Virus record (IMG/VR): IMGVR_UViG_3300046170_000317
Coordinates: 1-35,024 of that record
Length of the DNA: 35,024 bases
Source of the DNA: a virus
Direction: 5' to 3' (one strand)
Shown here: positions 1 to 35,024 of the stretch, piece by piece
Layout: every line of letters starts with the position of its first letter
How positions within the stretch are numbered: position 1 is the stretch's first letter
Notes under the pieces: model-generated
What the model was told of the DNA's origin: nothing
The model's input: only the letters and a program-made list of their open reading frames with translations
The model's database searches: none
Translations under genes and position numbers: made by a program

Positions 1-38
1 TACAAATTTACATTTCAATCCAAAGATGGAGGCACTCG

Positions 39-479
39 ATGAGTCCAAAAAAAGCCGCGTCCGATTCGTCGGCAGAGATCAAACGGCGCATGGCGCTGCC
101 CAGACCGCTGCCGCCCGAGCCGCTGCAGCTGAATGAGGCCGAAATGGAGTTGTGGGATCAGATGGTGACCATTCGTGACGATTGGGAAGTCTTCGATCTG
201 GTCTGGCTGGCGAGGCTGGTCCGGGTCGAGATCAAGATGCGCGAGTACGACAAAATGATCGACGCGCATGAGCAGGATCTTTTTGACGGGACTCGAGTGC
301 GCGAGTTCGATTCTCTGCTGAAAGCTCAGAACATCCTGCATGGGCAGGCGATGACGCTGCTCACAAAGATGCGAATCATGGAGCAGCGGGGTGATCCGCG
401 AACGATCAACAAGAAGTCGCCGACGCCCGAAGTGTCGGGTGATGACGCAGCTCTCTCTCTGATTGCGAGACCGCAGTGA
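39..479 (+). CDS. Terminase small subunit (putative)
   Basis: A 146-residue protein directly upstream of, and overlapping by four bases, an unmistakable large terminase. This is the usual place for the small subunit, which recognises the packaging site and hands DNA to the motor. The start is supported by a GGAGG ribosome site seven bases before the ATG. The N-terminus is basic and lysine-rich (MSPKKAASDSSAEIKRR), followed by a proline-rich stretch and amphipathic helices rich in acidic and leucine residues (about residues 45-120), consistent with oligomerising helices. I see no unambiguous helix-turn-helix. The function is inferred mainly from position and size, because small subunits diverge strongly in sequence. 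Confidence 0.75.
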   Translation: MSPKKAASDSSAEIKRRMALPRPLPPEPLQLNEAEMELWDQMVTIRDDWEVFDLVWLARLVRVEIKMREYDKMIDAHEQDLFDGTRVREFDSLLKAQNILHGQAMTLLTKMRIMEQRGDPRTINKKSPTPEVSGDDAALSLIARPQ

Positions 480-2002
480 CCGACGGCGAAAAGGTCATCG
501 AGTTCATCGAGACCTTCTGCATCGTGCCAGAAGGCAACCTCGTTGGGCAGAATATGCAGCTGGCACCCTTCCAACGGGAGTTCATCCTCTCGGTGTACGA
601 CAACGAACACATCACGCGGAGAGCGATCCTGTCGATGGCCCGGAAGAACGGGAAGAGCGCGTTAGTCTCTGCGATCTTGCTCGCGCACATCTGTGGTCCG
701 CAGGCAAAGCAGAATGCTCAGATCGCGTCGTGCGCGCTGTCCCGGGATCAGGCATCGATCGTTTTCCGTCATGCGAGCAACATGATCGCCATGAATGACA
801 CCCTGCAGCAGATCACCCGGGTGACGCCGTCAGGCAAGAAGATCGAAGGGTTGTACATGAACACCGAGTACCGCGCGCTCGCAGCAGACTCGTCGACAGC
901 GATGGGCGCGTCGCCGTCACTGGTGGTGTTCGACGAGACGGGTCAGGTCAAAGCGTCCGGTCGAGGTGCTGATTTCCTATCTGCGATGATGACTTCGCAG
1001 GGAGCGTATGAGAATCCGCTGCAGCTGTTCATCTCGACGCAGGCACCGTCGGACGCCGACCCGTTCAGCCAGCTGATCGACGATGCGGTCGTGAGCAAAG
1101 ATCCGAAGACGGTTGTCCATTTGTACGCTGCTGACAAGGATGCCGAGCTTCTGGACGAGGAACAGTGGCGAAAAGCGAACCCTGCGCTCGGATTGTTCCG
1201 GTCTGAGTCCGATCTGAGAGAGCAGATGCTGCAAGCGTCCCGGTTGCCATCGTTCGAGCATGAGGCGAAGAACCTGCTGCTCAACCAGAGGGTCGCGCTC
1301 GAGGGTCTGGCGTTCGCGCCTCAGATCGTAGGAGAGAACAACGGCTCGTCAGATTGGCAGGCTTTCCGTGAGAATCCTGTACATCTGGCGCTCGACCTCT
1401 CGAGGATTCAAGATTTGACCGCTGCGGTGCTGTGCTGCACCGACGGAGAGTTCGTTCACGTTAAGACGTTCGCGTTCACTCCGCTCGGCGGCATCGAAGA
1501 GCGATCAAGCCAGAACAAGATTCCTTTGGTCGAGTGGGCAGATCGAGAGGTGATCTATGCGGTCCCCGGCGATACGCTGGATTATCAGACCATTTGCGAG
1601 TACCTGATGCTGGTATTCGAAGAGCAGGACATCGTTATCACGACGGTCCAGTTCGACGATTGGAATATCCAGAACTTCCGTCACGCTGCGGAGCGAGTCG
1701 GCTTCTGTACGTATGCGAACTGGCAGGAGGTCCGTCAGGGATTCAAGTCGATCAGTCCGCGAATACAGACGCTCGAGACTGCGTTACTGCAGCGGAAGCT
1801 GCTTCTCGACAATCATCCGGTGATGAATATGGGTCTGGCTGCTGCGGTTGTGGTTTCCGACCCTGCATCGAATCGGAAAATAAAAAAGCCCGCTGTTCAC
1901 GGGCCGAAGGTGGACGCGGTGATCGCGCTCATCATGGGGGTGTATCCCTGCCTCTACGAAGAAGAGGGACTCGCTGACGACTTGTCGTATTGGGTCGCCT
2001 GA
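476..2002 (+). CDS. terL: Terminase large subunit (ATPase-nuclease packaging motor)
   Basis: The 508-residue motor protein that pumps DNA into the prohead and cuts concatemers. The N-terminal ATPase domain has a Walker A variant ARKNGKSA at residues 55-62 and a Walker B LVVFDE at 149-154, followed by a coupling-type stretch ending in STQA near 187-190. The C-terminal RNase H-like nuclease shows acidic residues in ALDLSR (D307), FDDWN (near 395) and KVDAV (near 480). Length and motif spacing fit the HK97-like Terminase_1 family. It starts with GTG, with the small-subunit stop codon overlapping (GTGA), so the two are translationally coupled. Its last 49 bases overlap the end of the convergent minus-strand zinc-finger gene. 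Confidence 0.96.
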   Translation: MTDGEKVIEFIETFCIVPEGNLVGQNMQLAPFQREFILSVYDNEHITRRAILSMARKNGKSALVSAILLAHICGPQAKQNAQIASCALSRDQASIVFRHASNMIAMNDTLQQITRVTPSGKKIEGLYMNTEYRALAADSSTAMGASPSLVVFDETGQVKASGRGADFLSAMMTSQGAYENPLQLFISTQAPSDADPFSQLIDDAVVSKDPKTVVHLYAADKDAELLDEEQWRKANPALGLFRSESDLREQMLQASRLPSFEHEAKNLLLNQRVALEGLAFAPQIVGENNGSSDWQAFRENPVHLALDLSRIQDLTAAVLCCTDGEFVHVKTFAFTPLGGIEERSSQNKIPLVEWADREVIYAVPGDTLDYQTICEYLMLVFEEQDIVITTVQFDDWNIQNFRHAAERVGFCTYANWQEVRQGFKSISPRIQTLETALLQRKLLLDNHPVMNMGLAAAVVVSDPASNRKIKKPAVHGPKVDAVIALIMGVYPCLYEEEGLADDLSYWVA

Positions 2003-2148
2003 CGTTTTCGGTGTTTGTAGGCCATGACGCGGCAAACATCCGAGCAGTATTTGGCCCGGGTGTCCCGGGCCTTGAAGATTGATCCGCAGCGGACGCAGAG
2101 AACCTCGTTGACCTTGCGCTTCAGCGACAGCTCGCGGAAGTCGGTCAT
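1954..2148 (-). CDS. Small zinc-finger protein
   Basis: A 64-residue basic protein, last gene of the minus-strand cassette. It has a clear zinc-binding pattern: CVRC, then 13 residues, then CSDVC, followed by RVMAYKHRKRQ. This resembles the widespread small finger in which two CxxC-type knuckles flank an aromatic-Lys-Tyr-Cys-Ser stretch and a basic tail, often found in phage and mobile-element proteins that bind nucleic acid. The start was set at 2148 because its ATG overlaps the TGA of the preceding gene (ATGA); a longer in-frame extension to 2208 would lie inside that gene. Its C-terminus, rich in Ser, Ala and Pro, overlaps the 3' end of terL by 49 bases on the opposite strand. The function (DNA or RNA binding) is inferred only from the finger. 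Confidence 0.75.
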   Translation of the reverse strand: MTDFRELSLKRKVNEVLCVRCGSIFKARDTRAKYCSDVCRVMAYKHRKRQATQYDKSSASPSSS

Positions 2149-2423
2149 GAGTCGTACTCCATTTCGGCAATGTCTTTCGCTTCGTTGGTGACCTTGATGG
2201 TTTCCCACTCAGCTCCGTTGGCGTCGACTATCTTGAACGGTACGCCGTAGTCGACCGCTCGCTCTGCCTCGTCGATCCAGTGAGTCGAGTCGCCGTCGAC
2301 GACGTTGGGCAGATCGAACTCTTGGCAGACCGACTTCTTCGTGACGTCGATGATTCCTTCTTCGATGTCGATGTACTCGACGGTCACGCGACGAATGGTT
2401 CCTGAGAATCTAAATCGTGCCAT
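2145..2423 (-). CDS. Hypothetical acidic protein, minus-strand cassette
   Basis: A 92-residue acidic protein that I do not recognise. The start is supported by coupling: the upstream gene ends with codons that form a GGAGG ribosome site and its TAA overlaps this ATG (TAATG). It is followed by the zinc-finger gene with an ATGA overlap. The sequence is beta-rich at the N-terminus (RFRFSGTIRRVTVEYIDI) and carries an acidic C-terminal end (AKDIAEMEYDS). No membrane segment or signal peptide is visible. Its role is likely accessory or regulatory, judged only from its place in a small counter-transcribed operon. Confidence 0.7.
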   Translation of the reverse strand: MARFRFSGTIRRVTVEYIDIEEGIIDVTKKSVCQEFDLPNVVDGDSTHWIDEAERAVDYGVPFKIVDANGAEWETIKVTNEAKDIAEMEYDS

Positions 2424-2638
2424 TACTTCGCACCTCCCCAGCTCGGGTGATTCGCTTTCAGAACTTCGGTCTGATGGTACTCACCCGTCTCGTTTTGAAT
2501 CTGTTCGTCGAGCGCATTGACCGAAGACATGATGAAGCTCTTGACGAACTCGCTCGGAGTTTCTTCGTCCCACTCGGGGATCACCGAAAGGATCGCTTTG
2601 CGATCCACCTCGACGGTCATTTCAATTTTGACTTTCAT
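2423..2638 (-). CDS. Hypothetical protein, minus-strand cassette
   Basis: A 71-residue protein with a lysine-rich beta-like N-terminus (MKVKIEMTVEVDRK) and an acidic helical middle (EWDEETPSEFVKSFI). I cannot assign a family. The last codons (Gly-Gly-Ala-Lys-stop) contain the GGAGG ribosome site for the next gene, and its own start overlaps the stop of the gene before it in the same way. That makes it a genuine member of a tightly coupled operon rather than a chance reading frame. Confidence 0.7.
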   Translation of the reverse strand: MKVKIEMTVEVDRKAILSVIPEWDEETPSEFVKSFIMSSVNALDEQIQNETGEYHQTEVLKANHPSWGGAK

Positions 2639-2880
2639 TACTTCGCACCTCCGAATGTCTGACTGTGACCACCGGCTTTGGTGTAGATGTGGACCGCGTC
2701 GCAGCGGTCGCTGTGGAGGTAGGCTCGCGCAGTGTCGATAGCGTCGACCTTGCGATACTCGGTGTCTGAGTCACCGACCTGATTGCCTTCGCCGTCGTAG
2801 GCAGTGACATACCAGCAGTCATGCTCTGCGGAATGATGGACTACGGTGTAAGCCCATTGGTCTGCGTATTGGTGAATCAT
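2638..2880 (-). CDS. Hypothetical protein, minus-strand cassette
   Basis: An 80-residue protein rich in aromatic residues and histidines, with a beta-hairpin-like core (CWYVTAYDGEGNQVG) and a short helix (AIDTARAYLHSD). The fold suggested by eye is a small alpha/beta domain similar in flavour to many short phage early proteins, but no family is recognised. The start has a good ribosome site within the shared leader TCGACAGGAGA (2887-2897 on the complement). The C-terminal Gly-Gly-Ala-Lys codons again embed the ribosome site of the next gene, with TAATG coupling. Confidence 0.7.
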   Translation of the reverse strand: MIHQYADQWAYTVVHHSAEHDCWYVTAYDGEGNQVGDSDTEYRKVDAIDTARAYLHSDRCDAVHIYTKAGGHSQTFGGAK

Positions 2881-2886
2881 GTTTTT

Positions 2887-2897
2887 TCTCCTGTCGA
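2887..2897 (-). promoter_or_regulatory. Shared early-gene leader / ribosome site
   Basis: TCGACAGGAGA on the complement, just before the ATG at 2880. One of five copies of this leader in the window; it contains the AGGAGA Shine-Dalgarno core. Confidence 0.6.
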
Positions 2898-2909
2898 GGG
2901 TGGAGCGGC

Positions 2910-3131
2910 TCAGTGAGCCGCTACGGTTTGGAAGAGGAAGTTCTGAGTCGCGATTCGCAGAGCGAAGGCGTTGAAGGATTCGGTCGCGTCTGGACCCATC
3001 GCGTTGCAGTATTCGCTGTACCGGATGCGCATTTCTTCTTTGTCGATGTCAGTCCAGCTGTTCATGATTTTGACTGCGCCTTCGATGATAGCGTCGTGGT
3101 CAATCGAGTGAGTTTCGTTGTCGTAGATCAT
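2910..3131 (-). CDS. Hypothetical protein, first gene of minus-strand cassette
   Basis: A 73-residue largely helical protein (DKEEMRIRYSEYCNAMG, then ATESFNAFALRIATQNF). No family recognised. It is promoter-proximal in the antisense cassette: a candidate promoter lies about 50 bases upstream (3179-3207, complement) and the shared leader TTCGACAGGAGA gives a strong ribosome site eight bases from the ATG. A 29-base gap containing another copy of that leader separates it from the next gene. Confidence 0.7.
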   Translation of the reverse strand: MIYDNETHSIDHDAIIEGAVKIMNSWTDIDKEEMRIRYSEYCNAMGPDATESFNAFALRIATQNFLFQTVAAH

Positions 3132-3138
3132 GCTTACT

Positions 3139-3150
3139 TCTCCTGTCGAA
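3139..3150 (-). promoter_or_regulatory. Shared early-gene leader / ribosome site
   Basis: TTCGACAGGAGA on the complement, before the ATG at 3131. Identical over 12 bases to the copies before the integrase gene, the gene starting at 34328 and the gene at 31655. Confidence 0.6.
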
Positions 3151-3178
3151 TATGGCGCTGCGTTGCGCCGATGAGTTA

Positions 3179-3207
3179 AAGATACGCATATTCCCCGCTA
3201 CTGTAAA
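3179..3207 (-). promoter_or_regulatory. Candidate sigma70 promoter for the antisense cassette
   Basis: Read on the complement: TTTACA, a 17-base spacer, then TATCTT. The -35 matches five of six consensus bases and the -10 four of six, with ideal spacing, about 50 bases upstream of the first cassette gene. It is placed so that transcription runs against the late operon. Confidence 0.5.
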
Positions 3208-3478
3208 CCGTTTGCTTACACCTTTTGGTACCAGCCTGTACCTCGCGAAAACACTGGCTTTTTGTTCCACGTAGAACAAGAATGGTCAGAACCAATGCCT
3301 CATTTTGGTACCGGTTTTGAGTAGTCGAGAACGCAAGCCAAAGTGGGTCAGATCATCGGTGTCCGGTAGGGCTGAGAAAGGTCGCGATCCGAGCCGCAAC
3401 TCGAGTAGTTCGAGGGCAGCTTGTGCGCGTGACAAACGGAACCGACAACCGACTTCCCGCTAGTCCTGAGTCTGCTCA
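3208..3478. other. Intergenic region between antisense cassette and head genes
   Basis: About 270 bases without a convincing gene. It holds a parS-like palindrome (3263-3278) and two copies of TTTTGGTACC (starting 3223 and 3303). I see no clear sigma70 promoter pointing right towards the head genes, so late transcription probably reads through from the terminase side or uses an unrecognised promoter. Confidence 0.5.
3263..3278. promoter_or_regulatory. parS-like palindrome
   Basis: TGTTCCACGTAGAACA matches the bacterial ParB-binding consensus TGTTTCACGTGAAACA at 13 of 16 positions, and is one base away from a perfect palindrome. The symmetry extends one more base pair (T3262/A3279). It could instead be an operator for a phage regulator controlling the nearby minus-strand promoter. 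Confidence 0.45.
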
Positions 3479-3643
3479 ATGAGCAGCACTATCCAAGCCA
3501 TCTGGATCGACCTCACGGTTATGAGTGAGGACGAGGGTGCCGAGTGGTGCCGAGACCACGACTTCAAAACTGACGTCGTTCGCTATCGCGAAGAAGACGA
3601 CGTCGAGACGCACTGCAATTTTCCCGCAGTTCGACACCTCTGA
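3479..3643 (+). pseudogene. Protease leader domain, joined to protease frame by a +1 shift
   Basis: This 54-codon frame (MSSTIQAIWIDLTVMSEDEG onward) looks like the small domain often found immediately before or fused to HK97-type proteases: a beta strand, a helix with EWCRDHDFKTD, then a charged strand. Sequence resembling the second half of that domain (FDTSEVIEGSWRTI, NNFPQGI) continues not in this frame but in the +1 frame, which runs without a stop into the protease ATG at 3723. The change maps to a TTTTCCC run at 3619-3625. Removing one base there would give a single fused leader-protease of about 267 residues. A 12-base stem with one bulge (arms 3572-3583 and 3588-3604) lies just upstream of the run. 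It may be a true frameshift mutation, a sequencing indel, or recoding. Confidence 0.5.
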
Positions 3644-3722
3644 AGTGATCGAGGGCAGCTGGCGAACCATTTCCAACAACTTCCCGCAAGGGATCAGCGC
3701 TACTACAGGAGATCGAAGAGAG

Positions 3723-4283
3723 ATGCCTGAAAAAAGCTATTCAACTTTTGAGATCAAGTCTTACGACGAGGAAGAGCGAATCATCCGGGGTATTGCGTCT
3801 ACCCCGGAGACGGACCGAGAGGGAGACATTGTCGAGCCGAAAGGCGGTCGATTTGCTCTGCCTGTTCCGCTGCTCTCTCAACACGACCATGCGCAGCCGG
3901 TCGGAATGGTGACCGAGGCCAACGTCACCGACAAGGGAATCGAAATCGAAGCAAGTCTCGCGAAGGGCAGTGGTCTGCCTTACGTCGAGCGAACGTGGCG
4001 ACAGGTGAAGGCCGGTCTGCTGCGAGGTCTTTCCATCGGCTTCCGCGCCGATGACGTCGAGCCGATCAAATCAGGCAGGCGATTCAAGTCATGGGAGTGG
4101 CTCGAGCTGAGTCTCGTCACTGTCCCCGCGAATGCTGGTGCTGGCGTCTCGTCAGTCAAGCAGTACGACGATCCCGCAATCGATCTCGAAGAGCAGTTGC
4201 TCGAAGCCGAGATGCGACGAGAGGACGTCATGAAGGCAGCAGCCGCTGCAATCGAAACCATTAACTCAACACTGAACAAGTGA
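3723..4283 (+). CDS. HK97-family prohead protease (peptidase S78)
   Basis: Serine protease that cleaves scaffold or delta-domain sequences during head maturation. From the ATG at 3723 it is 186 residues, a normal family length. The opening strand (STFEIKSYDEEERIIRGIAS) is typical. The catalytic histidine lies in LLSQHDH (H54), the nucleophile in GLSIGFR (S104), and the third conserved acidic position in LELSLVTVPAN (E128). The C-terminal 40 residues are charged and helical (EEQLLEAEMRREDV), perhaps a small scaffold-like tail. The open frame continues upstream to 3525 and carries the shifted leader described separately. The stop overlaps a GTG, but the capsid gene most likely starts at 4292. 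Confidence 0.92.
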   Translation: MPEKSYSTFEIKSYDEEERIIRGIASTPETDREGDIVEPKGGRFALPVPLLSQHDHAQPVGMVTEANVTDKGIEIEASLAKGSGLPYVERTWRQVKAGLLRGLSIGFRADDVEPIKSGRRFKSWEWLELSLVTVPANAGAGVSSVKQYDDPAIDLEEQLLEAEMRREDVMKAAAAAIETINSTLNK

Positions 4284-4291
4284 GGTCCACT

Positions 4292-5677
4292 ATGTCTATT
4301 TCAGACAAGATCGTCGCGGCTGAAACAGCTCTCGAAGAGCGTCGCGATTCCCTGCTGGAAGTCAGCAAGCAATACGAAGAGTCTCCCGAGCCAGAGCTGC
4401 TCGAGGCACTCGAAGAAGCAACCAACAACGTCGACCTGCAGGTCAAGGAGTTGGAAGCATACCGACGCGCAGAGAAGGCTCTCGCGGTGCAGGCAGCTGA
4501 GAAGCCAGCCATCGCCGTACAGGGTTCAGCTCCTGCTGTCGTGAAGTCCACGAAAGATCACGGTGTAATCAAGCAGCCGTTCGACTACTTCGTTGTTAAC
4601 GCTATCGCTACGATGGAAGCGCACAGCAAGAAGATTCCTTTCGAGGTTGCACTTGAGCGTCGCTTTGGTGATCACGAAGGCATCAAGGCAGTTGCACGTT
4701 CCTGCACGAAGGCTCTGGGCGACCAGTACAGCGACACCCCGCCTCTAGCGACTACGTTTACTGATGGTTGGGCTGCGGAGCTGACACGCGAGGCAACAGG
4801 AAATTATCTCGATCTCCTGTCTCCTGAGTCAGTCGTACCTCGACTGCCGCTCGAGCGAATCACCTTCGGCGGTGCCAACACCATCAAGATCCCCGGCAGA
4901 GCAGCTGATCCGCAGATGGACGCTGACTTCATCGGTGAAGGCGATGCGATCCCCGTGAAGAACGGTGCTTTGATGAGCAAGACTCTGCGTCAGCAGAAGA
5001 TGGCTGTCATCGGAGCGTACACGCAGGAGCTGCTGGAGCGATCCACTCCGAGCATCGTTGAGGTTGTACGCAACATGATTCTGCGTGACACCGCGATCAA
5101 GCTCGACACTGCGTTCCTGTCTAACCTTGCAGGCAGCGAGATCCAGCCTCCCGGTATGCAGAACCTCGCAGGCACTCCGATCGATGGTTCTGGCATGACT
5201 ACTGTCGACGGTGCAATGGCTGTCATCAAAGAAGCCATCGTTGCGATGTCTGTGAACCATCTGGGCGCTCGTCCGGTTTGGATCATGCACCCGTCTGTCG
5301 CATGGTCTCTGCAGATGATGACCAACGCAGTTGGCGCAAGTGCCTTCCCTGAGATGGCATCTGGCACTCTGGTCGGCATCCCTGTCGTCACCAGCACCAC
5401 TGTCCCTGCTGATCTGATTTTCTTGATCGATTGCGCAGAGATCGTGTTTGCTTACGACGGACCTCGCTTCTCTGCGAGCGATCAGGCAACGCTGCACATG
5501 GCTTCGCCAGCAGCTCCGCTGTCCGCTGCAGGAGAGAATACCGATCCCAACACTGTTGCGGCTCCTGTCAGATCACTTTGGCAGACGGATTCTCAGGCCA
5601 TACGCACTATATGGCATTTGACGTGGGACCAGATGCGCGATGGCGCAGTTGTTCTCGTCAACAACGTCGCAGTCTGA
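4292..5677 (+). CDS. Major capsid protein, HK97 fold, with delta domain
   Basis: 461-residue shell protein. The N-terminal ~75 residues are charged coiled coil (DKIVAAETALEERRDSLLEV, then ELLEALEEATNNVDLQVKEL), acting as the internal delta scaffold that the adjacent protease would remove. An Ala-rich linker precedes the HK97-type core, with recognisable family segments such as GWAAELTREATG, IKIPGRAADPQMDADFIGEG, a long spine-helix region and the late GIPVVTSTTVPAD loop. I chose ATG 4292 over the GTG at 4280 because GAGG sits six bases upstream of it. A terminator-like hairpin directly follows the gene. Confidence 0.95.
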   Translation: MSISDKIVAAETALEERRDSLLEVSKQYEESPEPELLEALEEATNNVDLQVKELEAYRRAEKALAVQAAEKPAIAVQGSAPAVVKSTKDHGVIKQPFDYFVVNAIATMEAHSKKIPFEVALERRFGDHEGIKAVARSCTKALGDQYSDTPPLATTFTDGWAAELTREATGNYLDLLSPESVVPRLPLERITFGGANTIKIPGRAADPQMDADFIGEGDAIPVKNGALMSKTLRQQKMAVIGAYTQELLERSTPSIVEVVRNMILRDTAIKLDTAFLSNLAGSEIQPPGMQNLAGTPIDGSGMTTVDGAMAVIKEAIVAMSVNHLGARPVWIMHPSVAWSLQMMTNAVGASAFPEMASGTLVGIPVVTSTTVPADLIFLIDCAEIVFAYDGPRFSASDQATLHMASPAAPLSAAGENTDPNTVAAPVRSLWQTDSQAIRTIWHLTWDQMRDGAVVLVNNVAV

Positions 5678-5686
5678 ATCACTCCA

Positions 5687-5716
5687 CGGGGCGGCTGGTA
5701 AAGCGCCCCGATTTTT
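5687..5716 (+). terminator. Intrinsic terminator/attenuator after capsid gene
   Basis: Perfect 7-bp stem CGGGGCG/CGCCCCG (5687-5693 and 5704-5710) with a 10-base loop, followed by ATTTTTAT. The U-tract is short, so partial read-through to the portal and tail genes is likely. Confidence 0.65.
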
Positions 5717-5752
5717 ATGGCTTGCAATTGCGCAACAAAAGGGAGCTGTCGA

Positions 5753-6028
5753 ATGTACGTTTGGGCACCGTGGAAACTTGAAGAATTGAAGAATCGTCGA
5801 GGTCTGTTTGACGTTGAGAAAACGCTTGCCGAGAAGCTCATGAAAGAGGGTCTCGTCGAGAATCCTGCAATCGGCGGGAATAAGTTGACGAAGGTGACTG
5901 ACGCACCTGCGCCTCGCAAGAAGCCAAAGGCTAAGAAGAAGAAAGCTGAGTCAGAAGAGAACAAGGCCATCGAGCCGCAGCAGACAACGATGATCGACGA
6001 GAGTGACATCGATGTCGCTGCTGACTAA
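5753..6028 (+). CDS. Small lysine-rich protein between capsid and portal
   Basis: 91 residues, with the start fixed by GGGAG seven bases before the ATG. The N-terminal half is a compact helix-containing domain (WAPWKLEELKNRRGLFDVEK) and the C-terminal half is a low-complexity linker of Pro, Lys and Glu (PRKKPKAKKKKAESEENK) ending in an acidic tail. No family recognised. Position between capsid and portal suggests a head component, for example a decoration or portal-associated protein whose basic arm contacts DNA. This is inference from location and charge. It overlaps the portal start by 17 bases. Confidence 0.7.
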   Translation: MYVWAPWKLEELKNRRGLFDVEKTLAEKLMKEGLVENPAIGGNKLTKVTDAPAPRKKPKAKKKKAESEENKAIEPQQTTMIDESDIDVAAD

Positions 6029-7322
6029 GGTCAAATCCCTCTGGGGAGCTGAAGGCTCGAACCGAGGTCCGTTCTCCGGGCAGGGCGAGCAAGGTGGCTG
6101 GTATCAGTTCGGGCCGTGGGAAGACGGCTACCAGCGCAACCTCGAGATGCCCAGCGGCTTCGACGCTAAGAAGATACCGGCTGCGTATGCGTCGGTGATG
6201 GCTAATGCGCGCGCGGTGAGTCAATGCCCACCGAAGCACAAGCGCAAAGACTCTGAAGGCAAGACGGAGATCGTCGAGAACTCGGCTGCAGCTGCAGTGC
6301 TGCGTTCTCCCAATCCGTATGAGACCTTCGCCCAGTTCATATTGAACGCGACTGCGCAGATGCTTTTCGACGGCGAAGCATTTGTGCTGGTAACTCGGGA
6401 CGACGTTGGTCGACCTTTGCGTTTTGACCGCATGGACTCGCGGTCCTGCTCGCCGTATGTGCAAGACGGAGAGCTTTTTTATTCCGTAGGCTCGAACCCA
6501 TTCATCCCTTCTGAGATGGTGTACATGGTTCCTGCTCGCGAGGTTCTTCATCTGCGGCTGCTGACACCGCGTCACGTCCTGATTGGTGAGTCGCCGATCA
6601 AGGCTGCAGCTCTGGCAGCTGGTGTGAACGTCGCACTCAGCCGCAGTCAGGCTGCGTTCTTTGCCCAGATGTCGAGACCATCAGGGGCGCTCATGTCAGA
6701 GCAGATGTTGAACAAGGATCAGCTTGAGTCTCTGCGTGAGGCATGGGCGCAGCAGTCGCAGCGCATGGCGCAGGGTCACGTTCCGATTTTGGCTGGCGGT
6801 CTTAAATTCGAAAGCATGGGAATCACTTCGCAAGATGCGCAGCTGATCGAGGCGCAGCGGATGTCGATACAGGAGATCGCATCCGTTTACGGTACGCCGC
6901 TGCCGGTAATTGGTGATCTGTCGAACTCAACACTTTCCAACGCCGAGACTCTCGTCAGTCTCTGGCTTTCCATTTCCCTTGGCAGTTTGCTCGAGAACAT
7001 CGAGCAGAGTTTGTCCAAGATCTTTGACCTGCCAACGAACGAGAAAATCGACTTCGATGTTGCTGGTCTTTTGCGAACGGATTTCCTGACAAGGATCGAC
7101 GGTCTGACGAAGGCGGTACAGGGCGGTCTGTTCACTCCAAACGAGGCGCGAGCGCGCGAGGGTCTGCATGGTGTGGAGAACGGGGATGTCCCGATCGTCC
7201 AGCAGCAGATGGTTCCGCTCGGATTCAATCCTGTCGCAGAAGAGCCGGTGGCTGCACCAGCTGAAGATGTAGAGCGATCGGTTGTTGATCTCGAAGATTT
7301 TCGGAAGTGGATGAATGGATAA
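6012..7322 (+). CDS. Portal protein, HK97 family
   Basis: 436 residues from ATG 6012 (a GTG at 6003 is an alternative). The dodecameric portal sits at one capsid vertex, forms the DNA channel and docks the terminase. Family features include the N-terminal AAYASVMANARAVSQCP helix, the TAQMLFDGEAFVLV strand, the ESPIKAAALAAGVNVALSRS helix, a stem/clip region with RMSIQEIASVYGTPLPVIG, and the C-terminal GLFTPNEARAREGL followed by PVAEEPVAAPAEDV. In most HK97-like phages the portal precedes the protease; here it follows protease and capsid. Its end overlaps the collagen-like gene by eight bases (ATGGATAA). Confidence 0.93.
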   Translation: MSLLTKVKSLWGAEGSNRGPFSGQGEQGGWYQFGPWEDGYQRNLEMPSGFDAKKIPAAYASVMANARAVSQCPPKHKRKDSEGKTEIVENSAAAAVLRSPNPYETFAQFILNATAQMLFDGEAFVLVTRDDVGRPLRFDRMDSRSCSPYVQDGELFYSVGSNPFIPSEMVYMVPAREVLHLRLLTPRHVLIGESPIKAAALAAGVNVALSRSQAAFFAQMSRPSGALMSEQMLNKDQLESLREAWAQQSQRMAQGHVPILAGGLKFESMGITSQDAQLIEAQRMSIQEIASVYGTPLPVIGDLSNSTLSNAETLVSLWLSISLGSLLENIEQSLSKIFDLPTNEKIDFDVAGLLRTDFLTRIDGLTKAVQGGLFTPNEARAREGLHGVENGDVPIVQQQMVPLGFNPVAEEPVAAPAEDVERSVVDLEDFRKWMNG

Positions 7323-8679
7323 CAAAACACTCAAAGAACTTGCGAGTCACATTGGCTCGGAGATACGTGAACACGTAGGCATCGCTCACGATCGCATTGA
7401 CGAGCTGGCTGCAGATGTTGCTGCGCTGCCGGAGGTCCAGCATGGTCGCGACGGCAAGCATGGCGAACAGGGTGAGCGCGGAGAGAAGGGCGACCCCGGC
7501 GAAGCCATTGTCGGTCCGCAGGGAGAGCAGGGTCCACAAGGCGAATCAATTGTCGGACCGCAGGGGGAGAAAGGAGAGAAGGGAGATGACGGAGAGTCGA
7601 TCGTCGGACCCCAAGGCGAGCGCGGCGAGAAAGGTGATCCCGGCGAAAGTATTGAGGGAGCGCAGGGCGAGCAAGGGGTACAGGGTGAGAAGGGAGACAC
7701 GGGAGATACCGGCACTGGTATCGACGTTCCGTTCTGGTCCGCTGATGAGGTTTATCGCGAAGGCGTGGAAGTGCAGCATCACTTCGGTCAGTTCTTTCGC
7801 GCGAAGAAAGACACTGCTGAAAGTCCAGATGCCCCCGAGAGCTGGGAACGAGTAGGCAGTTCCGGGTTCAGACTGACCGGTCCGTTCTCGAAAGAGGCTG
7901 AGTATCGGGACGGCGACCTGTTCGTCAAAGATTTCGGTCTTTTCCTGCACAGCAGCGGCAAGTCGACCCTGATCGCTGGGCGCGGACCCGAGGGCAAGAA
8001 GGGTAAGGCTGGAGCCACTGGTCGTGACGGCAAAGACGGAGTCGACGGTCAGGACGGTCAGGACGGCGCTGATGGTTCTCTGATCGAAGCTCTCGAGCTG
8101 CGAGGTGCCAATCTCGTCGCCGTATTCAAGAATGCTGACGGAACGGTCAAGGATCACAGCGTATCTCTGGACCCGTTCCTGCAAACCGCAGCGCTCGTCA
8201 CCAAAGAGGCAGCTGCGACTGAGAAGAAGTCGATAATCGAAGAAGCTGACGAATACGTTCGGAAGCTCTGGAATAGTCTCAGCTCACACCTCGACGCAGA
8301 GGATGCCACGCCGATCAGTTTCTATCGCGGCATTTGGCGTATGGACGTCAGCTATCAGGTCGGCGATTGGGTTCGGTACGGTACCGAGGGTCTGATCTGT
8401 CGCAGAGCGAATACCGGGATTGTTCCTCACAACTATCCGACGTCGACTGTGGACTCGTCTGAGTATTGGCAGGCCATAACCGGACTGCCGAGCCACGGTG
8501 TCGGAACTGCTGGTAATGACTCTGGCGGCGGCAGCGGCGTCACACCTCTCGACGTGTTGGTCAAAGAGGGCGGTCAGGGCGGCACCAAGTTCAGCCAGTT
8601 CGCATCGACGTCTGGTGAGGGAATCACTGGCGTCGGAGTTCAAGGCGGCAAGAACGTGAAGTTCGAGCTGACCTACTGA
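7315..8679 (+). CDS. Collagen-like fibre protein
   Basis: 454 residues, likely a trimeric virion fibre. Residues about 44-138 are nearly uninterrupted Gly-X-Y triplets, rich in GEKGDPGE and GPQGEQGPQGE units, with a second short block around 222-248 (GKKGKAGATGRDGKDG). Between and after these lie two small aromatic modules (one near FWSADEVYREG, one near GIWRMDVSYQVGDWVRYG) that resemble chitin-binding CBM5/12-type folds. The C-terminal ~45 residues are Gly-rich beta. It starts inside the portal stop. The TGA at 8677 coincides with a frame change: related fibre sequence resumes at once in the +1 frame (GAT GCG GTC), so the present stop may truncate a longer protein. Confidence 0.85.
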   Translation: MDNKTLKELASHIGSEIREHVGIAHDRIDELAADVAALPEVQHGRDGKHGEQGERGEKGDPGEAIVGPQGEQGPQGESIVGPQGEKGEKGDDGESIVGPQGERGEKGDPGESIEGAQGEQGVQGEKGDTGDTGTGIDVPFWSADEVYREGVEVQHHFGQFFRAKKDTAESPDAPESWERVGSSGFRLTGPFSKEAEYRDGDLFVKDFGLFLHSSGKSTLIAGRGPEGKKGKAGATGRDGKDGVDGQDGQDGADGSLIEALELRGANLVAVFKNADGTVKDHSVSLDPFLQTAALVTKEAAATEKKSIIEEADEYVRKLWNSLSSHLDAEDATPISFYRGIWRMDVSYQVGDWVRYGTEGLICRRANTGIVPHNYPTSTVDSSEYWQAITGLPSHGVGTAGNDSGGGSGVTPLDVLVKEGGQGGTKFSQFASTSGEGITGVGVQGGKNVKFELTY

Positions 8680-9258
8680 TGCGGTCGCAGTCAATCCGAA
8701 TCCGTTCCGCAATGCGAAGAACGGCCAGTTCGCCGCGACGCCGAAAGAGCTTGAGAACATCAAGAACCAGCGCGACGTGAATGAGTTCCTGTATGAGCGG
8801 ATCGTTGACATCGAGGCTGGCGATATCGAGATCCCGCCCGGAACGATTGTCTCTGACACACCTCCCGCCGATCCCCGAGGAGGGTCAAGGCTGGTACGAC
8901 ACTGGCAGGCTCGAGCTGTTCGTGTATGCGAATGATGGCTGGTTCCCTTGCTCCCCATTGGGCGCTCGGATTGAGGAAGGCGAGATTGTACAGGCGCAGA
9001 TACTTGAGCGACTTGAGACCGGGGAGTCTAGGCAAGAGACCATCGCCAGCTGAGATCGTTCACGCATTAGGCGAGCAGAGTGCGATTGAGGGCCGGGTCA
9101 AAGTTGGCGAAGGCGTACAGCAAGAAATCAAAAGCGATCTAGTCACTCTTGAGAATAAGGTGAAGCAGATCGAGGGTGCGGTCGGTGAACATACGATCAA
9201 CTTCACTCAAAGCAATCAGACCCCGAGGCATGGCGAATTCAACCTTCTCGACGATGGT
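8678..9258 (+). pseudogene. Fibre segments in three successive frames
   Basis: No single reading frame covers this stretch, yet each frame in turn looks strongly coding. Frame a (8678-8875) reads DAVAVNPNPFRNAKNGQFAA and KNQRDVNEFLYERIVDI, a pattern I associate with phage fibre connectors. At GATCCCCGAG (8870-8879) coding moves +1 to frame b (8877-9050): GQGWYDTGRLELFVYANDGW, a small beta module seen elsewhere in this window. At AGC TGA G (9048-9054) it moves +1 to frame c (9052-about 9258): EIVHALGEQSAIEGRVKVGE and a coiled-coil stretch. Near 9258 it moves +1 again into the next feature. A continuous version would link the collagen-like protein to the downstream frame as one fibre of roughly 950 residues. 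Confidence 0.6.
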
Positions 9259-10165
9259 CATGCAGATGGTCTACCAGATCGAAGAAGCGGCGCACATTCA
9301 GATCAGCAATGTCGACGCTGACGGCTCGCCTGTCGCTATTGACCGGGTCGGGGTTGGCGATGTTATCCGTCTAGCGCATGGAATGACCGGCATGGCCGAG
9401 TTGCGAGTTACGAGTGCGTCGGATGGCTTCTTCAGTGTCACCAAGATCAACGGCGATCTCAGCGAGATGTTCGTCGGCCCATACGGGTTCGTCATGTTGT
9501 CGCAGTATGATCCTGCTGGCGTAGCGACTATCGCCTACGTTGACCAGCAAGATGAAGTCCTGCGTCAAGACACTCTGACCCTCAACGATTACTTTGAGCG
9601 TGTCACCGTGAAAACCGAAGGCGCCAACCAGCTTCCTGACGAAACTGATTGGAAGGTTAGGCAGCACAACTCAGAAGGTAAGAACAAAACACTAATACAT
9701 AGCGTTGGTGGTCGGCTTGGCGTTTATAACTTAAAGGAGCCAACCGAGTCACATCACGCGGCTACCAAAGGATATGTGGATTCCAAGTCTGACGGCGTCC
9801 CATCCAGACCACCCGGCCTCAAGTTCATGTGCAGCATCGTTAACTTGCCGAATGGGTATTTCCAGTGGTGGGTAAAGGAAAGCACGGGTAATCAGCACCT
9901 AGAGCTTGCCACCACAGATGGGGATGGCATCGCTTGGGGAACTAACACGCCGCGTGAAGATGTGAGGTACACCCATCATCAACCCTTCACTATCTGGGAG
10001 GTAGCAGATGGTGGATGGAAGATGAAGGTGACAGGCACTATCAGCAGGATCGATTTCCATCCTGATCACGCTCTTTGCTATGTCTCCAGCAAGACTGCCC
10101 TGAATGGAGGCAACTTCGCTAATGGGTCTGGGCCTTACTACATCACCATCGGGGGTGTCTTTTAA
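9230..10165 (+). CDS. Fibre protein segment (downstream part of a split fibre)
   Basis: About 311 residues from the in-frame ATG at 9230; the frame opens earlier but the convincing sequence begins near 9260 (MQMVYQIEEAAHIQISNVDA). It contains beta-rich repeats typical of fibre shafts (AELRVTSASDGFFSVTKING), then a segment DYFERVTVKTEGANQLPD and KEPTESHHAATKGYVDSK, a motif common near the ends of phage tail-fibre proteins. The C-terminus (FANGSGPYYITIGGVF) looks like a natural end. The sequence just before 9260 continues in another frame, so this is either the C-terminal part of a broken fibre or a product of reinitiation. The next gene overlaps the stop (TAATG). Confidence 0.7.
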   Translation: MANSTFSTMVMQMVYQIEEAAHIQISNVDADGSPVAIDRVGVGDVIRLAHGMTGMAELRVTSASDGFFSVTKINGDLSEMFVGPYGFVMLSQYDPAGVATIAYVDQQDEVLRQDTLTLNDYFERVTVKTEGANQLPDETDWKVRQHNSEGKNKTLIHSVGGRLGVYNLKEPTESHHAATKGYVDSKSDGVPSRPPGLKFMCSIVNLPNGYFQWWVKESTGNQHLELATTDGDGIAWGTNTPREDVRYTHHQPFTIWEVADGGWKMKVTGTISRIDFHPDHALCYVSSKTALNGGNFANGSGPYYITIGGVF

Positions 10166-10947
10166 TGAGCCTACCAAATAAACCGTGGAAAGACGGCGAC
10201 AAGTTCACCAACGAAGAGACAGGCGTTGAGTACACCTTCGATGGTGAGAAGTGGCTTGCCTCTGGTGGTGGTGAGGCTGATGACGCAACACTGGCATTGA
10301 TCAATGAGGTTGATCGCACTAGCCAAATGCGCGATGAAGTCCTCGACAGCAAGATAGACCAAGAGTCCGATTTAAACACTGTCGCCCATCTGAAGCTGGA
10401 GGATCAGATTCTGCGTTGTTACGCGTGGTCTGAGGGTGACAATGAAAGTCTCGAAAAAGAGCTGAAAGCGGTTGACGATGATTTGCAGGCGCAGATCACT
10501 GAGAACAAAGATGCCTCAGAGTCTGGTGACCGGCAGTTGCAGTCAGAGATCGATCAAGTTGCTCTGGCGCTTGAGACGCTACTGGTGCAACGCGAACACG
10601 GTCAGTGGACGTATGTCGGTTTCTCTGGCGATAACATCCCGCGCAACGCTGGTGAGTTTGCGCTGATCTCTGATGACCTGTCAGCGAACGACAACATCAT
10701 CACGTTGAACCAAGAAGACTTGAAGGGAATCACTCACGGCTTCGGCGATGTTGAAGTCGGCGACTACGTTGAGATCGTTGATTTTGATGAGCCGGGTTCG
10801 TATGCGCTCTTTGTAGTGACTAAAGCGCCAGAGGGAACGGGCATCGTCAACGTCGAGGTCGCGTTGAAGGATAAGGGTCAGAACATCCTGATCGGTGAGA
10901 AGTGCGAGATACGTTTCTTTCAGGTCAACGAGCAGGATATCAACTAG
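10165..10947 (+). CDS. Fibre protein with N-terminal beta module and coiled coil
   Basis: 260 residues. The opening 35 residues (PWKDGDKFTNEETGVEYTFD, ending in EKWLAS) are another copy of the short 'display' module seen in the neighbouring fibre genes. Residues about 45-140 are heptad-like coiled coil (DATLALINEVDRTSQMRDEV; ELKAVDDDLQAQITENKDAS). The C-terminal 120 residues are beta-rich (GEFALISDDLSANDNIITLN, DYVEIVDFDEPGSYALFVVT). It ends QVNEQDIN followed by TAG, and the natural continuation LDDLDARYLRLAGG is present one frame back (-1), so the stop at 10945 probably splits an originally longer protein. The start is coupled to the previous stop (TAATG) with a G-rich ribosome site. Confidence 0.7.
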   Translation: MSLPNKPWKDGDKFTNEETGVEYTFDGEKWLASGGGEADDATLALINEVDRTSQMRDEVLDSKIDQESDLNTVAHLKLEDQILRCYAWSEGDNESLEKELKAVDDDLQAQITENKDASESGDRQLQSEIDQVALALETLLVQREHGQWTYVGFSGDNIPRNAGEFALISDDLSANDNIITLNQEDLKGITHGFGDVEVGDYVEIVDFDEPGSYALFVVTKAPEGTGIVNVEVALKDKGQNILIGEKCEIRFFQVNEQDIN

Positions 10948-11552
10948 ATGATCTGGATGCTCGCTATCTTCGATTGGCTGGCGGCGAGATGGCAGGGTCT
11001 GCAACGCTCAAGGTTAATACGCTTGAGCCTGTCAATACGCCGATGATTCAGTACAACGGCGATCCAGACTCTACTCATGCGGCGGGTCTTATCAACCGCG
11101 AGATGATGAGACGTTACGTTGCGGCAGAGCTTGACAAGGCTCCCCAATCTAGCTCGCCAATGAGTGCAAAACTCATGGTGGGATTTCAAGTGTGGAGTGA
11201 AGGCCGACTGTCTGAAGGCTGTTTCAATATGCTGGATGAGAACAAACAGGTCACCTCTAAGGTTAAAGGCGCAAGGTTCCTTACGTTCCACATTATTCAA
11301 GGCTGGGATCATTGCGAGTGGATGAGTTATGCCTTGAGAGGCAAAGGGCAAATACATCTCATGGATAAGGACGGAAAGTATCTGCTGTCTAAGTTTGTAA
11401 TGGGCGCTGAAAAGCGCGAGGCGGGAAGCGGCGACGATCCTGTTGATGCGCTGTGGTTTTTTGAGCTAGAGGAATACGGCTTTGACGTTGATGTGACACT
11501 TAGCGGCAACTACTTCATTGAGTTTGATAGCTGTTTGGAGCAGACGGAATGA
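10902..11552 (+). CDS. Fibre protein continuation (-1 frame)
   Basis: The open frame begins at GTG 10902, but convincing fibre sequence starts near 10944 (LDDLDARYLRLAGGEMAGSA). This matches the motif commonly seen where fibre shafts enter their repeat region, continuing the preceding gene in the -1 frame. The segment TPMIQYNGDPDSTHAAGLIN and the beta-rich C-terminal domain (WSEGRLSEGCFNMLDENKQV, LSGNYFIEFDSCLEQ) look like a receptor-facing domain. If separately translated, an ATG at 10989 is the first good start after the shift. It overlaps the next gene by four bases (ATGA). Confidence 0.65.
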   Translation: MRDTFLSGQRAGYQLDDLDARYLRLAGGEMAGSATLKVNTLEPVNTPMIQYNGDPDSTHAAGLINREMMRRYVAAELDKAPQSSSPMSAKLMVGFQVWSEGRLSEGCFNMLDENKQVTSKVKGARFLTFHIIQGWDHCEWMSYALRGKGQIHLMDKDGKYLLSKFVMGAEKREAGSGDDPVDALWFFELEEYGFDVDVTLSGNYFIEFDSCLEQTE

Positions 11553-11833
11553 GCGCCACGATTGGAAGTCCCTTTCCTCCGAATCCGTCACCCGGAGATC
11601 TTCACTTCGACAACTTTCAGACAGGGGAGTTGTATGTTTTTTCGGAGACCGGCGTTTGGGTTTCCTGTTCTGGTGGCGGTGCAGCGGAGGTCACTACTGC
11701 TGACGTTGCACTCACCAACCCTCAGACCCGTGAGGGCGAGACGACTCAAGAAGACGCAAACAATTCATTTCACTCACGCCTCGCTGTACTGGAAGACACT
11801 ATCGTCGGCGGCATTTATGGAGCAGCAAAATGA
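11549..11833 (+). CDS. Small fibre-module protein
   Basis: 94 residues, intact, ATGA-coupled to both neighbours. Residues 5-48 (FPPNPSPGDLHFDNFQTGEL, then YVFSETGVWVSC) are a stand-alone version of the short beta module that opens other fibre genes here. The rest is a helical tail (TQEDANNSFHSRLAVLEDTI) that could trimerise. It may be a fibre adaptor or decoration subunit; no named family is claimed. Confidence 0.65.
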   Translation: MSATIGSPFPPNPSPGDLHFDNFQTGELYVFSETGVWVSCSGGGAAEVTTADVALTNPQTREGETTQEDANNSFHSRLAVLEDTIVGGIYGAAK

Positions 11834-12771
11834 CAACCATTGTTAGTAAGTACGGATACGGTCAGCCAGCTAACACCGAGCTGGCGAAAGGTGAGATCGG
11901 TATCGATCTGCAGAACAGCGCAATCTATACGTCAACAGACGGGTCCGACATCATAGCGCTTGGCATCACCGAAGTTCAGTGGGGCGACATCATCGGTGTG
12001 CCGCCAGAGCTGATCGTTGGTGGTGACGGGTACGTCGATCTCAGCACTCTCGAAGAGGCAGTCGTAAAGAACGCGGGAGACATCGCGGCGCTGCAGGCCA
12101 CGGTGGGACAGGTTCAGTCAGATTTGGCAGACGCCATTGCAGACATCGCGGTCAACGCAGCAGCCATTGGCGTCAACGCAGAAGCGATCTCTGATAACGC
12201 ATCAGCGATCTCTGCCAACACTGGAAACATTAACTCGCTGAACAGTCAGATCAATGACTCGCCGAATGGCCTTGTCCATCTGATCGCTGCGAACACGACT
12301 CAGCACGAAGCAAACGCTTCAGAGATCGCCGCGCTTTGGTCCGCGCTTGGCGATGCTCAAACAGGTCTGGTACTTGGCGGCAAGTACGACGCCAAAAACA
12401 ACATGGTTGTTGGTAACCCCACACCAGAAGGGGCAGAGGCTGGATTGGTAGAAGGTCAAAACCTGCCGATCGATGATAAGACCAAAGGCATATACGTCAT
12501 CGTGACTGTGGGCGGCGAGCTTGAGGGAATCGAAGCAAATCCCGGGACAAGCGACAGTCACAAGTCAAACGGGGATATGGCCTACCCCGGCGATTGGCTT
12601 TTGTCAGACGGTCAGCATGGTTGGATTCTTATGGACTTTCACACCGATGCGACTGAGTGGGGAATGATCGGTGGAGATGTCACTGCCCAGACTGATTTGA
12701 TGGATTACCTGTCAGACACCTATCTCGCAAAAGATGGGGTGATCGACGGCGGCACTTACGCGGCAGTCTGA
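11830..12771 (+). CDS. Fibre protein with tropism-determinant-like N-terminus
   Basis: 313 residues. Residues 1-45 (KYGYGQPANTELAKGEIGID, then AIYTSTDGSDIIALG) resemble the N-terminal domain of phage tropism-determinant and tail-fibre proteins, whose hallmark is a GEI.ID...LYT pattern. Residues about 75-180 are a long Ala/Asn/Ile coiled coil (DLADAIADIAVNAAAIGVNA, ISDNASAISANTGNINSLNS). The C-terminal part is globular and ends TYLAKDGVIDGGTYAAV. It is coupled to the preceding stop (ATGA) and is intact, unlike the fibre genes before it. Confidence 0.75.
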   Translation: MTTIVSKYGYGQPANTELAKGEIGIDLQNSAIYTSTDGSDIIALGITEVQWGDIIGVPPELIVGGDGYVDLSTLEEAVVKNAGDIAALQATVGQVQSDLADAIADIAVNAAAIGVNAEAISDNASAISANTGNINSLNSQINDSPNGLVHLIAANTTQHEANASEIAALWSALGDAQTGLVLGGKYDAKNNMVVGNPTPEGAEAGLVEGQNLPIDDKTKGIYVIVTVGGELEGIEANPGTSDSHKSNGDMAYPGDWLLSDGQHGWILMDFHTDATEWGMIGGDVTAQTDLMDYLSDTYLAKDGVIDGGTYAAV

Positions 12772-12782
12772 GGATTTAGAAC

Positions 12783-15371
12783 GTGACTACTATTCTTCAC
12801 AGGCGAGGCAATGGGATACCAGCAGCGGAGGATTTTGCCTCTGTCGGTGAGATCCTGATCGATACCACAACGGGTACGGCATACACGCTCACCGTTGGTG
12901 GTGAAGTGGTCGCACTATCTGGCGATGAAGTCGATCTGTCCAACGTAGTGAAAAGCGATCAGCAAAACGACGTGGTTGAAGGCACGTTCAGATTGGTCTG
13001 GGATCACTCGTCTGATCCTAACTTTCCGTTCAACGGCAGTCTCGGTTACAGCGGAACCAACATGGATCCTGACTCACCCGGAGGCTCCTTCCTTTACGCG
13101 GCAGGAAACAAAGGCACTGTCTCTATTGGTCGTGACGGCGACATGGAATTGCATGGTCAATCAGAGATCAGGGGTGTCTCAGACCGTGAAGGCAATCTGC
13201 CTTGGCTGACTGACTTTTCTTATGTGCAAGCTGCTGACTTCCGAGACGCAGATGGCAACAGCATCATTGGCGGCGGTGAATCTTCTTGGATTGAGACAGA
13301 GACTCCGGATGAGTTTGGAGGAACATCTCATCAGGTAACGCTGAAAAACAATGAGAAGTTTCATATCAGTTGGACTGTTGACGCTAGTCAACAGAGGTCA
13401 GGAACAGTCGTGCGGGCCACGAATTTCACTGGGGGTTTCGGGTACTTCGGGGAAGAATGTGAGTCCAGAATGTTTGTTTCTTCAGCAATGTCATACCTGC
13501 CTATTGTTACGTCTGTTGAGCAGCTATGTTTAGGCGGCATTGTTGTTACAAGTACTGACGAAGAGGCTCCATTCTCTGCAGAGCATAATGCAAAGGCAAA
13601 AGCTATCCAGAGTGCTTTTGTTGTTGAGCATGAAACGCTGGGCCGCACTGTCGAGATCGACAAAGAAGGCATCATCCGCGCCAATCAGTTTACCGACATG
13701 GACGGCAATCCTATCGGTGGTGGTGGCGGCGGCGGTGATTCGCTCTGGAGGTTTGAAGAGAGTTTTGAATCCGGTGATATGCATGAGGACAGGTATTACC
13801 CCGATCTGTTCAAAGACGCTTATGTCTTGTCTGAATCTGGCAATGCCTCATGGCGAAGCGACACGATCAGTGTTGGTAACATCAAGGGCCAGACCTTCGG
13901 CGAGATGTCGTATTCAGTCTTTTATGGCAACAGTCTGATTTTAGATTCTGGTAAAGATCCGGGGAATGCAAAGTCTGAAATCGTTAATCCATACGATAGC
14001 TATCTGAGACGGGTATTTAGTGTCGAGAATACTGTTTTCGGCGGTATTAATATCCTTGCTGCTGATCAAGAACGACCTGATGAATTGCCCTATGGCGCAG
14101 ATGAAAAGTCTATTCAGTATGCGCTGACAGTTTCTCATGAAACGCTGGGGCGCACTGTCGAGATCGACAAAGAAGGCACGATCCGCGCTCGCGCCTTTAC
14201 CGACATGGACGGCAATCCGATTGGCGGTGGTGGCGGTGGGGGTGATTACCTCCCTGCCACGTTCACTGAACGCTACGAGTATTACGACTGGCTCCAGAAC
14301 CTTTTTGAGCCGGACGTATGGGTAACCACAAAAGTCGGCGCGGATTGGCTTTACGCTAGAAGCTTGCAAGCAAAAGATTTTAGGGCCACTGGGAAGGCAA
14401 TAGATTCTCATGCAGGATTGATTTCCAGATTAGTTGATGGAACGGTAGTTGCGGGTTGGAATTTCTGCACTGAGCAAACTGTTTTAGGCGGCATCAATAT
14501 CACTGCGCTTGACGAAGAGCGCCCAGAGGAATTGCCGTTTGATGTATCGGATGAAGAATTAGCAGAGGCAAAAGCTAAGGCCCGATCAGTTCAGTACGCC
14601 CTTTCGGTCACGCATGAAACGCTGGGCCGCACTGTCGAGATCGACAAAGAAGGCACGATCCGCGCTCGCGCTTTCACCGACATGGACGGCAATCCTATCG
14701 GTGGTGGTGGCGGCGGCGGTGATTCGCTTTGGAAGTTTGAGGAGAACTTCGAGCACAATAACGGTAATACCGGCATGTTTTGGGATTACTACCCCGATCT
14801 GTATAAAGACGCTTATTTCATTCAGTTAACTGACCAGAACCCATCATGGAAAGAAAGCACGATCAGTGTTGGTACAGTCAAAGCAAACTCGTTCGGCGAA
14901 CCGGGGTTATCAAATTTTCGTGGCCGCTCTATTTATTTAGAAACCTCTCACGATCCGGGCATTGCAAAGTCTGAAATCGTTTCTCCGGGCCTAAACACGC
15001 TGGGGCAGATCTATAGTGTTGAGAATTACGTGTTTGGCGGCATCAGCATTGTTGGAGCCGATGTAGAACGACCTGATGAATTGCCCTATAGCGCAGATGA
15101 AAAGTCTATTCAGTATGCACTGACCGTCGGCCATGAGACGCTGGGCCGCACTGTCGAGATCGACAAAGAAGGCATCATCCGAGCGCGTCAGTTCACCGAT
15201 ATGGACGGCAACCCAATGTCCGTTTCACCCGCCACGATGGTCGATGCGTTCACCACACTTCAATCCGCAATCTCAGATGAGACAACTGTCGAAGGCATCA
15301 AGGGCGCACTGACCAATGCGTTGGGTCTTCTGATTGAGAAGTTTGAAAGCAAGGAGGGGCTGGCAAAATGA
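12783..15371 (+). CDS. Large repetitive fibre protein
   Basis: 862 residues, GTG start 12 bases after the previous stop. The N-terminal 45 residues (HRRGNGIPAAEDFASVGEIL, then TAYTLTVGGEVVAL) are the same tropism-determinant-like domain as in the gene before it. The body consists of about four modules of 160-173 residues. Each ends with a nearly invariant linker, HETLGRTVEIDKEG then FTDMDGNP followed by a run of glycines, and each contains a less conserved beta domain with the pattern FGGI.I.A.D.ERP.ELP. The last module loses the glycine run and passes into a C-terminal helix (ETTVEGIKGALTNALGLLIE). This is likely a trimeric fibre whose modules arose by duplication. It ends by overlapping the adaptor gene (ATGA). 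Confidence 0.8.
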   Translation: MTTILHRRGNGIPAAEDFASVGEILIDTTTGTAYTLTVGGEVVALSGDEVDLSNVVKSDQQNDVVEGTFRLVWDHSSDPNFPFNGSLGYSGTNMDPDSPGGSFLYAAGNKGTVSIGRDGDMELHGQSEIRGVSDREGNLPWLTDFSYVQAADFRDADGNSIIGGGESSWIETETPDEFGGTSHQVTLKNNEKFHISWTVDASQQRSGTVVRATNFTGGFGYFGEECESRMFVSSAMSYLPIVTSVEQLCLGGIVVTSTDEEAPFSAEHNAKAKAIQSAFVVEHETLGRTVEIDKEGIIRANQFTDMDGNPIGGGGGGGDSLWRFEESFESGDMHEDRYYPDLFKDAYVLSESGNASWRSDTISVGNIKGQTFGEMSYSVFYGNSLILDSGKDPGNAKSEIVNPYDSYLRRVFSVENTVFGGINILAADQERPDELPYGADEKSIQYALTVSHETLGRTVEIDKEGTIRARAFTDMDGNPIGGGGGGGDYLPATFTERYEYYDWLQNLFEPDVWVTTKVGADWLYARSLQAKDFRATGKAIDSHAGLISRLVDGTVVAGWNFCTEQTVLGGINITALDEERPEELPFDVSDEELAEAKAKARSVQYALSVTHETLGRTVEIDKEGTIRARAFTDMDGNPIGGGGGGGDSLWKFEENFEHNNGNTGMFWDYYPDLYKDAYFIQLTDQNPSWKESTISVGTVKANSFGEPGLSNFRGRSIYLETSHDPGIAKSEIVSPGLNTLGQIYSVENYVFGGISIVGADVERPDELPYSADEKSIQYALTVGHETLGRTVEIDKEGIIRARQFTDMDGNPMSVSPATMVDAFTTLQSAISDETTVEGIKGALTNALGLLIEKFESKEGLAK
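13627..15215 (+). repeat. Four DNA-level copies of a ~110-bp linker, ~500-bp period
   Basis: Near-identical copies begin at 13627, 14136, 14613 and 15132, each encoding HETLGRTVEIDKEG through FTDMDGNP and, in the first three, a seven-glycine run. The intervals are 509, 477 and 519 bp. Identity is far higher in the linker than in the intervening domains, pointing to recombination or gene conversion at the linkers. Confidence 0.85.
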
Positions 15372-16111
15372 CTTCGCAGCGAATCATTCATTTCCCCGAC
15401 GGGTCGAACGGTACTGAGGCACCGCAGGACGGGGATATTCATCAGGAGTACGGGCGGCAGTGGAAGTATTTCCAAATGCCAAACGAAGCTGGCGTCCCCG
15501 GTGTGTGGCGCGCAGCAGACTGCACGTATATCGAGGGTGGTCCCGGGTGGGATCTGGATTCAATCAAGGACTGGCTCGAGATCAACGTCCCCGATTACGA
15601 CGACCAGATCATTGCGGCGATGAAGGTGACGATGGCTTTCGTCGAGCGGTACTGCAACCGTCTCTTCGAGTGGCGTGACAATCATCAAGAGCTGAAGTTG
15701 CCGCAGAAGGGTAACGGATGGCAGTTGCATCTCTGGCCGGTGAGCGGGTCGGTGTACATCGACAGCGTGAAGAACGAGTACCTCGTCGACAACGAGCGCG
15801 GCGTGATCTGGTTCCCTAATTACCAGCACAAGAACTTCCATCAGCTCCAATACTCCGGCGGCTATAAGGCGGACGAGTGGCCTGCGGATCTCCTGCAAGT
15901 CCTGATGAACGCAATCAAGAACCAGTGGCAGATCAGCACCGGGGGCGAGACGGCGGACAAGGTATCGCGGATCACAATCCCCGACGTCGGAACCATTTCA
16001 TACAACGCTGGCACGAGCTGGTCGACTGACATCGGACTCGGTACGAACTTCGGTCCGATCTCTCAGCAAGATCAAATCGTTCTCAATCTCTACAGGTTGT
16101 GGGAATGCTGA
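15368..16111 (+). CDS. Head-tail adaptor (gp6-like) with fibre-type N-terminal module
   Basis: 247 residues. Residues about 60-170 match the gp6-like connector family that binds beneath the portal: DLDSIKDWLEINVPDYDDQI, IAAMKVTMAFVERYCNRLFE, then a beta section and ADLLQVLMNAIKNQWQ. Unusually, the first ~45 residues (RIIHFPDGSNGTEAPQDGDI, then YGRQWKYFQ and GVWRAAD) form the same kind of short beta module that starts the nearby fibre proteins, as if a fibre module had been fused to the adaptor. The start is coupled to the fibre gene before it. It lies directly before stopper and terminator genes, as expected for the neck. Confidence 0.8.
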   Translation: MTSQRIIHFPDGSNGTEAPQDGDIHQEYGRQWKYFQMPNEAGVPGVWRAADCTYIEGGPGWDLDSIKDWLEINVPDYDDQIIAAMKVTMAFVERYCNRLFEWRDNHQELKLPQKGNGWQLHLWPVSGSVYIDSVKNEYLVDNERGVIWFPNYQHKNFHQLQYSGGYKADEWPADLLQVLMNAIKNQWQISTGGETADKVSRITIPDVGTISYNAGTSWSTDIGLGTNFGPISQQDQIVLNLYRLWEC

Positions 16112-16422
16112 ACAATCGATCTGACATCCGGGCGAAGTACGAGGCAACGATCGAGACGCTGGGTGTCCCGGCTGTTGTCGAGAGTATGTCCGGCGACTCG
16201 GTCAGTTGCATTGTCGGCTTCAAGACAAGCAACAGTGAAGAGCTGATCGCGGCGTATGGGGTCGGCGTGAAAGTCGTGACCGTTCGTGAGCGTGATGTTC
16301 CGGTCGTGAAGAAAATGGATCGAGTTCTCGTTGCATCAGAGCGGTACACGATCAACGAAGTATTCCCGGTGTACCTCAACGATCTGCTCGTTGGGTGGCG
16401 CTGTGTGATCAAAGGGAAGTGA
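16105..16422 (+). CDS. Head-closure / stopper protein (putative)
   Basis: 105 residues from ATG 16105, overlapping the adaptor stop. It opens with a helix (NNRSDIRAKYEATIETLG) and continues as a small beta barrel with VKKMDRVLVASERYTINEVF and a final LVGWRCVIKGK. The pattern of a 'D-R-V' strand, a 'Y-x-I' strand and a terminal GK is typical of SPP1 gp16/HK97 gp7-like stoppers that seal the neck after packaging. The identification combines this pattern with position between adaptor and tail terminator. Confidence 0.6.
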   Translation: MLNNRSDIRAKYEATIETLGVPAVVESMSGDSVSCIVGFKTSNSEELIAAYGVGVKVVTVRERDVPVVKKMDRVLVASERYTINEVFPVYLNDLLVGWRCVIKGK

Positions 16423-16423
16423 G

Positions 16424-16831
16424 ATGAGTTCGCAATATGTCAGAACTACATTTCGATCGTGGCTTCAGGACGCGCAGATTCAGACGCCGTACTACGACAC
16501 GATCAATCTCGAGCAGAACCCATCCGAAGAGACATGGGTCACGGCTTCGTTCGATGTGACGCTTCGTGAGAAGAAAACCTTTTGCGAAGGGTCGTGGGAA
16601 GAAGAGGGGGAAGTGTCCCTCATATTCAACGGAATGGCGGGTGTGGGTGACGGCACACTTCTCGCGATTGTCGAGCTGGATATCAAAACACTTCTGAGCT
16701 TTCGCGATGCGACTGGTCAGTTGACGATTACCGGAGCGAGTGGCGTCCAAGAGTTTTCAAGCGGCAACGTGAACTCCGGTTATCAAATCGAATACATCAT
16801 TGAATACACCTTCTCGGAGAGACAATCATGA
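16424..16831 (+). CDS. Tail terminator / minor tail protein (putative)
   Basis: 135 residues. A single alpha/beta domain with an extended first helix (YVRTTFRSWLQDAQIQ), central strands and a C-terminal strand pair (YQIEYIIEYTFSE), matching the size and order of tail-terminator proteins that cap the tail tube and join it to the neck. It sits between stopper and major tail protein and overlaps the latter by four bases (ATGA). The assignment is mostly by synteny. Confidence 0.6.
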   Translation: MSSQYVRTTFRSWLQDAQIQTPYYDTINLEQNPSEETWVTASFDVTLREKKTFCEGSWEEEGEVSLIFNGMAGVGDGTLLAIVELDIKTLLSFRDATGQLTITGASGVQEFSSGNVNSGYQIEYIIEYTFSERQS

Positions 16832-17481
16832 CAGCACATTCAACAGATACCGTCACCTTCTGGCTGACGACCGGGACACCAACGACCGGGACAATGGGGG
16901 CGGCACCAGCTCAAGGGAAGCCGACGTCGATCACGGCAACAACATCAGGCGGAGCCGACGGCGACATCGTTGTCTGCTCTAACACCAATTGGGGTTCGGT
17001 CGACAATGTTCAGATCGTGGACGACTGGTCGAACTCTGGCTTCAAGCTTCTCGGCTGTGACAGCACCAGAGAGACCGTAGCTTCCAAGGCAGGAAACTTC
17101 GCGCACTACAAAGCGGACGCAATGACCAAGCTCTGTCCGTCTGAGTTCACTGATAACTCGAACACACCGGGAACGACCGGGGTGCCGACGTTCTGTGATC
17201 CGACGGCCACGATTGCGAGTTCCGTGGTGGACAGCGGGACAGCAACACTCGTCGGTTATGTAGATACCTGTGACGAGGATTACATCGCGCTGTACGAAGC
17301 ATACCAATTCAAGGACCAGCGTTATCTCCGGATCGACCTTGGCGAAGCTGGCGGCTATCTCATCATGCCGGTCACTGCTCTTGGCATGAGCTGGGAACTT
17401 CCTATCGACGGCGCTGTGCAATATTCGATCGAGTTCGTGAAGGGCAGTGCAACACGCCACGCATTCGGACCTTGCGCCTAA
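16828..17481 (+). CDS. Major tail (tube) protein
   Basis: 217 residues. The N-terminus TVTFWLTTGTPTTGT and the TSITATTSG, STRETVASKAG and IALYEAYQFKDQRYLRIDLG segments fit siphovirus tube subunits, as does its position directly before the tail assembly chaperones. It is unusual in having six cysteines over about 200 residues (in VVCSN, LGCDS, KLCPS, TFCDP, DTCDE and GPCA), which could bind metal or form disulfides in the virion. Confidence 0.8.
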   Translation: MTAHSTDTVTFWLTTGTPTTGTMGAAPAQGKPTSITATTSGGADGDIVVCSNTNWGSVDNVQIVDDWSNSGFKLLGCDSTRETVASKAGNFAHYKADAMTKLCPSEFTDNSNTPGTTGVPTFCDPTATIASSVVDSGTATLVGYVDTCDEDYIALYEAYQFKDQRYLRIDLGEAGGYLIMPVTALGMSWELPIDGAVQYSIEFVKGSATRHAFGPCA

Positions 17482-17514
17482 TCATCAACCACATACCCGA
17501 GACGGAGGGTACTC

Positions 17515-17772
17515 ATGTTAAAGACAAAGAAGGTAATCATCGAGGACACGGAGTACGAGTTCAGGGAGCCGACAGTTGAGTCGATGCTCCCTGTTCTCGG
17601 GAAGTTACAGGACGACGACAAACGCTTCGAAGCGCAAGTCGACATCCTGAAGCTGACAGTGTTCCTGAACGGGGAGCCGGTCGGTAATCAGATCGGCATC
17701 TCGAAGCTGAATGACTTTGCGCCACACGCGCTCGATGTCTGCGGTATGGGCAGTGATGATGACGCCAGTTGA
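17515..17772 (+). CDS. Tail assembly chaperone, N-terminal product (gpG-like)
   Basis: 85 residues with a strong GGAGGG ribosome site. TKKVIIEDTEYEFREPTVES followed by VLGKLQDDDKRFEAQVDILK and a C-terminal acidic SDDDAS is the usual pattern of the short chaperone that coats the tape measure. It ends with AGT TGA; the following frame starts within its last 17 bases. Skipping the T of that TGA would continue straight into the next product as DDDAS-EENLF. Confidence 0.75.
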   Translation: MLKTKKVIIEDTEYEFREPTVESMLPVLGKLQDDDKRFEAQVDILKLTVFLNGEPVGNQIGISKLNDFAPHALDVCGMGSDDDAS

Positions 17773-17965
17773 AGAGAACCTCTTTCATCTGGCGGAGCGG
17801 TTGCACAAGTGCGTCTGGGAAATCAAACAGATGCCGGTCACCGAATACTTCGGCTGGATCACTCACCTCAACAAGCAAGCGGAAGCTCGCGACAAAGAGG
17901 AGAGGAAGAAGAAGGGTGACATGACTGCCATGTCGCCAGCGGAAATCGTGTCGAGGCTGACGTGA
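17756..17965 (+). CDS. Tail assembly chaperone, C-terminal product (gpT-like)
   Basis: 69 residues if started at ATG 17756 or 68 from ATG 17759. LFHLAERLHKCVWEIKQMPV, then EYFGWITHLNKQAEARDKEE is typical of the extension made in most siphoviruses by programmed frameshifting. The frame is +1 relative to the upstream gene. There is only a weak ribosome site before the tandem ATGs, so either coupling by reinitiation or a +1 (or -2) frameshift near 17770 is possible. It lies immediately before the gp10-like and tape measure genes. Confidence 0.75.
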   Translation: MMTPVEENLFHLAERLHKCVWEIKQMPVTEYFGWITHLNKQAEARDKEERKKKGDMTAMSPAEIVSRLT

Positions 17966-18441
17966 AGACAGGCTCATCAATGAAGCTTGTCGGCGCTGAC
18001 TTCCTTTCGAAGCAGATGAAGGCGTTCGGTCCTACCGTCTCGAAGGCGGCGGCGAAGACCGGACTCCGACAGGCTGGTCTTGAGTTGCGAAAGCAATTGT
18101 GGCGAGCGGCTCCGAAGAGAAGCAATCCCTCGAAACTGAAGAAGAGCATCGGGCTGAAGTCATACGGCAAGTGGAAGAACCCGTCTGTCTTCGTCGGTCT
18201 CCGCAAAGCGAAGGGAGAGACGAGGGGTCTCTGGTATTACCGGACTCTGGAAGTCGATCACGCGAGAGGCAAGGCATATCACCCGTTCTTCGAGAAGACA
18301 TACAACCGGCACCGCAGACGGATCACGAAGTACATCGTGAAAGGAACAACGAAGGCGCTCTATACCGAGGCGACCAAGGTGTACGCGAAGAGCAAGTCAG
18401 ATCAGTCGAAGTACGGGTTCCGGAGAGGGAGGGTCAAATAA
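17962..18441 (+). CDS. HK97 gp10-like tail protein
   Basis: 159 residues from GTG 17962 (ATG 17980 is an alternative with CAGG upstream). It is strongly basic: FLSKQMKAFGPTVSKAAAKT, LRQAGLELRKQLWRAAPKRS, then WYYRTLEVDHARGKAYHPFF and a Lys/Arg-rich tail. The HPF(F)xxA/T element and N-terminal helix are typical of the HK97-gp10 family, which helps tail completion. In most phages it precedes the major tail protein; here it follows the chaperones. Confidence 0.75.
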   Translation: MKTGSSMKLVGADFLSKQMKAFGPTVSKAAAKTGLRQAGLELRKQLWRAAPKRSNPSKLKKSIGLKSYGKWKNPSVFVGLRKAKGETRGLWYYRTLEVDHARGKAYHPFFEKTYNRHRRRITKYIVKGTTKALYTEATKVYAKSKSDQSKYGFRRGRVK

Positions 18442-20379
18442 ATGGCGACAGCAGATAAGGATCTCGCGAAGTTATCGGTCCAGCTCGAGCTTCAGACTGC
18501 GGCGTTCGAGGCTGGCGTCAAGAGGATGGACGGCCAGCTCAAGCGGATGGACAAGAACACCAAACGCTCGAGCAAGGGGCTGGACAAGCTCAACGCGACG
18601 CTCGGGAAGTTGGGTATCAGTCTCGGCGCTCTGGCTGGCGCTTTCAGTATTCAGGCTGTCACCAACCTCACCAAAGAGGCGATCGCATTTGGTGACTCAA
18701 TCGATAAGGTCTCGCAAAAAGTCGGGGTCAGTGCTGAAGAGCTTCAGGAGTTGCGATTCGCGGCTTCACAAAGCGGCGTCGATGTTCGTCAGCTCGACAT
18801 GGGTATTCAGCGTTTCGCTCGGAGAATGGGCGAAGCGGCGAAGGGTACCGGCGAACTTTTAAAGACGACTCAAGAGCTTGGCATCGTTTTCAAGAATGCC
18901 GACGGTACGAATAAGTCCACGGTCGAGCTTTTGGAGCAATATGCCGAGGCTGTCGGCAGGGCAGAGACGCAGCAGGAAAAACTGAGGCTTGCGTTTAAAG
19001 CATTCGACTCAGAGGGTGCCGCGCTGGTCAATCTGATCGGCGACGGTGGCGAGGCAATGGCGAAGCTCCGTCAGGAGGCTGTCGATCTCGGTCTAGTTCT
19101 CAGCGAAGATCTGGTACGACAGTCAGAGGTCATCAATGACAAATTCAACATACTCGCGACGCAGATCAAGACAGGAATCACTGAAGGATTCATCGAGGCT
19201 ACGTCTGCAGCACTAGCATTTTTCGACGTCTTCTCAGAGAAGGGCGAAGCAGAGCGCAGGCTCGCAGAGATCGATGCCAACATCGAACAGCTGCGGGCAA
19301 AGCTAGCCGAAGGCAGGCAAAGAGGATCGGCGACAACTGCTCAACAATTGCAGAATGAAATTGCTCTGCGCAAAGAAGTGCAGGCGCAACTCGATGCGCT
19401 AATAGAGAGAGAACAAAAGCGGAACGGTACCAACGTCGCTGCGAACGAGCAGGCGGCAGCGCAGGCTCTGCAGAACGAAGTCGACAAGCTGGTCGCATCT
19501 GTTAATCCGTTGAACGAGTTAGCTAAAAAGCTGGGTGTCGTCGATGCGGCTTTGAAGCAGGTCAGTGATCCAGCGACGATAGCAGCTCTCGAAGACCTCA
19601 GAGAGAAGCTGGAGTTCGGCGAGGTGCTCGCTGATGACACCGATCCGGTCACTGCTTATCAGAAGAAGGTCGAAGCGTACATCGGCACGTTGAACTCATA
19701 CGCTAACGATACTGCAGCGCAGCTTGGAATCATGTATGCCGCGCTCGAACAGCTGACTGATCCAGCGTTGATTGCAGAGGTCGAGGCTGCGATTGAGAGG
19801 TTGGAGTTGGGTGTCGACATACCTCCCCCAGATCCCGACCCGTACAAAGATGCGCTGAAGGAAATCAAAGATGCGGTCGACGGGTTCTCTGCAGACTTCA
19901 CGAACACTTTGATCGACTCATTGGAAACTGGTGAAGCTCGCTTCGACGAGTTCGCCAAGAACATTCTGAAGACAATCGCGAAGATCATTCTGAACAAGAT
20001 CTTCGAGCAGTTCTTCACGGCTATCACGAATCCCATCTTCAGCAGCATTGGTCTGCAAAGCGTCGACCTCGGAGAAGAAGGGCTGACAGCCAGCCTTGCT
20101 CAGAGCAATCAGGCGCTCACCAGAGAGGGCGAGGCGTCGACCCAGATGATGACTGTGGGCAGAGCGCAGCCGCAGCTCAAGTCAGTCTCTCAGTCTCCGG
20201 TGACGGTCAACGTCAACAACTATGGCAACGACGATGTGCAGGTTGCCGAGCGACGTGATTCCAACGGTGGCATCGAGATCGATGTACTTATCAAAAGCAC
20301 AGTCCGTCAGGGGTTCGCCAACGGTGACTTCGACAAGGTAATGCAGAACACCTACGGCGCGCGGAGGCTCGGATACTAA
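18442..20379 (+). CDS. Tail tape measure protein
   Basis: 645 residues. The N-terminus LQTAAFEAGVKRMDGQLKRM is a family signature, followed by a hydrophobic segment (about residues 54-76, KLGISLGALAGAFSIQ), the motif FGDSIDKVSQKVGVSAEELQ, long Ala/Glu/Gln coiled coil through about residue 480 and a hydrophobic C-terminal helix (IAKIILNKIFEQFFTAI). The protein sets tail length; by the usual ~0.15 nm per residue rule the tail would be roughly 95 nm. The C-terminus (SVTRQ-like DVLIKSTVRQGFANGDFDKV) is typical of related phages. It has a GGAGGG ribosome site and TAATG coupling to the next gene. Confidence 0.93.
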   Translation: MATADKDLAKLSVQLELQTAAFEAGVKRMDGQLKRMDKNTKRSSKGLDKLNATLGKLGISLGALAGAFSIQAVTNLTKEAIAFGDSIDKVSQKVGVSAEELQELRFAASQSGVDVRQLDMGIQRFARRMGEAAKGTGELLKTTQELGIVFKNADGTNKSTVELLEQYAEAVGRAETQQEKLRLAFKAFDSEGAALVNLIGDGGEAMAKLRQEAVDLGLVLSEDLVRQSEVINDKFNILATQIKTGITEGFIEATSAALAFFDVFSEKGEAERRLAEIDANIEQLRAKLAEGRQRGSATTAQQLQNEIALRKEVQAQLDALIEREQKRNGTNVAANEQAAAQALQNEVDKLVASVNPLNELAKKLGVVDAALKQVSDPATIAALEDLREKLEFGEVLADDTDPVTAYQKKVEAYIGTLNSYANDTAAQLGIMYAALEQLTDPALIAEVEAAIERLELGVDIPPPDPDPYKDALKEIKDAVDGFSADFTNTLIDSLETGEARFDEFAKNILKTIAKIILNKIFEQFFTAITNPIFSSIGLQSVDLGEEGLTASLAQSNQALTREGEASTQMMTVGRAQPQLKSVSQSPVTVNVNNYGNDDVQVAERRDSNGGIEIDVLIKSTVRQGFANGDFDKVMQNTYGARRLGY

Positions 20380-20744
20380 TGGCATACAACGGAGAGATCG
20401 CACCTCGACCAGACGAGCTTGATGGCTGCTGGTCGACATGGACTGAGTCGCAGGCAGACAACGTCGTGCGCAACACGATGGACAAGGGCAACGTCAGAAC
20501 CCGTCGCAGGTTCACCGGTATCAATCGGCAGGTGCAGGCGACAGTGAAGCTGACTGCTGACAAGTACATCCCGTTCCGCGATTGGTTCAACAGAGATCAG
20601 GGTCAGGGTACCAAGCCGACATACTGCAAAACGCCGTATGGCCTTTATGAGTTGTTCCTCTGGACGACTCCACCGCAGATCAACTGGATCGACGCCAATC
20701 ATTTTGAGGCCAGCGTCCAGATGTATCAGGGCAGCAACTGGTGA
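20379..20744 (+). CDS. Minor tail protein
   Basis: 121 residues of alpha/beta character (TRRRFTGINRQVQATVKLTA, then YIPFRDWFNRDQGQG and TTPPQINWIDANHFEASVQM). It is first of a three-gene tail-tip set (this gene, a DUF1833 protein, an NlpC/P60 protein) that precedes the host-specificity protein in many siphoviruses. The start overlaps the tape-measure stop (TAATG). The role is tail-tip assembly by synteny, corresponding to lambda M or its analogues. Confidence 0.7.
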   Translation: MAYNGEIAPRPDELDGCWSTWTESQADNVVRNTMDKGNVRTRRRFTGINRQVQATVKLTADKYIPFRDWFNRDQGQGTKPTYCKTPYGLYELFLWTTPPQINWIDANHFEASVQMYQGSNW

Positions 20745-21214
20745 GCGAGCAGTTCGAGCAGCAGGTCGGACACGAACACTCCGACGAGGCGATCTTCTTT
20801 CTGATGACGATCGAGTCACCGCAGCTCGACGCTCCGCTGTATCTGGTCAACAACAATGAGAATGTCGTTTCGAGGAATATCACATTCGAGCCGTTCCCGT
20901 TTGAGTTGTCGCTGCCTCCCGAGACAGGTGGGCCACCACAGAATCTGCAGCTCAGAACTTTCAACCTCGGTGAGCAGATGATGGATCTGATTCGTCAGAC
21001 TACTGAGCCACCGCTCATCAAATTCGAGTTGGTCTCGAGCAGAGATCTTGATGTGGTTGAGAAGTCGATCAACTTCATGGAAGTCAGAGGTGCAGAGTAC
21101 GACGCGCTCGGTGTTGTGTTCACCTTGGCTGCTGCTAACTTCGCTGCGCGCAAATCGCTGCAGGCAACCTATACGCAGATCGAGTTCCCCGGTCTGTTCT
21201 TCGCGCTGCAATGA
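20741..21214 (+). CDS. DUF1833-type minor tail protein
   Basis: 157 residues, GTG start overlapping the previous stop. The pattern LMTIESPQLDAPLYLVNNNE, NITFEPFPFELSLPPE, LRTFNLGEQMMDLIRQTTEP, then AEYDALGVVFTLAAANF and EFPGLF matches the DUF1833 family nearly end to end. Members occupy the lambda L position and are tail-tip ring components. Confidence 0.85.
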   Translation: MSEQFEQQVGHEHSDEAIFFLMTIESPQLDAPLYLVNNNENVVSRNITFEPFPFELSLPPETGGPPQNLQLRTFNLGEQMMDLIRQTTEPPLIKFELVSSRDLDVVEKSINFMEVRGAEYDALGVVFTLAAANFAARKSLQATYTQIEFPGLFFALQ

Positions 21215-21588
21215 GTTACGTCGGCATCCCATATGAAAGCCGAGGTCGCGACCGCGAGGGCGTCGACTGCTGGGGTCTGGTCCAGCTCTGGTATCGCGAG
21301 CAGCTGGGCATCGACGTGCCTGACTATCTCTGGGCGTACACCGCAGCCAACGACAAAGAGTCTGTCTCTCACGCTATCGAAGAGAACAAGGCGAACTGGA
21401 AGAGGGTCGACGAGCCTGCGTATGGCGACGTGCTGGTCTTTCGGATCATGGGGTACCCGATGCACGTCGGGATCAAATTAAACGGTGACGACTTTCTCCA
21501 TGCCTTCCAAGGGACGCAGAGCTGCCTCGAGCGCCTCAGTTCAATCGCATGGTCACGACGTCTGTTCGAGGTGTACCGGTGGGCGTAG
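21211..21588 (+). CDS. NlpC/P60 tail-tip peptidase
   Basis: 125 residues with a cysteine-peptidase fold: nucleophile C20 in GVDCWGLVQ, H85 in YPMHVGIKL and probable third residue H97 in DFLHAFQG. Such proteins (lambda gpK C-terminal part) cut peptidoglycan cross-links during DNA entry or help tail-tip assembly. ATGA overlap with the DUF1833 gene and a short overlap with the long host-specificity gene confirm a single translational unit. Confidence 0.88.
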   Translation: MSYVGIPYESRGRDREGVDCWGLVQLWYREQLGIDVPDYLWAYTAANDKESVSHAIEENKANWKRVDEPAYGDVLVFRIMGYPMHVGIKLNGDDFLHAFQGTQSCLERLSSIAWSRRLFEVYRWA

Positions 21589-24500
21589 TCGAGCGATACA
21601 AAGATCCTGATGCAATAGAGTTTCAGCTTCAGCCGGGGCTGACAGTAGCGCAGCTGCTGAGTGCCAACGAGCTGCCTGATGCGTTGCTCGAGAATGTGAT
21701 GGTCGTCGTCAACGGCACTGACCTCGCTCGGGACCAGTGGGCCTACTTCACGACACGCGAGAACGATCTGATCTCGATCTATGTTCGACCGGCGGGCGGT
21801 GACAGCGGCAAGCAAATCTTTCGGTTGATCGCGACCATCGCGATTGCTGTTGCGGCAGTTTACTTTGCTGGCCCGATTGCTGGCGCATTTGGAAAAGTCG
21901 GAACAGTCACGACCACTGTCGGAGGTGTGACGACAACGTCGTTGACCACTGCAGGTGTTGTCGCTGCGGCTGTCACCACTGCGGTAGGCACCCTTCTTTT
22001 AAATGCTCTGGTGCCGCCACCAAGTCTGAACGGTCCATCGAGCAGCGGGTTTGAGTCTGGCGATTCTTATTTCATTACGGGGCAATCGAATCAGGCGCGC
22101 CCGTATCAGGTCGTGCCGGTCGTATACGGCAGAGTGAAAATGGTTGGCGCGCTTGCCAGCCAGCCAGAGGTGTTCTCAGCTGGTGACTCGACGCTCTTCA
22201 CCACGCTGATTGATTGGGGTCTCGGTGAGTCGACGTACTTCAACGTCAGAGCTGGCGACACTCAGATCGGATTCTTCAATGCCACGAAGGTCGACCACAT
22301 CAATGTGCCTTCATACGCAGACAACCTCAATCCGTCGGCGGGACTCGCGCCAGTAAACCTGCAGCTTCTGCAGTATCCGCTCAACTCTCAGGAGCTGAGT
22401 ATCGGTCTCAGCAAAGACGGTGACGTCGGCACAGCGAATACGGTGCCGACCGCGTACAGCGCAGTGATCGAGCTGTTCTTCCCGCAGGGGATTGCGTACT
22501 ACGACAAGAACGGAAACCTGCAGACGCTTGGTGTCACCTTCAAAGGTGAGTACAAGAAGCTCGGTGAAACCGAGTGGCTGCCGTGGCCTGCTGGCACTGA
22601 GGGATATGCAGGTGAGCCGAACGACCACATCTGGTTTGGTCAGGGAACCATCACCAACCCAGAAGATCCCAATCCACCCGAGAACCCGAACGTCACGATC
22701 AGTGTTCCGACTCGGGTCACCGAGGGCGATTTGTTTGTTGTCACTCTCAGTTTCGATCAACAGGTGTGGGGCGTCGGTGAGGCTGATCTTGATTTTGTGG
22801 CCCCAACGCCTGCGTTTGTAGATGGTTTCTTTGAGAAAGTTAGCGAGACGGAGGTCACTCCAAACAGAGTTTGGCAGTTCCAGTACCGAGCGCCTTTCCT
22901 TCCAAATCTGCAGCCGGTTCAGTTCTTTATTCGCACCAATCTTTATAATTTCGTCGATGCCCCGCCTCCCGACGGAGTGCCATTCCCAGAAACGTCTTAT
23001 GTCTCGAACAACTTCCAAGTGGTTGCGCAGGGAGTTACTGAGCCAGAAGACCCGCCACCAGAAGAAGACCCGACGCTCTACGACAGGACGGAGGGCAACG
23101 AGACTTATGTTGTCATCACCGGAGTTATCGGGCCTTTTGACGTTGGGTATGAGCCGGGCAATCTTAGTACATGGAATAACTCGAACTTCACCGTGTACGT
23201 CGCTGGCGAAGTTATTCCGACCAACACCAGTAACCCAGAAGACTATGCTGGAGTATTCCAAGATTGGACTTCAAGCAGCGGCTTTGTGGGCAGCGTTCTT
23301 GTCACTGAATACTGGACGCTGAAGAATGCAGACGGTTCGGCGAGCAGGGTTGGTGGCAGAGGCGGCAATCGTTTTTATCCCGGCTTCCCTGACATTAACC
23401 CCGGTACTTTTGGCGGCACCTTCAGCCTGTATGGGAATGAGACTAGACCGGGAAAGGCGAGCATCGTTATCCAGTTCCCCGAGCAGGGTGAGTATCAGGT
23501 CAGAGTCACTCGCGTTGGTGACACTGAAAACTCTGACGACAAGAACCAGTATTTCAACGCAGCCTATTGGTCACGCATAGCCTCTCGAGGTTATCCGTTC
23601 ACTGACATCGACGAGGGTCGCCGTTCGATTCTAAACCTCAAGCGATTCCATACGATGATGGAGCTGCGTCTCGAAGCGTCTGAGCGAGTGCAGGGGAATC
23701 TCAACGAGATCTCTGCAACGGTCGTCTCGAGGCTGCGTGGACACAACGGCAGCGGCTGGCTTACGCCTGTGAATAGTCGCTGTCCCGCGTGGGTCGTTGC
23801 TGATCTGCTGACAGGATACAGATCGCAGCAGCTGGGCTACCCGACCAACCTGCAGGATTGTCCCGGCTACGTTAAAGAAAGCGACCTCGACATTCTCAGC
23901 TTCCGTCTGTTCGCGCAGCGATGCCTCGAGTGGGTCGAGTATGAGTACAAGGGCGAGACGTTCGAGCGTCGTCGGTATACGACTGACATCGTACTCGCCA
24001 GTGACGCGCCGATGATGACAACGGTGCAGAACATTCTCGGGATGTGCAGGGCGCAGCTGATTCTCGGACAGAACGGCAAGCTGCAGATCATGATGGATGA
24101 AGACAGGGCCGACGAGGTTCGGCAGCTGTTCACTCCTGCAAACTCATGGAATTTCAGAGGCGAGCGAAACTTCCCCACTATCCCTCACGCGCTCGAGGTC
24201 GAGTTCGTGTCTCCTGATCTTGGATACCAGAAGGGTGAGGTCACTGTTTATCGCCCCGGGTTTGATGCCACCACTGCGACGACGTTCGAAAAGCTGAAGA
24301 CCTTCGGCTGTACTGAATGGCACATGGCTGCGCAGTATGGGATGTACGTCTTCGGGCAGATGGTCACAAGGCAGGAGACCTTCACTCTATCCGTCTCAGC
24401 TGAGTCACTGGTCGTTCAACGTGGCGACGTTGTGGAAGTCGCCGTCGACAGTGCTGCGCTCGGGGGAGCTGCCCACCTCATCAACGATCAGACGTCTGGT

Positions 24501-27059
24501 GACACATTTGTTCTGAGTGAAGAGCCGAACGACTACGACGACGCGCACTATACGATCAAGACTGACGAAGGTGTTTATCAAGGCGATGTGATCGGGCAGG
24601 TCGGGCGAACGGTGCAGCTCGACAGGAGCTTCAGCAACGTCCGATCAGATGGCACGTCGGTCATCGTAATTGGCGAGAAGGATCTGGTCACCAAGAAGTA
24701 CATCATCTCTGCGATCAGGCCGCTGCAGGATCTCTCAGCCGAGCTGACGCTGGTCCCATACGACGAGCGGGTATATCGAACAGACGAGGGTGAGTTTCCT
24801 GAGTGGACTCCCGGCGGTGACGGTGATCCGCAGAATCCAGAGAACGGTGGCAACGCCAGAACGGAAAACCTGCAAGGGTTCACGTATCTCGAGTACAACA
24901 ACCGGATGCCGATCTCGGTGTCGTCGCTTACATGGGAACTGCAGACAGCTGACGCGCAGGTCGCAGGCTGGAAGGTCCAATGGACTCAGGCGGGTCAGGA
25001 TACTCGCATCGACATCGATACCATTACGGCTGACAAGCGAGCGTATGAGCATAGGTATCAATCAAACTCTAATGAGTTTGGCCCCGGCACGTATACCGTC
25101 ACACCGATCATGCAGCTGGGGTATACGGCGCAGGGTGCGAGCGTATTTGTCGGCAGGTCCATCGATCGTATTGCTCCCGGGCCACCTCGGAAGTTCCGAG
25201 TCGTAGCAGAGCCGGGATGGACAAAGTTTTTCTGGGAGCGCCCTGATGCGCCAGACATCGGCGGGTATCAGGTATACGCGCTGACAAAGTTCGACAACAA
25301 TTATGAAGACATCACCGAGGGTGACTTCAGCAATTCAGCCACCACTCTCGTTGCTTTGGTTGATTGGGATGAGACGTATCACTATGAGCCTTTCCCATTC
25401 GCTCTGAACGGCGCAGGGTTCTGGATCACATGCACCGACACCAGCGGCAACACCAGTGAGCCTGCGTACTTCGACGGTCTCGAGAACGGCATACCGAAGC
25501 CGGGGCTGGTTGAGCCGTTCGACATCATCAGGGACGACGGGCCAAGTAGATTGCGGTGGCTTGATCTTGTTGACCCGAACAATCTGATCCAAGGCTATGA
25601 GCTGCGCTTCAGCGAGAACGAGAATCAGAACAATGTATCGCCGTCTCAGTGGATGGACTTTGTTCCTCCTGCCTATAACCTCCCGAGCCGAGAGCATGAG
25701 TTCCTGCTCGACACAAACGGCTGGCCCGACGAGGGCGCATGGTGGATCAGAGCGCGAGATCGTTTCGGCTATTACGGGCCGTGGAATAGAACATCGACCG
25801 GTGAGATCGACTATCAGATCATCATCACCGATCACTACCAAGAGATGTTTTATGTGGATCGTATGCCGTGGACGAAGGCATACACCAGCTGGACGATCGA
25901 GGGTGAAGCGGCAGACCAAGTCAACATGGTTCAAGCGCGCTTGTATCCGAGACAGGCAGAAGGAAAGAACCTTTACAACAGCGAGTGGCTGGCTGACGAA
26001 ACAGACGCTGCCACCTATATGCCGAGAGAATCGTTTGAAGGCATGAACCCCAATGGGCCTGACGGCAGGTCCGGGCCTTGGTTGCTGTGGGAAACGACAG
26101 ATCCCGTGGTCATCGCGAATGGCCTCGGCTGGTTCGAGATCGCCCAGCTGCCGAGAGGCGACATATACCATCAGGGTCAGATCGTTGTTGAGGGATATGT
26201 CGACGGCAGCTCGATCGGAACAGAGAAGGGAATCGTCGAATGGCAGATTGAGTACGACGAAGTCGGACCTCCTGCGCCTGATTACTTTGAGGTCAAAGAG
26301 GATGACTTCAACGAAGACATGATGGTCGCGGAGTTCTCAAGACCAGACGCGCCAGACAATGACTTCTGTGAAGTGCGCTATGCCCGACGTACAGACATGG
26401 AGTGGGAAGAGGCCGAGCTGATTGTGAGGCTCGCATACGACGAGCAGTTCATTGGCAACACTGGCAACGTGTTCATCGGCTTTGCGCAGCAGCGCCCCGG
26501 CAAATACATGGTCAGGTTCACTGACACCAGTGGCAACCCCGGCGGCATCGCCAGCGACACTTACGAACTTGACGGTGGAGTCGATGGGTGGGAGCTGATC
26601 CAGAGCATACAGGGTCACATATTGTGGGAAGGCGAACTCGTTAATCTCGAGCGACGTGACGGCGTCTCGTCAATCTTTATGACTGCCGGTGAGTCTGAAG
26701 GATTCTTCTACTACGACGAGACCAGCAACATCCCGCAGCTCGGTGAGACTCGAATCATCAGTGAGACTCTCGAGGCAGTCGGCGGGCAACAAGATCCGTG
26801 GGAGACCATATCGGATTGGCCTCTGCTGTCTGACGTCGACAACATGGCGCAGACCGGAGGCGGTGTTTCCAACCTCGAGATCTATCATGAGGTCCAGCTG
26901 CCGGGATCAGATCTGTGGCAGGAGTTTCAAGACTCAGCATTCCCCATTGCCGGTGAGGTCAAGTACCGCATCAGGCTCGTCAACCTAACACCAGACGAAG
27001 AGATCGGCATTGAGCGGTCTCGCATCCTCGTCTATGCGAAAGAGGAACCGAATCCATGA
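21579..27059 (+). CDS. Tail-tip / host-specificity protein (gpJ-like, fused to gpI-like domain)
   Basis: 1826 residues from GTG 21579 (GAGG seven bases upstream; an ATG at 21549 lies deep within the peptidase gene). Residues ~5-75 are a ubiquitin-like fold (FQLQPGLTVAQLLSANELPD, NDLISIYVRP), then a hydrophobic segment (LIATIAIAVAAVYFAGPIAG), as in lambda gpI. The gpJ-like hub follows from SGFESGDSYFITGQSNQARP. Proline/acidic linkers near residues 365 and 495 bracket an inserted region with Ig-like strands. The hub resumes at GKASIVIQFPEQGEYQVRVT and includes the long central AQLILGQNGKLQIMMDED region, then several fibronectin-III-like domains (FRVVAEPGWTKFFWERPDAP). It recognises the receptor and forms the central tail tip. 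Confidence 0.92.
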   Translation: MGVVERYKDPDAIEFQLQPGLTVAQLLSANELPDALLENVMVVVNGTDLARDQWAYFTTRENDLISIYVRPAGGDSGKQIFRLIATIAIAVAAVYFAGPIAGAFGKVGTVTTTVGGVTTTSLTTAGVVAAAVTTAVGTLLLNALVPPPSLNGPSSSGFESGDSYFITGQSNQARPYQVVPVVYGRVKMVGALASQPEVFSAGDSTLFTTLIDWGLGESTYFNVRAGDTQIGFFNATKVDHINVPSYADNLNPSAGLAPVNLQLLQYPLNSQELSIGLSKDGDVGTANTVPTAYSAVIELFFPQGIAYYDKNGNLQTLGVTFKGEYKKLGETEWLPWPAGTEGYAGEPNDHIWFGQGTITNPEDPNPPENPNVTISVPTRVTEGDLFVVTLSFDQQVWGVGEADLDFVAPTPAFVDGFFEKVSETEVTPNRVWQFQYRAPFLPNLQPVQFFIRTNLYNFVDAPPPDGVPFPETSYVSNNFQVVAQGVTEPEDPPPEEDPTLYDRTEGNETYVVITGVIGPFDVGYEPGNLSTWNNSNFTVYVAGEVIPTNTSNPEDYAGVFQDWTSSSGFVGSVLVTEYWTLKNADGSASRVGGRGGNRFYPGFPDINPGTFGGTFSLYGNETRPGKASIVIQFPEQGEYQVRVTRVGDTENSDDKNQYFNAAYWSRIASRGYPFTDIDEGRRSILNLKRFHTMMELRLEASERVQGNLNEISATVVSRLRGHNGSGWLTPVNSRCPAWVVADLLTGYRSQQLGYPTNLQDCPGYVKESDLDILSFRLFAQRCLEWVEYEYKGETFERRRYTTDIVLASDAPMMTTVQNILGMCRAQLILGQNGKLQIMMDEDRADEVRQLFTPANSWNFRGERNFPTIPHALEVEFVSPDLGYQKGEVTVYRPGFDATTATTFEKLKTFGCTEWHMAAQYGMYVFGQMVTRQETFTLSVSAESLVVQRGDVVEVAVDSAALGGAAHLINDQTSGDTFVLSEEPNDYDDAHYTIKTDEGVYQGDVIGQVGRTVQLDRSFSNVRSDGTSVIVIGEKDLVTKKYIISAIRPLQDLSAELTLVPYDERVYRTDEGEFPEWTPGGDGDPQNPENGGNARTENLQGFTYLEYNNRMPISVSSLTWELQTADAQVAGWKVQWTQAGQDTRIDIDTITADKRAYEHRYQSNSNEFGPGTYTVTPIMQLGYTAQGASVFVGRSIDRIAPGPPRKFRVVAEPGWTKFFWERPDAPDIGGYQVYALTKFDNNYEDITEGDFSNSATTLVALVDWDETYHYEPFPFALNGAGFWITCTDTSGNTSEPAYFDGLENGIPKPGLVEPFDIIRDDGPSRLRWLDLVDPNNLIQGYELRFSENENQNNVSPSQWMDFVPPAYNLPSREHEFLLDTNGWPDEGAWWIRARDRFGYYGPWNRTSTGEIDYQIIITDHYQEMFYVDRMPWTKAYTSWTIEGEAADQVNMVQARLYPRQAEGKNLYNSEWLADETDAATYMPRESFEGMNPNGPDGRSGPWLLWETTDPVVIANGLGWFEIAQLPRGDIYHQGQIVVEGYVDGSSIGTEKGIVEWQIEYDEVGPPAPDYFEVKEDDFNEDMMVAEFSRPDAPDNDFCEVRYARRTDMEWEEAELIVRLAYDEQFIGNTGNVFIGFAQQRPGKYMVRFTDTSGNPGGIASDTYELDGGVDGWELIQSIQGHILWEGELVNLERRDGVSSIFMTAGESEGFFYYDETSNIPQLGETRIISETLEAVGGQQDPWETISDWPLLSDVDNMAQTGGGVSNLEIYHEVQLPGSDLWQEFQDSAFPIAGEVKYRIRLVNLTPDEEIGIERSRILVYAKEEPNP

Positions 27060-28555
27060 GCGCGAGAGATCAAAGGCCAGACGGAAGCCCGTGGCCTATC
27101 AGTCCATATCTGACCAGCGGTATTGAGCTTGCTGACTATTTGAACGCAATTGTCGAATCGATCGACACCAACAACCTTGGCACAGCCCGACCCAGTTACA
27201 CCGAGGCGGGTGGTATTTGGTCGAAGTCGGAAAACAATGAAGTCAACCTGTACCTGTACACCGGCAGCGTCGATGTGAAGATTGCTTCGAGCAGTGGCTC
27301 GGGCATCGACATCATCAACGAGGTTGAGCTGCTCGAGTGGATTGAGCAGAACATTGAGAACGGGGTGCTGACCTTTAACGGTCGTGACCCAGACGATCAA
27401 GGCAACATACAGCCAGCGGAAAACGACTACACGCTCGACATGATGGGTGACGTAGGACTGTCGAATCTGGTGAAAGACGATTACATACAATGGAATGGCT
27501 CGTCGTGGGAAAACAACCCTCCCGCACTTATCGAGACCGAACTCAATTTCATGGGGGGCTATGACGTCACGACTCAACCTCCTGCGGGTCCGGGTCATGG
27601 CGATATGTATATCAACAACAACGCTGGCGACGCAGCCTCTGGTTGGACAGGGATTGCTGGGCAGTATGTGAATGTCGGTAATGCGATGGGCTATTCCGCA
27701 AACCATGACGCCAACGGCAATCAGGTTGCAGAGGGTACAGGCGGCAGATGGTTCTTGCTGGGTGAGGTCTTCACCGGAGGTATCACCGGCATCGGTGCTG
27801 GCAGCGGCATCACCGTCGACTCAGCTGACCCTTCAGAGCCAGTGGTCGCAGTAAACAGAACCACGGTCGACAGCTGGTATCAGGAGAAAGGTGACTATGA
27901 GCCAGCGTTCGCAAAGAACACTGCCTTCAACAAGAACTTCGGCAGCAGTGCTGGTCAGGTAGCCGAGGGTAACCACGGTCACAGTAACTATGCGCTGTCT
28001 AATCACAACCACTCAAACGAGTATGCGCCTCTAAGCCACACGCACCCGTATGAGCCTGCCTTCAGCAAGAACAGTGCCTTCAATAAGAACTTCGGAACAG
28101 TGTATGACAGCGTCCCTCGCGGCAATCATACGCACAGTGATTATGTGACCAGCAATCACGAACACCCTGCGAGCAAGATCACGACAGGCACGTTCAAGTC
28201 AGGCACCTATCGCTTCCCCGGCGCGCTCACTGCAGCAGGCGACATCACCGCGTATTACTCCAGTGACGAGCGACTGAAGAAAGATTTTAGAAAGCTCGAG
28301 GGCATGGAGATTGTCAGCAAGCTCAATGGGTATCGATTCCATTGGGAAGATGAGAAGTGCGAAGAGCTTGAGATGGAGCAGCGCGGTGAAGATGTAGGCG
28401 TGATCGCTCAAGAAGTCATGGACGTGCTGCCCGAGATTTGTACTGTCCGCGACAATTCGTACCTCGCTGTCCGCTATGAGAAGTTGATTCCGGTGCTGCT
28501 GCAGGCCATCAACGAGTTGCAGGATCAGATCAACGAACTCAAGGGAGAAGGCTGA
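27056..28555 (+). CDS. Tail fibre with C-terminal S74 intramolecular chaperone
   Basis: 499 residues, ATGA-coupled to the tail-tip gene. The N-terminal part (PYLTSGIELADYLNAIVESI) likely anchors to the tail tip. The middle has beta-shaft sequence and two copies of a His/Asn-rich motif (YEPAFAKNTAFNKNFG and YEPAFSKNSAFNKNFG, each followed by GNHxHSxY), a pattern found in fibre shafts that bind metal ions. The C-terminal ~97 residues are a peptidase S74 chaperone: SDERLKKD with the catalytic Ser near residue 403, the GVIAQEV motif, and a long terminal helix. It would trimerise the fibre and cut itself off just before that serine. Confidence 0.9.
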   Translation: MSARDQRPDGSPWPISPYLTSGIELADYLNAIVESIDTNNLGTARPSYTEAGGIWSKSENNEVNLYLYTGSVDVKIASSSGSGIDIINEVELLEWIEQNIENGVLTFNGRDPDDQGNIQPAENDYTLDMMGDVGLSNLVKDDYIQWNGSSWENNPPALIETELNFMGGYDVTTQPPAGPGHGDMYINNNAGDAASGWTGIAGQYVNVGNAMGYSANHDANGNQVAEGTGGRWFLLGEVFTGGITGIGAGSGITVDSADPSEPVVAVNRTTVDSWYQEKGDYEPAFAKNTAFNKNFGSSAGQVAEGNHGHSNYALSNHNHSNEYAPLSHTHPYEPAFSKNSAFNKNFGTVYDSVPRGNHTHSDYVTSNHEHPASKITTGTFKSGTYRFPGALTAAGDITAYYSSDERLKKDFRKLEGMEIVSKLNGYRFHWEDEKCEELEMEQRGEDVGVIAQEVMDVLPEICTVRDNSYLAVRYEKLIPVLLQAINELQDQINELKGEG

Positions 28556-29616
28556 TGACTCTTCCGTGTAGCGGCGCAATCAGCGCGTCGATGATTAACA
28601 ACGAATGGAGCAGAGGATCGACGTCACTGTTTCGGTTGTCGACAGACGGTGCGCCGCTGATCGGTAAGACAACAGGCAAGACGATCTCATACAGTGACTT
28701 CCGCTGTCAGTCAGCGGCAGCACCTATCGACTCTTCCATCAATGGTGGCACTTGCACCGTCAGCGGCGGGTACAAGATCTGCACTATCACCAACACAAAC
28801 GCGGAAGGTTGTTTGACTGTGAACAGTCCTGCGACCGGCGGCTACGAAAACAAGATTTATATGATGTATGTCGGGGCGGGTGGCGCTGGCGGCGGTGGAG
28901 GCCGATCTCACCTAAACGAGTCGAACGGATCAGTCACCGGCGGCGGCGGTGGCGGCGGCTTCGTCTTCGAAAAAACTCAAGTACCGATGGCTGGTTATAC
29001 ATACTGCGGCAAGCCGGGAAAAAATTCCGGGGATACGCCATCGAAAACACGCGGAAAGAGTGGCAGTCCAACTACGATCAGCGCGCAGGGAATTGGCGCA
29101 ACAAATGCAAACGGCGGCGGTGGCGGTGGTTCTCATGCCAACGGCTCAAACTATAACGGTCTGGCTGGCGGTAGCGGTGGCGGCGGTGGGGGCCGGTACG
29201 GTACGACCATCACTTCCCAAGGCGGCACTTCGAATCAGGGAACCGGCAACAAAGGCGGGAATGGCAACACTGGCGGCGGCGGCGGTGGCGGCGGTATGAA
29301 CTCACCCGGTTGGGGTGCTTCTCCCGGTTCAAATGACAACTATCGATCAGGCGGCAATGGCGGCGGCGGTATTAACGTCACGCCCTTTGGTGTCTACGGT
29401 GCAGGCGGTGGCGGTGCAAGCGCAGGCAATCAAACTGGCGGTGACGGAGGAAATGGTGGCGGCGGCAATGGCGGCATCAGTGTCTACGGTCAAGGCAGTG
29501 CTACTCGGGGTAATAAGGAAGGCGGCGGTGGCGGCGGTGGTGGTGCTTCGGGCAACAGCGCAGAGACCGGTAAATCAGGCTCCCACGGCATCATAAAATT
29601 TGCTCACAAGGTTTAG
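28555..29616 (+). CDS. Glycine-rich tail adhesin
   Basis: 353 residues. The first ~110 form a small attachment domain (GAISASMINNEWSRGSTSLF and SGGYKICTITNTNAEGCLTV). The remainder contains many GGGGGGG-type runs separated by short variable loops (SHLNESNGSVT, SHANGSNYNG, NSPGWGASPGSND, SVYGQGSATRGNKE), and ends KSGSHGIIKFAHKV. This arrangement is known from phage receptor-binding adhesins in which polyglycine-II helices pack and the loops contact the receptor. The position after the S74 fibre fits a distal tip protein. Confidence 0.8.
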   Translation: MTLPCSGAISASMINNEWSRGSTSLFRLSTDGAPLIGKTTGKTISYSDFRCQSAAAPIDSSINGGTCTVSGGYKICTITNTNAEGCLTVNSPATGGYENKIYMMYVGAGGAGGGGGRSHLNESNGSVTGGGGGGGFVFEKTQVPMAGYTYCGKPGKNSGDTPSKTRGKSGSPTTISAQGIGATNANGGGGGGSHANGSNYNGLAGGSGGGGGGRYGTTITSQGGTSNQGTGNKGGNGNTGGGGGGGGMNSPGWGASPGSNDNYRSGGNGGGGINVTPFGVYGAGGGGASAGNQTGGDGGNGGGGNGGISVYGQGSATRGNKEGGGGGGGGASGNSAETGKSGSHGIIKFAHKV

Positions 29617-29627
29617 AGGCTGAACCC

Positions 29628-30248
29628 ATGAAAGTGAAATACAAAGTATTGCATTACAGGCCAGAGGCAGAGTGGATCTCTGTCGAGTTTTGGGATGCTG
29701 ACAATCCAGACGCAGAACCGTGGTGTCACTCGTTCGAGTTTCCTGACTTCAGCAAAGAGAAGCTGACCGATCAACTCAGGGCGGTTGCGTCTCGCTTCGC
29801 AGGCAGCTGGTCTCGCATTCCAGATCACCCCAGCGAGCTGACCATTCCAGAAGAGGGAACACTCGACGTTGAGCCTGAGAAGTATCTGACGTATGAGCCG
29901 AGTCACCAGATGGAAGAGCCGCCCCCGGAATGGGATATGTTTACGCAGCAACTGGAATCGGCAGAAATCACGGACCCCGAGCAGGAGATCATCCCGTGGG
30001 TGGTGCGCGACCTGACCGAAGAGGAAATCGAAGCGCGGCTGCTTGAATACACTTTTGCGACGAAGCAGGAGAGGAACATACTTCTGCTCGAGTCAGACTT
30101 CATCAACTTCCCTGATGCCTGCGTTCTCAACGTACAGGAGTGGCTCGAGTATCGGCAGGCACTTCGTGACGTACCGCAGCAGGCGGGGTTCCCGAAAGAA
30201 ATTAATTGGCCCGAGCGACCAGAGGTCGTAAAGGAATCGCTTGAGTAG
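29628..30248 (+). CDS. Tail fibre assembly-type protein
   Basis: 206 residues. The C-terminal end (RNILLLESDFINFPDACVLN, QEWLEYRQALRDVPQQAGFP, KEINWPERP) is the domain common to phage fibre-assembly/tail-chaperone proteins encoded right after fibres. The N-terminal ~110 residues (KYKVLHYRPEAEWISVEFWD) are a separate beta domain I do not recognise. It probably helps fold or attach the adhesin or fibre encoded just upstream. Confidence 0.75.
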   Translation: MKVKYKVLHYRPEAEWISVEFWDADNPDAEPWCHSFEFPDFSKEKLTDQLRAVASRFAGSWSRIPDHPSELTIPEEGTLDVEPEKYLTYEPSHQMEEPPPEWDMFTQQLESAEITDPEQEIIPWVVRDLTEEEIEARLLEYTFATKQERNILLLESDFINFPDACVLNVQEWLEYRQALRDVPQQAGFPKEINWPERPEVVKESLE

Positions 30249-30255
30249 GGGCCGG

Positions 30256-30289
30256 GGCCGTCTGCGCAGACCTCTCTGCGTACTCGGCC
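30256..30289 (+). other. RNA hairpin after late block
   Basis: Nested stem: GGCCG/CGGCC outside, a symmetric 4x4 internal loop, then CGCAGA/TCTGCG with a CCTC loop. There is no U-tract, so it may be a processing or pausing structure rather than a rho-independent terminator. It lies in the 69-base gap before the lipoprotein gene. Confidence 0.4.
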
Positions 30290-30317
30290 TCTGCTCATTC
30301 AACATGGAGACGGCAAA

Positions 30318-31187
30318 ATGAAATTCCTATTTGCAGTGGTATTGATAGTGATGGTGGGCTGCACATCTCTCGAGAAGCAGCAGTCGAACGAACAGGCTCA
30401 GATCAACATGGTCAAGGTGCAGCGAGAGGCCAGAGAGCGAGAAGAAAAGGTTGAGGCTCAAGAGAAGGCGGCTCTCTATGAGGCCATCGCCAAGATCGCA
30501 GCCACCAACCCAGAGCATTCACCCGCAGCTCTGGTGGCTCTCACAGCGATCTCTATGCAGGCTGACGACGAAGACGGTGAATCAGAGATGCCGATGGTCG
30601 GGTTACGCGATAAGCCGAATGAAGCGCTCTATGGACGCAGGCACTGGCTCCGACGGTAGGCAGTTTGGTCAACGGTCTGGGTGTCGCTATGGTGGGCGCA
30701 TCGGTTGCCAAGAATAACAGCGACAACAATGCGAGGGTGCAGATCGCAGATGGTGAGACCAATGCAGCCATTGTGGGCAGCATCGCCGACCTCGGTGTCG
30801 CAGCTGTGGGGTGCAGGAGGTGTCGACGTCGGGGGCGATTATCTGTATGTCCAAGACTCGGGTGTCATCGATCAGTCATCGAACACGACCGACTCATACA
30901 ACACCATTTCAACTTCGGACAGCAGCTCGAACGTGGCTTACACCGCGAGCGACAACGCATTCATCAACGCAGGGATCGCAGACTATACCGACTACATCAT
31001 CGATTATGAGGGCAGCAATATGTCGCTGGCTGAGTTGATCGCAGCGCTCGATGCTGCAGGGGCTGCTTACTCGATCGATCTCGATGGCACGACGGTTGCC
31101 ACTTCAGAAGGTGATGGAGACAGTGATCCCGTTTCAATCTCATGTGATTCCCCGCAATTCTCTCCAGCACCACCCGAGTGCAGCTGA
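30318..31187 (+). pseudogene. Lipoprotein gene with two compensating frame changes
   Basis: The first frame (30318-30659) starts with a signal MKFLFAVVLIVMVGCTS whose cysteine fits a lipobox, then a charged coiled coil (QAQINMVKVQREAREREEKV). At GCG CTC (30624-30629) convincing sequence continues one frame back as ALWTQALAPTVGSLVNGLGV and DNNARVQIADGETNAAIVGS. At GTGGGGTG (30806-30813) it moves +1 to GAGGVDVGGDYLYVQDSGVI and an acidic, Ser/Asp/Thr-rich C-terminal region ending PQFSPAPPECS. One base missing and one extra base would account for everything, giving a protein of about 289 residues. It follows the tail genes and could be a virion-exit or cell-surface protein; I cannot name a family. 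The region after the first stop also has a second frame open to 31009. Confidence 0.6.
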
Positions 31188-31318
31188 TGGAAGACGACGA
31201 GTATGAACTGGTCGAGCGATTGGTCGAGGCGTTGGAGCGGATAGCCGCCAGCCTCGAGCATATCCAGCAGTCGCAGAAGCAAGTCGAGAAACGGGCCAGA
31301 AAAAAAATTTCGGCCTAA
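31187..31318 (+). CDS. 43-residue coiled-coil protein
   Basis: A short frame whose ATG overlaps the stop of the lipoprotein frame (TGATG). The sequence starts MEDDEYELVERLVEALERIA and ends with a basic KRARKKISA. Heptad-like spacing of Leu, Val, Ile suggests an oligomerising helix. No family recognised. Coupled start, charge layout (acidic then basic) and codon use support it as real. Confidence 0.55.
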   Translation: MEDDEYELVERLVEALERIAASLEHIQQSQKQVEKRARKKISA

Positions 31319-31433
31319 CAACCATGCGGTTGCAGCTCGACGAATCGCGGTTTCGCTCCCCGGCAGGCCGCATAGAATCTATGTCAAGAAATATTTCATC
31401 GGGCTGAGAGCAAGTAACGGCGTAGGCGATTCC

Positions 31434-31464
31434 GCTGAAACCGTTGATATCAGGGCGTTTCAGC
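31434..31464 (+). terminator. Inverted repeat, possible terminator or operator
   Basis: Perfect 8-bp arms GCTGAAAC and GTTTCAGC with a 15-base spacer, followed by CATTTTC. It is placed to end upstream transcription just before the promoter at 31483. The weak U-tract leaves an operator role open. Confidence 0.45.
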
Positions 31465-31482
31465 CATTTTCAAAAAGCCGAA

Positions 31483-31491
31483 TGGTATAAT
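31483..31491 (+). promoter_or_regulatory. Extended -10 promoter
   Basis: TGGTATAAT is a perfect extended -10 (TGN-TATAAT). No good -35 hexamer is present at 16-18 bases, which is normal for this promoter class. It would start a leader of about 155 bases before the gene at 31655. Confidence 0.6.
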
Positions 31492-31574
31492 GGGTACATG
31501 AAGTCGGGATCACACCGACGCGCGTGGCCCAGCGACCCGCGAGGTTCATTAACAGAGTAGACGAAAGAGAAGAT

Positions 31575-31635
31575 GCTCCAACGGGGAGGCTAGTCCCCGT
31601 GGAGCTGCCAACCTAACCTCACCCCGCGAGGGGTG
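31575..31635 (+). ncRNA. Structured 5' leader: two hairpins
   Basis: Hairpin 1 (31575-31605): GCTCCA then CGGGGA pair with TCCCCG then TGGAGC, one bulged A and a 6-base loop. Hairpin 2 (31620-31635): CACCCC-GCGA-GGGGTG, a 6-bp stem capped by a GNRA tetraloop, ending one base before the shared TTCGACAGGAGA ribosome site. The layout suggests translational control or RNA stabilisation. I do not recognise a known riboswitch class. Confidence 0.5.
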
Positions 31636-31647
31636 TTCGACAGGAGA
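31636..31647 (+). promoter_or_regulatory. Shared early-gene leader / ribosome site
   Basis: TTCGACAGGAGA before the ATG at 31655; the only + strand copy of the five. Confidence 0.6.
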
Positions 31648-31654
31648 TTGACTA

Positions 31655-32077
31655 ATGAAGTCTATCACTATCAAAGGTCCGGTCACATACCGGAAGGTCG
31701 TCAACCGGGGTTTCACTCCGGTCTGGTACAAAACCAATCATGGCAGCATAGCCGCTTACATCATCACTCGCGGACGCAAGTGGATGAAGATCGGTCTCTC
31801 TGACGGCAGGACTCGCAGAGTCAAGCTGACAGAAGAGCGCTACATGACTGAGTGGGCTCAACCGCTCGGGAGGTGTCGCATGAAGACCCCGCCAGATGGT
31901 TCCCACACCTTCCATATTCATGACGCAGCAGGCTTTCGGCTCGCTACGATCACCTTCAACAACTACGGCGCGAACTACGCACGGCAGCAAGCGCTCGAAG
32001 TTGCAAGGGCAATCGATGGAGCGACATCGATCAGCCTCCCGACGGAGGATGACGGATGGAAGAATATCGACAGCTGA
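31655..32077 (+). CDS. Hypothetical basic protein
   Basis: 140 residues, monocistronic between the extended -10 promoter and a strong terminator. The N-terminal part is basic and beta-like (MKSITIKGPVTYRKVVNRGF, ITRGRKWMKIGLSDGRTRRV). The C-terminal part (SHTFHIHDAAGFRLATITF, then NYARQQALEVARAIDGA) looks like a separate small alpha/beta domain. No family recognised. Own promoter, structured leader and own terminator set it apart from the late operon, suggesting expression at another stage, perhaps in lysogeny or early infection. Confidence 0.75.
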   Translation: MKSITIKGPVTYRKVVNRGFTPVWYKTNHGSIAAYIITRGRKWMKIGLSDGRTRRVKLTEERYMTEWAQPLGRCRMKTPPDGSHTFHIHDAAGFRLATITFNNYGANYARQQALEVARAIDGATSISLPTEDDGWKNIDS

Positions 32078-32084
32078 AAAAAAG

Positions 32085-32111
32085 AACCCCGCTCATGGCG
32101 GGGTTTTTTTT
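32085..32111 (+). terminator. Strong rho-independent terminator
   Basis: AACCCCGC-TCATG-GCGGGGTT followed by a run of T. An A-tract lies just before the stem, so it probably works in both directions, separating this gene from the convergent minus-strand group. Confidence 0.9.
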
Positions 32112-32126
32112 GGTCAGTGGTTGGGG

Positions 32127-32354
32127 TCAGTGCAGGTCTCGATCCCATTCGTCCAGCTCTTCGCGGAGGCTCTGATAATAGGCTTTGTCTTTCAGCATCT
32201 CGACCCACATCGATCGCGCCTCGGCGTACCGCTGCCGCAGCTGAGACAGCTCTGCATATGCGTGATCCTCTCGGGTCCAGACTTTGTCAGAGGGACGGAA
32301 CTCGTCGTTGCACTCGTCACGTCCCATCACAATCCATCGGTCTTGATAGCTCAT
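32127..32354 (-). CDS. Hypothetical charged helical protein
   Basis: 75 residues, last gene of the integrase group. N-terminal strand pair (DRWIVMGRDECNDEFRP) then a long charged helix (AYAELSQLRQRYAEARSMWV). No family recognised. Its start overlaps the stop of the zinc-binding gene upstream (TGATG), and the bidirectional terminator follows. Confidence 0.65.
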   Translation of the reverse strand: MSYQDRWIVMGRDECNDEFRPSDKVWTREDHAYAELSQLRQRYAEARSMWVEMLKDKAYYQSLREELDEWDRDLH

Positions 32355-32578
32355 CAGTCTTCTCCCAGTTCGCAGCGGATGCAGTCGATGTCGTACTCGG
32401 TATACAGGACACCGTGACGGCAGCGGTCAGGCCAGCCGTCGTGATGCTTGTCTTGGCAGGTGCCGCACACCAGCGTGGAGCCGTGGACCGAGGTCGAGCC
32501 GCAGCGCAGCTCGATGGTTCTGGGGATGAACTCCCCGTCTCGGTAGTAGGTCTGGCTGACCTTGTTTTCGCATCTCAT
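32354..32578 (-). CDS. Small cysteine-rich (zinc-ribbon-like) protein
   Basis: 74 residues from ATG 32578, with AAGGAG nine bases upstream; the open frame extends further into the integrase gene but that part is not real. It contains seven cysteines including LVCGTCQD and IDCIRCE, plus a His-rich middle (DKHHDGWPDRCRHG), consistent with one or two zinc-binding knuckles. It follows the integrase by 12 bases. It might be a small DNA-binding factor for integration or excision, but nothing specific supports that. Confidence 0.65.
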   Translation of the reverse strand: MRCENKVSQTYYRDGEFIPRTIELRCGSTSVHGSTLVCGTCQDKHHDGWPDRCRHGVLYTEYDIDCIRCELGED

Positions 32579-32589
32579 GATCGATCTCC

Positions 32590-33651
32590 TTATCGTTGAG
32601 CCATGATTCGTTTGATGTCGTCTTCGTCCGAGTGAACATACTTGTCCAGCATTGCGAGGGTCTTGTGACCGCTGAACTTCTGCAGGTCCACGTTCGAGAA
32701 ACCCTTGCGAGCCATCTGGCTGATCGCCGTGTGACGGACCCAATGCGTACCGGCATCCTCGAGGCCGACTGCCTTCTTTACTGCCTTGAGCTGATTGCTG
32801 ATCGAGCAAGGCTTGCCGTTTTGACCGGCGAAGAGGTATGGGTTCTCGCCTCGAGGGATGTCCCGCATACGCCGCAGAAGGTCGCCATACTCGTCAGGGT
32901 CGATGTATGCGAACCTGATCTCACGGTTCCCATCGACGTCGGTGTCTTTGCCTTCGATGCGCAGCAGCCCCGGTGTGCCATTCCAATCGAGGTCAGTCAG
33001 CTTCAAGCGACGCAACTCCGCGCGACGTATGCCAGTGACAAAGATCAGCATCAGGATGAGCGGCAGATTCCAAAGGTTGTACTCGGTCTCGCTGGCTCCC
33101 GCTGCTCGACGTTCGGCTTCTGCATAGATCACGTCAAAGTCTGACTGCTGCATTTCCCTATTCGCCTTTCGTGGCTCCTGCCATCGAGGGCAGTCTTGAA
33201 CAGGGTTCCGCATCAGCCACTGGTTCGGTGCTTTGGTGAAGTGAGTGCAGACAGCGGAGAGGGTGCCGCGTTTGCGGTTCTTCGTCGCTCCGGTGTTCTT
33301 CTGTGGGGCAAGAACCGAATGCACCTTGTTGCCGGTGAGGTCTTCCATGCGGACTTCGCCAACTTCTCGCTGCCACTCCTGCAGTCGATTGAGAGTCTGC
33401 TTCTGACTCTCTTCTGCCCGAGTAGGCAAGACGGTCTTGATGAACAGGTCGATCGCTTCTCCGACCGTGTGCCGCTCATACCCCAGCGTCGGGACCAGCG
33501 CCAAGACTGTCAGCTCTCGCTGCTTCGCTTCTGCCCAAATCCTCGCATCCGACTTCTTCTCGAATGACTTGGATACCCGTTTCATGCCGGGGACTTTTAC
33601 TCGCGCGCGGAACGGCTTGGCGCGATCGTTCTTCTCAATGTGAATAGCCAT
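32590..33651 (-). CDS. int: Tyrosine integrase
   Basis: 353 residues, full length. The N-terminal ~60 residues (FRARVKVPGMKRVSKSFEKK) are an arm-binding-type domain, followed by a core-binding helical domain (TVGEAIDLFIKTVLP, about 62-160). The catalytic domain shows R209 in TGIRRAEL, H303 and R306 in THWVRHT, H329 in SGHKT and nucleophile Y338 in MLDKYVH. It would recombine the phage site near 34445-34502 with a tRNA-Ser gene of the host. It has the shared TTCGACAGGAGA leader, and two small genes lie upstream in the same direction. Confidence 0.96.
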   Translation of the reverse strand: MAIHIEKNDRAKPFRARVKVPGMKRVSKSFEKKSDARIWAEAKQRELTVLALVPTLGYERHTVGEAIDLFIKTVLPTRAEESQKQTLNRLQEWQREVGEVRMEDLTGNKVHSVLAPQKNTGATKNRKRGTLSAVCTHFTKAPNQWLMRNPVQDCPRWQEPRKANREMQQSDFDVIYAEAERRAAGASETEYNLWNLPLILMLIFVTGIRRAELRRLKLTDLDWNGTPGLLRIEGKDTDVDGNREIRFAYIDPDEYGDLLRRMRDIPRGENPYLFAGQNGKPCSISNQLKAVKKAVGLEDAGTHWVRHTAISQMARKGFSNVDLQKFSGHKTLAMLDKYVHSDEDDIKRIMAQR

Positions 33652-33657
33652 TATGAA

Positions 33658-33669
33658 TCTCCTGTCGAA
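33658..33669 (-). promoter_or_regulatory. Shared early-gene leader / ribosome site
   Basis: TTCGACAGGAGA on the complement, before the integrase ATG at 33651. Confidence 0.6.
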
Positions 33670-33990
33670 TCAGTGAGTGGTGCGCAGCGTGATGCCGCCA
33701 CCGGGGAAGTCTTTGCGGATCTGTCGGTCTAACTCGATACCAGCTGCCCGACGGAATGCGTCAGGTGCGACTGAGTAGGACCGATCGCCTTTGCGGTCGT
33801 AGACGGTCAGCGCGACATCGAGGTCAGAGTCGATGAACTGGTGACACTGACGGTTGGCGAAAGTGATGGCTTTGTCCATCTGCCCGAAGTAACGGATGCC
33901 GACGTAGTTGTCGGACTCGTCGTAGCAGATGCACGTCCAGCCACACTTGTGCGGGTTGTACTGGACGGTGATGGAGTAGGGGAGGTTCAT
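33670..33990 (-). CDS. Hypothetical small protein upstream of integrase
   Basis: 106 residues of alpha/beta character (NLPYSITVQYNPHKCGWTCI, RYFGQMDKAITFANRQCHQF, DVALTVYDRKGDRSYSV). No family recognised. It resembles in layout the small alpha/beta proteins of the antisense cassette. ATGA overlap with the gene before it. Confidence 0.7.
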   Translation of the reverse strand: MNLPYSITVQYNPHKCGWTCICYDESDNYVGIRYFGQMDKAITFANRQCHQFIDSDLDVALTVYDRKGDRSYSVAPDAFRRAAGIELDRQIRKDFPGGGITLRTTH

Positions 33991-34328
33991 GATCGCGCCT
34001 CCCGCAGTCGGTCAACGTGTCGCTGACACTCCGCTTCAGTAGCAAAGACAAACTGGTTGCCTCTGCCAAACTGATCTTTGGCACCGGCCTTGATGACGAT
34101 GCCTTCGACGGGGTAGTAGCTCTTCACCTCGCCGGTCACAAAGTCAGCTCGCTGCATTAGCGGTTTCATCTTGCCACCGGTCACGCAGACGAATCGCTCA
34201 ATGCAAGTCTCATTGACGTATCGGACCGCAATCCAAACGTGGTCGCCTTTGCTCACTGAGGTCAACGCGCCTTCGGGCAGCGCGTCTTCCTGCTGGTACT
34301 TGTGCTTGCTGTAGTCGTACTCAATCAT
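33987..34328 (-). CDS. Hypothetical protein, first gene of the integrase group
   Basis: 113 residues from ATG 34328, which has the shared leader TTCGACAGGAGA; the longer open frame to 34439 reaches towards the att site and is not likely translated. A beta-rich protein (GALTSVSKGDHVWIAVRYVN, IERFVCVTGGKMKPLM, VEGIVIKAGAKDQFGRG) with a final helix (EAECQRHVDRLREA). It could be a directionality factor by position next to attP, but size and sequence give no direct support. Confidence 0.7.
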   Translation of the reverse strand: MIEYDYSKHKYQQEDALPEGALTSVSKGDHVWIAVRYVNETCIERFVCVTGGKMKPLMQRADFVTGEVKSYYPVEGIVIKAGAKDQFGRGNQFVFATEAECQRHVDRLREARS

Positions 34329-34334
34329 CGTGTC

Positions 34335-34346
34335 TCTCCTGTCGAA
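34335..34346 (-). promoter_or_regulatory. Shared early-gene leader / ribosome site
   Basis: TTCGACAGGAGA on the complement, before the ATG at 34328. Confidence 0.6.
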
Positions 34347-34353
34347 TAGGTTG

Positions 34354-34374
34354 GTGGCCCACAAGTGGCCCACA
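34354..34374. repeat. Arm-type repeat pair, integrase side of att
   Basis: GTGGCCCACA at 34354-34363 and 34365-34374, 11 bases apart (one helical turn). The same pair occurs on the other side of the core at 34616-34636. Probable integrase arm-binding sites. Confidence 0.65.
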
Positions 34375-34415
34375 TCCGAAGGATACACCCAGAATGTTAC
34401 GTTTGCGATACCTAA

Positions 34416-34437
34416 GAAAAAGCCTGACGAATCAGGC
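34416..34437 (-). terminator. tRNA-distal terminator carried with att core
   Basis: On the complement: GCCTGA-TTCG-TCAGGC followed by TTTTTC, immediately downstream of the tRNA-Ser 3' end. It would preserve termination of the tRNA transcript after integration. Confidence 0.7.
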
Positions 34438-34444
34438 ATTTAGA

Positions 34445-34502
34445 TGGCGGTGGGCGAAGGATTCGAACCTTCGGACCGTTTCCGGTCAACGGTTTTCAAG
34501 AC
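34445..34502 (-). other. attP: Phage attachment core (attP): 3' part of tRNA-Ser(UGA)
   Basis: On the complement this reads as the anticodon loop CTTGAAA, a long variable arm typical of tRNA-Ser, T-arm GAAGG-TTCGAAT-CCTTC, acceptor strand GCCCACC, discriminator G and CCA. The 5' half (acceptor GGTGGGC and D-arm) is absent, and pairing breaks down in the 5' side of the anticodon stem. This is the usual crossover position for tRNA-targeting tyrosine integrases; integration would restore a complete tRNA. Confidence 0.85.
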
Positions 34503-34516
34503 GGCGAACCCACTTG

Positions 34517-34533
34517 GTACCACTCTTTGGTAC
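34517..34533. repeat. Short inverted repeat next to att core
   Basis: GTACCA-CTCTT-TGGTAC, perfect 6-bp arms, 15 bases outside the tRNA-like core. It could be a protein site in the recombination complex. Confidence 0.35.
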
Positions 34534-34615
34534 TCGTCAGATTCGTTGTTTTATGCGGTGTTCAGCGAGTCGACTCGGAAGATGATCCCATCTAAAGAGT
34601 GCAAATGAGTAGCGC

Positions 34616-34636
34616 GTGGCCCACAGATGGCCCACA
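34616..34636. repeat. Arm-type repeat pair, far side of att
   Basis: GTGGCCCACA at 34616-34625 and ATGGCCCACA at 34627-34636, again 11 bases apart. With the pair at 34354-34374 they bracket the core. Confidence 0.65.
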
Positions 34637-34658
34637 AAAAAGGCACCCGAAGGTGCCT
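34635..34658 (-). terminator. Rho-independent terminator after minus-strand gene
   Basis: On the complement: AGGCACC-TTCG-GGTGCCT followed by TTTTTT. Ends transcription of the gene at 34687-35004 before the att region. Confidence 0.9.
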
Positions 34659-34686
34659 CTCAAAGTTTGCAGCTTCTGGACAGAAA

Positions 34687-35004
34687 CTAAAAGTAATCAT
34701 CGTTTTCTGGTGTAGGCAGCAGAGTGTGATCGGTGTTGGTCGTCGACTCAAGACCCCAGCCAATCGCCATGCATTCGTTCATGATCGACTTCAGCGCTAC
34801 GGCTGACATCCGAGGCGCGAACTCGAACACGATGTCGACGATCTTCTGATCGCGGAACGAGGGACTCATTTCATCGAGATCCTCTTCGAGTACGGTGTGG
34901 GTGCGCAGCTCGGGATCGATCTGGTGAGCCTTGATGTTGAACCATTTGCTCAGAGTGAACACGACTTCATATGTGAAAGGCCAATCGCCATTGAGGTAAA
35001 GCAT
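34687..35004 (-). CDS. Hypothetical acidic protein, possibly 5'-partial
   Basis: 105 residues from the ATG at 35004. No in-frame stop precedes that ATG before the window edge, so the gene may begin outside. The sequence is acidic with alternating strands and helices (YEVVFTLSKWFNIKAHQIDP, TVLEEDLDEMSPSFRDQKIV, AVALKSIMNECMAIGWGLES) and an acidic terminus (PTPENDDYF). No family recognised. Because repeats of the integrase arm type lie between it and the att core, it is probably a phage gene rather than host DNA. Confidence 0.65.
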   Translation of the reverse strand: MLYLNGDWPFTYEVVFTLSKWFNIKAHQIDPELRTHTVLEEDLDEMSPSFRDQKIVDIVFEFAPRMSAVALKSIMNECMAIGWGLESTTNTDHTLLPTPENDDYF

Positions 35005-35024
35005 CAGAGCGCTCTCATGCCAAC

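Follow-up and report, generated by a model that had tools for sequence, protein, structure and literature searches.

The window analysed here (35,024 bases) is a whole virus record. Its gene content marks it as a temperate siphovirus, assembled from a metagenome; the predicted genes and the places considered below are collected in Table 1. The open reading frames (ORFs) of the terminase, capsid, portal, tape measure and tail tip were open. A search of GenBank phage records with positions 1-25000 of the window gave no DNA matches, and no protein in these records matched the last part of fibre gene 1. Genome contigs searched with the terminase contained no relatives, so evidence of a host or prophage was absent from them. 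Near the integrase gene, positions 34450-34515 resembled by eye the 3' part of a tRNA-Ser gene. ARAGORN found no complete tRNA there, and the stretch is a possible candidate attachment site.

Table 1. Genes and frame changes in the window.
Feature	Position	Strand	Evidence
Terminase large subunit, prohead protease, HK97-type capsid, portal, collagen-like fibre	window		gene content
Lambda-type tape measure, NlpC/P60 protein, lambda J-type tip protein	window		gene content
S74 endosialidase-chaperone fibre, tyrosine integrase	window		gene content
Prohead (head maturation) protease gene, S78 type, +1 near 3614	3479..4283	+	PF04586 E 8e-12; PHROG head maturation protease
Fibre gene 1, first part (collagen-like), frame 1	7315..8673	+	PF01391 collagen E 6.5e-14; PHROG tail fibre
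Frame change +1, first of four in fibre gene 1	8674..8678	+	15 related contigs with one open frame; DNA alignment to L026, L027, L093
Frame change +1 in run of four C	8873..8877	+	one frame in L026, L004, L016, L002, L015, L090
Frame change +1	9048..9051	+	one frame in L002, L003, L004, L016, L019; flanking DNA near-identical
Frame change +1 with adjoining substitutions	9256..9260	+	one frame in L002, L003, L004, L016, L019
Fibre gene 1, last part, frame 2, stops before gene 2	9260..10165	+	matches end of L016 950-aa ORF (3084-5936) and of L002 631-aa ORF
Fibre gene 2 with -1 frame change at ~10940	10165..11552	+	one ORF in L015, L016, L019, L084, L085, L086, L090, L095, L096, L098
Lipoprotein-like gene, compensating -1 near 30640 / +1 near 30809	30318..31187	+	300-aa homologue in L101

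On translation, convincing fibre sequence passed from frame to frame at the five places named in an initial annotation of the window. Frameshift-aware protein-to-DNA alignment to relatives placed the four +1 changes of fibre gene 1 at approximately 8674, 8873, 9048 and 9256, and the -1 change of fibre gene 2 at approximately 10940. The record contains all five, each no more than a few bases from its reported place and with the reported sign. The pieces after 8674 matched no PHROGs family, and those tried against Pfam gave no match. A related uncultivated siphovirus, L016 (IMGVR_UViG_3300046425_000521), carried homologous sequence, its genes likewise running portal, fibre 1, fibre 2. Its collagen-like tail fibre was one open frame of 950 amino acids, followed by a second fibre that was one ORF as well, whereas the counterpart of the first in the window was in five pieces.

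The relatives were IMG/VR contigs (L numbers), which covered 31.8 of the 35 kb; records very near to the window may be missing from this set. For the last part of fibre gene 1, viral_contigs yielded nineteen related contigs; the first part of this gene, fibre gene 2 and the backbone gained relatives from further scans. The initial annotation had proposed comparison with related genomes as a check, and the answer was uniform. Each fibre site was spanned by 5 to 15 related contigs (15 at 8674, approximately 8 at 8873, 5 at 9048, 5 at 9256 and at least 10 at 10940). Every one of them had a single open frame, and none shared a break. A pattern scan of the 9048 site with 0-2 bases allowed found five contigs, all in the one-frame form; the exact pattern at 8674 with 0-3 bases allowed found no further contig. 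Since all spanning relatives were single-frame, the changes point neither to programmed frameshifting nor to a conserved recoding signal, and recoding, one of the explanations listed in the annotation, is contradicted.

The annotation had also described the changes as clustered in fibre genes and absent elsewhere. A frameshift-aware scan showed otherwise, with three more changes. The prohead protease gene, with its +1 change, was in one frame in four relatives (L069, L070, L075, L079). For the lipoprotein-like gene, L101 has a homologue that aligned in one frame (39%) and matched the middle part of approximately 60 residues in the second frame only; ORFs of L044, L057 and L106 likewise ran on in this second frame. 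The count for the window thus came to at least eight, of which six were +1 and two -1, and the genes affected are functionally unrelated. The tail genes downstream, reported as free of changes, were indeed clean between 10.95 and 30.6 kb, where ORFs of up to 1836 amino acids were tiled, but the statement is incomplete, given the -1/+1 pair. Three further candidates of the scan were rejected: one near 2658, where the window has separate genes, one at 18456, a gene start, and one at 33691, the boundary of two minus-strand ORFs (the last two judged from ORF positions only).

We compared substitutions in the window with codon positions. Against L026, one substitution and the frame change were the sole differences in 8836-8916. 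Over 8575-9042 there were 21 substitutions, almost all at third codon positions, and the third-position register shifted at the frame change. Among substitutions private to the window in both fibre genes, 59% fell at third positions (41/70, p ~ 1e-5 against one third). The bias was present in all pieces of fibre gene 1 that were scored and weak in fibre gene 2 alone (8/21). Neither nonsense substitutions nor large deletions were seen, and the only stops were those due to the frame changes. Third-position substitutions in the shifted register indicate that fibre gene 1 was under selection until now and, with the lack of nonsense substitutions, that the frame changes are younger than essentially all other differences. 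Such youth fits error; otherwise it would need an unusually recent decay by indels only. The decaying fibre gene suggested by the annotation is thus disfavoured. A pseudogene of old decay would be expected to have a relaxed codon-position pattern and nonsense mutations, and the window had neither.

The longest run of identical bases at any site was four, and no relevant tandem or inverted repeats were found at the sites. Most extra bases in the window lay outside homopolymers, and at least three of the six (3614, 8674, 9048) differed from both neighbours, which is unlike polymerase slippage.

The tightest four changes lay within 582 bases (p = 0.0014 against uniform placement of eight events), and this significant clustering in the fibre gene counts against error. 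The annotation had argued that random error should not cluster in this way, but error-like contigs of the same group cluster too (p = 0.006 for L003). We applied the same frameshift-aware scan to 18 related loci. No frame changes were found in 13 of them and L015 had one place, while in L003, L006 and L018 single-base frame changes were numerous and scattered, reaching beyond the fibres into head and tail genes; many relatives were clean. Events in L002 were the mirror of those in L003. These two contigs were 97% identical over 10.9 kb with approximately 16 frame-changing gaps, mostly an extra base in L003, not in homopolymers and clustered. The extra bases of the window near 3614, 8674 and 9048 were of the same kind. 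The rate in the window was 22.8 frame changes per 100 kb, and 22.78 per 100 kb was reported for polished long-read viral assemblies (PMC6487183), a likeness that is suggestive only. In long-read viral metagenome assemblies single-base indels persist after polishing at tens per 100 kb, similarly to the window, and the poor assembly of fibre and island regions may likewise be compared with it (Warwick-Dugdale et al. 2019, PMC6487183).

Unbroken spanning relatives, together with similar breaks in unrelated genes, make error the most likely explanation, rather than switching or decay. It is highly probable, as far as sequence comparison can tell, that the frame changes are residual consensus or assembly error in a metagenome-assembled record. 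They were absent from independent relatives and spread beyond one gene or function, as would be expected of sequencing or assembly error. The fibre genes would then be intact in the living phage population, and the record would carry single-base errors, mostly extra bases, which would also strike the prohead protease and lipoprotein-like genes. Bunching in 8.6-9.3 kb would probably come from poor or mixed read support of an exchanged fibre module; we infer both the cause, error, and the low read support there. The backbone was mostly 65-80% identical in DNA to relatives and 8.6-11.5 kb mostly 84-99% to several different ones, so reads from co-occurring phages may have been mixed in a mosaic fibre module, a possible contributor. 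A local assembly problem was the best supported of the options in the annotation, but the problem was contig-wide and not local.

Genuine, very recent inactivation, in a defective phage or prophage lineage or by loss of the fibre after a receptor switch, is in our estimate unlikely. The integrase gene would make a decaying prophage possible, the cluster of events lies in receptor-binding genes, exchange is natural in fibre regions, and a real temperate phage with very recent fibre loss could be cited against error. However, such decay would have produced eight frame changes with no nonsense substitution or large deletion seen, left the third-position bias in all scored pieces of fibre gene 1, affected the head protease gene, kept the other structural and packaging genes named above open, and shared no break with any relative. 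A very unlikely case would be a living temperate lineage whose fibre gene, part of an exchanged receptor-binding module, had only just been shattered, and which persisted through helper phages or repeated recombination. If the breaks were real, they would capture a receptor-binding gene just as it was being lost.

We regard it as extremely unlikely that the frame changes are joints from recombination among fibre variants, whether this took place in the phage or was the work of the assembler. The best relative did switch along 8.6-11.5 kb, and near 10940 the left flank resembled L084 and the right flank L095/L096 with a three-base match at the junction; this single change could be a true recombination joint or a chimeric joint. 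At 8873, 9048 and 9256, however, one relative fitted both flanks, so there is no joint. Surface genes in general are known to undergo phase-variable switching, but the chance that the fibre is subject here to on/off switching or programmed frameshifting is practically negligible. At the sites, homopolymers did not exceed four bases, and suitable repeats, including the repeat tract expected at a slipped-strand switch site, were absent. Relatives need no frame change, and none was conserved in homologues as in programmed ribosomal frameshifting. Recoding would have to occur independently at four consecutive sites, and one site lies in the head protease gene, so the phase variation proposed in the annotation found no support. 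When host-recognition genes of phage contigs from metagenomes carry clustered frame changes, what is probably error may mimic decay or switching; relatives and a whole-contig frameshift-aware scan tell error from both.

At high DNA identity, the fibre module (8575-11550) also occurs in L002/L003, phages with unrelated upstream genes. As it is common to different backbones, the module moves between them. Elsewhere, 3352 bases (15548-18899) were exactly identical to IMGVR_UViG_3300046754_000339, and another contig, L100, differed by five bases. Identity fell to approximately 70-80% in the flanks, and the stretch may reflect either a very recent exchange or a chimeric assembly.
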